DNA of 64,000 nucleotides from Natrarchaeobius halalkaliphilus (GTDB lineage Archaea; Halobacteriota; Halobacteria; Halobacteriales; Natrialbaceae): contig NZ_REFY01000002.1 in assembly GCF_003841485.1 (NCBI RefSeq), forward strand, positions 186,001-250,000, given 5' to 3'. Shown in pieces: positions 1-64,000 of this stretch (its first letter is position 1; every line of letters begins with the position of its first letter). The notes beneath the pieces are model-generated. The model saw only the letters and a program-made list of their open reading frames with translations, searched no databases and was not told the DNA's origin. The position numbers and the translations under genes were made by a program.

Positions 1-191
1 TGCACGGTATCGGCCAGCCCGTTCCCGAAAACGTCGACGGTCGGGTTCTCTTCGACGCGTTCCATCCGGAGGCGACGCCCTCGAGGACGAAAGTCGAGCG
101 CACGAGCGTCTCGAGCCGTGATCGTGACGACGTCGACGACGACTTTGCCGACGTCGAAGACCGCCTGAAAGGACTCGGATATATGGAGTGA
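1..191 (+). CDS. alkaline phosphatase superfamily (phosphodiesterase/sulfatase-like) protein, C-terminal fragment
   Basis: Only the last 62 or so residues are inside the window, read in the frame starting at base 3 and ending with TGA at 189-191. The visible tail has an acidic stretch and ends in DRLKGLGYME. That ending closely resembles DRLTDLGYL, the C-terminus of the full-length phosphodiesterase-like protein at 20071-21696, and short tails of this form are common in type I phosphodiesterase/nucleotide pyrophosphatase proteins of haloarchaeal surface-polysaccharide clusters. The catalytic part lies upstream of the window, so the assignment rests on the tail alone. It may act on a phosphorylated or sulfated surface glycan, which is inference. 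Confidence 0.5.
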   Translation, partial: HGIGQPVPENVDGRVLFDAFHPEATPSRTKVERTSVSSRDRDDVDDDFADVEDRLKGLGYME

Positions 192-271
192 TAGAGTCAC
201 CGTGAGACGGACGATTCAGGACTCGAGTGAGAGGTCGTTGCAAGCAAGACAGTTACGGCCGCGGTAGACGG

Positions 272-664
272 ATGGCCGGTATGGTCGACGACGACCTCGA
301 ACTCGAGCGAGACCTCGGTGAGGCGGAGATTGTCTACGAGGATCCGGAGGAGGGAACAGTCACGAAACGAGTACCGAACGAACACGTCGCGTACTTTCAG
401 GATCACTGGATCGTCAAGACCGACGAAGACGAAGAGGGTCACGACATCGTTCGTCGGATACCGGCGCGCCGGGTCCACTACGTGGAGCGATCGGTCGAGC
501 AGTTCGAAGAGGAAGTTCAGACGCTGGTCGATCAGGTGCAGTCGTTCGCGTCCAACCTGCGGACGAAAATCCCGGTCGGCGGCGACACGAGCGAAGACGA
601 GGACGCACCTCCCGTCGAGATCGGGCTCGATGACGACGAAGGGCGCCAAAATTCCGATCGGTGA
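272..664 (+). CDS. conserved acidic hypothetical protein
   Basis: Soluble protein of about 130 residues with no signal peptide or membrane segment. The central part (VAYFQDHWIVKTDEDEEG, then RRIPARRVHYVERSV) looks like a small beta-rich domain, followed by a helical stretch and a very acidic tail. The strong Asp/Glu bias is typical of haloarchaeal cytoplasmic proteins. Two in-frame ATG codons (272 and 281) are possible; upstream in-frame extension is Arg-rich and unlike the rest. I do not recognise the family. It sits alone between the phosphodiesterase-like fragment and the convergent PP-loop gene. Confidence 0.6.
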   Translation: MAGMVDDDLELERDLGEAEIVYEDPEEGTVTKRVPNEHVAYFQDHWIVKTDEDEEGHDIVRRIPARRVHYVERSVEQFEEEVQTLVDQVQSFASNLRTKIPVGGDTSEDEDAPPVEIGLDDDEGRQNSDR

Positions 665-715
665 CGGCGAGCGCCGGGACTGATTCCGTCGCGGGGCTGG
701 TTCCGCTGGGATGGA

Positions 716-2068
716 TCACCGGCGGGAACGGACGCGATCCGCGCCGATTTTCGCCGCCTTCAGCGCCGGATAGACGCCGTTGTACACTCGAGTCGGCGCG
801 TTTCTCGCACCCGCACGGAACAGCCGGTGTGACAGCGGCGGTCGGGAATCCGCGACGAGTTCGTCGAGGTCGGCCTCTACGAGCCACTCGAAAAACGCCG
901 CCTCGTTTTCGGAGGACGGTTCAGTCTCCCGAACCCGGTCTCTGATGTCGCCCCACATGTGGCGTTCGTCCTGACCGAGCACCCACTCGCCGGAGTCGAG
1001 GGCGGCTCGGATTTCGTCGTAGTCGCCGTCCGCGAAGGGGTAGCCGTGGGCCGTCGGCTCGAGTCCGGCGAGACGGAGTCCGACGGCGGTTCGGTAGCAC
1101 TTCTCGCACTCGCCGCAGTTGCCGTCCATCCGGACGTTACAGGTCTGAAGCTCGAGTTCCGGAGTCGACGTCCCGACGTAGTCCGCGATGAGGTCGAGTC
1201 GCTCCTGTCGCGTCAGGTCGTATGCGTCGTGGTGACAGCGCGTTCCCGTCCAGCGGACGTGATCGTCGATGTCCGGTCGCGAGCCCCACTCGAGGTCGAT
1301 TCCGTCCCAGTGAGTCGCGGCGACGAGGAGGTCGTCGACGCCCCGAACGTAGGCCATCGGCGCACAGAGGCCGAGCAGGCCGAGGCCGTGGCCGACGGAG
1401 CTGTACCAGGCACCGTCGACGTGGCGCTTGTAGTGTGCGAGTAACATCGGATGATCGAGCGCCGAGAGGACGTTCGATTCGATGAAGGCCGTCTCGAGGT
1501 CGCGTTCGTCTGCGAACGAGGAGACGCGCGCCCGCAGGTCGTTCCACTTCTCGTCGTCGGACGGGTCGGGTGTGATCGTCCACCCACGGACGCTCACGAG
1601 CGTGGGCCGTTCCTCGCGGTGACGGACGTACGAACACGTCGAATCCACGCCGCCGGTAAACAGCAGGGCGCTCTTCGGATCGCTCGTCGAACCGCCGGCA
1701 GCTTCGCCAGCTGATGCGCCGGGTTGGGACGACATCTCCGGATCGATCGTCCGTCGTGCGTAGAGCGTCCCGCCCTCGAGAAAATCGTACATCGAGAGCA
1801 GCGAGGCCTTGACGTCTTCGAGCGCGCGGGCGAAGGCGGCGTCGACCTCGTCGACGTAGACGTCAGCCCCGTTCGCCCACGCGACGGGACAGACGTTGGC
1901 GAGGACGGGAATCGCGAGGATGCCTTCGGGAACGTCTTCGATCGAGCGGTCGTAGTCGATCCTGAACGGGTCGCCCGTGACGAACCGCTCGAGGTCGGCC
2001 GACGGTCGTACGTCGCACTCGAGGCTGGTGCCGTCCGCGGTTATCCGGTCGACGATGAACGATGACAT
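716..2068 (-). CDS. QueC-like PP-loop ATPase domain protein of unknown substrate
   Basis: 450-residue protein. Residues 1-130 form an N-terminal region not recognised. Residues 137-143 read FTGGVDS, the SGG-type PP-loop that binds ATP and adenylates a substrate. Four cysteines at about 310, 318, 321 and 324 (C-x7-C-x2-C-x2-C, ending CGECEKC) match the zinc site of 7-cyano-7-deazaguanine synthase QueC, usually C-x8-C-x2-C-x2-C. True QueC is about 220 residues, so this is a longer, diverged relative. Its neighbours are surface-polysaccharide-type genes rather than archaeosine genes, so a role in modifying a sugar, peptide or other small molecule is possible but not shown. The start codon at 2068 is the first Met, preceding the conserved-looking N-terminus. 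Confidence 0.75.
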   Translation of the reverse strand: MSSFIVDRITADGTSLECDVRPSADLERFVTGDPFRIDYDRSIEDVPEGILAIPVLANVCPVAWANGADVYVDEVDAAFARALEDVKASLLSMYDFLEGGTLYARRTIDPEMSSQPGASAGEAAGGSTSDPKSALLFTGGVDSTCSYVRHREERPTLVSVRGWTITPDPSDDEKWNDLRARVSSFADERDLETAFIESNVLSALDHPMLLAHYKRHVDGAWYSSVGHGLGLLGLCAPMAYVRGVDDLLVAATHWDGIDLEWGSRPDIDDHVRWTGTRCHHDAYDLTRQERLDLIADYVGTSTPELELQTCNVRMDGNCGECEKCYRTAVGLRLAGLEPTAHGYPFADGDYDEIRAALDSGEWVLGQDERHMWGDIRDRVRETEPSSENEAAFFEWLVEADLDELVADSRPPLSHRLFRAGARNAPTRVYNGVYPALKAAKIGADRVRSRR

Positions 2069-2488
2069 GGTGTGTAAAACGGCGGTCGCCGCCGCCCCGA
2101 GCTATCACGCAGGGGTACAAAAACGGGGAGAACCGTTGATCGATCGAACGAATTCGATCCGGACGGAAATCCCGGCGTATACCGCGTCTCTGCAGCCCGG
2201 AGACGGGCGCTCTGACCGTCTCTCACGGGCGGTCCGGAGCGCCTCGACGGCGGCGGCTGTACAGTCGTCATACTCACTTTGAAAATCGAAGTAATGGGGG
2301 AGAAGCCTCGAAAGCGGAGTTTTCATCGACGGGTCGAGCAACCGAACGCGATCGGACGGGGCCACAGGCGCGACCGCTCGAGTTGGCCTCGAGCGATAGG
2401 ACCCCTATAACAAACGTCGGTTTCGGTGAGGTAGCCGCCAAGAGATGCGTACCGACACGAGACTGTCCGGATTTCGAACGGAGAGACG
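2069..2488. other. intergenic region between divergent genes
   Basis: About 420 bases without a convincing gene. It must hold the promoters of the PP-loop gene (minus strand) and the large membrane protein (plus strand). On the plus strand a TATAACAAAC motif lies at 2406-2415. Short open frames here have haphazard composition and no recognisable product. Confidence 0.6.
2406..2415 (+). promoter_or_regulatory. TATAACAAA promoter-like motif
   Basis: The sequence TATAACAAAC follows CCCC and lies 83 bases before the membrane-protein start at 2489. It shares ATAACAAA with the motifs at 4303-4313 and 20037-20047, which also precede surface-related genes. The distance to the ATG would imply a leader of several dozen bases, so the assignment as a TATA box is tentative. 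Confidence 0.35.
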
Positions 2489-4276
2489 ATGAAACGGACG
2501 ACGAACGTGATCTTCGCCGCCGGATTCTTCGCGCTCGCGGCGGGGCTGCTCATCGCGCGCGATCAGCCAGCGGCGGGCTACGAGGCGTCGGTGTACGCGG
2601 GAACCCCGAACCTGGCGTGGGCGTGTTTCGGGCTCGCGCTCGCGCTCGCCGTCGCGACGACGCTCGGGACTCGAGGGCGCGCCCAGGCCGTCGGCATCGG
2701 CCTCGGTTCGATGACGGTCACAGCCATCGTGAGCCTCCCCATCGTCAGGAACTACCGCTTCTCGGGAATGGGCGACGCGCTCACTCACCTCGGATGGACG
2801 AGGGATATCGTCGACGGACTGCTGGTTCCTCACGAGCTGATCTACCCCGGCGTCCACTCGCTCGGAGTCGCCTTTCATTTCCTCGGTGGGGTGCCGATCG
2901 AGCGAGCGCTGCTCGCCACCATCGTCGTCTTCTTCGTTCCGTTCTTGATTTTCGTTCCGTTGACCGCTCGCGAGATGACCGACAGCGCGACCGCGATGGG
3001 CTTCGCGGCGATCGTCTCGTGGACGGTGTTGCCGATCAACAACGTCGCGACGCACATGGGCGTCCACACGAACTCGAACGCGCTGTTTCTGGTCCCGGTC
3101 GTGCTCTTTGCACTGATCGCTTCCCTTCGGCGGCCCTCGACGGTCGAGCGCCTGCCGTTCGGCATCTCCCCGTACATCGTTCTCCTCTACCTCACCGGGA
3201 TCGCGCTGTTGCTGGCCCATCCCCAGCAGATGATCAACGTCGTCGTCCTCGTCGCGACCGTCGCGGGCGTTCAGCTTCTCGCGCGGTGGCGACTCGACGA
3301 ACACCCTATCGTCGAGCAGCCGACGATGTACACCCCGACGATCGTTCTGGGAACGATATTTACGGTCTGGACCCTCGCCAACGAGCGCTTTAGAACCGCG
3401 CTCGTCGGCCTCGTCGAGGGCGTTTTTGCGACGGACGTCGGTACCGGCGCTGAGGTGGACCAGCGCGGCGGATCGCTGGCCGAAATCGGCGGCAGCATCG
3501 AAGAACTGTTCGTCGCGATGTTCCTCGACGCGGCGGTGATCGGGCTCGTCGTCGGACTGTTCGTGCTGGCGACGTGGCTCGGCTGGACCGCACTCGACCG
3601 CGAGTCGTCCTCGTACGTCACGTACTTCGGGCTCGCGTTGTTCCCGCTCGGCGGCATCTTCCTGATCTACTTCGTGGGGACGCCGACGATGGCGTTCCGG
3701 CAAGTCGGGTTCATCTACGTCCTCCTGACGATCCTCGCGGGCGTCGCCCTCGCACACCTCGTGGGCGGGCTCTCGGGAGTGATTACCCGACCGGGTGCGA
3801 ACACGGTGGCCGCGCTGGGACTGGGGGCGCTGCTCGTCCTCGGACTGACGACCGTCTTCGCGTCGCCGCTCATCTACAGCCCCGGCCAGCACGTCACGGA
3901 CGCACAGTTCAGCGGCTACGAGACGGGATTCGAGGACGGTGCCGAGGATCGACCGCACGTCGGCCTCGGATACGATCCCTACCGCTTCGATCACGGGCTC
4001 TACGGACTCGAGGGTGAAGAGACGTTGAGCGGTGCGACCGTCGCGACCGGCGAAGTCGATCCGGACGAGTTCGAAGCGGGCAACTACAGCGGGGCCTATC
4101 ACGGCTTCGACTACTACCTCATCGTCACCGAATTCGACGTGACGAGAGAAATCGAGGTCTATCGCGAGCTCCACTACAGCGACTCGGCGCTCGAGGGACT
4201 CGACGCCGAACCGACGGTGAACAAGGTGGTCTCGAACGACGATTTCGAGATGTATGCTATCGCTAGCGAAGCGTAA
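2489..4276 (+). CDS. large polytopic membrane protein, possible glycosyltransferase-like
   Basis: 595 residues. It begins with a membrane segment right after the N-terminus and carries roughly a dozen hydrophobic helices up to about residue 465. A hydrophilic C-terminal domain of about 130 residues, rich in Tyr, Asp and Gly, follows and is probably outside the cell. Early loops contain charged residues (RNYRFSGMGDALTHLGW) of the kind seen in membrane-embedded sugar transferases of archaea. This architecture is frequent in haloarchaeal surface-polysaccharide clusters, but no definite family motif is visible, so a transferase role is inference. It starts at the ATG at 2489 after GGAGAGACG, a possible ribosome-binding site. 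Confidence 0.75.
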   Translation: MKRTTNVIFAAGFFALAAGLLIARDQPAAGYEASVYAGTPNLAWACFGLALALAVATTLGTRGRAQAVGIGLGSMTVTAIVSLPIVRNYRFSGMGDALTHLGWTRDIVDGLLVPHELIYPGVHSLGVAFHFLGGVPIERALLATIVVFFVPFLIFVPLTAREMTDSATAMGFAAIVSWTVLPINNVATHMGVHTNSNALFLVPVVLFALIASLRRPSTVERLPFGISPYIVLLYLTGIALLLAHPQQMINVVVLVATVAGVQLLARWRLDEHPIVEQPTMYTPTIVLGTIFTVWTLANERFRTALVGLVEGVFATDVGTGAEVDQRGGSLAEIGGSIEELFVAMFLDAAVIGLVVGLFVLATWLGWTALDRESSSYVTYFGLALFPLGGIFLIYFVGTPTMAFRQVGFIYVLLTILAGVALAHLVGGLSGVITRPGANTVAALGLGALLVLGLTTVFASPLIYSPGQHVTDAQFSGYETGFEDGAEDRPHVGLGYDPYRFDHGLYGLEGEETLSGATVATGEVDPDEFEAGNYSGAYHGFDYYLIVTEFDVTREIEVYRELHYSDSALEGLDAEPTVNKVVSNDDFEMYAIASEA

Positions 4277-4302
4277 GCCGACGACAGCGCCGAAATTGAC
4301 TC

Positions 4303-4313
4303 CATAACAAAGC
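4303..4313 (+). promoter_or_regulatory. CATAACAAAGC promoter-like motif
   Basis: CATAACAAAGC lies 41 bases before the CoA-transferase ATG at 4344. The same 11 bases occur at 20037-20047, 34 bases before another surface-related gene. The ATAACAAA core may be a TATA box; a separate promoter here would allow the CoA-transferase and acetyltransferase genes to be expressed apart from the membrane protein. Confidence 0.4.
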
Positions 4314-4343
4314 CGGAGAACGCCCTTCGAAGCTGATACGACA

Positions 4344-5564
4344 ATGTCTGCCCTCGACGACGTGTGCGTGCTGGATTTGACGAGGGTCCTCGGTGGCCCG
4401 TACTGTACGATGTTGCTCGCTGACATGGGTGCTGACGTGGTGAAAATCGAACCACCCGGCGGCGATTTCGTCAGGGATACGCCGCCGTTTCACGAGGACG
4501 ACGACAGCTTCGGCGGCTACTTCCAGAGCATCAATCGGGGCAAGCGAAGCCTCGAGCTCGATTTCACCGACGAGGGCGACCGCGCGGATTTCCTCTCGCT
4601 CGTCGAGACCGCCGACGTCGTCGTCGAGAACTACCGCGCGGGGACGATGGAGAAGTTCGATCTCGAGTACGAGCGCCTCGCGGAACGGAACCCGCGGCTC
4701 GTCTACGCGGCGATGCGCGGCTTCGGTGATCCCCGGACCGGCTCGAGCCCGAAACAAAACGAGCCGGCGTTCGATCTGGTCGCACAGGCGCTCGGCGGGA
4801 TAATGCATCACACCGGACAGCCGGACGGACCGCCGACGAAAGTCGGCTTCGGCGTGGGCGACATCTTCACGGGCGTTCTCCACGCGGTGAACATTCTCGC
4901 CGCCCTCCACTACCGTCACCGGACCGGAGTCGGTCAGTTCGTCGATACGGCGATGTACGACGCGATGATCAGCCTCGGTGAGCGAGCGGTCTACCAACAC
5001 TCCTACACCGACGAAACGCCCACGCGGCAGGGAAATTCCCACCCGACCCTGTTTCCGTACAACGCCTTCGAGGCCACCGACGGCTACGTCGTTATCGCGG
5101 CGCTGACCGACCGCCACTGGCAGAACCTCTGTGACCGAATGGACCGTCCGGAGTGGGGCCTCGAGTATTCGACAGCCGCCGATCGCCTCGAACACCGGGA
5201 GCGACTCGGGGCCGGAATCGACGAGTGGGTCGGCTCACAGTCGGTCGAATCGGTACTCGACGCGCTCAACGGCGCGGTTCCGTGTGGCCCCGTCCAAGAC
5301 GTCACCGACGTCTACGACTGCGAGCACACCCACAGACGAGAGATGCTGGTGGAGGCGACGCTTCCCGAGACCGACGAAACGGTGACCATCGCCGGCACGC
5401 CGATCAAGATGGCCAAGACGCCGCCAACCCCCGGCGACCGGGCACCGCTGCTCGACGAACACCGGGACGAACTCCTCGAACGAGACGAGATACCTCGCTC
5501 GAGCCAGCGCGACGGCGACTCGGGTCGCGTCGGCGTGACCGACGGCAGCTCACAGGACGATTGA
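4344..5564 (+). CDS. family III CoA-transferase (CaiB/BaiF type)
   Basis: 406 residues, the usual length for the family. The N-terminus has the family signature (LDLTRVLGGPYCTMLLADMG, then DVVKIEPPGGD). The motif VGDIFTG carries the Asp that forms the acyl-anhydride intermediate in this family. These soluble enzymes move CoA between carboxylic acids; the substrate cannot be read from the sequence. The C-terminal 40 residues are a hydrophilic extension. The stop is followed after 10 bases by the GNAT gene, so the two are very likely one transcript, suggesting an acyl-CoA made here might feed the acyltransferase (inference). Confidence 0.88.
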   Translation: MSALDDVCVLDLTRVLGGPYCTMLLADMGADVVKIEPPGGDFVRDTPPFHEDDDSFGGYFQSINRGKRSLELDFTDEGDRADFLSLVETADVVVENYRAGTMEKFDLEYERLAERNPRLVYAAMRGFGDPRTGSSPKQNEPAFDLVAQALGGIMHHTGQPDGPPTKVGFGVGDIFTGVLHAVNILAALHYRHRTGVGQFVDTAMYDAMISLGERAVYQHSYTDETPTRQGNSHPTLFPYNAFEATDGYVVIAALTDRHWQNLCDRMDRPEWGLEYSTAADRLEHRERLGAGIDEWVGSQSVESVLDALNGAVPCGPVQDVTDVYDCEHTHRREMLVEATLPETDETVTIAGTPIKMAKTPPTPGDRAPLLDEHRDELLERDEIPRSSQRDGDSGRVGVTDGSSQDD

Positions 5565-5574
5565 CCAACGAACT

Positions 5575-6774
5575 ATGGCAACAGATCACAGTCTCTCGGA
5601 GGAGGGATCGACGAGCGCCGATCGACACGGGCGAGACGAGCGGGAACGAACGGACGAGACGCGTCCGCCGACGGCGGAGCGAACCGACGACGGCTACGTC
5701 ATCCGACCGTACGAACCCGGGGATCGCGACGACTTTCTGGACCTGTACGACATGGTGCTCGGGGAGCGCAACGAGGAGTGGTTCCGCTGGAAGTACGAGG
5801 AGAACCCCTACGTCGATCACGTTCCGATGATCGTCGCAACCCACGGCGGCGACCTCGTCGGTACCAAACCCTGTTTCGCGCTCGAGCTTCGGATCGACTC
5901 GCGGACGTACCTCGGCTTCCAGCCCGCGGACGTCATGGTCCATCCGGACCACCGCAGACGGGGTCTCTACTCCCGGACGACCGAACGGCTGAAAGAGCAC
6001 TACCGGGACCGCGAGCCGGCGCTGTTTTTCAACTTCCCCAACGAGGCGACGCTCTCGGGCAGCCTCAAACACGGCTGGCGAATCGTCGAGGAGGTCCCGA
6101 CGTTCTACCGCGTCCAGCGACCCGACGCCCTGATCGACCGCGAGGACCGTCTCTCGAGGCTAAGCAGTGCGGCTCACCCCGTCGCATCGGCGTACCTTCG
6201 CGCGTGCGAACTGCTGGTCGATCGGCCGGCGAACGTGGTCGTCCACCGGTTCGACGGCCTCCCAACCGAGCAGTTACTCGAACTCTACGACCGAGGCGTT
6301 CCGGGAACCATCCACGCAAACCGCACCGAACCGTTCTACGAGTGGCGATTCGAGAACCCCCACTGGTCGTACGACGCCTACGTCGCGACCAGAGACGGTG
6401 AGCCGATCGCCGGCGTCGTCGTCGGGACAACGCTCGATGACGGCTCGACGATCACCTGCCTGACCGACGTGGTTCCGCTGGCGACGACTCCCGGTCGGCG
6501 CGACGGGCTCCAGGCGATCCTCGACCGAGTCGTAGCCGACCACCGCGAGGCGGATCTGCTCGCCACGAGCGGCCGGGCGATCCCCGCGCCGCTCCTCCGT
6601 CGGTTCGGCTTCCTCTCGGACGCCTCGCTTCCGCTGTCGCGGATCACACTGCCGACGACGCAGGTAACGTATCCGATCGCCACCGAGGGCGGTCACGAGT
6701 GGACCGTCGGCGCTCGAGCCGTCACGGATCCCGCCAACTGGACGATCACGTTCGCCGAGCAGGACACGTGGTGA
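5575..6774 (+). CDS. GNAT family N-acetyltransferase
   Basis: 399 residues. After a poorly conserved acidic N-terminus of about 40 residues comes a GNAT fold: YVIRPYEPGDRDDFLDLYD (strand 1 and helix 1), and the acyl-CoA pyrophosphate-binding loop VHPDHRRRGLYSRTTERL around residues 122-140. A second region (GTIHANRTEPFYEWRFENPHW) resembles the C-terminal half of long GNAT proteins of the Eis-like or surface-sugar type. The acceptor is unknown. It is translationally close to the CoA-transferase (10-base gap), which supports a joint job in acyl transfer. The following region is AT-rich and ends the operon. Confidence 0.8.
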   Translation: MATDHSLSEEGSTSADRHGRDERERTDETRPPTAERTDDGYVIRPYEPGDRDDFLDLYDMVLGERNEEWFRWKYEENPYVDHVPMIVATHGGDLVGTKPCFALELRIDSRTYLGFQPADVMVHPDHRRRGLYSRTTERLKEHYRDREPALFFNFPNEATLSGSLKHGWRIVEEVPTFYRVQRPDALIDREDRLSRLSSAAHPVASAYLRACELLVDRPANVVVHRFDGLPTEQLLELYDRGVPGTIHANRTEPFYEWRFENPHWSYDAYVATRDGEPIAGVVVGTTLDDGSTITCLTDVVPLATTPGRRDGLQAILDRVVADHREADLLATSGRAIPAPLLRRFGFLSDASLPLSRITLPTTQVTYPIATEGGHEWTVGARAVTDPANWTITFAEQDTW

Positions 6775-6998
6775 ACTACTTCGGGGCGCGATCCCGGAGT
6801 ACTCGGTCTGTTCCGCCTGTCGACAACGAACCCCCGAGCCCGCGTTGAGGCCGAATAATACGATATTTCTCCGGAAACAGCGACACGAATCAGAGCGGAT
6901 TCCGTCGTATCTTCGAGTATATTCTCGCATAGGTTGTGTCCACCTCCACACTGTTACCAACTATTTCAATAAATTTAACTCATAATACCAAGGAAAAG

Positions 6999-7004
6999 TT
7001 TATG
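6999..7004 (+). promoter_or_regulatory. TATA box of a leaderless promoter, beta-helix gene 1
   Basis: AAAAGTTTATGAG is centred about 28 bases before the ATG at 7031, the spacing expected when transcription starts at or next to the start codon. The whole stretch from here to the ATG matches the region before the paralogous gene at 8341 with identical spacing, including AAGTTTATG and TTACCCGA shared in register. Confidence 0.7.
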
Positions 7005-7030
7005 AGTGTAAGCTCTTGTTACCCGAGTGT

Positions 7031-7975
7031 ATGGCGCAGAATCCCCGTACGTCCGACGCGGAGAAATCCCGAACTACAGACCGTAATTCCGGATTAAGCC
7101 GACGTAACTACGTTCGCTCGCTTGCCGTAGCCGCGACCGCAGTCACTACGCTCGGTGCAACGGGCACCACCGCAGCCACGGACGACTACGAGGTCATCGA
7201 AGCCGAGAACCAGACGATCACCGTCGACTCCGGCGAGACCTGGGAGAACAAGCTAATCGATATGACGACCGGACAGGACATCGTCATCACAGCCCACGGC
7301 AGCGACTGGACGATCCGCAACATCGGTTTCAGCGGCGAAAACACGTCCGGAACCGGCTCTGCGACGTTCGGTGTCTCCGATTCGGGCGGCTCGAGCACCG
7401 TCGAGAACGTCTACCTCGGCGACGGCTCCGACGGCCGCAACGGCAGTTCATCGGGTCACGGTCAGACCGCGTTCTGGGTCGACCCCGACCACGCGGGCCA
7501 CATCGACTTCCAGAACGTCAACATTCAGGGCTTTGCTGACAACGCTATTTACGCGTCCGCTCCCGGGAACACCGGCGGCGGGACGATACACATCGATCGC
7601 TCGTTCGCCGCGAACTGCTACGTCTCTCACTTCCGACTCGCGACCGAAGGCAGCAAGGTGACGAACTCCTGTGTACTCGTCGACGACGACGGCTACCAGG
7701 GACGCGGCATCTGGGCCTGGGCTCCCGGCACGGTCGAGGTCGAAAACTGCCAGCTCGAGATGAACGGCCAGAACACCGCCATCGACGCCGGTGCGAACGG
7801 CCAGGCGACGACGGTCGTCGTTCGCGAGACCGACTACGACGAGAGCGCCGGAATCGGTGAACACGACGGCTCCGCCGTTCGACTCGAGGACGGCGTCGGA
7901 ACCGATCCCGACGCTCACGTCCCGGACGGCGTACCGACCTCCGCCGAAGAAGCCGCTGCCGGATCCACACACTGA
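7031..7975 (+). CDS. Tat-exported right-handed beta-helix protein
   Basis: 314 residues from the ATG at 7031 (an upstream start at 7016 would lie inside the promoter region). A Tat signal (SRRNYVRSLAVAATAV) sits after a short hydrophilic N-terminus and is followed by a small hydrophobic stretch. The rest is repetitive, with Asn/Gly-rich turns such as TIRNIGFSG, VENVYLGDGS and IDFQNVNIQG, which is the pattern of parallel beta-helix proteins. It ends with VPDGVPTSAEEAAAGS, shared with the next gene. Probably a secreted or cell-wall protein; some relatives bind or cut polysaccharide, but no catalytic residues can be assigned. Confidence 0.8.
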   Translation: MAQNPRTSDAEKSRTTDRNSGLSRRNYVRSLAVAATAVTTLGATGTTAATDDYEVIEAENQTITVDSGETWENKLIDMTTGQDIVITAHGSDWTIRNIGFSGENTSGTGSATFGVSDSGGSSTVENVYLGDGSDGRNGSSSGHGQTAFWVDPDHAGHIDFQNVNIQGFADNAIYASAPGNTGGGTIHIDRSFAANCYVSHFRLATEGSKVTNSCVLVDDDGYQGRGIWAWAPGTVEVENCQLEMNGQNTAIDAGANGQATTVVVRETDYDESAGIGEHDGSAVRLEDGVGTDPDAHVPDGVPTSAEEAAAGSTH

Positions 7976-8340
7976 GCGCGTCTCGCCGGTCCGATTGACA
8001 TCGCTCGATCACGTCGTCGGGGACCGTCGAGAGTTCGACTCCGTTTTCTATCGTTCGAGTCTCCGTTCTCGTCACTTCCGCACGGAGTCTCCGTATCACG
8101 ACTTCCGACGGAGTGCTCGATCGTTGGACGGTAATGGGTTGTTACGCGGTCCAAGAGAATGCCAAAGGGCGTGACCTCGAGGCGATTCACCCGCGCCGTG
8201 GATCACGGTTCGGCGGTATCGTTTCATTGCAGTATATGAATGATTTTCTGAGCGTTCGTTCAGATGTTAGCCACAATCAGTAAATTTTATGGTTAGATTA
8301 ACGGTAAGTTTATGCAGTTAGTCTCTTATTACCCGATTGC
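7976..8340. other. intergenic region between the two beta-helix genes
   Basis: About 365 bases with no convincing gene. The first 200 bases are GC-rich; the last 120 are distinctly AT-rich and contain the promoter of the second beta-helix gene. A separate full promoter indicates the two paralogues are transcribed independently. Confidence 0.6.
8309..8314 (+). promoter_or_regulatory. TATA box of a leaderless promoter, beta-helix gene 2
   Basis: GGTAAGTTTATGCAG sits at exactly the same distance from its ATG (8341) as the equivalent motif does from the ATG at 7031. Downstream matches include AGT, TCTT and TTACCCGA followed by the ATGGC start. Conservation through the whole span suggests either recent duplication or a shared regulator. 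Confidence 0.7.
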
Positions 8341-10137
8341 ATGGCACGCGAACCTTCGGTACTGGACGACGAGCGTCCCGTCTGTGATGGCGGTGACGCA
8401 GCTGAACGTAGCGGTAATACTGGATTACTCGGCCGTCGGTCGTACATGAAACTGGCCGGTACGACGACCGCGGCCGCGGCGGTCTCCGGACTGGCGAGCG
8501 CCGACGGGGACGGATACGAAGAGATCGCCGCGAACGGACAGGTGATCAGGATCGGTCGCGGCGAAACCTACGAAAACAAACTGTTCGACCTCACCACCGG
8601 CGACAGCGTTTTGTTGCTCGTCGAGGGTGGTGACTCGGTAATCCGAAACATCGGGTTCAGGGGTCTCCACCGCGGCGACGCGTTCATGATTTCGATCACC
8701 GCATCCAGCGGCGACGTTCTGATCGAGAACGTCTATCTGGGTGACGGCTCGACGAAAGAGGGAGAAAGCTTCGTCCACGGACCCGGTGCGGTGTTTTACC
8801 ACCGAAACGCCTCGTGTGACGTCACCTTTCGATACTGTAACGTCCAGGGATGGCCGAACAACGGCTTTTATTGCTCTAACACCGCAAACGGCGGCTCGGC
8901 TCGATTCGAACACTGTTACGGAAAGAACAACGGCGTCAGCACGTATCGGATCGCCGGTGGAAACGACGCTATCGTCGGCTCCGTCGCGTACAACGACGAC
9001 ACCGACTACGGTCCCGGCTGGGGTGGCTACGTCGAGGACGCCGGCCGACCGGTCTGGGTCTGGCCGGGTGGGACTCCATCGCTCGAGGACTCACACTTCG
9101 CGAGCGGGGGGTACCCCTACGCGATGGTTCTCCGAGGCGACGGGAGCGCGCGGATGACCGGCGGCGGAATTCGTGGCACGGTTCAGGGAGAGGGGCTGCA
9201 GCGATCGGACGTTTCGAGAACGCCGGATCTCTCGGTTCCGGACGGCGTCCCGACGTCCGCCGAAGAGGCAGCCGCCGGTGGCTCGGTCGAACCGGAAAGC
9301 GGCGACGGAACCGGAGAAACCGAGCCCGAATCCGACGAATCGACGCTTTCGAACGTCATCCTCTTCGACGGCGATCCAGACGACGCGACTCGATACGAGT
9401 TCGAAGCGGACGGACGGGTCGAAAAATCGACGCACGACGGTGCCTCCATCGACGACGAGGACGTCGTCGACGACGGGTTCGTCCACGGCGTCGTCGCGGA
9501 CTGGAAGGACGCTTTCCGGTTCAGCGGCGAACTCGAGCAGCTGACGGTCGACGGACCCGCAACGGTTTCGGTCAACGGCGTCGCCGTCGATCCCGACGAG
9601 TACGGCGAGGAACTCCCGCACGTTCTCACGGTCGAGGGAGGCGACGAGCCGACGAGCTACGAGATCACCGTCGACGGGGCGATCGAACTCGATTCGGAGG
9701 ACGATCCGATCGACGAGGTCACGATCGTGTCGGGGTCGGCCGTCCAGAGTTCGGTTACTGAGACAACCCAGACGTTCCGGTTTTCGGGCGCGGTCACCGA
9801 CGTTAGCGTCAGCGACGGCGACGCCGTGGTTTCGATCGACGGAGCGGAAATCGATCCCGACGAGTACGGTGACAACGAACTCCTCCCGCACGCGTTGCTC
9901 ATCGACGCCACCGGTACCGAGGGACCGAGTACGTACTCCGTCGAGGTGAGCGACGTCATCGTCAAATCCGATTTCCGCACCGTCTCGGTCGACGACTCGA
10001 GCGTCTCCCGCGGACGAACCGTTCGCGATATCGTGGAAAACGGACGCAGTACGTACTGGTTCGACGGCGAAATCGAAAACTTCCGCCTTCTCGGCAGAGC
10101 AAGAGCCGACGTTCAGTACAACGCTCGCGGTCAGTAA
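8341..10137 (+). CDS. Tat-exported beta-helix protein with C-terminal repeats
   Basis: 598 residues. Residues 28-50 hold a Tat signal (GRRSYMKLAG plus hydrophobic stretch). The next 280 residues are a paralogue of the preceding protein (VIRNIGFRG, IENVYLGDGS) and end with the same VPDGVPTSAEEAAAGG motif. After an acidic linker come three tandem units of about 100 residues: FRFSGELEQLTVDGPATVSV, FRFSGAVTDVSVSDGDAVVS and a shorter YWFDGEIENFRLLGRARADV. The first two also contain VDPDEYG or IDPDEYG and LPHVL or LPHAL. The repeats look like small beta domains for surface attachment or binding. Function unknown. Confidence 0.8.
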   Translation: MAREPSVLDDERPVCDGGDAAERSGNTGLLGRRSYMKLAGTTTAAAAVSGLASADGDGYEEIAANGQVIRIGRGETYENKLFDLTTGDSVLLLVEGGDSVIRNIGFRGLHRGDAFMISITASSGDVLIENVYLGDGSTKEGESFVHGPGAVFYHRNASCDVTFRYCNVQGWPNNGFYCSNTANGGSARFEHCYGKNNGVSTYRIAGGNDAIVGSVAYNDDTDYGPGWGGYVEDAGRPVWVWPGGTPSLEDSHFASGGYPYAMVLRGDGSARMTGGGIRGTVQGEGLQRSDVSRTPDLSVPDGVPTSAEEAAAGGSVEPESGDGTGETEPESDESTLSNVILFDGDPDDATRYEFEADGRVEKSTHDGASIDDEDVVDDGFVHGVVADWKDAFRFSGELEQLTVDGPATVSVNGVAVDPDEYGEELPHVLTVEGGDEPTSYEITVDGAIELDSEDDPIDEVTIVSGSAVQSSVTETTQTFRFSGAVTDVSVSDGDAVVSIDGAEIDPDEYGDNELLPHALLIDATGTEGPSTYSVEVSDVIVKSDFRTVSVDDSSVSRGRTVRDIVENGRSTYWFDGEIENFRLLGRARADVQYNARGQ

Positions 10138-10379
10138 CGACCACCGACGGTCGACGGATCGGCGGCGCTTTTCGCGAAGAGAGATGGCTCCCGCGCCGAG
10201 AACAGTAGGCTGGCACGCGAACTGTTCCGGTACTGGATGACGGTCGCCGGGAGCCACAGCCCTCTACGAACGGTGCGGATAAAAGTCCTTCTCGTATCGA
10301 AGGCCGGGTTTCGTATTAGTCGGAAACTGATAAACAGTACGACGGATCGACCCGGAACGATAGCACGCTCGGGACGAGG

Positions 10380-10979
10380 TCATCCGATTCGCGAGAGCTT
10401 CCCGTCGACCGTTCGCTCTCGCTCGCGGTTCGAGACGGCGTGGACGATCGAGAGAACGAAGAACGCGACGACGACCGCTCCCGCGATCGCAATAGTCGGC
10501 AGCACCGAAAGCGGCGGTACCCCGAGGAACGTTCCGGTAATGAGCGCCGCTCCGACGACGCTCAGGACGCTATACCATCGATCCCAGCGATCCTGATGAT
10601 GCGTGTCCGTATCCAGATACATCATCAACAGATCCGCGTTGTCAGAGAGGGTGATCAGTCCGCGATCCTGATCGTATTCGACGATACCCGCGTCGTCCAT
10701 CTTCGGGAGATGAGTTTGATACAGTGCGACGTACACGCGTTTTCGTTGATCGGAACTGAGCGCGTTGACCTCCGTGTCGTTTTCCCAGGCCGCGATCTGT
10801 TCAGCGAGCTCTCCAAGCGTCACCGTCTCCTCCGCCTCGAGCAAGTACGCGAGGACTTCTCGCCGGCGTCGATTCTTCAGTAGTTCAAAAATGACGTCCT
10901 TCGACAGACCGTCCTCGTCCGCCGAATCCGAAACCGAAGACGCGATTTCGTCGGGGAGCGAGGTATCGATCGACGACAT
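10380..10979 (-). CDS. DUF7344-type winged-helix protein with two membrane helices
   Basis: 199 residues from the ATG at 10979, which follows GGAGG about 10 bases upstream; an ATG further upstream would add an unrelated Arg-rich stretch. Residues 25-125 form a winged-helix domain (VIFELLKNRRRREVLAYLLE, VTLGELAEQIAAWEN, KRVYVALYQTHLPKMDDAGI). Two hydrophobic helices follow between about 135 and 185. This arrangement is typical of haloarchaeal DUF7344 regulators, which are often tethered to the membrane next to surface, archaellum or secretion genes. It stands alone, reading towards the beta-helix genes, which it could regulate (inference). Confidence 0.8.
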   Translation of the reverse strand: MSSIDTSLPDEIASSVSDSADEDGLSKDVIFELLKNRRRREVLAYLLEAEETVTLGELAEQIAAWENDTEVNALSSDQRKRVYVALYQTHLPKMDDAGIVEYDQDRGLITLSDNADLLMMYLDTDTHHQDRWDRWYSVLSVVGAALITGTFLGVPPLSVLPTIAIAGAVVVAFFVLSIVHAVSNRERERTVDGKLSRIG

Positions 10980-11826
10980 TACCTTGAGCCTCCGAACGGT
11001 AGTAGTACGGTTCGGCCAGGTTCGTTCCAAGTTCGGTGCTCGAGGTCTCCACCGAGCCGTGGGAACAGTAGGGACCGCTGTACTCTCGAAAGACGGTTCG
11101 CAGTCACGGTTGACACACCAAGTTGTACACCAACAGTGACTCTCTTAAGCACGGTCACGTTTTGCACCCGCTGCAAAGGGCGTACGGGCTGACTTCTCGA
11201 GATACTGACGTCGCCGCTCCGGCGGTGCGGGTTCGCACGCTCACCGGTCCGCTTCGGCCGTGGTCGGTATCGGCCGATTGTCCGGCAGTATTGATCGTGT
11301 ACATTCCGAACCGTCGGGTACGACGGCACTCGGTCGTCGTCGGAACCAGGCAACACAACACTCGGGCGAAACATTCGACGCCAGCGACATAAATTCGGGC
11401 GTCGGTTTGATACCGAACGAATCGTTTCTGCGGTGAAGCTCGGATTTACGATTCCGTCACGACGAAACGATGGCCGCGTTTCATGTGGTACGTTCACTAT
11501 CGGCACAATGGGTCGAAGCGAACGGCAGTGATCGCTTTACCCGGACACGACCGATGGGACACGGTCTCGACGCGAGCGACAGCCGCCTAGAGCAGGCGGG
11601 TGGGACATCGTGTCGATCATCTCCGTTCTTTCTCTCTTTGGCTGTGATCGAGACCGTTCTTTTTCGCTTCGGTCGCCCGCGACGCGTGTCGACCGTACCC
11701 CGTAGATCGGGTCGTCGCCTCTCCGCTCGAAGCGCTGTAACCCGCCACGTCTGACAGGACAAGTCACAGTTTCCCGCGAAACCATGTGAACCCCTTACAG
11801 TGGTCGCACGGTTTCTCCCCGTACTG
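10980..11826. other. long intergenic region upstream of tfb
   Basis: About 850 bases separating two divergent regulatory genes. Open frames here have poor composition and no recognisable product. A short perfect inverted repeat (TTTGCA, 5-base spacer, TGCAAA) lies at 11161-11177, and the preceding 50 bases contain two copies of ACACCAA. It could hold a regulatory site or a non-coding RNA, but I see no definite RNA structure. Confidence 0.5.
11161..11177. repeat. short inverted repeat TTTGCA-N5-TGCAAA
   Basis: Perfect 6-base arms around a 5-base spacer in the long non-coding stretch between the DUF7344-type gene and tfb. Its size fits an operator for a dimeric regulator, but nothing links it to a specific protein. 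Confidence 0.35.
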
Positions 11827-12780
11827 ATGACGCAGTCTATTATCGATCACACGAGGCCCGAATCCGAGCGAACGGACGCCGAGCGCTGTCCTGACTGCGA
11901 AACCGAAACCATCGTTCACGACCCGGATCGGGGCGAGCGAGTGTGTGCGGATTGTGGGCTCGTTCTCACCGAAGATCCCATCGACTACGGTCCGGAATGG
12001 CGAGCGTTCAACGCCCAGGAACACGACGAGCTCTCACGCGTGGGTGCACCACTCACACAGTCGATGCACGACAGGGGGCTGACGACCACGATCGACTGGC
12101 GAAACAGAGACGCCAACGGTCACGCGATGTCCGCCGAAAAGCACGGCCAGATCCATCGACTGCGGGTCTGGCAAGAGCGGATCCGAACCAAGAACGCCGG
12201 GGAACGAAACCTCAAGTACGCCCTGTCGGAGATCGATCGAATGGTCAGCGCACTCGGCGTTCCAAAGCCCGTTAAAGAGACGGCAAGCGTTATTTACCGT
12301 AGCGCGCTCGAGAAAGATCTCATCCGTGGCCGATCGATCGAGGGCGTCGCCACCAGCGCGCTTTACACCGCCTGCCGTAAAGAAGACATACCACGCAGTC
12401 TCGAGGAAGTAACCAGCGTCTCTCGCGTCGACCAGCGCGAAATCGGACGCACGTATCGTTACATCGCAGACGAACTGGACATCAACCTCGAGCCGACGAA
12501 CCCGAGACAGTTCGTTCCCCGGTTTTGCTCCGAACTCGACGTCGACAACGACGTCGAGACGAAAGCCATCGAAATCATCGATCAGACGACCGCACAGGGA
12601 CTTCACTCCGGAAAATCTCCGACGGGGTTCGCCGCCGCCGCAATCTACGCTGCCGGGCTACTGTGTGACGAAACCATCCCACAGCGCGCCGTCGCGAACA
12701 CTGCCCAGACGACCGTCGTCACCGTCCGAAACAGGTACCGCGAACAGCTCGAGGCGATCGATAGGGCTCCGGCTACATGA
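11827..12780 (+). CDS. tfb: transcription initiation factor TFB
   Basis: 317 residues. Zinc ribbon at the N-terminus: RCPDCETET and CADCGLVL (CxxC-x15-CxxC). The B-finger/linker region (YGPEWRAFNAQEHDELSRVG) follows, then two cyclin-like repeats of about 90 residues (KYALSEIDRMVSALG and FVPRFCSELDVDNDVETKA). The protein recruits RNA polymerase to TBP-bound promoters and reads the BRE element. Haloarchaea carry many TFB paralogues, so this may be one of several; the number cannot be assigned. The ATG at 11827 is chosen because the zinc ribbon begins 20 residues later. Its 3' end overlaps the convergent small gene by 8 bases. Confidence 0.93.
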   Translation: MTQSIIDHTRPESERTDAERCPDCETETIVHDPDRGERVCADCGLVLTEDPIDYGPEWRAFNAQEHDELSRVGAPLTQSMHDRGLTTTIDWRNRDANGHAMSAEKHGQIHRLRVWQERIRTKNAGERNLKYALSEIDRMVSALGVPKPVKETASVIYRSALEKDLIRGRSIEGVATSALYTACRKEDIPRSLEEVTSVSRVDQREIGRTYRYIADELDINLEPTNPRQFVPRFCSELDVDNDVETKAIEIIDQTTAQGLHSGKSPTGFAAAAIYAAGLLCDETIPQRAVANTAQTTVVTVRNRYREQLEAIDRAPAT

Positions 12781-12976
12781 TCGATCGCTCGTTGCCGCCG
12801 TAGACGTCCTCGTTGACCAGCGCGTGAAGGTTCGCGTACGGGACGAACGCGATGAACTCGTCGTCAGTGTCGTACAGCTCGAGGCCCTTCTCGGTATGGT
12901 CGTATCGCTCACAGACGATCTGCCCTTCCGGGAGGATCGCACGGAACATACGCAGGGGTACGTCATCGATCGGCAT
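12773..12976 (-). CDS. small conserved hypothetical protein
   Basis: 67 residues from the ATG at 12976 (MPIDDVPLRMFRAILPEGQI). It contains short beta-like segments (VCERYDHTEKGLELYDTDDE, FIAFVPYANLHALV) and no membrane segment. The upstream in-frame Met at 13057 would add an Arg/Gly-rich stretch that looks untranslated. The stop overlaps the end of tfb by 8 bases in a tail-to-tail arrangement. Function unknown. Confidence 0.6.
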   Translation of the reverse strand: MPIDDVPLRMFRAILPEGQIVCERYDHTEKGLELYDTDDEFIAFVPYANLHALVNEDVYGGNERSIM

Positions 12977-13061
12977 ATAGTGTTGGGCTCTCACGAACGC
13001 GACGGAGTCAACGGCGCGGGCGTAGCCGCGTCGGACCCCGCCACCCCGAACGTTCATACCG

Positions 13062-14789
13062 TCACTCTCGAACGGTAAACTCCTCGAGTTCGTCGTGTAA
13101 CTCCGTTGCAGTGTTCGACAGCGACCGGGCGGATCCAGAAATTTCGGTGATCGTCGCGGTCTGTTCCTCGACGGCCGCAGCCACGCTGGTCGTCTCCCGG
13201 AGCGTTCGTTCGCTCTGGTCGGTCGCGTCGTCGACCATCCGCACGACCTGTTGGCTCGAGCGAGCCTGTTCGTCGGTCGCGTCGTTGATCGATTGCACCC
13301 CGTCGTTCGCCTCCTGGACCCGTTCAGCTATCTCCTCGAGACCCTCGAGACTCTCTTCGATCGTCTCGACGCCGTCGGAAACGTCGCGCTGCATGGTCCC
13401 GATCTCTTCGACCGCGTCTCTGGCCGACGACTGAACGGCGCTCACCATCCGATCGACGTCGCCGGTCGCGTCGCTCGTCTCCTCCGAGAGGGATTTGATC
13501 TCGTTCGCGACGACGGCGAACCGTTTCCCGTCGGCGTCCGCCCGAGCCGCTTCGATCGAGGCGTTGACCGCGAGCAGGTTGGTCTCCTCTGCGATCTCGT
13601 CTATCAGTTCGACGACCTCCGTGATCTCCTCGAGTTCGTCCTCGAGCGTTTCGATCCGGTCGACGATCGTTTCGGACCGGCGTTCGATCGTATCGAGTTC
13701 TGCCAGTGCCTCGGCTGCGGTTTCCCGGCCCGACCGAGCGCGGGTCGCCGCTTCGCTCGAGCGGTCCGCGACGCCGTCGGCCGTCGACGCGATCTCCTCG
13801 ACGGTCGCGGAGAGGTCGCTCATCTCACCGAGCACCTCCTCGAATCTCGCGTTCTGTTCGTCGGTCGCGACCGAAATCTCGTCGGTCGACCGGCCGACTT
13901 CCTCGCTCGCGTTCTCGATCTCGGTGACGCTCGTCGAAACCTCCCCGCCGACCTCGTCGACTTCGCTCGCGAGGTTCTGAACCCGCCGAAGCGTCGATTC
14001 GACGTCGTCGAGCATCGTATTCAGCGCTCCCGCGATCTCGGTCATCGCCTCGTGATCGCTTTCGACCGAGACGCGACGGGTGAACTCCCCCTCGGCGCAT
14101 CGCTCCAGCAGTGCCCGAATACGCTCGGCGTCAGCCTCGAGCGACTCGTTTCGGCGCTGCACTCGCTCTCGTTGACGTTCGATCCGATCGTGGCTCTCCT
14201 CTAAGTCGTCGATGTGCGTTTCGAGCCCCCGTCGCATTCCCTCGAGTGATTCCCCGAACGTGCCGGGAACGGGACGGTCGAGTACCTCGGAGTCGAACGC
14301 TTCCCTCGCCAGCGCATCGGCCTGGGCCGCGACTGTCGTCAGAACGGCGTACATCTCGACGATCGACCGCTGGAGATCACCGATCTCGTCGGTCTGATCC
14401 GACTCCGACGGTCGATTCTCGAGTCGACCGTTCGCGATGTCGTCGGCCGTCGTCCGAACTGCGCGGATCGGTCCGATGAGATCTCGACGGGCGATCAAGA
14501 GCGTATTGGCGAACGCGAGAACGGAAAGCGCAAAGACGACACCCGTCAGCAAGATCTGCTCGGTCGGAAAGACCGCGATCGCGTCGCCGGGTCCGAGAAA
14601 CGCAAGCGGCAGCGCGAACACCGCAAGCGTCGAGAGGAACTGGAGAACGACCGCCGCCACGATCTTTCGCTCGACGCTCTCGGAAATTCCCAGCCGATCC
14701 ATCGATCCCCACAACAGCGATTCGTACCACTCTCGAACCGACGCCGCCCGTCCGTCGGGCCCGTCGAGTCGGGTAGACGCAGTCGACAT
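13062..14789 (-). CDS. methyl-accepting chemotaxis transducer (Htr type)
   Basis: 575 residues from the ATG at 14789. Two hydrophobic helices (about 43-66 and 79-100) are separated by only about a dozen residues, so there is no extracellular sensor domain. A HAMP segment follows (RRDLIGPIRAVRTTADDIAN), then a second HAMP-like stretch, a long coiled coil, and the conserved tip of the signalling domain (DEIAEETNLLAVNASIEAAR, then FAVVANEIKSLSEE). Glu-rich heptads on both arms fit methylation sites. It relays signals to CheA/CheW. The layout resembles sensory-rhodopsin transducer HtrII, which senses through a partner protein, but no rhodopsin gene is next to it here. Confidence 0.9.
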   Translation of the reverse strand: MSTASTRLDGPDGRAASVREWYESLLWGSMDRLGISESVERKIVAAVVLQFLSTLAVFALPLAFLGPGDAIAVFPTEQILLTGVVFALSVLAFANTLLIARRDLIGPIRAVRTTADDIANGRLENRPSESDQTDEIGDLQRSIVEMYAVLTTVAAQADALAREAFDSEVLDRPVPGTFGESLEGMRRGLETHIDDLEESHDRIERQRERVQRRNESLEADAERIRALLERCAEGEFTRRVSVESDHEAMTEIAGALNTMLDDVESTLRRVQNLASEVDEVGGEVSTSVTEIENASEEVGRSTDEISVATDEQNARFEEVLGEMSDLSATVEEIASTADGVADRSSEAATRARSGRETAAEALAELDTIERRSETIVDRIETLEDELEEITEVVELIDEIAEETNLLAVNASIEAARADADGKRFAVVANEIKSLSEETSDATGDVDRMVSAVQSSARDAVEEIGTMQRDVSDGVETIEESLEGLEEIAERVQEANDGVQSINDATDEQARSSQQVVRMVDDATDQSERTLRETTSVAAAVEEQTATITEISGSARSLSNTATELHDELEEFTVRE

Positions 14790-14925
14790 ATCGTAGAGGT
14801 CCCACAACGAGGACTTAAGCGCGGTGTTGATTACCAGTTTGTAACAGTTCACTATCCGATCGACGGGGTCGGCTCGAGCGGTCCAAGCGAAATCGGTTTA
14901 CTGCTATCGCGGCTAGCGAAGAACA

Positions 14926-16857
14926 GTGACCGACGAACGCCCTGCGGAACCCTCTCCCGACAGTTCCGACGACGAACCGGACGAAACCGACCCCGCTCGA
15001 GGTGACGCCGTCGACGGCGTGAGCGAATCCGGCGGCGACTCCGGGCCCACGAACGACCTCACGCTCGCGGAGTTTCACGACGCCTGTCAGCGGGAGGGGC
15101 GGCCGGTGCTCACCGCGGGGGCGGTCGCACGATGGCTCGACCAACCCCACGAACGCGTCAGCGAACGCCTCACGGCCCTCTCAGAGGAGGGCGAACTCGA
15201 GCGACTGTCTGTCTCGACCGATCCCGTCGTCTGGTATCCGAGCGAACTCGACGATCTCACCGAGCGCGAGCGAGTGGTCGTCTTTCCGAAACGTCGAGAG
15301 ATCGTCGTCGACCGACCCGCGCAGTTCACGCGCGCCCAGCTCTCCCAGTTCGCCCACCTCGCTGACGCGAACGGCGAGAACGGCTATCGGTACGTCGTCC
15401 GACCCGAAGACGTCTGGCAGGCACCCCACGAATCGTTCGAGTCCCTCGAGCGAACGGTTCGTCAGGCGCTCGGCCAGCGCTCGCCGGCGCTGGAAGAGTG
15501 GATTCACAGCCAGTGGGATCGCGCCCACCAGTTCCGGCTGACGACCCACGATGACGGCTACACGGTTCTCGAGGCCAAGAGCGCGGAAGTGATGGGGAAC
15601 GTCGGCCGACAGAAACTCGACGAAGAACACGTCCACGCACCCATCTCCGAGACCGAAGACTGGGTCCGAGACGGAGCCGAGGCCGCGATCAAGCGCTTGC
15701 TTTACGAAGCCGGCTACCCCGTTCAGGATCACCGCGACCTCGAGTCCGGAGAGGACCTTCCGATCGATCTCACGGTCGGTCTCCGGGAGTACCAGCAGAC
15801 GTGGGTCGATCGGTTCTCCGAGACCGGAGAGGGCGTGTTCGTCGGCCCACCGGGGAGCGGCAAGACCGTCGCCGCGATGGGTGCGATGTCACACGTCGAG
15901 GGAGAAACGCTGATCCTCGTTCCGAGTCGCGACCTGGCTCGTCAGTGGGCCGACGCCGTCGCGGAGTACACCTCCCTCGAGCCGTCTCAGATCGGCCAGT
16001 ACCACGGCGGCCAGAAGAACGTTCGCCCGGTGACGATTGCAACCTACCAGATCGCCGGCATGGATCGACATCGCTCGCTGTTCGACGACCGCGAGTGGGG
16101 ACTGGTGATCTTCGATGAGTGCCAGCACGTCCCGTCGGACGTCTATCGACGGAGTACGCATCTCCAGTCTCGCCACCGCCTGGGATTGTCCGCGAGTCCG
16201 ATCCGCGAGGACGACCGCCAGACCGAGATCTTCACGCTCGTCGGCCCGCCGATCGGAACCGACTGGCAGGCGCTGTTCGACGCCGGTTTCGTCGCTGAAC
16301 CGGAACTCGAGATTCGGTACGTTCCCTGGGGCGACGACGAACAGCGCAACGCCTACGTCTCCGCGGAGGGTCGCGAGAGGTATCGGATCGCGGCCGAAAA
16401 CCGCGGGAAGGTCGACGAGATCAGATACCTGCTGTCGGCTCATCCGGACTCGAAGGCGCTCGTCTTCGTCGACTACCTAGAGCAGGGGAGAGAGGTCGCA
16501 GACGCCGTCGACGCACCCTTCCTCAGCGGCGAGACGCCACACCACGAGCGCCGACGGTTGCTAGAGGAGTTCAGGCGAGACGAACGCGACCTGCTGGTCG
16601 TCTCGCGCGTCGGAGACGAAGGTATCGATCTCCCGACTGCCGATCTGGCGATAGTCGCCTCGGGACTGGGTGGATCGCGCCGCCAGGGAACCCAGCGGGC
16701 GGGACGAACGATGCGTCCTGCGGGCGGTGCGCTCGTTTACGTGCTCGCGACGCGGGGCTCGCGCGAGGAGGATTTCGCTCGTCGACAGCTCCAGCACCTG
16801 GGCCGAAAAGGAATGACCGTACGCGAGCAGACCGTGGAGCCGACCGACGAGAGCTGA
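14926..16857 (+). CDS. XPB/Rad25-type superfamily 2 DNA helicase
   Basis: 643 residues, GTG start. The first 45 residues are an acidic halophilic extension; residues 45-100 look like a winged helix (LAEFHDACQREGRPVLTAGA). The helicase core has Walker A GPPGSGKT (about 307-314), DECQ in the DEAH position (about 397), LGLSAS, the XPB-specific RED motif (PIREDDRQTEIFTLVGP), and QGTQRAGRTMRP as motif VI. Family members unwind or translocate DNA in repair and open promoters in eukaryotes. The usual archaeal partner nuclease Bax1 is not adjacent; instead a HerA-like ATPase gene follows on the same strand after 71 bases. Confidence 0.85.
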   Translation: MTDERPAEPSPDSSDDEPDETDPARGDAVDGVSESGGDSGPTNDLTLAEFHDACQREGRPVLTAGAVARWLDQPHERVSERLTALSEEGELERLSVSTDPVVWYPSELDDLTERERVVVFPKRREIVVDRPAQFTRAQLSQFAHLADANGENGYRYVVRPEDVWQAPHESFESLERTVRQALGQRSPALEEWIHSQWDRAHQFRLTTHDDGYTVLEAKSAEVMGNVGRQKLDEEHVHAPISETEDWVRDGAEAAIKRLLYEAGYPVQDHRDLESGEDLPIDLTVGLREYQQTWVDRFSETGEGVFVGPPGSGKTVAAMGAMSHVEGETLILVPSRDLARQWADAVAEYTSLEPSQIGQYHGGQKNVRPVTIATYQIAGMDRHRSLFDDREWGLVIFDECQHVPSDVYRRSTHLQSRHRLGLSASPIREDDRQTEIFTLVGPPIGTDWQALFDAGFVAEPELEIRYVPWGDDEQRNAYVSAEGRERYRIAAENRGKVDEIRYLLSAHPDSKALVFVDYLEQGREVADAVDAPFLSGETPHHERRRLLEEFRRDERDLLVVSRVGDEGIDLPTADLAIVASGLGGSRRQGTQRAGRTMRPAGGALVYVLATRGSREEDFARRQLQHLGRKGMTVREQTVEPTDES

Positions 16858-16928
16858 GGGCCAATATTCAAGGTATCCTGTTCGAACAGTATTGTTAGCA
16901 TGAACGATGCGGCCACACGCGAGGTGCG

Positions 16929-18683
16929 GTGCTGGTGAGCGACCAGCGAGAGATCGTCGTCGGAAACCGTGCCGACGGAACGGAGCTGTCGCTCCCCGTG
17001 ATCGAACTCCTGACCGGTCGCGGGTTCGCGACCGGAAAATCGGGCTCGGGGAAGTCGAACACCGCGTCGGTGATCGCGGAGGAGCTTCTCGAGTCCGGGT
17101 TCCCCTTACTGATCGTCGATACCGACGGGGAGTACTACGGGCTCAAAGAGGAGTACGAGATGTTGCACGCTGGAGCCGACGAGGAGTGTGACATCCAGAT
17201 CGGCCCGGAACACGCAGAACAGATGGCAGCGCTGGCGCTCGAGGAGAACGTTCCCGTGATCCTCGACGTCTCGGGCTACCTCGACGAGGACGTCGCGAAC
17301 GAACTCATCCGAGAGATCGCCCGACAGCTGTTCGTCAAAGAGAAAAAACTCAAAAAGCCGTTCTTGCTGGTCGTCGAGGAGGTTCACGAGTACATCCCCG
17401 AGGGTGGTGGCGTCGGTGAGACGGGAAAGCTCCTCATCAAAATCGGCAAGCGGGGCCGAAAACACGGGCTCGGAATCCTCGGCATCAGTCAGCGACCGGC
17501 CGACGTCAAAAAGGACTTCATCACGCAGGCGAACTGGCTCGTCTGGCACAGGCTCACCTGGGAGAACGACACCAAGGTCGTCGGACGGATCATCGACACC
17601 GAGTACGCCGAACTCGTCTCCGAGCTAGACGACGGTCAGGCGTTCGTCCAGACCGACTGGAACGAAGCCGACGTTCGCAAGGTCCAGTTCCGGCGAAAGC
17701 GGACGTTCGACGCCGGTGCGACCCCGGGACTCGACGACTTCGAACGGCCGGAGCTCAAGTCGGTCTCGGACGCGCTGGTCGGAGATCTCCAGAATATCTC
17801 CGAGCGAAAGGAGCGAAAACAGGACCGAGTTCACGAGCTCGAAAACGAACTCGAGAAAAAAGAACGGCGCATCGAGACGATAGAGAACGAACTCGAGTCG
17901 GCCCGGGACGTCTCGAACGCGGCGCGACAGATGGCCGACGCGCTGCAAAACACGAACACGGTGCAATCACACCTGCCTGGTACCGACGAGGAGCTTCGTC
18001 GGCTCCACGACGAGGTCGTCGAGCTGGAGGCCGAACGTAACGAACTCGCGAACGAACTCGAAGATCGGGAGGGACGGATCGAGGCGCTCGAAACGGAACG
18101 CGACGAACTCGAGGCCGACCTCGCGGACCGAGAAGCGAGAATCGAGACGCTCGAGACCGAACGGGATTCGCGCCTCCGGGACGTCAAGCGGTTTCGAAAC
18201 GAAACCAAGCGGCTTCGACGTCGAATCCGCGACCTCGAAGCCGAAGACGATTCCGACGACACCTCGGATGCGGATCCGATCGTCCAGGGAGACGGCGAGG
18301 AGTACGAGTTCGGATACGCGAACGTCGAGGAGCCGGCGGACCGATCCGACATCGTCGTCGCGAGCGACGGCGACGAGTTCGTCGAACACCTGGAAACGGC
18401 GGGTCTCGTCGACCGGGTAGAACGGGCGAGCGACCGATCCCAGTGTTCACTCGCGACGGCTTCGCACGTTCTCGTCACCCTTTCCCGAGAGGGGCCACTC
18501 GAGGCGTACGATCTCGCCGCTCGCGTCGAGCGGTCGACGGTCGCCGTCCAGAGTGTGCTCTCGGAGCTGCGAAGCGAGTCGATCCTCGAGAGAGCCGGCG
18601 CGCGACGCTACGATCTCACCGACGACGCCCGTCCGAAGCTTGCGCCGGCGGTGGACGATCGAGCCGAAGCCGATCTCGAGTGA
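16929..18683 (+). CDS. HerA/DUF87-type ATPase with coiled coil and winged helix
   Basis: 584 residues, GTG start (no in-frame ATG close by). Walker A TGKSGSGKS at 35-43 and Walker B LLVVEEVHEYIPEG near residue 150 define a HerA/FtsK-like ATPase; ISQRPADVKKDFITQAN is a typical sensor region. Residues about 285-440 form a long charged coiled coil. The C-terminus has a winged-helix region (CSLATASHVLVTLSREG to RYDLTDDARPKL). HerA proteins pump DNA or tether nucleases at ends; this variant could link DNA or protein complexes. It lies just downstream of the Rad25 gene, on the same strand, so joint function is possible. A NurA nuclease is not adjacent. Confidence 0.8.
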   Translation: MLVSDQREIVVGNRADGTELSLPVIELLTGRGFATGKSGSGKSNTASVIAEELLESGFPLLIVDTDGEYYGLKEEYEMLHAGADEECDIQIGPEHAEQMAALALEENVPVILDVSGYLDEDVANELIREIARQLFVKEKKLKKPFLLVVEEVHEYIPEGGGVGETGKLLIKIGKRGRKHGLGILGISQRPADVKKDFITQANWLVWHRLTWENDTKVVGRIIDTEYAELVSELDDGQAFVQTDWNEADVRKVQFRRKRTFDAGATPGLDDFERPELKSVSDALVGDLQNISERKERKQDRVHELENELEKKERRIETIENELESARDVSNAARQMADALQNTNTVQSHLPGTDEELRRLHDEVVELEAERNELANELEDREGRIEALETERDELEADLADREARIETLETERDSRLRDVKRFRNETKRLRRRIRDLEAEDDSDDTSDADPIVQGDGEEYEFGYANVEEPADRSDIVVASDGDEFVEHLETAGLVDRVERASDRSQCSLATASHVLVTLSREGPLEAYDLAARVERSTVAVQSVLSELRSESILERAGARRYDLTDDARPKLAPAVDDRAEADLE

Positions 18684-18713
18684 GCGATTTCGGGCGAACA
18701 GCCCGTATCCGCA

Positions 18714-19835
18714 CTATCGTCGTCGGAGTTCGCTTCCAACCGCCTCGATCGTCGACGGCTCGATGTGCTGGTGAACCGGCAGCGTCAACACATCTCGAGA
18801 GAGTCGTCTCGCCGTCTCGTACGCCGGTTCCTCGACGACCGACGACGACAGACGCGGCCAGGTATGGACGCCGCCGATACCGCACTGCTCGAGCTCCGCG
18901 AGGAACGCTTCGGGACGATCGGTTCGAACGGGAAACACCTGCGGACAGATTCCCTCGGGGAGCGATTCGTATACGAGTTCGACGTCGTCCCTGTCGGTCA
19001 GGAGAGTTCGCCAGCGACGATAGTTCTCCCGACGAGTCCTGCGAATTCCGATCGGATCCGCGTCTTCGACGACGCGGTAGGACAGTTTCGACATGCGGGT
19101 TTTTCGTCGCTCGTATCGCTTCTGGGGGGTGCCGACCGAGGGCGACCCTCCGCGGCCGCTGACGATGGCACTGATCGACTGGCGGACGGTTCCGTCCGCG
19201 TCGAAAACGTCGTCGAGGATCGACTTCGCGACGAACCGGATGTCGGTCCGATCGAGACCGTCCTGGATGCCCGCGAGCGACGACGGTTCATAACGGTCGG
19301 CCACGTCGTCGTCGTTGCAATAGAGAAGGGCGCCGTCGGGGACGGGAAACAGCTTCCACAGGCTCGTTATTCCGAGATGACCCCGGGTTCCGAGAAGGGT
19401 TCCGTCGTCGACGCTGAGTGGGGCGTGTGCGTTGTCGTCGACGTGGTAACAGTCGTACTCGGAAACGAGGTCGGACAGCTCCGAGAGTCCGGGCTGTGGA
19501 AAGCCGAAGTAGTTGACCGAGAGGACGGCGACGGTGTTCGTGTCGATCCGTGCTTCGACGTCACCGAAATCGGGAGCCAGCGTCGATCGGATCCGGTAGT
19601 ACCGCGGTTCCAGTCCGAGTTCGATAAGCGGCTCGACGACACCGTCAGGGAGGTACGCGGGAACGAGGACGTTTTCTCCCGGTTCGACGAGGTCGGACAG
19701 TCCGTCGCGGAGTGCAGCCTTTCCCGAGCCGTAGTAGGTATACGCTCGAGTGTGACCGTCGACGAACTGTTCGATCCCGGTCGGCCGCTCGCTCGAGAGC
19801 GACGAGACGAACAGCGATGGCGTGCCACTGATCAT
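18714..19835 (-). CDS. DegT/DnrJ/EryC1/StrS-family aminotransferase
   Basis: 373 residues. The fold is recognised by GSGKAALRDGL near the N-terminus, VLVPAYLPDGVVEP, the acidic motif HVDDNAHAPL (131-140) and the presumed PLP-binding lysine in SLWKLFPVPDG (Lys161). Enzymes of this family transfer amino groups to keto-sugars that become surface or antibiotic sugars, although some relatives are not sugar aminotransferases. It faces the HerA-like gene tail to tail, and a divergent promoter region of about 235 bases separates it from the phosphodiesterase-like gene at 20071, another surface-related gene. Confidence 0.8.
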   Translation of the reverse strand: MISGTPSLFVSSLSSERPTGIEQFVDGHTRAYTYYGSGKAALRDGLSDLVEPGENVLVPAYLPDGVVEPLIELGLEPRYYRIRSTLAPDFGDVEARIDTNTVAVLSVNYFGFPQPGLSELSDLVSEYDCYHVDDNAHAPLSVDDGTLLGTRGHLGITSLWKLFPVPDGALLYCNDDDVADRYEPSSLAGIQDGLDRTDIRFVAKSILDDVFDADGTVRQSISAIVSGRGGSPSVGTPQKRYERRKTRMSKLSYRVVEDADPIGIRRTRRENYRRWRTLLTDRDDVELVYESLPEGICPQVFPVRTDRPEAFLAELEQCGIGGVHTWPRLSSSVVEEPAYETARRLSRDVLTLPVHQHIEPSTIEAVGSELRRR

Positions 19836-20036
19836 CCGTCCGAGACGAGCGACCGGTTCCTGTTCATCGAGACGCGCATCACCGAATTCTCGTCGAGACC
19901 GACCTTAGTGATGCGGGGGATACGATACCGGATCGCTGGGCAACGGAGCCATACAGTCCCAGCGGTCCCACAGGAGCGATGACGCGGCGATAGCTGACCG
20001 GCGTGAAGTCCCGCCTTACAGCGGCCCAAGCAGTTG

Positions 20037-20047
20037 CATAACAAAGC
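20037..20047 (+). promoter_or_regulatory. CATAACAAAGC promoter-like motif
   Basis: Same 11 bases as at 4303-4313. It lies 34 bases before the ATG at 20071, and GGAGGGAG (20051-20058) follows as a possible ribosome-binding site, so the transcript probably has a very short leader or starts within this stretch. Confidence 0.4.
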
Positions 20048-20070
20048 ACGGAGGGAGAAAGCGCTTGCTC

Positions 20071-21696
20071 ATGGTGAATACGACCGACGAAACCGATCTT
20101 AGTCTGCTCGTCGTCGGGATCGATGCCGGCTGTCTGCCGGTACTCGAGCCGCTGTTCGACTCGGGAACGACCCCCGCTCTCGAGCGTCTGTTCGAAACCG
20201 GCTCGAGCGGCCCTCTCGAGTCCCAGGTCCCGCCGTGGACGGCCAGCGCCTGGCCGTCGATGTACACCGGAAAGAACCCGGGAAAACACGGCGTCTACGA
20301 CTTTCTCTCGTTCGACGGCTACGACTGGAACGTGGTGAACGCGACGCACGTCAGGGAGCGCTCGATCTGGGAACTGCTGAGCGAACACGGGTTCTCGAGC
20401 GTCGTCGTCAACGTTCCCGTCACGCATCCTGCACGCGAATTCGAGGGCGCATTGATTCCGGGTATGACCGCACCCGAAGACCCCGACTGTCATCCCGACG
20501 GTATTCTCGAAGACGTCATACGTTCCTGTGGCGGCTATCACGTCTATCCCCAGAGTACGTCCGAGCCGGACCGATCGATCGAGGGATACGAACAAACGGT
20601 CGAGAAGCGGGGATCGGCGTTTCGCTACCTCTGTCGACGGATGCAACCCGAGTTCGGCTTCCTCCAGTTTCAACAGACCGACAGCGTCTTTCACGAGCGC
20701 CCCGGGGACAAGACGGCTATCGAGGCGGTTTACCGCGCTGTCGATCGGGAGATCGAAGCGACGATCGAAGAGACCGATCCGGAGAACGTTCTGGTCGTCA
20801 GCGACCACGGTATGGGAACGGTCTCCGGTCCGGAATTTCGGGTCAACGAGCATCTCCGTGAGAACGGCTACCTGAAGGGACAGAGCGGTGGCGAGGGAAT
20901 GCCCGACTGGTCTCGCGCCTGGGAAAACGACCTTCTCGAGGGAGAAAACGCCGGAGAACACGAGGAAAGCACCCTCGAAACGATTCTGAGCGTCGCTGCG
21001 AAGGCCGGGCTCACGACACAACGGATCGCGAGCGCACTCGACCGGGTCGGTCTGAAAGAACCGATCGGACGTCGGATTCCGAACGACGCGATTCGAGCCG
21101 CCAGCGAGCAGGTCGATTTCCCCAATTCGCGAGTTTACATGCGCTCGAAGAGCGAACTCGGCGTCCGGATCAATCTCGAGGGACGTGAGCCGTCCGGAAC
21201 CGTCCCGCCGTCGGAGTACGATGCCGTTCGCGACCGGGTCATCGACGAATTATCCGCGATCCGAACTCCCGAAGGCGAACCCGTGTTCGAGGCGGTCGAA
21301 CCGCGAGAGAACCACTTCGATGGCCCGTACGTCGACGAAGGCCCCGATATCGTGACGGTTCCGGCGGCGTTCGACACCGCGGTCGTCGCGGATCTCGGTA
21401 CGGAGCCCTTCGGGGAGCCACTGGAGCCGTGGAATCACAAACGGACTGGTGCCATGGCGGCGACCGGACCGGCCTTCGACGAACGGACACCGCTCGAGGA
21501 GGCGTCGATCTTCGACATCGCACCGACGATCTGTTCGGTGTTCGACGTTCCGGTCGACAGCGCCTTCGACGGCGAGACGTTGCCGATCGTCGACGAGAGC
21601 AGCGAAACGACGTATCCGGCGTACGAACCGACACCGATCACGGCGACGGACGATCGAGCAGTCGAGGATCGACTCACCGATCTCGGATACCTATGA
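20071..21696 (+). CDS. alkaline phosphatase superfamily (type I phosphodiesterase/nucleotide pyrophosphatase-like) protein
   Basis: 541 residues from the ATG at 20071, preceded by GGAGGGAG. Family features: LLVVGIDAGCLPVLEPL (metal-site Asp), PPWTASAWPSMYTGKNPGKH with the nucleophile-type Thr/Ser region and GKHGVYDFLS, and VLVVSDHGMG (metal-ligand Asp-His). These enzymes hydrolyse phosphodiesters or sulfates with two zinc ions. Members of this subgroup are common in haloarchaeal polysaccharide clusters, so a surface-glycan substrate is likely but unproven. No signal peptide is visible. The stop overlaps the next start by 4 bases (ATGA), showing translational coupling. The protein ends like the gene at base 1-191. 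Confidence 0.85.
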   Translation: MVNTTDETDLSLLVVGIDAGCLPVLEPLFDSGTTPALERLFETGSSGPLESQVPPWTASAWPSMYTGKNPGKHGVYDFLSFDGYDWNVVNATHVRERSIWELLSEHGFSSVVVNVPVTHPAREFEGALIPGMTAPEDPDCHPDGILEDVIRSCGGYHVYPQSTSEPDRSIEGYEQTVEKRGSAFRYLCRRMQPEFGFLQFQQTDSVFHERPGDKTAIEAVYRAVDREIEATIEETDPENVLVVSDHGMGTVSGPEFRVNEHLRENGYLKGQSGGEGMPDWSRAWENDLLEGENAGEHEESTLETILSVAAKAGLTTQRIASALDRVGLKEPIGRRIPNDAIRAASEQVDFPNSRVYMRSKSELGVRINLEGREPSGTVPPSEYDAVRDRVIDELSAIRTPEGEPVFEAVEPRENHFDGPYVDEGPDIVTVPAAFDTAVVADLGTEPFGEPLEPWNHKRTGAMAATGPAFDERTPLEEASIFDIAPTICSVFDVPVDSAFDGETLPIVDESSETTYPAYEPTPITATDDRAVEDRLTDLGYL

Positions 21697-22703
21697 GCAT
21701 CGAGATCGACGTCTTCAATCCGCGAACCGACGGCGACGAGTGGAACCGCTACGTCGAACGCTCGGCCGGAGCGAACCCGTTTTTTCGAGCTGAAGCGCTT
21801 CGATTACAGGCCGAAGAGACGGGGACGAGACCACACTTACTGGTCGGGTTCAAGGGTCAGGAGGCCGTCGGAATCTTTCCCGTCTTCGAGTTCCACAAAG
21901 GACCGCTGACGGGTGCGTTCTCCCCCGCACCGCGGTCGTGGTCGTGTTACCTCGGACCGTCGGTGTTGAACCTCGAGAAACTCAAACAGCGAAAGGCCGA
22001 TCGCCGAATCAAACGGTTTCTCGAGGGCAGTCTCGAGTGGATCGATGAGAACATTTCGCCCCAGTACTGCAAGTTCGTCGCGGCGGAGTTCGACGACGTC
22101 CGACCGTTCGTCTGGAAGGAGTACGACGTCACGCCGGGGTACACCTACATTATCGATCTCGAGGGAAGTGCGAACGAGTTGCTCGAGCGTTTTAGCAGCG
22201 ATGCTCGGAGTAACGTTCGAAACGCAGATGACGGATCGTACGTCATCGAAGAGGGTACCGGAGACGACGTCGAGCGGATCATCGAGCAGGTCTCGAACCG
22301 CTATGAGAGTCAGGGACGGGCATTTCACCTGCGCCCGGAGTTCGTACGATCGGTCCACAGCACGCTACCGGACGGAGCGATCCGACCGTACGTCTGTCGC
22401 GGCGGCGGCGACTTCCTGGGCGGGATCCTCGTCGTCGAATCCGAAACGACCCGCTACCGGTGGCAAGGAGGGGTCAAACCCGATATCGACGTCGATCTTC
22501 CGATCAACGACCTGCTCGACTGGCACGTCATGCGCGACGGTCTGGAACGTGGTCTCGAGCGGTACGATCTCGTCGGCGCGGGCGTTCCGAGCATCAACCG
22601 GTACAAAGCGAAGTTCAACCCGCGCCTCGAGACGCACTACGAGATCACGTCCGGCGCGTTCGGACTCGATCTGGTGATCGATCGGTACCGGAAACTCCGG
22701 TGA
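21693..22703 (+). CDS. FemAB/BioF2-like GNAT acyltransferase
   Basis: 336 residues from the ATG at 21693, which overlaps the previous stop. The central part is a GNAT fold of the BioF2/FemAB type: SDARSNVRNADD (helix before the acyl site), RPEFVRSVHSTLP, and strand region GGILVVESETTRYRWQGG, followed by NDLLDWHVMRDGLERG and a C-terminal fragment naming the substrate-binding end (YKAKFNPRLETHYEIT). Relatives attach amino acids or acyl groups to cell-wall precursors or occur in exopolysaccharide systems. Coupling with the phosphodiesterase-like protein suggests both act on the same surface compound (inference). Confidence 0.8.
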   Translation: MSIEIDVFNPRTDGDEWNRYVERSAGANPFFRAEALRLQAEETGTRPHLLVGFKGQEAVGIFPVFEFHKGPLTGAFSPAPRSWSCYLGPSVLNLEKLKQRKADRRIKRFLEGSLEWIDENISPQYCKFVAAEFDDVRPFVWKEYDVTPGYTYIIDLEGSANELLERFSSDARSNVRNADDGSYVIEEGTGDDVERIIEQVSNRYESQGRAFHLRPEFVRSVHSTLPDGAIRPYVCRGGGDFLGGILVVESETTRYRWQGGVKPDIDVDLPINDLLDWHVMRDGLERGLERYDLVGAGVPSINRYKAKFNPRLETHYEITSGAFGLDLVIDRYRKLR

Positions 22704-22706
22704 GGA

Positions 22707-22967
22707 TCAGCTGATCCAGTACTTCGACTTGCGAGCGTCTTCCAGGGAAACTCGACTCGTGACGAGAGCCGACTCCTCGAGTTTCCTGAGCGCGTATCGA
22801 ACCGTTCGAGCGCAGAGGCGCGACTCCGTTGCGATCTCTTCTTGGGTCATCACCCCCTCGTACTCGAGGACCTTGTAGACGAGTTTTGCACTGGGAGAGA
22901 GCTCCGAAATCGAACTGCAACAGTCACCATCGCTGGCGATATCGGGGTCCTGGTCGGTTGCACTCAT
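22707..22967 (-). CDS. small winged-helix transcription regulator
   Basis: 86 residues, nearly all one winged-helix domain: LSPSAKLVYKVLEYEGVMTQ, EEIATESRLCARTVRYALRK (recognition helix) and LEESALVTSRVSLEDARKSK. Of the MarR/TrmB-like kind common in haloarchaea, with an acidic N-terminus containing a CC pair. The 3' end lies 3 bases from the end of the acyltransferase gene. Target unknown. Confidence 0.8.
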   Translation of the reverse strand: MSATDQDPDIASDGDCCSSISELSPSAKLVYKVLEYEGVMTQEEIATESRLCARTVRYALRKLEESALVTSRVSLEDARKSKYWIS

Positions 22968-23111
22968 GTGGATCTTCGTTCGAAGTCACCACTCAGGGAC
23001 GGATATACGCTCGAGACAGTTCAAAAATATAGGCGGGCACTAACGGCCGGAGAGCGCATCCCTGTATTCGAACGACAGACCGGACTCGGTGTGACCATCT
23101 CGGGCGGGTCC

Positions 23112-23324
23112 CTACCGCACGTCCTCGGGAATGAAGTCGGACGTTTTCATCTCACGGTACGTCGAACACTCCGGACAGGCGTGGACGACGTCACGGTTGT
23201 CACCGAACACGCGAGAGAACTGGCGCGTCACCTGATTACCGCAGCTGACACATCGTGGGGTGTTCGTTTGCTGACTGGACGTCATCGGCGTCCACTTCGC
23301 GTCGGATGGTTCCGTCGACATCAT
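23112..23324 (-). CDS. DUF7563-like small zinc-finger protein
   Basis: 70 residues (or 57 if starting at the Met at 23285). Two CxxC knuckles, CVSCGNQVTRQFSRVFGD and ACPECSTYREM, 20 or so residues apart make a single zinc-binding domain similar to the haloarchaeal DUF7563 family. A TATA-like stretch on the same strand at 23346-23356 lies about 25 bases before the ATG at 23324/23321, which favours the long start and a leaderless transcript. Role unknown. Confidence 0.7.
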   Translation of the reverse strand: MMSTEPSDAKWTPMTSSQQTNTPRCVSCGNQVTRQFSRVFGDNRDVVHACPECSTYREMKTSDFIPEDVR

Positions 23325-23701
23325 CAGCCCGTAGCGACAGAACGGTATTTACTATAGACTGCATAACTCGTTTCAGTCCGGTTAGTCTCTAATTTCTGCC
23401 GTGATAGTCGTGATACCGTGACGCTCTATATATCGAGAGTATTACCGTCATCTCCGGGCGAAATTCAATATTTCTGTTCAGAAACATCTCGTTTTTTGCC
23501 TCGATTCGCCGGTAAGAGACGGCGGTGGGTAGACGCACACGAGGTGGACTGGGTCGCCGGCGGATCACCCGATCCAGAACCAACGGAGCGACCGGACGAT
23601 CCCAGCGTGCGTTCATCGCGATCCGGACGAGTCTGAGCGGGTTCCCGCGAGTGGGCAGTAGTTGCGATATATTTATCCGCCGAATCGCTGTACGCAACCT
23701 C
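23325..23701. other. divergent promoter region
   Basis: About 375 bases between the zinc-finger gene and glmU. It contains a minus-strand TATA-like element (23346-23356), several AT-rich patches around 23400-23480 and the glmU promoter at its right end. No gene is supported. Confidence 0.55.
23667..23676 (+). promoter_or_regulatory. TATA box of glmU
   Basis: ATATATTTAT lies with its centre about 30 bases before the ATG at 23702, the position expected for a leaderless or near-leaderless haloarchaeal transcript. It is flanked by GTTGCG (23661-23666) and CGCAAC about 30 bases later, a short inverted repeat around the promoter. Confidence 0.6.
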
Positions 23702-24889
23702 ATGAAGGCAATCGTTCTCGCGGCAGGAGAGGGGACGAGAATCCGTCCGCTCTCTGCGTCAGTGCCGAAGCCGATGTTACCCGTCGCGGACCGTCCGCTC
23801 GTGGCACACACCGTCGACGCCGCCATCGACGCCGGAGCCGACGAAATCGTTCTCGTCGTCGGCTACGAACACGAAACGGTTCAGGCGCACTTCGGCTCGA
23901 GCCATCGGGGCGTCCCGGTGAGCTACGCCCGTCAGACCGAGCAGGCCGGGACCGCTCACGCGGTCAACACTGCCCGTCGTCACATCGACGGCGAGTTCGC
24001 CGTGCTCAACGGCGACAATCTCTACGAACCCGCCGCGATCGAGCGGCTGTTCGAGGCGCGTCCGGCAGTGTGTGCCGTCGAAGTCGCCTCCCCTCGAAAC
24101 TACGGCGTTCTGAGCACCGCCGACGGAACGGTTACCGACATCGTCGAGAAGCCGGCAGATCCGCCCACGAATCTCGCCAACGCCGGCGCGTACGCCTTCC
24201 CTGCCGACGCGAAAGAATGGCTCGAGGTGCCAGCCAGCGAGCGCGGGGAACACGAGATTACGGACGTCCTCTCGCGAGTTATCGACGAGTTTTCGGTGAC
24301 GCCGATCACGACGAAGCGGTGGATGGACGTCGGTCGTCCGTGGGAACTCCTCGAGGCGAACGAGTGGAAACTGCAGACGCTCGAGCCCCGGATCGACGGT
24401 GAGGTGAGCGACACCGCCGTTCTCGAGGGGACCGTCGTCGTCGAGGATGGGGCAACGGTCAACTCCGGCGTCACTATCGAGGGACCGGCGCTGATCCGTT
24501 CAGGCGCAAGTGTCGGCCCGAACGCGTACGTACGCGGTGCGACGCTGATCGACGAAGGCGCGAGCGTCGGCCACGCCGTCGAAGTGAAAAACAGCGTTCT
24601 CTCGGCGGGAGCGACCGTCGGACATCTCTCGTACGTCGGTGATAGCGTCCTCGGTCGGGACGTCAACTTCGGTGCCGGGACGACCGTCGCCAACCTTCGA
24701 CACGACGACGACGACGTCCGATTTACAGTCAAAGGTGAACGCGTCTCGACCGGCCGACGAAAGTTCGGCGTCGTCGCCGGAGACGGGGTCAAAACGGGGA
24801 TCAATACCAGCTTGACTCCCGGCCTAAAACTCGAGACGGGCGCGACGACCGTCCCCGGCGAAGTCGTCGACCGAGACCGGGAACCGTAG
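23702..24889 (+). CDS. glmU: bifunctional sugar-1-phosphate nucleotidylyltransferase/acetyltransferase
   Basis: 395 residues from the ATG at 23702. The N-terminal half is a nucleotidyltransferase (AAGEGTRIRPLSASVPKPML with the GEGTR loop and catalytic-region Lys, and FAVLNGDNLYEP as metal site). The C-terminal half from about residue 245 is a left-handed beta-helix of hexapeptide repeats containing HLSYVGDSVLGRDVNFGAGT, the acetyltransferase active-site region. The pair of activities converts GlcN-1-P to UDP-GlcNAc; archaeal relatives may instead use other sugars, and the exact substrate cannot be told. It converges on glmS, strongly supporting the GlcNAc pathway. Confidence 0.88.
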   Translation: MKAIVLAAGEGTRIRPLSASVPKPMLPVADRPLVAHTVDAAIDAGADEIVLVVGYEHETVQAHFGSSHRGVPVSYARQTEQAGTAHAVNTARRHIDGEFAVLNGDNLYEPAAIERLFEARPAVCAVEVASPRNYGVLSTADGTVTDIVEKPADPPTNLANAGAYAFPADAKEWLEVPASERGEHEITDVLSRVIDEFSVTPITTKRWMDVGRPWELLEANEWKLQTLEPRIDGEVSDTAVLEGTVVVEDGATVNSGVTIEGPALIRSGASVGPNAYVRGATLIDEGASVGHAVEVKNSVLSAGATVGHLSYVGDSVLGRDVNFGAGTTVANLRHDDDDVRFTVKGERVSTGRRKFGVVAGDGVKTGINTSLTPGLKLETGATTVPGEVVDRDREP

Positions 24890-25124
24890 CAGTCAGGTAC
24901 TATCTTTATATAATCGTGAACAGCTAGTTAATCTGGAGGGTGTCGATCGGTATCGCACCACGACTCGATCACTGTTTCCCTCCACATTTCGACGGATCCG
25001 AGTTCGGGTCACACCCGTCGGATCGCACGGATGCTGGGCTACGGGGGTGGCCCCGTATCCGACGAATCCGCGGACTCGTACTCGGTTCCGGATCGACGTC
25101 AAGCCGGACGTTCGATCCGATCAC

Positions 25125-26939
25125 CTATTCGACGGTGACGCTCTTGGCGAGATTTCGCGGCTTATCGATCGGGCGATCCAGCAAGGACGCCGCGTGGTAG
25201 GAGACGAGCTGAAGTTGAACGTTTGCGAACAATCCTGCGAGGGTCGAATTCGTCTCTGGAATCTCGAGGTGACCGTCCGCGATCTCGAGCGCTTCGTGAC
25301 CGGCCGGACAGACCGCGACGACCGGTGCGCCGCGGGTCTGTGCCTCCGACGCGTTTTTGAGGGTTTTTTCGTCCTCTTCGCCGGTGAAAACCGCGAACAC
25401 CGGCGTCTCCGGCGTGACCAGTGCGAGCGGTCCGTGTTTGAGTTCACCCGAGGCGAACCCTTCTGCGTGTTCGTAGGTGATTTCTTTGAACTTCAAGGCT
25501 CCCTCGAGGGCGACCGGAAAGCCCAGTCCCCGTCCGATGAAGAAGTACGACCGGCTGTCGTGATAGCGGCGTGCGATACGTTCGGCGTCGGAGGTCGCCA
25601 GCACGTCCTCAGTTCGATCCGGCATCCCAGCCAGTTCAGCAAGCAGCGCCTCTCCGTTCTCGGGCGGATCACTCTGTGTGTCCGCAGCGATCCGCCGAGC
25701 GAGCAAGACGAGCATGATCGCCTGCGAAGAGAACGTCTTGGTCGCTGCGACGCCGATTTCGGGGCCGGCGCGAATAAACAGGGCGTCCGTAGCGACGCGT
25801 GCAGCGGTCGATCCCACGACGTTCGTGACGGTGAGCGTCCGCGCGCCCTCGAGTTTCGCCTGGCGGAGTGCACTCAGCGTATCGGCAGTTTCGCCGCTCT
25901 GAGTCACGGCGATCACCAGCGTCCCGTCGTCGACCGGAGGCGCTGAGATACTGTACTCGTTTGCGAGCACTGCGGTGGTGCGTATTCCGGCCCGATTCAG
26001 CGCGATCGATCCGTACAGCGCCGCGTGATAGGACGTCCCGCAGGCGACGAGCTGGACGGTTTCGATGCCGGCGAACGTTCCGGGGCCGAGGTCCTCGAGG
26101 GTGATTCGCCCGTTTTCGGGATCGATCCGGCCCTCGACGGCCTGTGCCAACGAGGTCGGCTGTTCGTTTATCTCCTTGAGCATGAAATGATCGTACCCAC
26201 CTTTTCCGGCCTGTTCCGGATCCCAGTCGACTGTCTCGGGTTCGCGGATAATAGGCTCGCCTGCGAGATCGGTAAACTCCACGCCGTCGTGGTCGACGAC
26301 GACGACATCGCCGTCTTCGAGGAAGACGACGCTGTCGGTGTACTCGAGGAACGCGGGGACGTCGCTCGCCAGGAAGAACTCGTCGTCTTCGACGCCGACG
26401 ACGAGCGGCGATCCCTTTCGGGCGGCATAGAGGACGTGCTCGCCCGAGAACATCGCAGTGATCGCGTAGCTCCCCTCAAGTTCGTCGATGGCGCGTCTGA
26501 ACGCGGTCTCGTTATCCCGGCCGCTATCGATGAAGTACTGGATGAGGTGCGGGATCACCTCCGTATCAGTCTCGCTGGTGAACTCGTGGCCCTTCTCTCG
26601 CAACCACGCTCGAAGCTCGGCGTAGTTCTCGATGATCCCGTTGTGAACGACCGCCACGTCCTCGGTTTCGTCCGTGTGCGGGTGGGCGTTCTCGTCCGTC
26701 GGCGGTCCGTGGGTGCTCCAGCGAGTGTGTCCGATTCCGACCGTCCCGTCGAGGGAGACGCCTTCGATCGACGCTTTCAACTCGTCCACCTCGCCGGAGC
26801 GTTTCTCGACGTCGATCCCGGATCCGTTTTGAACGGCGACGCCTGCGGAGTCGTACCCACGGTACTCGAGGTTCTCCAGTCCGGTCAAGAGTGTCTCGAG
26901 GGAGTTTTCGTTGCCTACGTGACCGATGATACCACACAT
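25125..26939 (-). CDS. glmS: glutamine--fructose-6-phosphate aminotransferase (isomerizing)
   Basis: 604 residues. The start must be the ATG at 26939 because Cys2 (MCGIIGHVG) is the N-terminal nucleophile of the glutaminase domain (1-240), which includes GIGHTRWSTHG and HNGIIENYAELR. Two SIS sugar-isomerase domains follow (VACGTSYHAALYG, TQSGETADTLSALR, IGRGLGFPVALEGALKFKE), and the C-terminus DKPRNLAKSVTVE is the conserved tail. It makes glucosamine-6-phosphate in the cytoplasm, the entry step to UDP-GlcNAc. A TATA-like sequence on this strand at 27077-27085 implies a leader of roughly 100 bases, unusual for haloarchaea. Confidence 0.95.
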   Translation of the reverse strand: MCGIIGHVGNENSLETLLTGLENLEYRGYDSAGVAVQNGSGIDVEKRSGEVDELKASIEGVSLDGTVGIGHTRWSTHGPPTDENAHPHTDETEDVAVVHNGIIENYAELRAWLREKGHEFTSETDTEVIPHLIQYFIDSGRDNETAFRRAIDELEGSYAITAMFSGEHVLYAARKGSPLVVGVEDDEFFLASDVPAFLEYTDSVVFLEDGDVVVVDHDGVEFTDLAGEPIIREPETVDWDPEQAGKGGYDHFMLKEINEQPTSLAQAVEGRIDPENGRITLEDLGPGTFAGIETVQLVACGTSYHAALYGSIALNRAGIRTTAVLANEYSISAPPVDDGTLVIAVTQSGETADTLSALRQAKLEGARTLTVTNVVGSTAARVATDALFIRAGPEIGVAATKTFSSQAIMLVLLARRIAADTQSDPPENGEALLAELAGMPDRTEDVLATSDAERIARRYHDSRSYFFIGRGLGFPVALEGALKFKEITYEHAEGFASGELKHGPLALVTPETPVFAVFTGEEDEKTLKNASEAQTRGAPVVAVCPAGHEALEIADGHLEIPETNSTLAGLFANVQLQLVSYHAASLLDRPIDKPRNLAKSVTVE

Positions 26940-27654
26940 TAGCGACTCACCCGGTGGTCGGCTCGTGACGACAGCGGCCGTTCCTGTCCTGAACCGAGAC
27001 CCGAGCGCGGGGTGGTGAGAAGCGTGCAAGCGGACTGAGAGGCGGACATAATCGTTTCACAGGCAGTCCGAATCCATTACTATAGACGGACTACCGGAGT
27101 GGGTAGTCCACGTGTAACCGTCCGTCGTGCTCGCGTCCGTTTCTCGAGGACCGGCTCGTCCTGCCGGATCTGGCGTCACGATCCTGTCGCCTGGAAACAC
27201 GTTCGATCAGTTTCGGACCGATGAGATCGGATATTTGTTTCGAACGAGCAGTCGATCGGCGGTATGTTAACCAAACAGTCAACAAGCGAACTCGTACGGC
27301 GTGCCCAACCGTCTGATATTCCGTGATGAACGATCGGTAGGGGACGAACACAACGAACGATTTCGATCGATTCGACGGTTCGATTCGAGTTCGGTTCCGA
27401 TCGCTTTTCGAGCGACGCTCACCGGATGGTGAACACGCGCTCACGATCGGACTCGAGGGAACGCGAGGGCGGTCCAGAAGGTATCCGTCCCGGCGGCCCC
27501 TCCCGATTCAGAAAGCGGGTTTTTTATACCATCCCTTCTATCTTCCGTCGTGAAGACGTCCCATCGAATCGAACGACCGCGTCGCTGTACCGCGAGTCGG
27601 TACTGGTTCGACGGTGTGGTGGGTCGCTGATCGACGAAATCGGAGAGTCCAGTT
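26940..27654. other. long intergenic region with glmS leader
   Basis: About 715 bases between divergent glmS and the antiporter gene. The part next to glmS (26940-27085) is probably its 5' leader. A perfect 8-base stem lies at 27088-27109. The remainder (27110-27654) has no convincing open frame. Confidence 0.5.
27088..27109. repeat. inverted repeat GGACTACC-N6-GGTAGTCC
   Basis: Perfect 8-base arms around the loop GGAGTG. It sits just upstream of the TATA-like element of glmS on the minus strand, so it may be an operator for glmS rather than a terminator; no T-run follows. Confidence 0.4.
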
Positions 27655-29715
27655 ATGAACCTTACTCTGGCTCTGAGCGTTCTCGAACTCCCGCTCGATC
27701 AGCCGGTACTGGTGTTTGCGATCGCGATGGCGATCTTCCTGGCCGGTCCACTGATCGTCAAACGTCTCGGACAACCGGGAATCGTCGGTATCGTCGTACT
27801 GGGTGCGATCATCGGGCCCGGTGCGCTCGAACTCGTCGAACACTCGGACGCCATCGAGTTGCTCGGAGAGGTCGGCCTGATCTATCTGCTGTTTACCGTG
27901 GGACTCGAACTCGACATTCGAGGGTTCAAAGAGGCTCCGGAAAACGCGGCACTGTTCGGTCTCGCGAGTTTCTTTCTCCCGTTTACGGTAGGAACGTTCG
28001 CGACGTACACGATACTCGGGCTCGATCTCTGGGCTGCACTCTTGCTCTCGTCGGTGTTCGCATCCCACACGTTGCTCGCGTATCCGATCGTCAACCGCCT
28101 CGGCGTGACGAAAAACCGCGCCGTTACCGCCGTCTTCGGCGGGATCCTCTTTACCGACACGCTCGCCCTCGTCGTTCTGGCCATCGTCACCGGGGCGACG
28201 GACGGCGAGCTCACCGCCTGGCTGTTCGTCGAGGTCGGACTCTCCCTTCTGGTGTTGTTCGGAAGCATCTGGCTCGTCCTTCCACGTGGCTCGCGGTGGT
28301 TTTTCCAGAGCTTCAGCGAGGAGAGTTACTTCGAGTTCCTGTTCGTGATGGTCGCTATCTTCGCTGCCGCGAGCCTCGCGGAAGTGCTCGAGCTCGCCCC
28401 GATCCTCGGCGCTTTCGTCGCGGGGATCGCGCTCAATCAGCTCGTTCCACAGGGTGGGACCCTGATGAACCGCATCGAGTTCGTCGGGAACGCCTTTTTC
28501 ATTCCCTTCTTCCTGTTACACGTCGGAATGCTCGTCGATCCGAGCGTTATCTTCGACGGTCCGGCGACCCTGCAGATCGCGGCACTCATCGTCGTCGTCA
28601 TGGTCGCGACCAAGGGCGGGGCCGCCTGGCTCGTCGCAACGATCCAGGGATACACGGCACACGAACGTAACACGATCTTCGGCCTCTCGACCGGGCAGGC
28701 CGCGGCTGCGCTCGCGATCACGCTCGTCGGATACGACGCCGACCTCTTCGGTGCCGAAGTCCTCAACGCCGTCGTCCTGATGTTGCTCGTGACCGCCCTC
28801 CTGAGCCCGTGGTTGACCGAACGCGCCGCGAGCCGCCTCGCACTCGAGCGAGACGTCGGTGGCGAGGACGGAGACGGGAAAGACCCGAACATCCTGTTGC
28901 CGCTGTCGCACAACGCCGAACTGCAACAGCGACTGCTCGAACTCGCGTTCGTCATCAAAGGCGACCGAGGGAGCGAACCCGTCAACGTTATTACCGTCGT
29001 CCAGCCGAACCGTGAGTCGTCAACTGAAGAACAGATAGCCGCGGTTCAGTCCGACCTCGACGAGATTGCGGCGACCGGAAGTGCCGCAGAAGTTCCGATT
29101 CAGACCGAGACGCGGATCAACCACAACGTCGCGTCCGGAATCGTCCAGGCCGGAGTCGAAGTTCAGGCCAACCAGATCATCATGGGCTGGGACGCGACTC
29201 GGACGTTTCGCCACCGGATGTTCGGCAGCATCATCGATCAGGTACTCGAGCGGACCGCGCTCCCGGTTCTCGTCTCACGGCTTGGCCACCCCATCAACAC
29301 CACGCGACGGATAACCGTCGTCGTCCCGATCGGTGCCGACCATCACGAGGGATTCTACGAGGTCGTACACCTCGTCAAACAACTCGCGTCCGGACTCGGG
29401 GCCGAACTGCGCGTGATCGTCGTCGAAGGCTCCCCACATCAGTTCGAACAGCTGTTCGACCTCGTCGAGACGGAGGCTCCGGCCGAGTTCGACTCGATCG
29501 ACGACTGGGGAGCGCTCATTCCACGACTCGAGGCGGAAACGGACGACGACGATCTCATCGTTGCGATCTCTCCTCGACGAGGTGACGTCGGCTGGCACAG
29601 CGAACTCGCGGATCTCCCCGCGAAGCTGGCCGAGCTACCGCCTGAATCGTTCATCGCCATCCACCCGCGACAGGGCGAACCCGAGTACGACAGACAGTAT
29701 CTCCGGTTGAAGTAG
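27655..29715 (+). CDS. cation/proton antiporter (CPA2 family) fused to Usp domains
   Basis: 686 residues. Residues 1-400 carry about 12-13 membrane helices with family features such as RLGQPGIVGIVVLGAIIGPG, GLIYLLFTVGLELD and GAFVAGIALNQL; this is the KefB/NhaP2-like sodium-or-potassium/proton antiporter fold. From about residue 405 the protein is cytoplasmic: two alpha/beta segments resembling universal stress protein domains (INHNVASGIVQAGVEVQANQ, IIMGWDATRTFRHRMFGSII, then TRRITVVVPIGADHHEG). It is a plausible ion-homeostasis and stress transporter of a halophile. It has its own upstream region and no operon partner. Confidence 0.88.
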   Translation: MNLTLALSVLELPLDQPVLVFAIAMAIFLAGPLIVKRLGQPGIVGIVVLGAIIGPGALELVEHSDAIELLGEVGLIYLLFTVGLELDIRGFKEAPENAALFGLASFFLPFTVGTFATYTILGLDLWAALLLSSVFASHTLLAYPIVNRLGVTKNRAVTAVFGGILFTDTLALVVLAIVTGATDGELTAWLFVEVGLSLLVLFGSIWLVLPRGSRWFFQSFSEESYFEFLFVMVAIFAAASLAEVLELAPILGAFVAGIALNQLVPQGGTLMNRIEFVGNAFFIPFFLLHVGMLVDPSVIFDGPATLQIAALIVVVMVATKGGAAWLVATIQGYTAHERNTIFGLSTGQAAAALAITLVGYDADLFGAEVLNAVVLMLLVTALLSPWLTERAASRLALERDVGGEDGDGKDPNILLPLSHNAELQQRLLELAFVIKGDRGSEPVNVITVVQPNRESSTEEQIAAVQSDLDEIAATGSAAEVPIQTETRINHNVASGIVQAGVEVQANQIIMGWDATRTFRHRMFGSIIDQVLERTALPVLVSRLGHPINTTRRITVVVPIGADHHEGFYEVVHLVKQLASGLGAELRVIVVEGSPHQFEQLFDLVETEAPAEFDSIDDWGALIPRLEAETDDDDLIVAISPRRGDVGWHSELADLPAKLAELPPESFIAIHPRQGEPEYDRQYLRLK

Positions 29716-29808
29716 GGCAGATCTGACGAGATCTCCCGTCGGTTCCAGACTCGTCACGCCAACAGCCGGCACAAACGGTCACTGGGTCGCTTCCCAGGAC
29801 GGACACTG

Positions 29809-29890
29809 ATACGGTCTACTGTAAGTCATTACCGGAGCGACCGCAGGACGGCTCGCGGTCGCTCCGGTGAAAAGTCACAGCAAACCGTAT
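29809..29890. repeat. 82-bp nested palindromic repeat, copy 1
   Basis: Outer arms ATACGGTCTACTGT and ACAGCAAACCGTAT (12 of 14 paired) enclose a perfect inner hairpin with 12-base stem CCGGAGCGACCG, 12-base loop and CGGTCGCTCCGG. It lies between the antiporter gene and the DUF5786 gene. Its reverse complement matches the copy at 45255-45336, with the same total length and the same 12-12-12 inner hairpin. Confidence 0.85.
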
Positions 29891-29978
29891 GAGTTGGCTG
29901 CCGAAACGAACACTGAGACTCACACAGAGTGGTGGATCGAACCGCCAGGTCTTTCGTGGTCGATAGTGCACCACAACT

Positions 29979-30161
29979 ATGGGTTTTGGTAGCTACGACG
30001 AATCCGAGCAGAACCAACAGACGGCCAGTGACGAGGACGACGTAGAAGCGGTTAACGTCCACGAAAACGACCACGACGGACAGCTGTCGTTCGAGTCGGA
30101 TCTTTCGACCGACGAGCTCGTCTCCCAGCTCGGATCGATGAAAGACGACGACGAAGAGTAA
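29979..30161 (+). CDS. DUF5786 family small acidic protein
   Basis: 60 residues beginning MGFGSYDESEQ, the characteristic N-terminus of a small haloarchaeal family. The rest is extremely acidic (over a third Asp/Glu) with a short C-terminal helix (STDELVSQLGSMKDD). Function is unknown. The gene is free-standing; the 82-bp palindrome lies about 90 bases upstream. Confidence 0.8.
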   Translation: MGFGSYDESEQNQQTASDEDDVEAVNVHENDHDGQLSFESDLSTDELVSQLGSMKDDDEE

Positions 30162-30208
30162 GCGACACCGTATACTTACCCAACGGTTTTATCGATATTT
30201 CGGCCGCT

Positions 30209-30916
30209 CTACGGCGGCGACGACAACGACGCGTCACAGAGTTCACCGATCGCCCGGCGAAGCCGCTGTGAGATCGCTGACTTCGAGACGCCGAGGCGAT
30301 CCGCGAGTTCGTCCTGTGAGATCCCGCGTGGAACCTCGAAGTATCCTTCCTCGTGTGCGACCGTGAGTAACTTCTCTTGTTTGTCGGTCAGCGCGACGAC
30401 GCCCTCGTTATCGTCGTCCGACCGCCGAAGGTGGTCGACCGTGACGGAAATACCGTGAGCGCGACAAAACTCGTTGAATCGAACCAGCGCGTCTCTGGTC
30501 GGAAACCGAAGCTGAACGAGCCAGCCGTCGCGCGTGCTCGAGAGTTCGAGCACCCGACCTCCCACCTCGGCGGTCCGGGCGATGACGGTCCGGGTTCCAT
30601 CGGCAAGCGTGACCCGGTAGACGTGCCGGTCGGGATAGCGATCGACGAGGACCGGATCTCGAACCGTCGAATCCGTCTCGAGGGCGGTCTCGAACGCGCC
30701 AAATGAGCTACCGTAGGCAGTGAGAAACAGAAGCGTTCGATCGGTGTCGATGGTCGTCCAGTACTCGGGCTGGACCGTGACGTCGGGAACGCGCTCGAGC
30801 GTTGGACGCAAGACGAGGTCCGGGTGATCGAGTCGAAGCTGGGCGACGATTCCACCGTCGGCTAGAGAGCGAAGACCGGCTCGCTCGACATCCATATCCG
30901 CGGTTTCGATACTCAT
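30209..30916 (-). CDS. Bat-type regulator with C-terminal HTH_10 domain
   Basis: 235 residues. The N-terminal 165 residues form the sensor-like region found before HTH_10 domains in haloarchaeal regulators (LRLDHPDLVLRPTLERVPDV, VSVTVDHLRRSDD). The C-terminus is the bacterio-opsin-activator helix-turn-helix: LTDKQEKLLTVAHEEGYFEV, PRGISQDELADRLGVSKSAI, SQRLRRAIGEL. Such proteins control metabolic and stress genes. It converges with the DUF5786 gene and has a 300-base upstream region. Confidence 0.85.
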   Translation of the reverse strand: MSIETADMDVERAGLRSLADGGIVAQLRLDHPDLVLRPTLERVPDVTVQPEYWTTIDTDRTLLFLTAYGSSFGAFETALETDSTVRDPVLVDRYPDRHVYRVTLADGTRTVIARTAEVGGRVLELSSTRDGWLVQLRFPTRDALVRFNEFCRAHGISVTVDHLRRSDDDNEGVVALTDKQEKLLTVAHEEGYFEVPRGISQDELADRLGVSKSAISQRLRRAIGELCDASLSSPP

Positions 30917-31149
30917 GGAGACACCATCCGCTCAACTGAGAGACAGGTGTAAGTCCGTATTACTGGTGACACGCTCATCGAGCGTTTGATTCGACCGAGA
31001 GTAAATCACCGTGGGTTCTATATAGCAAAACGGCACGGGCTCGCCGGCCAATATCTATTCAGCCGTCCGAAAACCGGACTGTTTTCGGCCGAAAGAAATA
31101 GTCAGTTACCGCCCGACCACGGTTGGTACCCCTCGAGTAATCGTTGTTA

Positions 31150-31173
31150 GCCGCTCCGTGCGGCATAAAAAGG
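31150..31173 (-). terminator. possible terminator after the 1073-residue regulator
   Basis: GCCGC-TCCGT-GCGGC hairpin (31150-31164) next to a minus-strand CCTTTTTAT tract (31165-31173). Read on the minus strand the T-run comes first, about 45 bases after the stop codon at 31216, and archaeal termination needs mainly the T-run. The same DNA could instead include a promoter element. Confidence 0.3.
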
Positions 31174-31215
31174 CTGCAATAGTTCAAATGACGGCGTCCG
31201 AGACGCTCGCACGTG

Positions 31216-34200
31216 TCAAGTTCGCTCGGTTCGTTCGTCGAAAAGAAGCTCGAACAGTTTTTGCTGTGCGATCCGGGAGTGACGGCTGAACGTCGGCTGA
31301 GAGACGCCGAGCGACGTGGCAACCTCTTCGCCGGTGCTCTCTCGAGGCCACTCGAAGAAACCGCTGTAGTAGGCGGTCTCGAGCGTCAGCAACTGGCGCT
31401 CGGAGAGACGATCACGTAACTCGGCCTCGAACGCACGCTCGGGCCGTCTCGAGTGCTCGTGCTCGCGACGAGCGACCAGTTCCGTTCCCGGATACGCACG
31501 CTCGAGCGTCTGCACGACAGCTCTCACGTCGGCCGTCTGCGGGAGCGAGAAAACCACTCGCGATCGGCTGTCGATCGGCGTGATCGATCGGACGACGCCG
31601 CCGTGAGTGGCGAGCAGTTCCGCGACCGTCGACTCCTCGAAGGCGACCTCGATGGGAGTGGCGTCGGTTCCGTTTCCAACTCGCCTGATCGAATCGACGG
31701 CCTCGACGGAGTCGATCGCATCCCGCAACTCCCCATCGTCGCTTATCGAGACCGTCGCGTACATCGTCGATCCGACGGAGGACCGTGGAACGACCGAGCG
31801 CACGTCGATCCGACACGCGAGACGATGGGCGAGCGCGGCTATCGGTTCGTCCTCGGCACGGAGCACGACCTCGAGTTCGATGACGCTGTCGGTGAGCAGT
31901 GCCCGTTTGCGCTCTATAGATCCGATCGCGTGTCCGGCGACCGCCGAGAGATGGACACAGGTCCGTCGAAGTCGATCGTCGAAAGCCGCGGGTTGATTCG
32001 CGTAGACGGTCAGCGTTCCGTAGGGCACCCCATCGCATTCGATCTTGACGCTCAACGCGGATCGAAAACCGTGTTCGGTGAGCCGACGGATCCACGTCGA
32101 CGGGTCGGTCCTCGCCGTCGACTCGATTCGCGTCGAAGAGCGTGTCTCGAGGTCGTCGATCACGACCGGTTGCCGCTCCGTCGTCACGTCCGCTTGCGAC
32201 TCGTTTGCCGCGGCCGCCGTGGGGCCGTCGACGTCTAGCGGGATCGATGCGGAGTCGAAGAGAGTACCGTCACGGCCGGCCCAGATTCGGGGTACTATCG
32301 TCTCGGTGCTCGCGTCGACGCGACCGACCCACGCCAGTTCGATCTCGGCGTCGGATTCGAGTGGCTCGAGAGCGGTGACCGCCTCGCACAACGTGCGCTC
32401 GACGTCCTCGCGGCTCTCTGCGGCGAGGAGCGTCCGGACGGCCTTCCGGAGCTGTCCCGTCTCGACGACGGCCGATTCGAGTCGGGCTTGCTCGCGACGG
32501 GCCGCTCGTAGACGTGATCGATGTTCGATCAGATCCAGCGCGACCGACGCGGCGTCGACGAGTGCGTCGATCGGAGCGAGGTCGAACGATTCGAACGGAA
32601 GCGGATCGGTACCAGCCGCGAGTATCACGGCCCGGTCGTCGACCGGAGCGACGAGGACGCGATCGGCTCGAATGCCTGACCGGTCGAGAACCGACTCGAG
32701 ACCGACGCGATCGTGAACCGTGGAGTCGCCACCCGCGAGCGTGTCCTCGATCGGCGTTCCGACGGGATCGATCGTCGGCGGATCGATCGACGGCGTCGAC
32801 TCTCCGGTCACGACTGCGGCCGGTGTGAGCTGTCTATCAGTCACGCGGTACCATCCAACGAACTCGCATCCGGTAGACGATCGGACGGCTTCGACGGTCC
32901 GGTGGCGGAGTTCGGATGGATCGTCGGTTCGTGCCAGCGTCCGAATCGTCCGGGAGAGAGTAGAAAGCATCGCCGCCCCCGAGCGTCGCCTGTCGCGAAC
33001 GAGACAGAGCGTCCGATCACCGTCCGGAAGTGGTGTCACGAAGACGTCGACTGGACGTCGACCGTCGGTCTCGAGCGTTCCCTGAAGCGGTTCCATCCAC
33101 CTGACGATCGCTGACCGTGATCGCTCGCGAATCGCTCCCGTGAGATCGTCGTCGAACAGGGTCTCGATGTTTCGCCCGAGCAGCGACTCGGCGTCGGTCA
33201 TCTCGAACAGGGCGGCGTTCGCCACCCGAACCGCGTCGCCCTCCAGTATTGCGACGCCGTCCTCGAGCGCGTCGATCGAGGACTCGAGGAGGTCGAGTCG
33301 ATCGGACAGCTCGGCGTCCAGTTCCGAGCTTCGGGCGAGGCGATCGCCTCCGATCGCGATCGCGTCCGCGCTTCGTGGTCGAGCGACCACCGTGACGCCG
33401 TCATCTCCGGGGACGAGCGTTACTTCGAGGCGGCCGTCCGTCGCTGGGTCTGCGGTTTCGAACCGAACGATCGAGTCGATCGTTTGCGCCTCGTGAAGGC
33501 GCTCGTGGAACGAACTACGTACCGATCCGGGCAGGAGGTCCCAGATCACGGTTCCGGGATCCGCGTTACCCTCGAACAGTCGGCGTGCGGGCTCGTTCGC
33601 GAAGACGAGTTCCCACTCGGGCCCGAGGGCGAAAACCGGGTTCGGAAGCCGATCGATCGACGCCCGCACCGCCTCGTCGTTCGCGGACGAGATCCCGTCG
33701 CCCGCGGTGACGACGAGTCCGTCGACGAGCGGGTCCTCGAGTCGATTGACGACCGTCAACTCGGTGAGCGTCCACGTTCCATCGGCGGTTCCCAGGCGAA
33801 CCGTTGCGGTTTCTTTCGCGCCAAACGGTGCCGCCACCGCGCTCTCGAGCGTTTCGCGAACCGTTTTACGGTCGTCGGGGTACACGAGGCGAGACAGGGG
33901 CGTCCGCTCGAGTTCGTCCGGCGTGTATCCCATTCGAAAATCCACGGCTGGACTCGTATACGCGATCGTTCCGTCGCTCTCGACGACCCAGACGAGCGCT
34001 TCGGCGCTCTCGAGGATCGCGCGGTGGTGACGATCCGACGAAACCGTGGCGAGGCGATACCGGGACGCGAGGGTTTCGACTCGAGTTGCGACGACCGGCT
34101 TCTCGTCCGTCGGAGCGACTACGTCGGCCGCACCTGCCTCGAGCGCACGAGTCGCGTCCGACCCGTCCGTCAGCGCGAGGATCGGCACGTCGTCTGCCGC

Positions 34201-34437
34201 CCCCTCGAGTCGTTCGAGCACCGGATCGGTCGAGTGACGGTCGAACTCACAGACGAGACAGTGGATCTCGAGCGTCTCGAGTCGCTCTCTGGCGCCGGTA
34301 ACCGTTCGCTCGTGCCACAGTGACACGCGGTCCACTCCGTGCTCTATGGTGTCAGCCACGGCGTCGATCGACGACGAATCTCCGACGACGAGGATGCGGA
34401 GAACGTCCCCGACGACGGCCGTTTCACCGTTGCTCAC
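31216..34437 (-). CDS. multi-domain PAS/GAF bacterio-opsin-activator-like regulator
   Basis: 1073 residues. Residues 1-115 are a receiver-like domain (ILVVGDSSSIDAVADTIEHG). The usual phospho-acceptor region reads CLVCEFDRH, so whether it is phosphorylated is unclear. Then come three PAS-like domains (about 130-250, 260-360, 385-490; for example AILESAEALVWVVESDGTIA and LRFA-type turns), two GAF-like domains (about 495-640 and 660-820), the bacterio-opsin GAF/HTH-associated region (820-1000) and an HTH_10 domain at the C-terminus (LSERQLLTLETAYYSGFFEW, GVSQPTFSRHSRIAQQKLF). A soluble one-component regulator that reads redox, light or small-molecule signals; ligands unknown. Confidence 0.88.
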   Translation of the reverse strand: MSNGETAVVGDVLRILVVGDSSSIDAVADTIEHGVDRVSLWHERTVTGARERLETLEIHCLVCEFDRHSTDPVLERLEGAADDVPILALTDGSDATRALEAGAADVVAPTDEKPVVATRVETLASRYRLATVSSDRHHRAILESAEALVWVVESDGTIAYTSPAVDFRMGYTPDELERTPLSRLVYPDDRKTVRETLESAVAAPFGAKETATVRLGTADGTWTLTELTVVNRLEDPLVDGLVVTAGDGISSANDEAVRASIDRLPNPVFALGPEWELVFANEPARRLFEGNADPGTVIWDLLPGSVRSSFHERLHEAQTIDSIVRFETADPATDGRLEVTLVPGDDGVTVVARPRSADAIAIGGDRLARSSELDAELSDRLDLLESSIDALEDGVAILEGDAVRVANAALFEMTDAESLLGRNIETLFDDDLTGAIRERSRSAIVRWMEPLQGTLETDGRRPVDVFVTPLPDGDRTLCLVRDRRRSGAAMLSTLSRTIRTLARTDDPSELRHRTVEAVRSSTGCEFVGWYRVTDRQLTPAAVVTGESTPSIDPPTIDPVGTPIEDTLAGGDSTVHDRVGLESVLDRSGIRADRVLVAPVDDRAVILAAGTDPLPFESFDLAPIDALVDAASVALDLIEHRSRLRAARREQARLESAVVETGQLRKAVRTLLAAESREDVERTLCEAVTALEPLESDAEIELAWVGRVDASTETIVPRIWAGRDGTLFDSASIPLDVDGPTAAAANESQADVTTERQPVVIDDLETRSSTRIESTARTDPSTWIRRLTEHGFRSALSVKIECDGVPYGTLTVYANQPAAFDDRLRRTCVHLSAVAGHAIGSIERKRALLTDSVIELEVVLRAEDEPIAALAHRLACRIDVRSVVPRSSVGSTMYATVSISDDGELRDAIDSVEAVDSIRRVGNGTDATPIEVAFEESTVAELLATHGGVVRSITPIDSRSRVVFSLPQTADVRAVVQTLERAYPGTELVARREHEHSRRPERAFEAELRDRLSERQLLTLETAYYSGFFEWPRESTGEEVATSLGVSQPTFSRHSRIAQQKLFELLFDERTERT

Positions 34438-34616
34438 CGACGGACACCTCCGAACGGTGCGCGGACCCGAATCCGACGATAGATGAACCGACGGTCACCG
34501 GCCCGGCTGAAGCGGTCACGATGGATGCCCGTTTTTCGACCAGCGAGATATTTATCCACCTCATATCGCGAGCGAGACGGTAGTATTCGATCGGGCCTTC
34601 CGGCCGAGACGGTCGC

Positions 34617-35039
34617 CTACGAGCCGTCTCGAACGGTAACCACCGGAACCGACGCGGTTCGGACCACCTCCTGTGCGACGCTGCCGACGACCAGTTGCTC
34701 GAGCTTACCCCGACCGACGGCCCCGATGACGATCATGTCGATCTCGTTTGCCTCCGCGACATCGACGATCTGCTCCTGGGGGACGCCGGACCGAACCGTC
34801 GTCGTCGTTTCGACTCCGCCGGTGGTTGCCGCGGTGTCGGCTTTCTCCACCGCTTCGATGGCCTCTGACTCGGGATCTGCTCGAAGGCGGTCACGCTGTT
34901 CCGTACTGTGGGGACCCTCTTCAGCGACCGAGAGGACGTGAACTCTCGCATCGAGGCGGTTCGCGAGCGCAATAGCGTGGTCAGTCGCACGCTGGGCACC
35001 GTCGCTGCCGTCCGTCGCGAGCAAAAGATCCTGATACAT
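34617..35039 (-). CDS. universal stress protein (UspA family)
   Basis: 140 residues from the ATG at 35039 (MYQDLLLATDGSDGAQRATD). It ends with the ATP-binding signature of Usp proteins, IGAVGRGKLEQLVVGSVAQE followed by VVRTASVPVVTVR. It lies about 108 bases after ccdA on the same strand, so possibly at the end of the Sco-TlpA-CcdA unit. Such proteins act as cytoplasmic stress-survival factors; the specific role is unknown. Confidence 0.9.
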   Translation of the reverse strand: MYQDLLLATDGSDGAQRATDHAIALANRLDARVHVLSVAEEGPHSTEQRDRLRADPESEAIEAVEKADTAATTGGVETTTTVRSGVPQEQIVDVAEANEIDMIVIGAVGRGKLEQLVVGSVAQEVVRTASVPVVTVRDGS

Positions 35040-35146
35040 CACTCGACGATACGTTCGGTCGGCGGCGGCATACGTCACCGACTTGCCGCTGCCGGGGATA
35101 CTTTCCGGGCCGGTCGTCCGAAGTCAGCACGCTCTGTGGCGTCCGC

Positions 35147-35821
35147 TCAGATAACGTCGAGGACGAAGATGGCGAGATACAGCTGGCCGAGCCCGGCGAC
35201 GATCATGATCGCTCCGGCGAGGCGTTTGAGCCGATCACCGTAGGCTGCGAGACGGCCCACGCTGGCGAGAACTCCCATCCCGGTCGCGACGGTCAGCGAA
35301 ACCATCAGGAGCACCACGCTCCCCACGTAGGTTCCGAGAACGAGCGCGGCCGACATCGGCGGCTGCGAGATCGCACTGGCGATCACCGCACCGAACAGCG
35401 GCGCGACACAGCCGGCTGCGGCGAGCGCATAGCCGACGCCGAAGATCGCGAACCCGAAAACCCCCGACCGACGTTTCGGTAGCGCGACCGACAGCGACGG
35501 CGCGCGGTCGAGCACGACGAGAATTCCGAACACGACCAAAAGCGCGCCGACGATCGGCTCGAACAGCACGACGTTCGACAGCCTCGAGTGACCGATCCAG
35601 AACGCCGCTCCCAAGAGAACGCCGAATGTCACGAGGACGCCGGTTCCGGCGACCAGCCCTCGGCTCAGCGCGCCGGCGAGTGACGCCTCCTTCTGTTCGG
35701 TCTGGCTCACGTAAAAGCCGACGTAGCCGGGCAACAGCGGGTAGGCACACGGTGAAAAGAACGTGGCGATGCCCGCGGTCAGTGCGAACACGATCGTGGG
35801 CAACAGCGTCGTATCGATCAT
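35147..35821 (-). CDS. ccdA: CcdA-type thiol-disulfide transporter
   Basis: 224 residues with six hydrophobic helices. The two redox cysteines are Cys25 (FFSPCAYPLLPGYVGFY) in helix 1 and Cys138 (AAAGCVAPLFG) in helix 4, the pattern of CcdA/DsbD-beta proteins. It carries reducing equivalents across the membrane to extracytoplasmic thioredoxin-like proteins. It starts 3 bases after the TlpA-like gene stops, making an operon. Pairing with TlpA and Sco points to copper-centre or cytochrome maturation. Confidence 0.92.
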   Translation of the reverse strand: MIDTTLLPTIVFALTAGIATFFSPCAYPLLPGYVGFYVSQTEQKEASLAGALSRGLVAGTGVLVTFGVLLGAAFWIGHSRLSNVVLFEPIVGALLVVFGILVVLDRAPSLSVALPKRRSGVFGFAIFGVGYALAAAGCVAPLFGAVIASAISQPPMSAALVLGTYVGSVVLLMVSLTVATGMGVLASVGRLAAYGDRLKRLAGAIMIVAGLGQLYLAIFVLDVI

Positions 35822-35824
35822 GCG

Positions 35825-36385
35825 TTATTCCTCGAGGACGGCTTCGATCCGTCCGACGAGTTCGTCTGCGGTTTTGATACCACTGTCGGACCACCGAAGT
35901 CGGCCCGATTCGTCGATTACAGCCGCGGAAGGATAGCCGCCCGCGAGATATCGCTCGGTCAGTTCGGCCGCCGGGTCGAGTCCCACCGTCCAGTTGCCGT
36001 CGTGTTCGTCCCACCAGCCGACCAGTTCTTCTTCGGTGATCGAACCGTTTTCACCGACCGATTCGTTGGTGATCGACAGAAACTGAACGTCGTCACCGAT
36101 ACGCTCGTTCGTTTCTGCGAGTGCGGGCATTTGTTCGATACACGGCGCACACCAGGTGCCGAAGATATCGACGAACGTGACCCGGCCGGGTTCGGGAACG
36201 AGTACCGTTCCGGCCTCGCTGCCGGGCGCATCGATCGTCTCCGTCTCGAGAGGGTCGTGAACGGCTCCGTCCCCGTCCGTTCCGGTAAGCTCCTCGGCCG
36301 ACGGAACACCGAAAATCGCCAGTGCACCGCCACCGGCGATTACGCCCGCGCTTGCAACCCCGGCGATGACGTCTCGTCGGCGCAT
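35825..36385 (-). CDS. exported TlpA/ResA-like thioredoxin-fold protein
   Basis: 186 residues. N-terminal RRR (residues 2-4) before a hydrophobic stretch of about 20 residues suggests Tat-type export or membrane anchoring. The active site is WCAPC at 78-82, inside FVDIFGTWCAPCIEQMPALA, and GGYPSAAVIDESG carries the cis-Pro loop. It is a thiol reductase outside the membrane, probably reduced by the CcdA encoded directly downstream. The gene lies 2 bases after the Sco-like gene. Confidence 0.9.
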   Translation of the reverse strand: MRRRDVIAGVASAGVIAGGGALAIFGVPSAEELTGTDGDGAVHDPLETETIDAPGSEAGTVLVPEPGRVTFVDIFGTWCAPCIEQMPALAETNERIGDDVQFLSITNESVGENGSITEEELVGWWDEHDGNWTVGLDPAAELTERYLAGGYPSAAVIDESGRLRWSDSGIKTADELVGRIEAVLEE

Positions 36386-36387
36386 GG

Positions 36388-37212
36388 TTACTCCTGTGCG
36401 ACCGTTCGTGCGTCCGAGACGATCGTCTCGATGCTGACCTCCTCGCGTTGCTCGACTGCGTTCGGATAGGCCCGTTCGACGACGCCCTGGTCGTTGACGA
36501 GCACGATCAGGTTGTAGTGAACGAACGTGTACTCGCCGTGATCGTGGTCGGCGTGACCGTTCTGGTCTTCGTCGTCGTGATCGCCGTGGTCGTCCCCGGA
36601 TTCTTCGTCACCCCCGTGGTCGTGTTCGTCCTCGAACTCGTGATCCTCCGGGTCCTCGACGCGTTGAATCGGCATTCCGAACGTCTCGTCCAGCAACGTT
36701 TCGCCTTCTTCGTAGCTCTCCGGACGGAGAAAGTGCCAGTTGTCCGCCTCGTAATCGATACTTCGTTCGACGGCGTAGGACTCGAGAACGTCGGGCGTGT
36801 CCCGTTCGGGGTCGAACGTCATCGCGAGCAAGGCGATGTCGTCCTCGTAGCCCTCCTGAATAGCGTCCTCCTGTGCGCGCCGAAGACGCAACAACAGGGC
36901 GGGGCAGGCACCGTCCGGACACGCCGTAAAGAAATACGTCATCAGAAACGTCCGCTCATCCACGAAGTCCTCGAGCGAGACGGACTCGTCCGAGAGAGGA
37001 TCGGGAAGCGTAAACGGCGGGAACTCGTCGCCGTGGATCGGATGAATTGTGCTTCCCCGCTCTTCGGACGGCGGATCGAGTATCGTCTCACCGTCGCCCC
37101 AGTGCTCCGTTTCGGGGTTCGACTCGTCGCCAGCTCCGAGTTCGTCGAGGCAGCCGGCGAGTCCCCCGATCCCTACCCCACCGAGACCACGGAGATACGT
37201 CCGTCGTTCCAT
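36388..37212 (-). CDS. Sco1/SenC-family copper chaperone with His-rich insert
   Basis: 274 residues from the ATG at 37212 (MERRTYLRG). A twin-arginine motif and a lipobox LAGC with Cys21 mark a Tat-exported lipoprotein. The Sco fold has copper ligands in TACPDGACPALLLRL (Cys98 and Cys103, spaced CX4C rather than the usual CX3C) and a possible His ligand in YTFVHYN near the C-terminus. Between about residues 190 and 226 is an insertion with at least eight His and many Asp/Glu, suited to bind metal. Sco delivers copper to cytochrome c oxidase CuA. It leads the operon with TlpA and CcdA. Confidence 0.9.
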   Translation of the reverse strand: MERRTYLRGLGGVGIGGLAGCLDELGAGDESNPETEHWGDGETILDPPSEERGSTIHPIHGDEFPPFTLPDPLSDESVSLEDFVDERTFLMTYFFTACPDGACPALLLRLRRAQEDAIQEGYEDDIALLAMTFDPERDTPDVLESYAVERSIDYEADNWHFLRPESYEEGETLLDETFGMPIQRVEDPEDHEFEDEHDHGGDEESGDDHGDHDDEDQNGHADHDHGEYTFVHYNLIVLVNDQGVVERAYPNAVEQREEVSIETIVSDARTVAQE

Positions 37213-37413
37213 ATCAGTTCTCTTGGATGGAGCGATGAAAGGTTCGTTGGTTTGTGCTTCGAATCGGGACAGGTACATGTTCGGACACGGTCGATCGAGC
37301 CGTGTTCGAGCGGCGATAAACCCGAGCGTACGAGAAGTGAACGGTTCGTAACCGGCTGTAACCACAGAGTACGACTGGTATAACTATCAGCGGCTGTCGA
37401 TAATCGTCCATCC

Positions 37414-37590
37414 ATGTCCCGGTCGAGCCGTTCCGCCATGCACATCGGGTGTCCCGCGTGTGATTCGGTCGTCGACGCGTCCGTCCCTCCAGGCCCCGGA
37501 ATCATCGATGATCGCGACACGAACCGACTCCAGGGAACCGAGACAGTCTGTCGAAACTGTGGACACGAACTCGAGCTCTACTACTACTGA
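37414..37590 (+). CDS. small zinc-ribbon protein, 58 residues
   Basis: The ATG at 37414 opens a 58-codon frame ending TGA at 37588-37590. The product has two CxxC pairs (CPACDSVVDASV and CRNCGHELELYYY) about 28 residues apart, so it should bind one zinc. The N-terminal eight residues are Arg/Ser-rich, and ATG at 37438 is an alternative start. Many haloarchaea carry small zinc-ribbon proteins of this type; function unknown. It diverges from the Sco operon and reads towards otsA. Confidence 0.75.
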   Translation: MSRSSRSAMHIGCPACDSVVDASVPPGPGIIDDRDTNRLQGTETVCRNCGHELELYYY

Positions 37591-37770
37591 GACGAACCGA
37601 TCGGAGCGTATCGCGGTCGGTCCCGGCGAACTGTCACCGACTATCGAACGTTCGAACGGTCGTTTCGTGTGGACTGTTCAACCGTCCTGACCGGTATTGG
37701 ATGCCTATTAGAGGCCCATGCGGCTGCAGGCCGCGAATCAACCCGTGACCGGGCCGTGGTCTTCCAGCAG

Positions 37771-39396
37771 ATGCGATTCACTGACGAACGTGTGTCGTCG
37801 ACGGATCCGTATAATTCGCACGTGAGAGAGAGGGAGAGAAAGCAGACGACCGACGACGAAGCGGACGGAGCGAACTGTCCCGACTCGTTGATCGTCGTCT
37901 CGAACCGACAACCGTATCGCCACGAGTACGACGACGAGCCGGACTCCGAACGCACAGAGATCGCCGGGGAACGATCGGCCGACGACCGACCGATGTCGGT
38001 CGACGAGCCGACCGGTGGACTCACTGCGGGGCTCGATCCGGTCGTCCAGCACGCACAGGGGACCTGGATCGCCTGGGGAGACGGCGACGCCGATTTCGCC
38101 GTCACGGACGATCAAAACTGCGTCGCGGTTCCGCCGAAGGCGGAATCGTATACGCTTCGTCGAATCGACCTCTCCGAGGAGGCCGTCGATTCGTATTACT
38201 ACGGCTTCAGTAATCAGGTCCTCTGGCCGATGTGTCACGGATTTACCGATCGGATCGCGTACCAGCCGAACCAGTTCGACTGGTACCGAAGGGTCAACGA
38301 GCGCTTCGCGTCGGCCGTCGGTGAGCACGCACGCGCCGATTCCACCGTCTGGGTGCAGGACTACCACTTCGGACTCGCACCGCGGCTGATCCGCGACGCC
38401 GTTCCCGACACGGTAACCGTCGCACAGTTCTGGCACATCCCCTGGCCAACTCCACAGACGTTTCGGGCCTGCCCGGCCGGCGGCGAACTGCTCGAGGGAT
38501 TGCTCGGCAACGATTTGCTCGCGTTTCACGTCACCGACTATGTCGAGAACTTCCTGGACTGTGTCGGGCGATACCTGCCGTCGGCAGTCGTCGACCGAAA
38601 CCGAAATATCATCCACTACGACGGCGAAACGACGAGCGTGGTCGCGACTCCGATGGGCATCGACGCCGAGTCGTACGACCGAGACGCTCGGTCCGCCGGT
38701 GCGAAACGGCGTTCGTCGTTGCTCGAGGCGTACGACGTCTCCCCCGAGAACGTCGTCGGTCTCGGCGTTGACCGTCTCGATTACACCAAGGGGATTCCCG
38801 CCCGGCTGGCAGCGCTCGAGCGGTTCTTCGAGACCAATCCCGAGTGGCGCGGCGAGTTCACGTTCGTCCAGAAGGCAACGCCGTCGAGAACGCAAATCCC
38901 GGCCTACCAGCGATACGGCGACCGGGTTCGAAACGCCGTCGACCGTATCAACCGGCGATTCGAAACCGACAGCTGGCGACCGATCGTCTACACGGAGGAC
39001 TACCTCGAATCGACCGAACTCTGTGCGCTGTACCGGCGTGCCGACGTGATGGTCGTCAGCCCGCTCGTCGACGGGATGAATCTGGTCGCACAGGAGTACA
39101 TCGCCGCAAGCGTCGATGGCGACGGAGCGCTCCTGTTGAGCGACCGGGTCGGCGCGAACGAACGACTCGGCTCGCACGCGCTCTCGATCGATCCGACCGA
39201 CGTCGACGAGTTCGCGGATCGAATCAACGAGGCGCTCTCGATGTCGTCTCAGGATCGACAGCGACGAATGGACGTGCTTCGACAGCGCGTCTTCGAAAAC
39301 GACCTCGGTTCGTGGATGAACGAGCAATTCGATCACATGCGACGACTCGATCGAAAGGCGGCCCTCGATTCCCGCAAACGACGACCGCGACTCTAG
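37771..39396 (+). CDS. otsA: alpha,alpha-trehalose-phosphate synthase
   Basis: 541 residues from the ATG at 37771; a GTG further upstream (37669) would add unconserved sequence and GTG at 37822 would shorten it. GT20 motifs are clear: DSLIVVSNRQPY, PTGGLTAGLDPV, VWVQDYHFGLAPRLI, WHIPWPTPQTF, NDLLAFHVTDYVENFL, GVDRLDYTKGIPARLAALE and SPLVDGMNLVAQEYIA. It joins a nucleotide-activated glucose to glucose-6-phosphate, giving trehalose-6-phosphate in the cytoplasm. The first 30 residues are an acidic extension. otsB follows after 5 bases. Trehalose is a compatible solute, so osmotic or salt stress regulation is likely. Confidence 0.93.
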   Translation: MRFTDERVSSTDPYNSHVRERERKQTTDDEADGANCPDSLIVVSNRQPYRHEYDDEPDSERTEIAGERSADDRPMSVDEPTGGLTAGLDPVVQHAQGTWIAWGDGDADFAVTDDQNCVAVPPKAESYTLRRIDLSEEAVDSYYYGFSNQVLWPMCHGFTDRIAYQPNQFDWYRRVNERFASAVGEHARADSTVWVQDYHFGLAPRLIRDAVPDTVTVAQFWHIPWPTPQTFRACPAGGELLEGLLGNDLLAFHVTDYVENFLDCVGRYLPSAVVDRNRNIIHYDGETTSVVATPMGIDAESYDRDARSAGAKRRSSLLEAYDVSPENVVGLGVDRLDYTKGIPARLAALERFFETNPEWRGEFTFVQKATPSRTQIPAYQRYGDRVRNAVDRINRRFETDSWRPIVYTEDYLESTELCALYRRADVMVVSPLVDGMNLVAQEYIAASVDGDGALLLSDRVGANERLGSHALSIDPTDVDEFADRINEALSMSSQDRQRRMDVLRQRVFENDLGSWMNEQFDHMRRLDRKAALDSRKRRPRL

Positions 39397-39401
39397 TGTT
39401 C

Positions 39402-40304
39402 ATGTCGGAGACACCACCTTCCCGTCTCGAAGAGCACCTCCCGCAGATCCGGAGGACGCTGGCCGGCGGCTCAGGGCTGCTGGTCTGTCTGGACTTCGAT
39501 GGCACGCTCGCACCGATCGTCGACGACCCGGAGGAAGCGACACCCCTCCGTGAGAACGAGGCAGCCGTCGACAGGCTCTCGAGCCATCCGGCAGTCTCGA
39601 CGGCGATCGTCAGCGGACGCGGACTCCCCGACGTTCGCGATCGGGTGGGGGGACTGGATGCCTACGCCGGAAACCACGGCCTCGAGTTCGTTCGAAACGG
39701 TTCCGTCGCGGTTCATCCGGTCGCTCGCAAACGCGCCGTCCTCGTCGATCAGGTCTGTTCGGCACTCGAGACCGTCCTCGAGCCCGTTCCATCGAGTCGG
39801 ATCGAGAACAAGCGACTGACCGGGACCGTCCACACGAGAACCGTCCCCGCTCCCCTCCGCCCGTTGGTCCGTCGTCTCACGAAATCGATCGTTGACCGGA
39901 TCGGCGGCGACCAACTCGAGGTGTCCAGCGGGCGACGCGTTCTCGAGATCGGACCGTCGATCCCCTGGGGGAAGGGCAACGCGGTCGAACTGCTCTCCGC
40001 GGAACTCCCGAGGGATACCGTCGCGGTTTACGTCGGTGACGACGTGACGGACGAATCGGCGTTCAACACCGTCGAGCCGAACGGCGTCGGTGTCAGGGTC
40101 GGCGGTGACAGGCCGTCTGCAGCGTCCTACCGGGTCACGTCGCCGGCAGACGTCGCGGCCTTTTTGACGTGGCTCGAGTCGGTCGGTCTCGAGGAACTCG
40201 ATCGTTCGCCCGGCCTCGTCCCGACCGAGCCGGAGCGTCCCGTCGAACGGACGACGGCGTCGGACCGCAGGCTGGGACTGTCGTCCGAAACGGCTGACGA
40301 TTGA
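39402..40304 (+). CDS. otsB: trehalose-6-phosphate phosphatase
   Basis: 300 residues from the ATG at 39402. HAD signature LDFDGTLAPIVDDPEE (nucleophile Asp and second Asp) and the metal motif YVGDDVTDESAF near residue 215 identify the trehalose phosphatase family, supported by SGRGLPDVRDRVG and GNHGLE. It dephosphorylates trehalose-6-phosphate from OtsA to trehalose. It is cotranscribed with otsA (5-base gap). The last 40 residues are variable and rich in Pro/Arg/Thr. Confidence 0.92.
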   Translation: MSETPPSRLEEHLPQIRRTLAGGSGLLVCLDFDGTLAPIVDDPEEATPLRENEAAVDRLSSHPAVSTAIVSGRGLPDVRDRVGGLDAYAGNHGLEFVRNGSVAVHPVARKRAVLVDQVCSALETVLEPVPSSRIENKRLTGTVHTRTVPAPLRPLVRRLTKSIVDRIGGDQLEVSSGRRVLEIGPSIPWGKGNAVELLSAELPRDTVAVYVGDDVTDESAFNTVEPNGVGVRVGGDRPSAASYRVTSPADVAAFLTWLESVGLEELDRSPGLVPTEPERPVERTTASDRRLGLSSETADD

Positions 40305-40370
40305 CCGGATCGCCCCTCCCATCGTTCGAGCCGACGCGGATACCAGCTTCGCGCCAGCCTTGCTCGTCTG

Positions 40371-41396
40371 TCATCCCAGGTCTTCCTCGCGCTCGGATTC
40401 CCGGAGGATGAACGGCCCCATCGCGAGGGTTCGCTTTGCCACCGTCGCGATCCGGAGGATGTAGACGATGAAGACGACGAACGGAGCGATCCCGAAAACG
40501 AAGCCCGCGCTGGTCAGCCAGACGAGGTTGTCGACGCCGAGCGTCGTTCCCGGCAACGCACTCGCATCGACGTACATGATCATGATCGCCATCGCAGTTA
40601 GCGCGGGCACCGAGATGTACAGGAGCGCCCGCGAGAGGGCGATCAGTTCCCACTGGAAGTAAAGCGTCTTGAAGTGCTCGCGCGTCGGCCCGAACAGCTG
40701 TAACGTGTCGATCACGTGGTCGATTTTCTCGTTTGCGTCCTCCGACAGCGAGTCGCTGTGATCGTCCCGAATCGTGCGAGCGTCGTAGATCTTTCGCGAG
40801 TAATTGAAGTTGAGCGCGCTCCATATCACGTCGAACGTCCCGAACTGAGCGTTCTCGAGGCTCGCCTTGACCTCTGTTGCGTTGTCGTCGAGTTCGGCAA
40901 CGTACTGGGCGACCTTCTCTCGGAGATCCTCGTCACGTTCGTCTTCCATCTCCGCCTCGAGTTCGGCCGCCCGTTCCTGGACGCCGTCGACGAGTTCGTA
41001 GAGGAAAGCAGCGGGTTCTGGCGGACTCGTATCCTCGTCGATCGTGTCTTCGACGTCGCGTTGGAACTGCATCGACGTCTGCATTCGATCGCGTTGATCC
41101 CCTATCGCGCCGAGTTCCTGGGAGAGCACCAGCTGATTGATCGTGACGACGATCGAGGTTCCCGTGATGATCGCCCCGATGAACGCCGAAAAGAGGAACT
41201 CGAGTCCGTCCTGATTCTCGACGATCTCTCGAAGCGGCGTCAGGCCGATCTGGCTCGTTGCCACGAGAATCACGAACACCAGCGAGAGGACAGCACCCGT
41301 GAAAGCCCAGCGGTTCACCCGGAGCAACATCCACAACCGCGCTCCACCGAGCCTGTCCCGTCCGCTCGAATCCTCGTTCGAGTCCGAATCGTTCAT
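40371..41396 (-). CDS. haloarchaeal membrane protein, paralogue A
   Basis: 341 residues with four hydrophobic helices: two near the N-terminus (AFTGAVLSLVFVILVATSQI and SAFIGAIITGTSIVVTINQL) and two near the C-terminus. A large, acidic, mainly helical central domain of about 150 residues lies between, with FGTF and FKTLYFQWEL. The protein is paralogous to the gene at 41522-42595, sharing VxINQLxLSQE, FGTF and FKTxYxQxEL at matching places. I do not recognise a named family; a channel or sensor is conceivable. Confidence 0.7.
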   Translation of the reverse strand: MNDSDSNEDSSGRDRLGGARLWMLLRVNRWAFTGAVLSLVFVILVATSQIGLTPLREIVENQDGLEFLFSAFIGAIITGTSIVVTINQLVLSQELGAIGDQRDRMQTSMQFQRDVEDTIDEDTSPPEPAAFLYELVDGVQERAAELEAEMEDERDEDLREKVAQYVAELDDNATEVKASLENAQFGTFDVIWSALNFNYSRKIYDARTIRDDHSDSLSEDANEKIDHVIDTLQLFGPTREHFKTLYFQWELIALSRALLYISVPALTAMAIMIMYVDASALPGTTLGVDNLVWLTSAGFVFGIAPFVVFIVYILRIATVAKRTLAMGPFILRESEREEDLG

Positions 41397-41521
41397 CGAC
41401 TACCAAGGCGGACGACGGCCGCGGATAAAATACCACGCCCGGAGTCGATACTTCCCACGAGGTTCGCGAGGAGTCGCCCGATCCGTCTCGACGTCGCTCC
41501 GATCCAGTCTGCACTCCGAGA

Positions 41522-42595
41522 TCAGTCCGATCCGGTCCGTGCGTTCGGTTCCGATTCCTCGGCGGATCCGACGTCGAACGGTCCCGCATCGGGATCTTTC
41601 TGTGGAAGCATCGGACCGACCGACGCCGTTCGTCGTGTAACGGTCGCAGTGCGGAGGATGTACGACGTCAACAGGGCGAGCGGCGAGAGGACGACCGCGA
41701 TGAGGGCGCTGACGACGATCGGCAGGTAGCCGAGGCTGATCGATGCGCCGCCGATATCCGCGTACAGAAACCCGATAAGCATCGCAGAGAGGATCGCCGG
41801 AACGCCGCAGTAGATCGTCAGCTGAGAGAAGCGCGTGAGTTCGCGCTGGAGATACGTCGTCTTGAACTGTTCACGAGCGACGCTGAACAGCTGAATCGTC
41901 TCGATCAGCTCCTCGAGCGCGTCGCGGGCCTCGTCGGGGAGGTCGTCCTCTCGACCTCGAAGGTGCCTCGCGACGTACAGCTGCCAGTCGTCGTCGTAGC
42001 CGATCGCGGCGGACACGGCTCGAAACGTGCCGAACGAGGTGTGCTCGAGCGTTTCGTCGGCGCGCTCCGCGCTCTCTTCGATGCTGTTTGTGTACCGTCT
42101 TACCCGCGTCGCGAATTCGTCGTCACGATGGTCGACCGTGGCCGCAAGCGTCCTCGCTCGATCTCCGATCGTTTCGACGAGGAGTTCGAGTACTCGCGTG
42201 GGCGACGCGGGAACCGCCGGCACGTCGGTCGCGTCGGCGGCGTCCGCACGAAACGACAGGATCGCCTCGAGTTGGTCCTCGGACTCCCCGGCCGCGGCGA
42301 ACTCCTGTGAGAGGATGAGCTGGTTGATCGAGACCACGAGCGTCACGAGCGAGAACGTTCCGGCGATCATTCCGCCGGCCAGACGCGTTATCGAATCGTC
42401 GTTGACGAATGAGATAATCCCGAGTTCGCCCAACCCGAGAAATACGAGGAATGCGGCGACCGAGATGAGCGTCGAGACGAAGATGCGGTCGCCGTCGACG
42501 AGTACCCAATCACGGACGCGCGCGAGCGAGTTCGTCCGTTTTCCGATGTCCGCGCCGTGGGACTCGAGGGCCGGCTCGCGATCGGACGAACTCAT
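41522..42595 (-). CDS. haloarchaeal membrane protein, paralogue B
   Basis: 357 residues from the ATG at 42595. Hydrophobic pairs flank a long soluble acidic domain as in paralogue A: LISVAAFLVFLGLGELGIIS and AGTFSLVTLVVSINQLILSQ near the N-terminus, PIVVSALIAVVLSPLALLTS near the C-terminus. Shared motifs with A include SINQLILSQE, FGTFRAV and FKTTYLQRELTRFS. The two genes are tandem on the same strand, 126 bases apart, so they arose by duplication; they may form a heteromer. Function unknown. Confidence 0.7.
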   Translation of the reverse strand: MSSSDREPALESHGADIGKRTNSLARVRDWVLVDGDRIFVSTLISVAAFLVFLGLGELGIISFVNDDSITRLAGGMIAGTFSLVTLVVSINQLILSQEFAAAGESEDQLEAILSFRADAADATDVPAVPASPTRVLELLVETIGDRARTLAATVDHRDDEFATRVRRYTNSIEESAERADETLEHTSFGTFRAVSAAIGYDDDWQLYVARHLRGREDDLPDEARDALEELIETIQLFSVAREQFKTTYLQRELTRFSQLTIYCGVPAILSAMLIGFLYADIGGASISLGYLPIVVSALIAVVLSPLALLTSYILRTATVTRRTASVGPMLPQKDPDAGPFDVGSAEESEPNARTGSD

Positions 42596-42761
42596 GACGT
42601 GTCGTTCACCGTCGCCACCGATAAGGTCCCGCTTGCACGTTCCGACCCGATCGATCGAGACCGATCGCGGTGGGCAGTGCAGGGCCCACACTCAACCGTC
42701 TCGGTCCCGTTCGATCGCCCATGATCGGCTACAGCGAACGGACTCGAGCGCGCCGGTGTCG

Positions 42762-43256
42762 ATGACCGTCCACGGGTACGCGACCCGCCGGAGCGTTCTG
42801 ACCGCGCTCTGTGGGGCTGCCGCGGGTTCTCTCGGGGGTTGCGCCGGGCTCGAGGGAGGCCGCGATCCGTCATACGAGGCGGGTTCGATTCCCGACGTCG
42901 ACGACGAGCGAACGGCCGAAGAGATGACGGCGGCGACGGGCCTGGCCGACCAGGAACCAAGCGACGCCGTGACGCCGCTGGGATCGCTCTCGCTCGAAGA
43001 TCACGAGTTCGTCCTCGAGGACGGGGCGAGCGGGGCGACCGTCCAGGGAACGGTCGAAAACGCGGGCGACGACCGAATACATCTCGTCGAGATTCGAGTC
43101 CGTTCGTACGACGAGAGCGGCGATCAGCTCGGACGGTATCTCGACAGAACGGGCGACCTCGACGGCGGTTCACGCTGGTCGTTCGAAGTCGTTCTCCTCG
43201 AGTCGGTCGACGACCTCGACGCGTACGACGTCGCCGTGCTCGGAACGCCGACGTGA
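42762..43256 (+). CDS. Tat-exported lipoprotein, FxLYD-like
   Basis: 164 residues from the ATG at 42762. RRSV and a hydrophobic stretch followed by LGGC form a Tat lipoprotein signal (lipid Cys about residue 27). The rest is a single domain of about 90 residues with beta-strands (VLEDGASGATVQGTVENAGD, VEIRVRSYDESGDQLGRYLD, WSFEVVLLESVDDLDAYDV), the pattern of FxLYD surface domains. Probably anchored in the outer face of the membrane; role unknown. Confidence 0.75.
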   Translation: MTVHGYATRRSVLTALCGAAAGSLGGCAGLEGGRDPSYEAGSIPDVDDERTAEEMTAATGLADQEPSDAVTPLGSLSLEDHEFVLEDGASGATVQGTVENAGDDRIHLVEIRVRSYDESGDQLGRYLDRTGDLDGGSRWSFEVVLLESVDDLDAYDVAVLGTPT

Positions 43257-43331
43257 TCCTCGGAGTGTGACGAACGGACGAAACGTCGGTTCGGCCCGTC
43301 GACACACCGCTCCGAAATTCGATCGGCGCGA

Positions 43332-43856
43332 TTATCGCGCGTCCTCCGGCTCGAGACCGTAGTGGGTCTGAATTCGTTCGACGATCACGTCGTGAAATCC
43401 GACGAGAAGCACGACCGCCGCGACGATAACGATCCCTTCCGCGAGCGTCGACATCAATCCAAGTGCGACGATCAGCGTCGTCGCACAGGCCGCCGCGTGA
43501 TTGGTGTCAGTCCAGAGCATGCCCACCGTCGTCAGGACCATCGCCACGATCGCGCTGATCACGAGTCGGGCGACCTCGGGCGAGAACGGCTCCCCCTGAT
43601 CGAAGGCGTCGACGACGAGCAAGCCGTCAGCGATCAGCAGGTACGCAGCGAGTCCGCACGCGGTCGCGATGGCGTGACCTCCGATCACGTGATAGGCACC
43701 TTCGGCTCGCGGTTGCTCGCCGGTCGCCATCAGATACGCCGACGGACCGAGACTCGGAAAGAGAAACGGCTGTCCCGTCGCCCAGGCGATGCCACCGAGA
43801 AAGAGAAAGTGTAAAATGACGTTAATGCCCGCACTCACGTCGTCGCGAAGTCCCAT
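43332..43856 (-). CDS. HPP family membrane protein
   Basis: 174 residues with about four to five hydrophobic helices. Family landmarks: FPSLGPSAYLMATGEQPRAE, HVIGGHAIATACGLAA and TNHAAACATTLIVALG. HPP proteins are thought to be transporters, and some have been linked to nitrite uptake; in haloarchaea the substrate is not known. It lies 55 bases before the small winged-helix gene on the same strand. Confidence 0.85.
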   Translation of the reverse strand: MGLRDDVSAGINVILHFLFLGGIAWATGQPFLFPSLGPSAYLMATGEQPRAEGAYHVIGGHAIATACGLAAYLLIADGLLVVDAFDQGEPFSPEVARLVISAIVAMVLTTVGMLWTDTNHAAACATTLIVALGLMSTLAEGIVIVAAVVLLVGFHDVIVERIQTHYGLEPEDAR

Positions 43857-43911
43857 CGAACGAAGCTGCCACGATCGGACCCATAAACGTCAGGTCGGAA
43901 ATCAGCACCTA

Positions 43912-44256
43912 CTATTTGCCGTCAGCCGTGAGCCTGTCGTCGAGACGCACGTCTACGGCTTCGGGACGGTGAGCGAGTTCGTACGCCGGCCGTCCCTTTC
44001 CCGTCGGAGAGCCGCCGCCGTCGTCGATTTCGGTCACGAATCCCTCGTCCTCGAGTCGGTACAGCGATCGCATCACGTCCGCTTCGGTGAGCGTGCCGAC
44101 GAGTTCCGCGTTTGCATCGACGAGCCGGCCGTCACAGACACGTCGAAGCTCGGGAGTCTGGACCGGCGCCCCCTCGCTTCGGTGGAGTTCGACGATTCCC
44201 AACAACACGAGCTGGTCCGTCAGTGATATCGAATCGAATGGGCCATCGCGAGCCAT
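43912..44256 (-). CDS. winged-helix regulator
   Basis: 114 residues from the ATG at 44256. A single winged helix: LTDQLVLLGIVELHRSEGAP, TPELRRVCDGRLVDANAELV, LTEADVMRSLYRLEDEGFVT, ending with ELAHRPEAVDVRLDD. It resembles haloarchaeal transcription regulators of unknown targets. It lies 74 bases after pspA and 55 bases before the HPP gene on one strand, so these three may be read together. Confidence 0.75.
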   Translation of the reverse strand: MARDGPFDSISLTDQLVLLGIVELHRSEGAPVQTPELRRVCDGRLVDANAELVGTLTEADVMRSLYRLEDEGFVTEIDDGGGSPTGKGRPAYELAHRPEAVDVRLDDRLTADGK

Positions 44257-44330
44257 ACGTGTCGCTTCAACGGGGGTGATGGTAACAGTTACCGACGAAG
44301 CCAAACCAGCCGTCCGAATTCGGACGCCGG

Positions 44331-45173
44331 TCAGGAGTTCTCTTCTTCTTGCAGTTCCGCGAGCTCGGCTTCGACCTCCTCGTCGTCGACGCCGGCCTCT
44401 AGATCCTCGAGTTCCGATTCGTCGATATCCGTCTCGACGTCGGTTTCGGACTGAGACTCCGACTCGGTTTCCTCGGTGCCGTCGACTTCGGATTTCAGCG
44501 TCTCGAGTTCGGCTTCGACGCCGCTGCCCGTCGAGAGCTCCTCGAGTTCGCGATCGATCGAGTCCTTATCGGACATGACGTCGTCGAACGCACCGGTCTC
44601 GTGGAGTTCGTCGAGCGCCGCGGCGCGGGCTTCCATGTCCTCGGTCTGTTCTTCGGCGCGTTCGATCGCGCGGCCGACGTCCTCGAACTCATCGCCGGTC
44701 GCCGTCATCGCTTCGGAGACCGTCGAACTCGCTTCGGCGGCCTCGTAGCGGGCTTTCATCGTCTCCTTTTTCGTACGGAACTCCTCGATGCGCGTCTGGA
44801 GTTCGTCTTTTTGCTCGATCAGACGATCCTGCTGGCTCTGGAGCTCCGACACCTGACGCTCGAGATCCTCGATCTGGTTCATCTTCGTCTTTTTCTTCTC
44901 GAGGGCGCGTCGAGCCAGGTCTTCTCTGTCCTGCTGGACCGCGGTTCGAGCCTGCTCGTTGTGTTTGTCGACGTTTTCCTCGAGTCGGCGCTTTTGCATC
45001 TCGAGGCGCTTTTTCTGCGTGGTGAGGTCAGCGATACCGCGTTTGACCTCCTGGAGCTGATCGCGCATCTGCTCGTAGGAGTAATCGAGCGTCTGCGTCG
45101 GATCCTCGGCCCGGTTGAGCACCGAGTTGAGCTTCGACCGAATGACGTAGGAGGTCCGAGAGAGGATGCCCAT
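44331..45173 (-). CDS. pspA: PspA/IM30 (Vipp1) family membrane-protection protein
   Basis: 280 residues. N-terminal region MGILSRTSYVIRSKLNSVLN followed by AEDPTQTLDYSYEQMRDQLQ is the family start; residues 30-190 are long coiled-coil helices rich in Gln/Lys/Glu (KKKTKMNQIEDLERQVSELQ), and an acidic C-terminal tail of about 60 residues follows, longer than in bacterial PspA. Proteins of this family polymerise at the inner membrane under envelope stress. It has its own upstream region containing the 82-bp palindrome (45255-45336). Confidence 0.92.
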   Translation of the reverse strand: MGILSRTSYVIRSKLNSVLNRAEDPTQTLDYSYEQMRDQLQEVKRGIADLTTQKKRLEMQKRRLEENVDKHNEQARTAVQQDREDLARRALEKKKTKMNQIEDLERQVSELQSQQDRLIEQKDELQTRIEEFRTKKETMKARYEAAEASSTVSEAMTATGDEFEDVGRAIERAEEQTEDMEARAAALDELHETGAFDDVMSDKDSIDRELEELSTGSGVEAELETLKSEVDGTEETESESQSETDVETDIDESELEDLEAGVDDEEVEAELAELQEEENS

Positions 45174-45254
45174 ACTCGTACGTAACGCTCGTCACCCTTA
45201 AAAACATCACATCAGCGACAGACAGTGACGAAATCGATCAGGCCGGTCGCCCTC

Positions 45255-45336
45255 ATACGGACTGCTGTAAGTCGTTTCCGGCGCAACCGAGACCCGTCCT
45301 GCGGTTGCTCCGGTAAACCGTTGCGGCAGACCGTAT
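45255..45336. repeat. 82-bp nested palindromic repeat, copy 2 (inverted relative to copy 1)
   Basis: Outer arms ATACGGACTGCTGTAAG and CGGCAGACCGTAT enclose the hairpin CCGGCGCAACCG - 12-base loop - CGGTTGCTCCGG (two mismatches from perfect). It equals the reverse complement of the copy at 29809-29890 at most positions, including the loop ending CCGTCCTG. It fills the gap between pspA and cdd and touches the cdd stop codon, so it could also act in RNA 3' ends. Confidence 0.85.
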
Positions 45337-45734
45337 CACTCGAGCGTCTCGTGTGAGATCGTGTTCGGAATGAGTTCCCCGAGCGCGTAGACGGTCGGCT
45401 CCTGATCGTCACCCTCGTCACAGATCACCGCGAGATCGTCGTCACAGAACTCCGAAAGCGTCTGCCTGCACATCCCGCAGGGGGTTACGCCGTCCCGGCG
45501 GTCGGAACTGACAGCGATCCGGGAGAACTCTCGGTAGCCGGTTTTGACCGCTTCGGCAACGGCGACCTCTTCGGCGTGAAGACTGTTGCTGTAGTTCGCG
45601 TTCTCGAGATTACAGCCGACGAACACCTCGCCGTCCGCGGTCTCGAGCGCTGCGCCCACACGGTATTCGGAGTAGGGAACGTGTGCGGCCGACTGAACCT
45701 CGCGTGCGGCCTCGAGTAACTCGGAGTCGCTCAT
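45336..45734 (-). CDS. cdd: cytidine deaminase
   Basis: 132 residues from the ATG at 45734. VPYSEYRVGAALETADGE and NLENANYSNSLHAEEVAVAEA carry the substrate and proton-donor Glu; TPCGMCRQTLSEF holds two zinc Cys (86, 89). The third zinc ligand is His53 in HAE, where the similar-sized tetrameric enzymes usually have Cys (CAE); His is the form seen in the larger dimeric enzymes. It deaminates cytidine and deoxycytidine in pyrimidine salvage. The gene starts 54 bases downstream of glmM on the same strand. Confidence 0.93.
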   Translation of the reverse strand: MSDSELLEAAREVQSAAHVPYSEYRVGAALETADGEVFVGCNLENANYSNSLHAEEVAVAEAVKTGYREFSRIAVSSDRRDGVTPCGMCRQTLSEFCDDDLAVICDEGDDQEPTVYALGELIPNTISHETLE

Positions 45735-45788
45735 ATCGACTGCGTACTGCGAGCGGATGTAAGAAGTCACCGACCGTGGTATCACGAG

Positions 45789-47165
45789 TTACGCCGCGTC
45801 GGTGACTGCCGTTTCGACGACGTCGTTGGTCTTCGAGATCAACTCGTCGATATCGTCGCTTTCCGCGTAGATTCGGACGTAGGGCTCGGTTCCGCTGGGA
45901 CGAACGAGAACCCACGACGCGTCCGGACGCTCGAGTCGGACGCCGTAGTCGGTGTCGACCGTCGCTTCGGGAAACGAGTCGGGGAGCCTCCGCTCGAGGA
46001 GAGCCATCGCGTCGTCCTTGCGTTCGTCGGGGCAGTCGACGCTTACTTTCCGGTAGGGCCGTTCGGTGACCGGCGCTCTGAGGGTGTCGGTGTCGCCGGC
46101 GTCCGCGACGAGTGCGGCGACGGTCGCGGCGCTCGCAACGCCATCGATCCAACCGCCGAAGGCGGTGTGAATGTGTTTCCACGGTTCGGCGGCGAAGACG
46201 ACCGCAGACCCTTCGTCTCCCGCTTTCCGTTCGCGTTCGATGCCCTCGTGGAGTCCGCCGAGTCGAACCCGTTCGACCCGTCCGCCGGCCGCGCGGACGC
46301 GGTCGTCGATCCGTGCGGAGGCGTTCGGCGTGGTGACGACGACGGGATCGCGGGCGTCGCTTTCTGCCGTGTAGTGGGCTGCGACGACGGCGAGAACGGT
46401 ATCCTCGTGGATTATCCCTCCGTCCGGGCCGAGGACGACCAGTCGGTCCGCGTCCCCGTCGTGTGCCACGCCGAGATCGAACGATCCGGCGGCGAGAAAG
46501 TCCGAGAATTCGGCCAGCGTCTCCGGCGTCGGTTTGCTTTCGCGAGCGCTGAAGTGGCCGTCGACGTTCGCGTTGAGGGCGACGACGTCCGCGCCGAGAC
46601 GATCGAGGACCTGAGGCGTCGCGAGCGAGCCCACTCCGTTCCCACAGTCGACGGCGATGGAGAGTCCCGAGAGCACGTCGCCATCGGGACCGTCTCCGAA
46701 GCGTTCGCGAACGTACGTACTGACGGCATCACGATACCCAGAGAGGACCTCGAGCCGACCGGATCGACCCCACTCCGTCCACGGGGCGGCCCCGGAGTCA
46801 CTCGAGTCGACGGCGGCCTCGATCGACCGCTCTGCGTCTCGGTCGTACTCGATGCCGTCGACGAAGAGTTTGATTCCGTTGTCCGCCGGCGGATTGTGGC
46901 TGGCGGTGATCATGACACCGCGTCGGCCGCTCGATGCGAACGCCAGTGTGGGTGTCGGAACCTCTCCGGTGCGGTAGACGTCCGAGCCAGCGCTCTCGAG
47001 GCCGGCTTCCATCGCTGCCGCGAGCGCCGTACCGGTTTCGCGCCCGTCACGTCCCACGACGAACGACTCCCCGGGCTCGCCCGCGGCCTGACCGACAGCG
47101 AGAGCGAGCGACGGCGTGATCTCTTCGACCGGACCGCGGATTCCTGCGGTCCCGAACAGCGTCAT
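45789..47165 (-). CDS. glmM: phosphoglucosamine/phosphohexose mutase
   Basis: 458 residues, full length for the alpha-D-phosphohexomutase family. Catalytic phosphoserine loop GVMITASHNPPADNGIK (Ser89), metal loop DGDADRLVV, sugar-recognition FAAEPWKH and phosphate-binding RPSGTEPYVRIYAE all present. The name glmM is inferred: it would turn GlcN-6-P into GlcN-1-P for GlmU; it may also use mannose or glucose phosphates. It is followed by cdd on the same strand, probably cotranscribed. Confidence 0.85.
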   Translation of the reverse strand: MTLFGTAGIRGPVEEITPSLALAVGQAAGEPGESFVVGRDGRETGTALAAAMEAGLESAGSDVYRTGEVPTPTLAFASSGRRGVMITASHNPPADNGIKLFVDGIEYDRDAERSIEAAVDSSDSGAAPWTEWGRSGRLEVLSGYRDAVSTYVRERFGDGPDGDVLSGLSIAVDCGNGVGSLATPQVLDRLGADVVALNANVDGHFSARESKPTPETLAEFSDFLAAGSFDLGVAHDGDADRLVVLGPDGGIIHEDTVLAVVAAHYTAESDARDPVVVTTPNASARIDDRVRAAGGRVERVRLGGLHEGIERERKAGDEGSAVVFAAEPWKHIHTAFGGWIDGVASAATVAALVADAGDTDTLRAPVTERPYRKVSVDCPDERKDDAMALLERRLPDSFPEATVDTDYGVRLERPDASWVLVRPSGTEPYVRIYAESDDIDELISKTNDVVETAVTDAA

Positions 47166-47190
47166 GGAGAGTCGTTCCGGGAGGAGGTAC

Positions 47191-47838
47191 TTATACTGTC
47201 CGCCGATCGTCGTCGGGGAGATCGTCGATCAGGACGACGGCCTCACCGTCGATGACGACCTCGTCTTCGTCCTCGTTCCGAACGACCGTCTCGAGTCGGT
47301 ACTGTCGATTCCCGAGGTCTTCGACGATCTCGGCGCGCGCGGAGACGCGATCTTCGATCCCGACCGGTGCCACGAACTCGAGGTCCTGTGAGAGATAGAT
47401 CGTGAGTCCGGGAAGCCGAGCCAGCGCGGCGCTGATGAGCCCGGAGACGAGGGTCCCGTGGACGATGCGCTCGCCAAAGCGCGTCTCGACCGCGAACCCG
47501 TCGTCGAGGTGGAGACGGTTCGTGTCGCCGCTGATCTGGGCGAACGCGCGAACGTCCTCGTCCGTGAGGCGTTTGTCGAACGTGACGGCGTCTCCGACAT
47601 CGAGATCGGCCGACTCGTCGACGGTTCGCTCGAACGTCCAGCCGAGGTCGGAGTGATCGATGGACGGAACCGAGGCTGGTGTACTCTTCCCGTTCGATCC
47701 GTTCTCGGTAGCGGCGGGAACCATGGCCGAAAGTGCGGCTCGATTGGCGGCGGTTGCACTCCGTATGAAACTCCGAGTCATCTCCGACCAGGCGTTCGTC
47801 ACGGCAGCGAACTCGTTCCCCTCGGTGTTTTGAGACAT
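47191..47838 (-). CDS. phaJ: MaoC-family (R)-specific enoyl-CoA hydratase, PhaJ-like
   Basis: 215 residues. The first 60 are an unusual Ala/Ser-rich extension with a phasin-like stretch (NAWSEMTRSFIRSATAANRA), which could target granules. The hot-dog domain has the hydratase motif TNRLHLDDGFAVETRFGERI, with the Asp/His pair in a D-x4-H arrangement and HGTLVSGLISA. It hydrates trans-2-enoyl-CoA to (R)-3-hydroxyacyl-CoA, the PHA monomer. It diverges from phaRPEC over a 250-base region and starts 25 bases before glmM on the same strand. Confidence 0.88.
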   Translation of the reverse strand: MSQNTEGNEFAAVTNAWSEMTRSFIRSATAANRAALSAMVPAATENGSNGKSTPASVPSIDHSDLGWTFERTVDESADLDVGDAVTFDKRLTDEDVRAFAQISGDTNRLHLDDGFAVETRFGERIVHGTLVSGLISAALARLPGLTIYLSQDLEFVAPVGIEDRVSARAEIVEDLGNRQYRLETVVRNEDEDEVVIDGEAVVLIDDLPDDDRRTV

Positions 47839-48003
47839 CTACGCCGGGATAAGGGTGGTGGATTTATGACTCTTTGGCCAGCGTCACCGCCTCTTTCGGC
47901 TACGCAGCCGCCTATTCGCTCGACTCGAGACGTCCTCGTTCCTGGAGCGTCGGGAGTCTCGTCGCAGAGAGAGAGAGCTTTCGAGACAGTAGAGGGGGAC
48001 GAG

Positions 48004-48050
48004 ATGGGTTGTATGGTATTTTATGGTTCTAAATGGTATTAGATGGTATC
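48004..48050 (+). repeat. array of ATGG-containing repeats at about 10-bp spacing, upstream of phaR
   Basis: ATGG starts at 48004, 48013, 48023, 48033 and 48043: spacing of 9 then 10, 10 and 10 bases, one DNA turn each. The four right-hand units read ATGGTATT, ATGGTTCT, ATGGTATT and ATGGTATC. The array ends 13 bases before the TATA box, so it covers the site where a promoter-bound regulator would lie on one face of the helix. Confidence 0.75.
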
Positions 48051-48063
48051 TAGTGGGAACACT

Positions 48064-48067
48064 TATA
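48064..48067 (+). promoter_or_regulatory. TATA box of the pha operon
   Basis: GAACACTTATACCCT contains TATA with 26 bases to the ATG at 48090, giving a leaderless mRNA for phaR. It follows directly after the repeat array. Confidence 0.7.
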
Positions 48068-48089
48068 CCCTTTCGCCACGTTGGTCGTG

Positions 48090-48407
48090 ATGATGACGGA
48101 CGACTCCGATCGATCGCTCTGGTTCCCGCCCGCGATGGTTTCCGAACAGTTGCAGGAAGCGGGCGAACAGGTCGCAGAATCCCAACAGGAGATGATGCGA
48201 CGGATGATGCAAGCGAGTTCGTCGAACCCGCTCGAGAACGCCTCCGCGTTCGGTCCGATGAACATGGGAACGGCGACGTTCAAAGCTCGCGTCCAGAGCG
48301 GCGGCCGAATCAGCGTCCCCGAACCGGAACGGGACGCCCTCGATATCGAAGAAGGAGATATCGTCCAGACGATCGTCGTTCCGGTCAAGCGAAACCGAGA
48401 GGACTAA
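48090..48407 (+). CDS. phaR: AbrB-like PHA regulator PhaR
   Basis: 105 residues from ATG 48090 (or 48093). Residues 15-60 are a Gln/Met-rich amphipathic helix (MVSEQLQEAGEQVAESQQEM) of phasin type, and the C-terminus is an AbrB/SpoVT beta-hairpin DNA-binding domain (ATFKARVQSGGRISVPEPER, DALDIEEGDIVQTIVVPVKR). This matches PhaR of the haloarchaeal phaRPEC operon, reported in Haloferax mediterranei to repress its own promoter and to associate with granules. phaP follows after 3 bases. Confidence 0.88.
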   Translation: MMTDDSDRSLWFPPAMVSEQLQEAGEQVAESQQEMMRRMMQASSSNPLENASAFGPMNMGTATFKARVQSGGRISVPEPERDALDIEEGDIVQTIVVPVKRNRED

Positions 48408-48410
48408 CTA

Positions 48411-48896
48411 ATGACCCAGAACCCACTCACCGCACTCTTCGACGCCCAGCGCACCGCAATCGAACAGTCTCAGAACTTCACCCACGACGCCATCGAGGCC
48501 CAGCGAACGTCGATTAGCGCGCTCTCTGACGGCCTCGAAACGGCGGGTTCGCTCGCGGAGTCGAACGCTGAACTCACCAGCGGAGCCGTCCACGCGTCCC
48601 TCGACGCACTCGAATCGGCCCTCCCCGAGGAGGCCGCCCAGTTCGACGACCTCCGCGAGTTCGTCGACGAGAGCGTCGACGCCACGACCGACGCTCAAAC
48701 GCAGTCGCTCGAGGCCACGATCGACGCGCTCGAGGAGTCAGAGGCCGCCTTCGACGAGTTCACTGTGAACTACTCGGAGGTCGTCGACAGCTCTTTCGAC
48801 GCGTTCCTCGACGCACACGAACAGGCCGAAGCGAACGTCACGGCCGTCGCCGAGAACGTCGAAGAGGCCACAGACGAGTTCGACGTTTCGGCGTAG
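48411..48896 (+). CDS. phaP: PHA granule phasin PhaP
   Basis: 161 residues, almost entirely amphipathic helix, rich in Ala, Glu, Asp, Ser, with no Cys, opening MTQNPLTALFDAQRTAIEQS. Such proteins coat PHA granules. It is 3 bases after phaR and 49 bases before phaE, so the three are one transcript. Confidence 0.85.
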   Translation: MTQNPLTALFDAQRTAIEQSQNFTHDAIEAQRTSISALSDGLETAGSLAESNAELTSGAVHASLDALESALPEEAAQFDDLREFVDESVDATTDAQTQSLEATIDALEESEAAFDEFTVNYSEVVDSSFDAFLDAHEQAEANVTAVAENVEEATDEFDVSA

Positions 48897-48945
48897 AGAC
48901 GCACCGGAGCCAGCTTTTTCAGACGCACCCACCAACTCTATTCCA

Positions 48946-49491
48946 ATGGAACACGAAAATCCCCAGACACAACACTGGAACGCGTTCGTCGAACAGTGGA
49001 ACGAACAGTTCATCGACGCGTTCGAAGACAACGTCGAAACGCAGGCCCAGTTCGTCGAGAGCTGGTCCGAAACCGTCGCCGAGTTGAGCGAGGACGAGAC
49101 GACGTCCGAGGGTCTCGAGGGCTACGCCAAAGCCTACGAGACCTGGATGAACGCCTCTCAGCAGATGGTCGAACGGATGAACGACACGCTCGAGGGCGAA
49201 GACGTCGAAATCGAGGAGTTCCGCGACGTCTGGCTCAACACGGCCAACGACGCGTTCAAAGACGTCATGTCGACCACCGCGTTCGCGAAGATGACCGGCG
49301 AAACGGTCGGTGACGTTCTCGAACTCAAACAGGACGCCGACGAGGCTTCCCAGGAGACGCTTCGAACGCTCGGTTTTGCAACCGAGGAAGACCTCCTCGA
49401 AGTCGGTGACCGGCTCGTCGAACTCGAGCGCCGTCAGCAGGCCGTCGAAGGCAAACTCGACCGGATTCTCGAGCACGTAGAAGACGAGTGA
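48946..49491 (+). CDS. phaE: PHA synthase subunit PhaE
   Basis: 181 residues, acidic and helical, with tryptophan-rich N-terminus ([20 protein letters not shown]). The final 30 residues form a coiled coil ([20 protein letters not shown]). It is the small subunit of class III PHA synthase and supports PhaC activity; sequence conservation of PhaE is weak, so the call rests mainly on position and general features. phaC starts 19 bases after its stop. Confidence 0.85.
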
Positions 49492-49510
49492 CGAGCACTT
49501 CACACCAGCT

Positions 49511-50860
49511 ATGAAAAACCCATACGCAACCGCACTCGACATCCAGCGCCAGGCCTGGGAAGCGACCGCGGACCTCGCAGAGAAGACGCGGGTCTCCCCC
49601 GACCGCACCGAAACGCTCGAGAACATCGACGTCGGACCCACGCCGAGTGACGTCGTTTACGAGGAGAACAAACTCGAGTTGCTTCACTACGAATCGAGGA
49701 CGGAGACCCAACGCGACGTTCCGATCCTCATCGTCTACGCGCTGATCAACAAACCCTACATCCTCGATCTCCAGTCGGATCGATCCGTCGTCCAGACCCT
49801 GCTCGAGGCCGGCTTCGACGTCTACCTCATCGACTGGGGCGAACCGTCCAAGCTGGATCGTTCGCTCGGCCTCGAAGACTACGTGACCCGGTACATCGAC
49901 AACTGCGTCGACGTCGTCCGCGAGCGCTCCGGACGGGACGAAATCAACGTTCTCGGCTACTGTATGGGTGGTACCATGTCGGCCATGTACGCCGCGTTGT
50001 TCCCGGAGAAAGTGCGGAACCTCGCGCTGATGGCCGCCGGACTCTGCTTTGCGGGTGACGGCGGCGTCCTCGAACTCTGGGGTGCCGAGGAGTACTACGA
50101 TCCCGAGCAGGTGACCGGAGCGTTCGACAACGTTCCCGCCGAGTTTCTCGACGTCGGCTTTGCGTTGATGGACCCCGTCGCGAACAACGTCACGAAGTAC
50201 GTCCGATTCTACGATAACCTCGAGGACGAGGACTTCGTCGAGAACTTCGCCCGGATGGAGCGCTGGCTCGACGAGGGAATCGACGTCGCGGGCCTCGCCT
50301 ACGAGCAGTTCATCAGAGAGATCTATCAGAAGAACGCCCTGTTCGAGAACGAACTCCACCTCGACGGCGAGCACGTCGATCTGGCGAACGTCGACATGCC
50401 GGTCCTCCAGATCGTCGCGGAGTACGATCACCTCATTCCACCGAACGCGTCGAAGCCGTTCAACGACGCGATACCTGCGGCGGACACCGAGATCCTCGAG
50501 TTCCCGACGGGACACATCGGAATGTCCGTCTCCTCGCGCAGTCACGACGAACTCTGGCCACAGGTCTGTGACTGGTTCGAAGCTCGATCGAACGGAGATG
50601 CAACCGGCGACGAAGCGAACGGGAAACGAGACGACGAAGGTGACGTCGAACGCGAAGAGCGCGCTCAGGGCGACCTCGACGACGCCGACGATCTGACCGC
50701 GCTGAACGGCGTTGGAGACGCCTACGCGTCGACTCTCCTCGAAGCCGGCATCGAATCGTTCGACGACCTCTCGAGCGCCGACGTCGTTACACTGGCTTCG
50801 GAGACGGACATCTCGCCCAGTCGCCTCGAGGACTGGATCGAGCAGGCCGACGGGCGGTAA
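49511..50860 (+). CDS. phaC: class III PHA synthase PhaC with C-terminal helix-hairpin-helix
   Basis: 449 residues. Alpha/beta-hydrolase fold with the lipase-like box GYCMGGT (Cys151 nucleophile), Asp306 ([10 protein letters not shown]) and His335 (PTGHIGMSV) as the catalytic triad; [20 protein letters not shown] is the conserved start. The enzyme polymerises (R)-3-hydroxyacyl-CoA into PHA on granules. After the core a highly charged linker leads to a C-terminal segment of about 55 residues ([40 protein letters not shown]) that looks like helix-hairpin-helix motifs, which usually bind DNA. The stop is 21 bases from the convergent gene. Confidence 0.93.
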
Positions 50861-50881
50861 AGCTCGGAGCGCTGGTGGGAC

Positions 50882-52072
50882 TCAGATTCCCTGGCTCATC
50901 AGGTAACTTCGAAGCACGTCCGCCTCTTTATTCCCGGTCGCGCCGTTGACGATCACGACCGTTTCGTCGCCGTCGAACTCGCCGCCTTCGGCCAGGTTCC
51001 AGACGGCGCTCGCGGCGACGGCCGCACTCGGAACCATCGCGACCCCCTCGTGTGTCGCAACCTGTACGCCAGCCTCGAGAACGTCCTGATCGTCCGAGGC
51101 GACCGCGCCGCCGTCGGTCTCCCGGATCGCCTCGAGCATTCGTCGGCCGGCGATTGGATCGGGGATCTCGATTCCGCCACAGATCGTGTCGGGTGTCTCC
51201 ACGGGGTCGTGCTCGTCGCGACCAGCCTCGACGGCGTCGACGATGGGCGCACAGCCCGCCGCCTGGGCGGCGTACAGCGACGGGAGTTCGTCGACCAGCC
51301 CGAGCGCCTGCAGTTCCATCGCCCCCTTGTACGCACCGAGCAGTGTGGTTCCCTGGCCGGTCGGACAACAGAGTACGTCAGGAACGTTCCACTCGAGCGC
51401 TTCGGCGATCTCGTACAGCAGCGTCTTCGCGCCCTCGTGACGGTACGGAGTTGAAACGGCCTGAAGCGAGTGCCAGTCGTCGTGTTCGGACAGCCCCTCT
51501 TCGAACGCGCCGACGGCGTCGTCGAACCGACCGCCGACGACGTTCATGTCGCCGCCGTGGACGTTCACCATCGCCTTGTTCGTAAACCCGGACCGCGAGG
51601 GGAGATAGACGTGGGACTCGAGGCCCGCTCGACCCGCGTACGCCGACACGGCCTGTCCGCCGTTGCCGGGAGAAGCGAGCGCGACGTCGCTCGCCCCGCG
51701 CCGGACCGCGGCCGTGACGGCGACCGACGCGCCACGGTCGTCGACCGACCCGGTCGGATTTCTGCCCTCGTCTTTGATCATCACTCGCTCGACGCCGAGT
51801 TCGTCGGCCAGGGACGGACACTCGACCAGTGCCGTGGCACCTTCGTCCATCGTCACCGCCGTCTCGCGAGAGAACGGTAACACCTCCTCGTATCGCCACA
51901 GCGAATCGAACGGTCGCGACTCGATCGTCGCCCGCTCGAGTGAGATCGAATCGTAGTCGTAACTCGGGTCGAGCGGTCCGCCACAGTCCGGACACCGTCG
52001 TTTCTCTTCGACCTCGTGGCTGGCCCCGCAGTCCAAACACTCGAGACCGACGAAGGCGTCAGTCGTCTCCAT
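50882..52072 (-). CDS. threonine synthase-like PLP-fold protein lacking the Schiff-base lysine
   Basis: 396 residues from the ATG at 52072 (METTDAFVGLECLDCG); the Met at 52120 is possible but adds no conserved sequence. A zinc ribbon (CLDCG and CPDCG) precedes a PLP fold II domain. The position of the PLP lysine in threonine synthases (NPTGSFKDR) reads NPTGSVDDR here, giving Asp (about residue 111) for Lys, and this is what the DNA codes. The Asn-containing loop SPGNGGQAVSAYAGRAG remains. It may be an inactive homologue with a regulatory role, or bind PLP elsewhere. It follows the lsm-rpl37e pair on the same strand with a 129-base gap. Confidence 0.8.
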   Translation of the reverse strand: METTDAFVGLECLDCGASHEVEEKRRCPDCGGPLDPSYDYDSISLERATIESRPFDSLWRYEEVLPFSRETAVTMDEGATALVECPSLADELGVERVMIKDEGRNPTGSVDDRGASVAVTAAVRRGASDVALASPGNGGQAVSAYAGRAGLESHVYLPSRSGFTNKAMVNVHGGDMNVVGGRFDDAVGAFEEGLSEHDDWHSLQAVSTPYRHEGAKTLLYEIAEALEWNVPDVLCCPTGQGTTLLGAYKGAMELQALGLVDELPSLYAAQAAGCAPIVDAVEAGRDEHDPVETPDTICGGIEIPDPIAGRRMLEAIRETDGGAVASDDQDVLEAGVQVATHEGVAMVPSAAVAASAVWNLAEGGEFDGDETVVIVNGATGNKEADVLRSYLMSQGI

Positions 52073-52201
52073 ACCCGTCTGTTCGTGGGCCGGGACTAAT
52101 GGCTGTTCATCGTCAACCACGACAGCGATATCGATGACGAGAGCGGTCGTAGATGTGACTCGAGAAGTGGAGAAAACCGACAGAACGCAGTGAATCGACC
52201 G

Positions 52202-52378
52202 TCAGTTGTCGCCGGCTTTCGACTGCCACGCGTACTCGCGGCGTTTGGCGGACTTGCCGAAGCCACACGACGAGCAGACTTTCTTTTTCGTGTGGTAGGA
52301 CTTCTCGCCGCAGCGGCGACACTTGGTGTGCGTCGTCTTGTTCTTCTTTCCTTGGCTCGGGGTTCCTGCACCAGTCAT
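52202..52378 (-). CDS. rpl37e: ribosomal protein L37e
   Basis: 58 residues starting [20 protein letters not shown]. Zinc ribbon [16 protein letters not shown] (CxxC) and [17 protein letters not shown] match archaeal and eukaryotic eL37. Start and stop overlap the preceding lsm gene by 4 bases (ATGA), so translation is coupled. Component of the large ribosomal subunit, bound to 23S rRNA. Confidence 0.95.
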
Positions 52379-52602
52379 GGAGTGATCGAAACGACGTTAT
52401 CGCCGCGTATAATCGTTGTGTCTTCGACCGGCGCGTCGCCGTCTCCACCTCCGTCGGCCGAAATCGTCGCTTCTTCGAGGACGAGATTCATGTGCTGATC
52501 GTAGCCTGCGAGATCACCGACGTACTCTTCGTCGCTTTTGAGTCGTACCGTGACACGGTCACCCAGCGACGCCTCGAGGACGTCTAGCGGTCGTCCACTC
52601 AT
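52375..52602 (-). CDS. lsm: Sm-like RNA-binding protein (LSm)
   Basis: 75 residues. The two Sm motifs are readable: [20 protein letters not shown] and [16 protein letters not shown] (Sm1), then [12 protein letters not shown] (Sm2). Forms heptameric rings that bind U-rich RNA. In haloarchaea lsm regularly precedes rpl37e, as here (4-base overlap), and may act in RNA turnover and small-RNA function. Confidence 0.95.
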
Positions 52603-52724
52603 ACGAAAGAGCGCAGGTGATGGATACTTAATCGTACCGGTCCGACGCGGAATCCGATGCGAAACGGTGCCGGCATTCTTCGGGCAACCAAACGGCTAAG
52701 TGGCTACTCGTTGACCGTCCGCGT

Positions 52725-53033
52725 ATGAGTGAAAGAAAGTTCACGTTTATCGAGTTGCATCTGGACGGCGAGACGCAGTTCGGTCCGAAAGCGATCAACG
52801 ACGCGCTCCCGTTTGGCGAGAAGACGGCGGCGGAGGAACTCGAGGCGAAGGACGACGACGCCGAGAACGGCGACGACGCGACGACGGCGGACGACGGCTC
52901 CGCGGGTACAGTGATCGGTGCCGTGATCGCGCTCGTCGTCCTCATCGGGCTCGCCGCCGCGGCGAAGAAGTTCCGCGGCGACGACGAACCCGAACTCGAG
53001 GACGAAGACCAGCCCGAAGTCATCGTCAACTGA
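52725..53033 (+). CDS. conserved haloarchaeal single-span membrane protein
   Basis: 102 residues. A conserved N-terminal segment (SERKFTFIELHLDGETQFGP, LPFGEKT) is followed by an acidic linker and one membrane helix (TVIGAVIALVVLIGLAAAAKKF), with an acidic tail at the end. It starts back to back with lsm over 120 bases. Function unknown. Confidence 0.75.
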   Translation: MSERKFTFIELHLDGETQFGPKAINDALPFGEKTAAEELEAKDDDAENGDDATTADDGSAGTVIGAVIALVVLIGLAAAAKKFRGDDEPELEDEDQPEVIVN

Positions 53034-53146
53034 TCGGCGGACCGATCGTTTTCTCGAGGTATCCACGAGCTGTCGACTCCCGGAAACTTCCGGGGCCGAT
53101 TCGAACGAGCCGAACGCTTTTGCGTTCGACAGCCGTACCCGTATTC

Positions 53147-54103
53147 GTGAACCTCTATCGTAGCGCGCGGGCCGTCGCCGGGGCCTCCGGTACCGACGCC
53201 ATCGACTGGCGATCCGCCGCCGAGGCTGCAAAGGCGGCGACCGATGCCGGATCGATCGCACTCGAACCCGGCGAGCGCGAGGCCTACGCTCGCGACGTTC
53301 GGGACGCTCGCGAGGCCGTCCGAGAGGTCTCCGGCGTCGAGTTCGACGTTCCCGACACCGTCGAGATTCAGAACCGACACCACTGGATCGACGCCAACGT
53401 CGCGACGTTCGAGCGCGTGATGGGATCACTCGATCCCCAGACGGACCCCTTCCCGGGGATCGCTCGAACGATCAACACGGGAACGATGACCGTGTTGCTC
53501 GCGTTCCTCGGACGGAACGTCCTCGGCCAGTACGATCCGCTGTTGCTCGCTGAAACCCCCGACGACGATCACGCGCTCTACTTCGTCCGACCGAACATTC
53601 TCGAGGCGGCCGATGTGCTCGAGGTCGATCCCGACCGGTTCCGTCGGTGGATCGCCTTCCACGAGGTGACCCACGCCGCGGAGTTCGGTGCAGCACCCTG
53701 GCTCTCGACGCACCTCGAAACCCGGATGGAAGACGGAATCTCGGCCCTTTCGGAGGGATCGTTCGACCGGGATACGTTCCGCGAACTCGACGCCGCGATG
53801 ACCGTCGTCGAGGGCTACGCCGAGTTGTTGATGGACCACGCCTTCGACGACGAGTACGCGGATCTGCGGCGAAAGCTCGACGCTCGACGACAGGGACGGG
53901 GGCCCCTTCAAAAGCTGTTCCGTCGACTTCTCGGGCTGGGCCTCAAACAGCGTCAGTACGAACGCGGGAAGAACTTCTTCGAGACCGTCGTCGCCGCCCA
54001 GGATCTCGAGACGGCGAGTCTGGTCTGGGCACACCCGGACAACCTCCCGACCAACGAGGAACTCGACCGGCCCGGACTCTGGATCCGCCGCGTCACACGC
54101 TGA
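53147..54103 (+). CDS. zinc-dependent metalloprotease-like protein (DUF2342 type)
   Basis: 318 residues from a GTG at 53147 (MNLYRSARAVAG when started with Met). Zinc-binding HEVTH at about 172-176 in FHEVTHAAEFGA, with more conserved regions IDANVATFERVMGSL and ALYFVRPNILEAADVL. In actinobacteria homologous proteins are called F420-biosynthesis-associated or DUF2342, but their substrate is not known. There is no signal peptide, so it should be cytoplasmic. The stop codon (54101-54103) lies 20 bases from the small membrane gene in tail-to-tail order. Confidence 0.85.
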   Translation: MNLYRSARAVAGASGTDAIDWRSAAEAAKAATDAGSIALEPGEREAYARDVRDAREAVREVSGVEFDVPDTVEIQNRHHWIDANVATFERVMGSLDPQTDPFPGIARTINTGTMTVLLAFLGRNVLGQYDPLLLAETPDDDHALYFVRPNILEAADVLEVDPDRFRRWIAFHEVTHAAEFGAAPWLSTHLETRMEDGISALSEGSFDRDTFRELDAAMTVVEGYAELLMDHAFDDEYADLRRKLDARRQGRGPLQKLFRRLLGLGLKQRQYERGKNFFETVVAAQDLETASLVWAHPDNLPTNEELDRPGLWIRRVTR

Positions 54104-54123
54104 TTTCCGAGACGACGACGGCC

Positions 54124-54438
54124 TCACCGCGTCATCCAGATCAAGTACCACAGTAACGCACCGCCAGCGATCAGCCCGACGGCTGTCGCCAGGCCGACCG
54201 TCGACGGCGAGGCCCCGCCCTGGAGCGCCATCGTCGTCCCCGAGAGACCGACCAGTACGACGAAGGCCACACCGAGACGTCTGCGTCCGGTGCGTCCGTC
54301 GTCGCCGCCGAACCTCGAGTCCGACCGGCGGGACGGGCTTCGGTCGTTCCCCTCTCGGCGTCTCCGACCACTTTCCCGATCCGGTCGACGCCGACCGCGA
54401 TCGTTCGCTTCGCTCCCGGGGCCGCGACCTCGGCTCAT
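54124..54438 (-). CDS. small membrane protein with Arg-rich N-terminus
   Basis: 104 residues from ATG 54438, which overlaps the stop of the previous gene by 4 bases. The N-terminal half is hydrophilic and rich in Arg and Gly; two hydrophobic helices follow (LGVAFVVLVGLSGTTMALQG and TVGLATAVGLIAGGALLWYL). Coupling to the nuclear-transport-factor-like gene suggests joint expression. Function unknown. The Arg-rich part could in principle reflect another frame, but the coupling supports it. Confidence 0.6.
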   Translation of the reverse strand: MSRGRGPGSEANDRGRRRPDRESGRRRREGNDRSPSRRSDSRFGGDDGRTGRRRLGVAFVVLVGLSGTTMALQGGASPSTVGLATAVGLIAGGALLWYLIWMTR

Positions 54439-54857
54439 AGCTCGTCGGACCCGGTGCTTACGTGCATCGTGACGAACGACCAGTCGGGGACGTCCCGGTC
54501 GACGTCGTTTTCCGTGTGCCGATCTCCGTCGGTTCGAACCAGCGCTCCGCTCCAGCGCGTCTCGAACTCGCGGTCGTCGCCGCTCTCCGTGTCCCTCCAG
54601 GCCATCGTGACGTCGTCGGCGAACGTGGCGAACTCGCCTCCGTCGCGGACCACGAGACGATGGCTCTCGAGCCGCCAGTCCGTCGTCGTCGCGGTCTGTT
54701 CGCGAAGGGCGTCCGCGACCGACTCGTAGCCGAACAGCGCCTCGCTGATTCCGAACTTCACCGTCGAGTCGCCCTCGAGGAAGTACGGCTCGAGCGGATC
54801 GCCGCGACGGAGGGCGTCGTAATAGTCGGAGACGATGTCCACAGCGCTCGTGCTCAT
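54435..54857 (-). CDS. NTF2/SnoaL-like domain protein
   Basis: 140 residues from ATG 54857 (MSTSAVDIVSDYYDALRRGD). The cone-shaped NTF2-like fold is suggested by the N-terminal helix followed by strands TVKFGISEALFGYESVADAL, WRLESHRLVVRDGGEFATFA and WSFVTMHVSTGSD. Some relatives are isomerases or bind small ligands. The product ends directly at the start of the membrane gene (ATGA). Confidence 0.75.
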   Translation of the reverse strand: MSTSAVDIVSDYYDALRRGDPLEPYFLEGDSTVKFGISEALFGYESVADALREQTATTTDWRLESHRLVVRDGGEFATFADDVTMAWRDTESGDDREFETRWSGALVRTDGDRHTENDVDRDVPDWSFVTMHVSTGSDEL

Positions 54858-54948
54858 AGCGACCACGACGGAAGCCGTCCGCAAAGATCCTCCGGACGCA
54901 AGCGCAGGTCCGTCGACGGTGGAAATCCGAACCCGTTTCGAGAGGCAC

Positions 54949-55500
54949 TCACATGAATCCGCGGTCGACTTCGTCCGTCTCGAGGAGGTCGTCAAGCTCC
55001 GCGTTCAACAGTTGTTCCGCCTCATCGAACTCACCGGAGAGGTCCCCGAGTTCGTCGGGCCGGTCGTACTGGTCGTAGGCCATCGGCCCGAACGCCGGGC
55101 TCTCGAGGGCCTCCATCACGTCGTCGAAGAAATCCTGCGGTCGCGTCGGGGCATCGGCGTGCGTCTCGACGACGGTTTCGAGGCGTTTCGCGACGGATTC
55201 GGCGTGATCCTCGTCGTCCGGCGGGGACTGGACTGCAAACCGACCCCCGTCGTTTCGATCCGGGAGATACGAACCGATCTCGTCGTCTACGCTTCGAGCG
55301 ACCTGCGTGCCGACGCCGCGGACCTCGAACGGGTTTTTCGCGTACGTTTTCAGGAAGAAGACGCCGGCTCGCGGATGTGCGAGATACATGTCTTCACCGA
55401 CGCCGCCGGCGCGGTCGCCGGCGACTGCACGCCAGTCCTCCGGATCGACGTTCCGATCGGCGACGTCCTCGAGTACGTCCTTCCAGTCGCGAATCCGCAT
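54949..55500 (-). CDS. conserved haloarchaeal hypothetical protein
   Basis: 183 residues, soluble and acidic. N-terminal half with MRIRDWKDVLEDVADRNVDP and HPRAGVFFLKTYAKNPFEVR (possibly a compact domain); C-terminal half mainly charged helices (ELLNAELDDLLETDEVDRGF-like segment). No family known to me. Upstream is a 215-base region with the start of the next gene on the other strand. Confidence 0.65.
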   Translation of the reverse strand: MRIRDWKDVLEDVADRNVDPEDWRAVAGDRAGGVGEDMYLAHPRAGVFFLKTYAKNPFEVRGVGTQVARSVDDEIGSYLPDRNDGGRFAVQSPPDDEDHAESVAKRLETVVETHADAPTRPQDFFDDVMEALESPAFGPMAYDQYDRPDELGDLSGEFDEAEQLLNAELDDLLETDEVDRGFM

Positions 55501-55716
55501 AGGCGGTGGTTGTGAGTCGGATAGAAAGAACGTGTCGGTTGGGGCAGTTCAACGAGCGACGGCGCTGGCGCTTGATATCCACAAAGTAAGCAGTGATGGA
55601 CGTGAACACTCGCTCGTGTGGCAGACTCGAGTGGACGAAGTCGAACCGAGTTGATTGGACCGAACCAAAAGGGCTACGACGGCTCCGCCGACAGGGTGTG
55701 TACCGACCGATTACCA

Positions 55717-55962
55717 ATGTCCGTCCGACAGTCGTTCTCGTTCGTCGAACTGTTTCTCACCGCGCCGGCGAAAAGTGCGCTGCTGGGCTTCGGGCCGATC
55801 GCGCTTGCGCTCGGACAGCTACTCAACAGCTATCTCAACGGCGTTTCACCTGCCGTCGCGATCTGTTTCGCCGCGGTTATGATCGGATTTGCGGTGATCG
55901 CAACCGGCCATCACGCCGCCGAAGTTCGGCTTCAGTCGCTCGAAGCCGACCTCGAGTCGTAA
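55717..55962 (+). CDS. small two-span membrane protein
   Basis: 81 residues from the ATG at 55717 (MSVRQSFSFVELFLTAPAKS). Two hydrophobic stretches (ALLGFGPIALALGQLLNSYL and VAICFAAVMIGFAVIATGHH) are followed by a charged helix. The upstream in-frame extension to 55618 is hydrophilic and unlikely to be translated. Function unknown. It is 22 bases from the end of the convergent SPW-repeat gene. Confidence 0.6.
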   Translation: MSVRQSFSFVELFLTAPAKSALLGFGPIALALGQLLNSYLNGVSPAVAICFAAVMIGFAVIATGHHAAEVRLQSLEADLES

Positions 55963-55984
55963 CCGCGTTCCCGAGGATGGTGAT

Positions 55985-56536
55985 TTATCGCCCGGATTTG
56001 GTTCCGCTCGCGATCGCCTGCGCTTCCCGCGCTTCGTAGGTGTTGTACCCCGAGAGACCCGCGATGAGCAATCCGGAGACGAGCGTACTCCAGAACAGAC
56101 TCTCGAGCATGCCGAACAGCGCGGACGAGACGATCAACCAGATGCCGAGAACGGCGACCAGCGTCGTAATTCCGATGCTGGTCGGGACGTCGCTCCGTAT
56201 TCGATAGGTATTGTAGCCGGCTGCGACGAAGACGACCCCGCCGACGAGGACGTTGTTCCAGAGCGACGACTCACCGGCGTCGAACACCAGAACGGAGAGA
56301 GCGACCCACGCACCGATCGCGGCGACGACCGCGCTGACGATCGCCGTGTTTCGTCTCCGCTCTTCGTTTGCGACTCGAGTAGACTCCGCCCGCGGATCGC
56401 GACCGTCGGAGGATCGATCACCGTAACCGGTCCCGGAATCGACGGTTCCCGCCGAATCCGCCGTCTCCTCGCCGGTTTCGGTTCCCACGTCGCGTTCGGG
56501 CTCCGTCGGGTGGTCGTCGCTGTTCGGGTCGGTCAT
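55985..56536 (-). CDS. SPW-repeat membrane protein
   Basis: 183 residues. The N-terminal 60 residues are hydrophilic and very acidic. Two SPW-type units follow, each a pair of hydrophobic helices with SLWNNVLVGGVVFVAAGYNTYR and SLFWSTLVSGLLIAGLSGYN; the repeat name comes from such S-x-W motifs. Members are small membrane proteins of unclear function. It has its own upstream region. Confidence 0.8.
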   Translation of the reverse strand: MTDPNSDDHPTEPERDVGTETGEETADSAGTVDSGTGYGDRSSDGRDPRAESTRVANEERRRNTAIVSAVVAAIGAWVALSVLVFDAGESSLWNNVLVGGVVFVAAGYNTYRIRSDVPTSIGITTLVAVLGIWLIVSSALFGMLESLFWSTLVSGLLIAGLSGYNTYEAREAQAIASGTKSGR

Positions 56537-56712
56537 ACGCTCGCGCCGATGCCTCGTGATCCCTAAAGCGACCCCGACCGTTTCAGCGCAGGTGAGCCCG
56601 TGCTGGCCGGTAACAACCGATTAACTGGTCTCGGCGCCGAGCGAACGAGGACCGTCGAGCGGCGCGTCGGGACCGGTAGCGTTTTTGATCGTTGGGCTCG
56701 TGATGAACAGCC

Positions 56713-59523
56713 GTGTACGTACGCGGAACCGTGGCGGGGGAAGTCGAGAGACGGTCAGTGTCGACGAAGTACGGCGAGAGCGATCTCGCGGAAGTGCCGC
56801 TTCGACTCGACAGCGACCACGATGCAGCCGATCGAGAAGCGTCGGAGTCCGCGGACGGTGGGGCCGCAGTACTCGAGGAGAACCACGAACCCACGACCGT
56901 CACCCTCTGGAACAAGTGGACGGAGTCAGCCGAGTTGCTCGAGCCGGGAATGGAGGTGCTCGTCACGGACGCCAAAACGGAGGAGTGTCAGGGGAAAACG
57001 AAGTTCGCGACGACCGGCGAGTCCTACGTCGTCGTCGAGCCGAGCTTTCTGGTGAACGTGACCGCGATCCGAAACTGGGTGGATTGTCCCCGGCTGTACT
57101 ACCTCAACAAGCTTTCGGGCGTTCCGCTGAACTATCCCGTCGTTAAAGGAACGATCGTTCACGAGGTCTTCGGAGACCTCCTTCGGGGCCGAGCGCTCGA
57201 GGAGGCCATCGACGCCCGCGTGGACGAGCGAGGGCTCGAGCTGGGGTTGCTCGGCGAGAGCGCGGACGCCGTCTCCGAGGAGGTTCGAGAGAACGCCGCC
57301 GCCATCGAGGGCTGGCTCGAGCAGGGTCGGCTCACGGAAGAAGACAGCTGGCGCTCGGAACAACTGCTCATCAGCGAGACGTTCGGCATTCGCGGGCGGG
57401 CCGACGCCGTCCGCCGTGGCGCGCCGGTCGAACTCAAGACGGGCAAGAACCTGAAGAAAGAGCCGCGGTTCAAGGACAAGGTCCAGGCCGCCTGCTATGC
57501 CCTCATGCTCGAAGAACACGGCGGCGACGTCGACGTCGGAACCTTGCTCTACACGAAGAACTCGGCGCTCGATCGCAACGAAGAGACCGGCGACCTGACG
57601 CCGGCAAAGGAGTTCTCGATGGGGGACGGCCTCCTGAAGTTCGTCGTTCGACTGCGAAACGAAATCGCGGCGACGGAGGTCCAGGGGACCGTTCCCACCG
57701 GCTACGAGGGGAACGCAAAGTGTGAGTACTGCTTCGAACAGGACACCTGTATGGTCGTCTCCGGCCGACTCGATCAGGAGTCGAAAGCAGGCCAGATCGG
57801 ACGGCCGTTGCCAGCGGACGAACGCGAGTACTTCGAGGAGGTCTCCCGGGCGATCGAGGCCGAACGGCGGGCGGTCCACCACGAATACGCCAAGCTCTGG
57901 GAGCAACGCCCACAGGAACGAGCCGACGACGACCGGGCGTTGATCGACCTCGAGTTCGGCGAGAAGCGCCCGCTCGAGGGCGGACGCTGGGAACTGCGAG
58001 CGGAGCAGCCCGCGGGGACGACCTCGAAGCTCCGGGAGGGGGATCTCGTGCTCGCAAGCGACGGACATCCCGTCCGCGGAAACGCCGAACTCGCTCGAAT
58101 CGAGCGACTCGACGACGAAGTCGTGCTGACGGCGGACGAGCCCGTCGAGGTGACCCGGCTGGACGTCTATCCCTCCGAGCTGACGACCGACCGGCTGCTC
58201 GCGGCGCTTCACGACTTCCTCCTGAAGGGCGACGACCGTCGAAAGGACGTTCTGTTCGGACGAGCCGATCCGACGTTCGACGAACCCGAGGAGACGTTCA
58301 TCGACAACAACCCCGCACAGAACGAGGCCGTCCGGATGGCGGTCGGTGCGGAGGACTTCGCGCTGGTCCACGGACCGCCGGGAACCGGAAAGACCTACAC
58401 GATCGCTCGCGCGATTCGCGCGATGGTCGAACGGGGCGAGCGAGTCCTGCTCTCTGCGTTTACGAACCGGGCCGTCGACAACGCACTCGAAGCGCTGCTC
58501 GAGCAGCTAGACGGAGTCGTCGACGACGATCGAGTGGTTCGCGTCGGCTCGGAAAGCGGCGTCCGAACGGATATGCAACCGTATCGTCTCGAGCGGGCGG
58601 GCGATCCGGCCGAGCGGGTGGCCGAACTCGAGGACGCACAGGTGGTCGCGGCGACGACGGCGACGTGCGGATCGCGAGTCATGAAAGCCCAGTCGTTCGA
58701 CAGCGCGCTGGTCGACGAGGCCGCACAGCTCACGGAGCCGGGAACCTTCGCGGCGATAACCCTGGCGGATCGGTTCGTACTCGTTGGCGACCACGAACAG
58801 TTGCCCCCGGTCGTTCGATCCGGCGACGAAAGCCACCGTCCTGAACTGACCGACGGAGACGACGAACCGCTGGGACACGACCTCACCGAGTCGCTGTTCG
58901 AACGGCTGGTCGCCCTCCACCCCGACTCGGGCGTCATGCTCGACCAGCAATACCGGATGAACCAGCGCATTCAGGCGTTCGCCTCTCGGGAGTTCTACGA
59001 CGGCCAGTTACGGCCCGCGACGCCGGCCGTTGCCGGACGCACGCTCGACGATCTCGAGGGGGCCTCCCGCGAAGCGCTTCCCGAATCGCTTCGGGACCCG
59101 GTCGCGTTCGTCGACGTCGAGGGCGACGACGATCGATACACCGACAGCGCCGAGGCGGCGCGGATCGCAGAACTCGTCGAAACCTACGAAGCGGCCGGTC
59201 TCGAGCGTTCGTCGATCGGCGTCATCGCACCGTTCCGGGCACAGGTCTCCGAAATTTCGAATCACGTCCCCGGCGACGTGACCGTCGATACCGTCGACCG
59301 CTTCCAGGGCTCGAGCCAGGAGGTCATCATCGTCTCCTTTACCGCGACGGGATCGCTCGAGGGGCCGATATTCGAGGACTACCGTCGGATCAACGTCGCA
59401 CTCACGCGTCCGAAACGCGCACTCGTCCTCGTCGGAGACGCACGGGCGCTCGAGACCGACCCGGTCTACGGGCGGATGCTCGAGTGGGCGAGTCAGGTGA
59501 GTGTTCGAGGCGGCCGGGACTGA
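56713..59523 (+). CDS. Dna2-like nuclease-helicase (Cas4-type nuclease fused to SF1 helicase)
   Basis: 936 residues with GTG start. Residues 1-100 resemble an OB fold (VRGTVAGEVERRSVSTKYG, TVTLWNKWTESAEL). A Cas4/RecB-type PD-(D/E)XK nuclease comes next with FVVE-type strand, HEVFGDLLRG and VELKTGKNLKK (catalytic Glu-x-Lys, near 240) and an Fe-S set: Cys125 (DCPRLYYL), Cys337, Cys340 and Cys346. The SF1 helicase has Walker A GPPGTGKT (554-561), VDEAAQL and PFRAQVSEIS, VDRFQGSSQ. This is the layout of Dna2, which trims flaps and processes DNA ends. Function here in repair or replication is an inference. Confidence 0.85.
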   Translation: MYVRGTVAGEVERRSVSTKYGESDLAEVPLRLDSDHDAADREASESADGGAAVLEENHEPTTVTLWNKWTESAELLEPGMEVLVTDAKTEECQGKTKFATTGESYVVVEPSFLVNVTAIRNWVDCPRLYYLNKLSGVPLNYPVVKGTIVHEVFGDLLRGRALEEAIDARVDERGLELGLLGESADAVSEEVRENAAAIEGWLEQGRLTEEDSWRSEQLLISETFGIRGRADAVRRGAPVELKTGKNLKKEPRFKDKVQAACYALMLEEHGGDVDVGTLLYTKNSALDRNEETGDLTPAKEFSMGDGLLKFVVRLRNEIAATEVQGTVPTGYEGNAKCEYCFEQDTCMVVSGRLDQESKAGQIGRPLPADEREYFEEVSRAIEAERRAVHHEYAKLWEQRPQERADDDRALIDLEFGEKRPLEGGRWELRAEQPAGTTSKLREGDLVLASDGHPVRGNAELARIERLDDEVVLTADEPVEVTRLDVYPSELTTDRLLAALHDFLLKGDDRRKDVLFGRADPTFDEPEETFIDNNPAQNEAVRMAVGAEDFALVHGPPGTGKTYTIARAIRAMVERGERVLLSAFTNRAVDNALEALLEQLDGVVDDDRVVRVGSESGVRTDMQPYRLERAGDPAERVAELEDAQVVAATTATCGSRVMKAQSFDSALVDEAAQLTEPGTFAAITLADRFVLVGDHEQLPPVVRSGDESHRPELTDGDDEPLGHDLTESLFERLVALHPDSGVMLDQQYRMNQRIQAFASREFYDGQLRPATPAVAGRTLDDLEGASREALPESLRDPVAFVDVEGDDDRYTDSAEAARIAELVETYEAAGLERSSIGVIAPFRAQVSEISNHVPGDVTVDTVDRFQGSSQEVIIVSFTATGSLEGPIFEDYRRINVALTRPKRALVLVGDARALETDPVYGRMLEWASQVSVRGGRD

Positions 59524-59690
59524 CGGCCTCGAGACGAGCCCTGACCGAAGCTGGCGCGTATAGCAGCTTCCCGTCACACCAGTGACCTGCTCTCCGCGAC
59601 CTGCTCCGTGAAAGCGATAAGACCGGCTGGCGGTGGACCGAATGAAGGAACGTTTACCTCGACCGGCCCCCGACAGCGGAATGAAACGAC

Positions 59691-60494
59691 ATGCGACTCG
59701 AAGCCGAGAGTGCGACCGTCAGGGAGTGGGTCAGCGCCGAGTACGCCGACATCGTCCTCGCCGTGATCTTCTGGCTCGCCGGTTCCAATCGTCGGCAGAG
59801 CGCGCTCGTGATCAGCTACGCGCTCGGCGGAATGGCGTTTCTCCTGACGGTCAAAACCGTACTGGCTGTTCCGCGACCACCGGAATCGGCGCTGCTCGTC
59901 CCGCTCGAGGTGAGCGGCTACGGCTTTCCGAGCGGGCACGCGTTCGCCGCAGTCGTGGTCTACGGTGGTCTCTGCACTGCGTTCGATCGCGTTCGCCATC
60001 CCCCGAGTCTCGTCGCTGTCGCTGCGATCGTCGCACTCGTTTCGCTCTCGCGAGTGATACTCGGCGTCCACTACCTTGGTGACGTGATCGCGGGCGCGTT
60101 GCTCGGCGTCGTCGTCCTCTTCGCGATGGATCGGCTCACCGCCGGCGATCCGCGTACTGGGTTCGTGATCGCGACTGTGCTCGCCGTTCCCGCCGCGTTC
60201 GTCACCGGCGGATCCGAGTCTGCGCTGATCGGCCTCGGAAGCAGCCTCGGCGGACTGGTCGCCGTCCGATGGCTCTCCGCGCTTCCCGCGCTCCGGTCTG
60301 CTCTCGAAGGAGTCGTTCTCGTCGCCGTGGGCCTCTGTGGACTTTTCGTGATTCGGACTGTCGCAGCCGCGGCCCCGACTGACTCGCTTTTCGTCGTGAT
60401 GTACGCACTGCTCGTTTGCTGGGTCGTTCTCGTTCCCGCCGGGGTAGGCCGCCTACCGATCGCGGCGCTCGAGACCTCGAGTCCGGCGTCGTAA
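59691..60494 (+). CDS. PAP2-family membrane phosphatase
   Basis: 267 residues with about seven hydrophobic helices. PAP2 motifs: KTVLAVPRPPES (K-x6-RP), GFPSGHAFA (PSGH) and SRVILGVHYLGDV (SR-x5-H-x3-D). The family removes phosphate from lipid phosphates such as phosphatidic acid or polyprenyl pyrophosphate, with the active site facing outward; which lipid is used here is unknown. It lies 168 bases after the Dna2-like gene, convergent with the next gene. Confidence 0.9.
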   Translation: MRLEAESATVREWVSAEYADIVLAVIFWLAGSNRRQSALVISYALGGMAFLLTVKTVLAVPRPPESALLVPLEVSGYGFPSGHAFAAVVVYGGLCTAFDRVRHPPSLVAVAAIVALVSLSRVILGVHYLGDVIAGALLGVVVLFAMDRLTAGDPRTGFVIATVLAVPAAFVTGGSESALIGLGSSLGGLVAVRWLSALPALRSALEGVVLVAVGLCGLFVIRTVAAAAPTDSLFVVMYALLVCWVVLVPAGVGRLPIAALETSSPAS

Positions 60495-60524
60495 CCCACG
60501 TACCGACATCACCGGAGGACGCGA

Positions 60525-60929
60525 TTATCCGGCCAGCGAATCACACTCGGTCTCGAGATAGCCGACACACCACTCGACGTCGGCCATGCTCGCACAGTCG
60601 CCGTCGCGTTCGATCGAGATGAGGACGCCCGATTTGCGGGCGGGTGAGTCCGGACACGAAACGATCCAGGCCTCGTCGAACACCCTGACAACGGCGCTGA
60701 GTTGTCCCGCGTCGAAGGCGTGTTCCTGTCGCCGGTTGCTCAACTGATCGACGATCGTCTGGTCGACGATCGCCTGGGTCTCGTCTGGGGCGTACTGCGT
60801 TCGAACGTCGTCTCGCATCACCGAACCGGAGTCCATCGGTTCGTATCGAATAACGGCTCGTAAGTCTCCCCCAACCCGCTCGTACACGGCGTCCCAGATC
60901 GTCCGGGCCTGGGATCGAATATCAGACAT
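60525..60929 (-). CDS. conserved haloarchaeal hypothetical protein
   Basis: 134 residues, soluble. SDIRSQARTIWDAVYERVGG and YAPDETQAIVDQTIVDQLSN suggest helices followed by a beta region with RVFDEAWIVSCPDSPARKSG and a final helix (VEWCVGYLETECDSLAG). No membrane segment. A TATA-like ATATCT lies about 35 bases before the ATG. The likely function is unknown. Confidence 0.6.
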   Translation of the reverse strand: MSDIRSQARTIWDAVYERVGGDLRAVIRYEPMDSGSVMRDDVRTQYAPDETQAIVDQTIVDQLSNRRQEHAFDAGQLSAVVRVFDEAWIVSCPDSPARKSGVLISIERDGDCASMADVEWCVGYLETECDSLAG

Positions 60930-61129
60930 ACGTACTCCTGACTGACCTATTGCCTGCTAATAGATATAGCCTTTGGTAGTACCGCTAGCGGGCAGGACCG
61001 TCTTTATACCGAGCGCGGCGTCCAATCGTCGTTTGGACAGGTTTCGAAGAGATCGGTGTCGCGTCTCCGGGCTTGGATACCGGGTCCGTTGGAAATCCGG
61101 ACGTGATCGCCCGTCGGCCCACCAACCAA

Positions 61130-62155
61130 TTACTCGTCGACCGCCTCCCACAGCGGATACAGATCGTCTTCGATCGGTTCCGTGATCGACGTCGAATCGA
61201 GTCTCAGTTCGGGCTCGCCGGATCCGACCGTCCCGATTGCCGTCGCCTCGACTCCGGCCTCGGTGAGGGTATCGAGACAGCCACCGAGGGCCGCCTGCGG
61301 GACCGTCGCGAGCAACGCACCTGAGCCGAAAATACACAGGGGATCGACGCCAGCAGCCGCACACAGAGCCTCGGTTTCGGGACGAACCGTCACCGCTTCC
61401 CGATCGATCTCGAGGCGGACGTTCGACGCGCGGGCGATCTCGAGCAGTCCGGCGGCGACGCCGCCCTCGGTTGGGTCGTGCATCGCAGTCGCGTACTCGC
61501 GGACTGCCCGTGCGTCGGGAACGACGCTGATCTCCGCGAGGAACTGCTCGGCGCGGTCGCGGATCGCGTCGTCGACGTCGAGTGTGTCCCCGAAGTCGGC
61601 CGCGAGGATCGCGGTGCCCTCGATTCCTGGCGCTTTCGTCAGGATCACCGCGTCGCCGGGTTCGGCTCCGCCGGTCCGAACGAACGAGTCGGTCGCGCCC
61701 ATCGCCGTCAGCGAGATCAGCGGACGCTCTATCTGGTCGACGTACTCGGAGTGACCGCCGACGATCGTCGCGCCGACGTCGGCAGCCGCCGCCTCGAGGT
61801 CGGTCATTATCGTCTCGAGGAGGGTCTCACCGGTCGCAACGTCTCCGTCGCTCGAGTGCCGGAGTCCGTCGGTTTCTCGCTCCGAGCCGGGCAACAGGAC
61901 GACGACGGTCAGCCAGCGCGGGTCGGCACCCGAGGCGGCGACGTCGTTGCAGGCCACGTAGACGCCGAGCGTTCCGACCTGCGAAGCCGCAAGCGAGATC
62001 GGATCGGAGCTGACGACGAGGTCGCCGCCGGGCCAGTCGATCACGGCGGCGTCTTCGCCCTCCGCCGGTCCCTGAAGGATCGTTTCGTCGGCCCCGCTGT
62101 CCGTCCGATCGAAGACGTGAGCGAGCAACTCGTCGGGAGGTACCTTTCCGGGCAT
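61130..62155 (-). CDS. AIR-synthase-like (PurM/HypE superfamily) protein
   Basis: 341 residues from ATG 62155 (MPGKVPPDELLAHVFDRTDS). The family's N-terminal ATP-binding half: EGEDAAVIDWPGGDLVVSSD, GTLGVYVACNDVAASGADPR; C-terminal half with DPTEGGVAAGLLEIARASNV and FGSGALLATVP. AIR-synthase superfamily includes PurM, HypE, ThiL and SelD; this haloarchaeal group is not assigned to any of these by the visible residues. It begins one base from the end of the F420-dependent oxidoreductase gene on the same strand, so the two form an operon. Confidence 0.85.
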   Translation of the reverse strand: MPGKVPPDELLAHVFDRTDSGADETILQGPAEGEDAAVIDWPGGDLVVSSDPISLAASQVGTLGVYVACNDVAASGADPRWLTVVVLLPGSERETDGLRHSSDGDVATGETLLETIMTDLEAAAADVGATIVGGHSEYVDQIERPLISLTAMGATDSFVRTGGAEPGDAVILTKAPGIEGTAILAADFGDTLDVDDAIRDRAEQFLAEISVVPDARAVREYATAMHDPTEGGVAAGLLEIARASNVRLEIDREAVTVRPETEALCAAAGVDPLCIFGSGALLATVPQAALGGCLDTLTEAGVEATAIGTVGSGEPELRLDSTSITEPIEDDLYPLWEAVDE

Positions 62156-62156
62156 G

Positions 62157-63161
62157 TTAGCCCCGGTCGGGTGCCAGTTCGTCCATCGTCTCTCGGATCT
62201 CGTCCGCCTCCGCACCACGGGGAAAGCTGACCGTGACCGCATCGACGCCGTCGATCCCCTCGAAACGGCGGAGCGTTTCGCGTGCGGTTTTCGGGTCGCC
62301 GGCAGCACAGAGTTCGTCGAGGAGATCGTCGTCCAGGGCGTCCAGCGCGCGCGTCCGGTCCCCTTCTTGCCAGGCGTCGTGGATCGTTTCGGCCTCGGCG
62401 TACCCCTGGCGGACGAGCGAGTCGCGGTAGAACGTCCCCATCCCGCCGACGTAAAAGCCCGCGTGCTGACGGGCGAGCGCTCGAGCCCGGTCGCCGTCCG
62501 ATAGCGCACAGCAGGTCACGCCGACGGTGACGCGGACGTCGTCGGCGTCGCGCTCACCGAGGTCCGTCCCGCGTTCGACGTCCTCGAGTCGGCTTCGCAC
62601 CCCATCAGGGGTGAGCATGATTCCGTGCCAGCCGTCGGCAAACCGACCGGCGAGTTCGACCGCCTTCGGCCCCATCCCGGTCACCTCGATCGGCGGCACC
62701 GGCTCCGGCGGCTCACACCGGAGTCGAAAGCCAGAAACCGAGACGGACTCGCCGTCGTACTCGACCGGTTCGCCCGAGAGAACCTGTCGAACGACCTCGA
62801 CGGTCTCCCGGGTTCGTTTGAGCGGGTTTCCGTACGCCACGCCGTGCCAGTTCTCGACGACCGCGGGGCCGCTTGGACCGATTCCGAGTCGGAACCGACC
62901 GTTCGAGACCTCCTGAAGCGTCGCGGCGGTCTGTCCCAACAGCGCAGGCGTTCGCGAGTAGGTGTTGAGGATGCTCGAGCCGAGGTCGATGCTGTCGGTT
63001 CGCTCGGCGATCGTCGCCAGCACGGTTACCGCGTCTCTGCCCCACGTCTCGGGGAGCGAGACGCAGCCGTAGCCGGCGGATTCGGCTCGCCGGGCGTACT
63101 CGACGAGCGAGTCGACCGACGGCTGGGCGGCGACCGGGAGGTGAATCTCCCTGTCAGTCAT
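62157..63161 (-). CDS. F420-dependent LLM-class oxidoreductase
   Basis: 334 residues from the ATG at 63161 (MTDREIHLPVAAQPSVDSLV). Luciferase-like TIM-barrel motifs: YGCVSLPETWGRDAVTVLAT, TDSIDLGSSILNTYSRTPAL, EVSNGRFRLGIGPSGPAVVE and GFRLRCEPPEPVPPIEVTGM. The segments fit TIGR04024-like haloarchaeal members, which use cofactor F420. The substrate is not known. It leads the operon with the AIR-synthase-like gene and diverges from a TetR gene 255 bases away. Confidence 0.88.
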   Translation of the reverse strand: MTDREIHLPVAAQPSVDSLVEYARRAESAGYGCVSLPETWGRDAVTVLATIAERTDSIDLGSSILNTYSRTPALLGQTAATLQEVSNGRFRLGIGPSGPAVVENWHGVAYGNPLKRTRETVEVVRQVLSGEPVEYDGESVSVSGFRLRCEPPEPVPPIEVTGMGPKAVELAGRFADGWHGIMLTPDGVRSRLEDVERGTDLGERDADDVRVTVGVTCCALSDGDRARALARQHAGFYVGGMGTFYRDSLVRQGYAEAETIHDAWQEGDRTRALDALDDDLLDELCAAGDPKTARETLRRFEGIDGVDAVTVSFPRGAEADEIRETMDELAPDRG

Positions 63162-63416
63162 CGATCGACCCCGCGTCGATACTCGGATCGGTCGATACCC
63201 GTTCGTCCTCACTCGCCAGTCGAACGCTCGAGGATCCCATCGATACCAGTAGCTACAGGGATGGCGAAGATAGTAATACCGGTCGGAGCAACGACGCCCG
63301 GACGTCCAGTCTGGCTCATCCCACAAATCGACGGCGTCGTCGGCGTAACCCGTCCCCCACGCTCGAGTATCCGCGATCCAAACGCTTTTGCCGATTATTT
63401 GCGACAGACGTAGTGA

Positions 63417-64000
63417 ATGGGGAGAGACAGCGAGGACGAGGGCGTCGATACGCAGGAAGCGATCATGCGAGCGACGTACCGCGCGCTCTGCAAACACGGG
63501 TACGCGAATCTCACGATGCAGGCGATCGCCGACGAGTTCGACAAGACGAAAGGCGTCATCCACTACCACTACGATACGAAAGAAACCCTTCTCGTCGCCT
63601 TCCTCGAGTACCTGCTCGATGCGTTCAACGAGAACATCGCGGTCGACGAGAACGAGGAGCCGGAAACCCGGTTACTGACGCTGATCGATACCCTGTTGTT
63701 CGGCCCACCCGAGCGGGGCGAGTTCGATCACTGGGAGCTGATGGTCGCGCTGCTCGAAGTGCGAAGCGAAGCACCGTACAACGAGGAGTTTCGCCGGCAG
63801 TTTACGCACAACTACGAGACGATCGAAGCGACGCTCGTCGCGATCATCGAAGACGGAATCGATCGAGGGAAGTTCCGCGACGTCGATCCACAACTCGCCG
63901 CGACGCTGTTTCTCACCGCCCTCAACGGCGCGCGAATCTACCAGGTTGCGCTCCGACGCGACGACGTGGCCCAGCTTACACGCGACGGTCTCGAGGCAAT
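63417..64000 (+). CDS. TetR-family transcription regulator, truncated at window end
   Basis: At least 194 residues, continuing past the window. N-terminal helix-turn-helix: AIMRATYRALCKHGYANLTM, QAIADEFDKTKGVIHYHYDT, KETLLVAFLEYLLDAF. The ligand domain follows (FDHWELMVALLEVRSEAPYN). A TATA-like ATTATTT about 20 bases before the ATG would allow a leaderless message. Its divergent position suggests control of the neighbouring F420-oxidoreductase operon or of a flanking transporter outside the window. Confidence 0.9.
   Translation, partial: MGRDSEDEGVDTQEAIMRATYRALCKHGYANLTMQAIADEFDKTKGVIHYHYDTKETLLVAFLEYLLDAFNENIAVDENEEPETRLLTLIDTLLFGPPERGEFDHWELMVALLEVRSEAPYNEEFRRQFTHNYETIEATLVAIIEDGIDRGKFRDVDPQLAATLFLTALNGARIYQVALRRDDVAQLTRDGLEA

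Follow-up and report, generated by a model that had tools for sequence, protein, structure and literature searches.

The window, a 64,000-nucleotide stretch of Natrarchaeobius halalkaliphilus contig NZ_REFY01000002.1, encodes a threonine synthase-like protein whose gene lies downstream of rpl37e and lsm (Table 1). The reading frame contains no internal stop, and its ATG start at 52072 is supported by an N-terminal METT common to its relatives. The protein scores above the cut-offs of NCBIfam NF006050/PRK08197 “threonine synthase” (327.8 bits, cut-off 303) and Pfam PALP (208.7, cut-off 35), matches that assign it to the threonine synthase family (PALP, PLP fold type II). Its AlphaFold model (pLDDT 96.2, pTM 0.94) has threonine synthases as best PDB matches, and the Arabidopsis enzyme matches the model over its entire length (TM 0.90).

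Table 1. Features of the lysine-less gene and its neighbours in the window.
Feature	Position	Strand	Basis or remark
Lysine-less threonine synthase-like gene	50882..52072	-	396 aa; ORF, profile matches, orthologues
Zinc ribbon C12-x2-C15 ... C27-x2-C30	51983..52039	-	protein sequence
NPTGSVDDR, corresponding to the PLP-lysine motif NPTG[ST]FKDR	51734..51760	-	DNA and alignments
Asp111 codon GAC, in place of the Schiff-base lysine (K61 in T. thermophilus ThrC)	51740..51742	-	alignment
Asn137, at the place of the PLP O3' asparagine	51662..51664	-	kept in the window protein; lost in 27% of lysine-less relatives
Lys166, aligned with K116 of T. thermophilus ThrC	51575..51577	-	kept in 99% of both forms
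Arg211, aligned with R160 of T. thermophilus ThrC	51440..51442	-	kept in 98-99% of both forms
PLP-phosphate loop, degenerate: GQGTT at residues 239-243	51344..51358	-	GGGVG in lysine-bearing relatives
Gly377, at the Thr position that corresponds to T317 in T. thermophilus ThrC	50942..50944	-	alignment
C-terminal tail DVLRSYLMSQGI, specific to the family (relatives: LRSHLM..G)	50885..50920	-	equally conserved in lysine-less and lysine-bearing members
rpl37e	52202..52378	-	upstream, same strand; neighbour of both forms in Natrialbaceae
lsm (Sm-like archaeal protein)	52375..52602	-	4-base overlap with rpl37e
PhaC-like (PHA synthase) gene	49511..50860	+	named by eye; C-terminal helix-hairpin-helix-like extension; convergent with the lysine-less gene

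Residues 105-113 are encoded by AAT CCG ACC GGG TCG GTC GAC GAC CGT, and Asp111 aligns opposite the lysine of NPTGSFKDR in the solved threonine synthases 2zsj, 2d1f, and 1uim. An earlier sequence-only reading had reported the missing Schiff-base lysine, the adjacent change of Phe to Val (GTC preceding GAC), a retained zinc ribbon and a full-length gene; all four observations stand, with the four ribbon cysteines in place. In the alignment to Thermus thermophilus ThrC, residue 111 corresponds to K61, residues 239-243 to the phosphate loop 187-191, residue 205 to N154 and residue 377 to T317. We take these four elements to have active-site roles in that enzyme, T317 presumably as the partner of PLP N1, and K116 and R160 presumably act on the substrate side. 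The window protein thus departs from a threonine synthase at the lysine and also at the phosphate loop (GQGTT) and the N1-binding Thr. At position 377 lysine-bearing relatives have Thr, which aligns with the Thr of the T. thermophilus ThrC segment TGHGLKDP. The window protein has six lysines in total, five of them common to the lysine-bearing relatives; the sixth, K24, lies within the zinc ribbon and is absent from those relatives.

Phylogeny and a common locus place the protein in a family of ThrC-like paralogues marked by a C-terminal LRS[HY]LM..G tail. The host genome has ten PALP matches, among them a canonical ThrC with an intact NPTGSFKDR (contig C1:619093-620367), and the window gene is a paralogue distinct from it. 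Canonical ThrC is also present in 59 of the 61 genomes of the relatives set, so that threonine synthesis is covered. The window-gene family itself was found in 57 of these 61 genomes and, class-wide, in 389 of 391 haloarchaeal genomes. It is not strictly essential: two genomes with a completeness rating of 99% lack the gene or have it below threshold. Natrarchaeobius chitinivorans AArcht7, at 78%, is the closest of the named relatives, followed by Natrialba swarupiae at 75%, both assigned to the genus of the window genome; a plasmid search returned distant relatives only, with less than 50% identity among the matches listed. A few genomes encode a more distant lysine-bearing paralogue with NPTNTFKDR (G003 contig C10:53946-55082, L069; also L061 and L062). 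Haloferax volcanii HVO_2969 is annotated as thrC3 and was recovered as a transposon auxotroph (PMC4300041); it could be either paralogue.

The 224 loci collected reduce to 196 distinct sequences, three of which are canonical ThrC outgroups. Among the remaining 193 family members, 87 have lysine at position 111 and 106 do not, a loss beyond chance. A sequencing error or single mutation, which the sequence-only reading had expected if close homologues kept the lysine, is ruled out by the occurrence of these 106 members in many species; lysine-bearing close homologues do exist, and they reflect repeated independent losses instead. Nor is there a conserved-Asp subfamily. Lysine-less members carry 39 different dipeptides at 110-111 (VD in the window protein; TG, IR, TT, VA, ST, LT, FR, FD, CN, VL and others elsewhere), next to an invariant D112 and R113. 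Asp is rare at 111, where A, T, and L are commonest, and the suggested check for a clade-wide Asp failed already within the genus, in which relatives have TG and IR. The difference between the forms is seen in the DNA codons of the several pairs compared, for example TTC AAG in Halobacterium sp. TGN-42-S1 vs. TTC AGG in H. salinarum, and TTC AAG in the Halobacteriales genome behind L152 vs. TTC GAC in its relative Haloglomus. In the metagenome-assembled genome of Halobacteriales archaeon QS_9_68_17 the motif reads NPTGTCNDR within an otherwise mostly intact PLP site, apparently the most recent loss of the set. Two Natrinema members (L076 and L078, including N. salsiterrestre) have NPTGTSKDR, that is, a lysine in an otherwise decayed site (TGNGG, EGAKTL, GAGTG/GTGTG). 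A lysine at this position is thus no proof of activity, nor does the trait change strictly in one direction; in these two proteins the lysine could have come back from Thr (ACG to AAG) or be a late retention.

In a tree of all 196 sequences, computed with active-site columns removed, at least 12 state changes are required and the lysine-less members fall into 11 groups nested among lysine-bearing ones, the two Natrinema rows with lysine in a decayed site being placed inside one group for this count. A 38-row tree requires at least 11 changes, and on it the AU test rejects a single lysine-less clade (lnL difference 562.5, p = 8e-7). H. salinarum (FR) and Halobacterium sp. TGN-42-S1 (FK) are sisters with support 100/99, and genus g69 of family f4 provides a further lysine-less/lysine-bearing sister case. 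The middle of the gene tree is partly unresolved, and the patchiness within Natrinema, Natronorubrum, and Haloterrigena could in part stem from gene exchange.

Gene-neighbour clustering, run on filtered ORFs, places rpl37e upstream on the same strand at 37 lysine-less and 25 lysine-bearing loci, all of them in Natrialbaceae, and an FAD amine-oxidase-like neighbour at 29 loci of the lysine-less and 21 of the lysine-bearing form, spread over several families, Haloferacaceae among them. This FAD-dependent gene (L044:625-2113, minus strand, and equivalents) recurs on the opposite strand across haloarchaeal families. Given these common neighbours, both forms are versions of one locus, and the lysine has been lost there about 11 separate times. 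A specific functional tie to the lsm-rpl37e pair has to be dropped: the neighbourhood was seen in Natrialbaceae only and is shared by lysine-bearing copies, and so gives no pointer to a task of the lysine-less form at the ribosome.

These results bear on an alternative in which one ancient lysine-less paralogue, followed by differential loss and horizontal replacement, would leave few independent losses to explain. Haloferacaceae genomes often contain two family members at different loci, and one 47-row group holds most lysine-less members outside Natrialbaceae, as such a history would predict. However, the AU test speaks against one clade, and the sister pairs, together with the common neighbours, point to losses at the same locus, so that we consider this history unlikely.

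Loss of the lysine is accompanied by further decay, which is concentrated in the PLP site. F110, A135, T205, K215, M218, Y236, G240, V242, G300, G307, and A308 are altered in the lysine-less set, and A135, T205, K215, M218, G240, G307, and A308 changed in 7-10 of the 11 lysine-less groups; N137 and T377 are retained by 73% of lysine-less members. At the same time, K100, R160, K166, H172, R211, K216, Q270, and D295 and the C-terminal R388, S389, L391, M392, and G395 are ~95-100% conserved in that set (98-100% for the tail residues). The commonest new acidic residue, G300E, is carried by most members in just 3 of the 11 groups. The conserved fold and pocket-side residues (K100, K166, R211, Q270) could suggest that the old pocket now catalyses a new reaction without PLP. 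Yet positions 110-111 vary freely among the independent losses, so that no common new catalytic residue is found there, and the restricted distribution of G300E likewise offers little to such an enzyme, which we therefore regard as improbable.

That PLP is still used, by way of another lysine or without a covalent bond, was a further option, for which the conservation of K100, K166, and K216 in lysine-less members and the frequent retention of N137 and T377 might be cited. However, the three lysines are equally conserved beside K111 and hence already have another role, no alignment column gains lysine meaningfully in the lysine-less set, K215 and the phosphate loop degenerate alongside, and the window protein additionally lacks the Thr377 counterpart; a moved Schiff base is very unlikely. 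Since no lysine is gained and other PLP contacts decay, non-covalent PLP binding without catalysis is also unlikely in the window protein. Weak binding of this kind may persist in some lysine-less members, given the 73% that keep N137 and T377. Of the three interpretations offered by the sequence-only reading (PLP binding without catalysis, use of another lysine, a regulatory or structural role), the last is the one we favour, and the second finds no support.

The median dN/dS (NG86), computed on pairs >85% identical, is 0.144 for lysine-less and 0.120 for lysine-bearing members, and each of the seven sister contrasts selected has its longer branch on the lysine-less side. Constraint related to catalysis was thus released while the remainder was kept. 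Zinc-ribbon cysteines are partly or wholly lost in some lysine-less members, namely L060, L063, L176, and L177 (Haloferacaceae g33) and L220, L221, L224, L226, and L230 (f4 g81/g85). Relaxed decay, in which catalysis is redundant and a young pseudogene drifts toward loss, would fit the longer branches and the missing cysteines (e.g., L060, L220), but it is very hard to reconcile with a dN/dS near the lysine-bearing value, intact ORFs, near-universal retention of the family, the conserved tail and a lysine-less state that is old in Haloferacaceae, as judged by divergence between genera.

Lacking the catalytic lysine and kept under purifying selection, the window protein has the attributes of a pseudoenzyme, and we are fairly confident that it is a retained, non-PLP one. 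In the family as a whole, an enzyme has probably turned into a pseudoenzyme repeatedly, each time retained for a non-PLP function that already existed in the lysine-bearing ancestor. Under this scenario, the protein would still fold as a threonine synthase but no longer form a PLP Schiff base or catalyse via PLP. A second, non-catalytic function would predate the losses in the lysine-bearing ancestor, which would allow catalysis to be dropped without loss of the gene. The sequences themselves show that the gene was not discarded after the losses and has stayed under purifying selection. We lean slightly toward a fuller version, in which the ancestor was bifunctional, catalysis was its dispensable part, a ligand-sensing or partner-binding role was selected, and about a dozen conversions proceeded in parallel. 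What that role might be is a more tentative matter. Through the retained K166 and R211 the protein may bind a metabolite, either phosphorylated or anionic. With the family-specific C-terminal helix also kept, it could serve canonical ThrC or another protein as a sensor or as an inactive partner; a ligand sensor or ThrC partner is a possible candidate function.

Loss of the defining lysine in PLP enzymes is usually regarded as a one-off event or filtered out. Sequences without the PLP lysine were, for example, generally discarded from the B6 database (PMC2748086). Searches of the open-licence literature found neither a description of lysine-less haloarchaeal ThrC homologues nor recurrent lysine loss on such a scale in a fold-II archaeal family. 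PLP pseudoenzymes as such are already known. Here a single gene of one archaeal class has undergone the same loss ~11 times, and both versions occur in sister species such as those of Halobacterium. This natural series separates residues required for catalysis from those required for another function, and brings that other function within reach of tests in haloarchaea amenable to genetics. The pattern further suggests that many haloarchaeal “threonine synthase” annotations refer to proteins that do not make threonine. If our interpretation is true, the ancestor was bifunctional and catalysis was the part that could be spared.

Compared with canonical ThrC (1uim, 2zsj, 2d1f, 6cgq), the window protein is alike in fold type and architecture, with ~30-35% identity to the solved enzymes, and it shares an N-terminal cysteine ribbon with the canonical ThrC of haloarchaea. 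It differs in the absent Schiff-base lysine and N1 Thr, the degenerate phosphate loop and the additional C-terminal tail. Its lysine-bearing orthologues (NF006050/PRK08197; Halopiger, Haladaptatus, Halorussus) are 60-73% identical and have the same neighbours and the same tail, but keep F110-K111, A135, N137, K215, GGGVG, and T377. Among PLP-enzyme homologues kept without catalysis is the serine palmitoyltransferase subunit LCB1. The antizyme inhibitor AZIN1 is another (PMC2748086). Both belong to other PLP folds, are eukaryotic and have known partners, whereas the present family is of fold type II, archaeal and marked by ~11 independent losses. In trypanosomatids, a dead deoxyhypusine synthase paralogue is kept beside a live one and forms a heteromer with it (PMC3663545). 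The window protein would likewise be a dead copy beside a live one, and the trypanosomatid pair provides a model for an inactive-partner mechanism; deoxyhypusine synthase is, however, an unrelated, non-PLP enzyme whose heteromer was demonstrated. By analogy, a ThrC-partner role like that of the deoxyhypusine synthase paralogue or of antizyme inhibitor is plausible for the lysine-less proteins.
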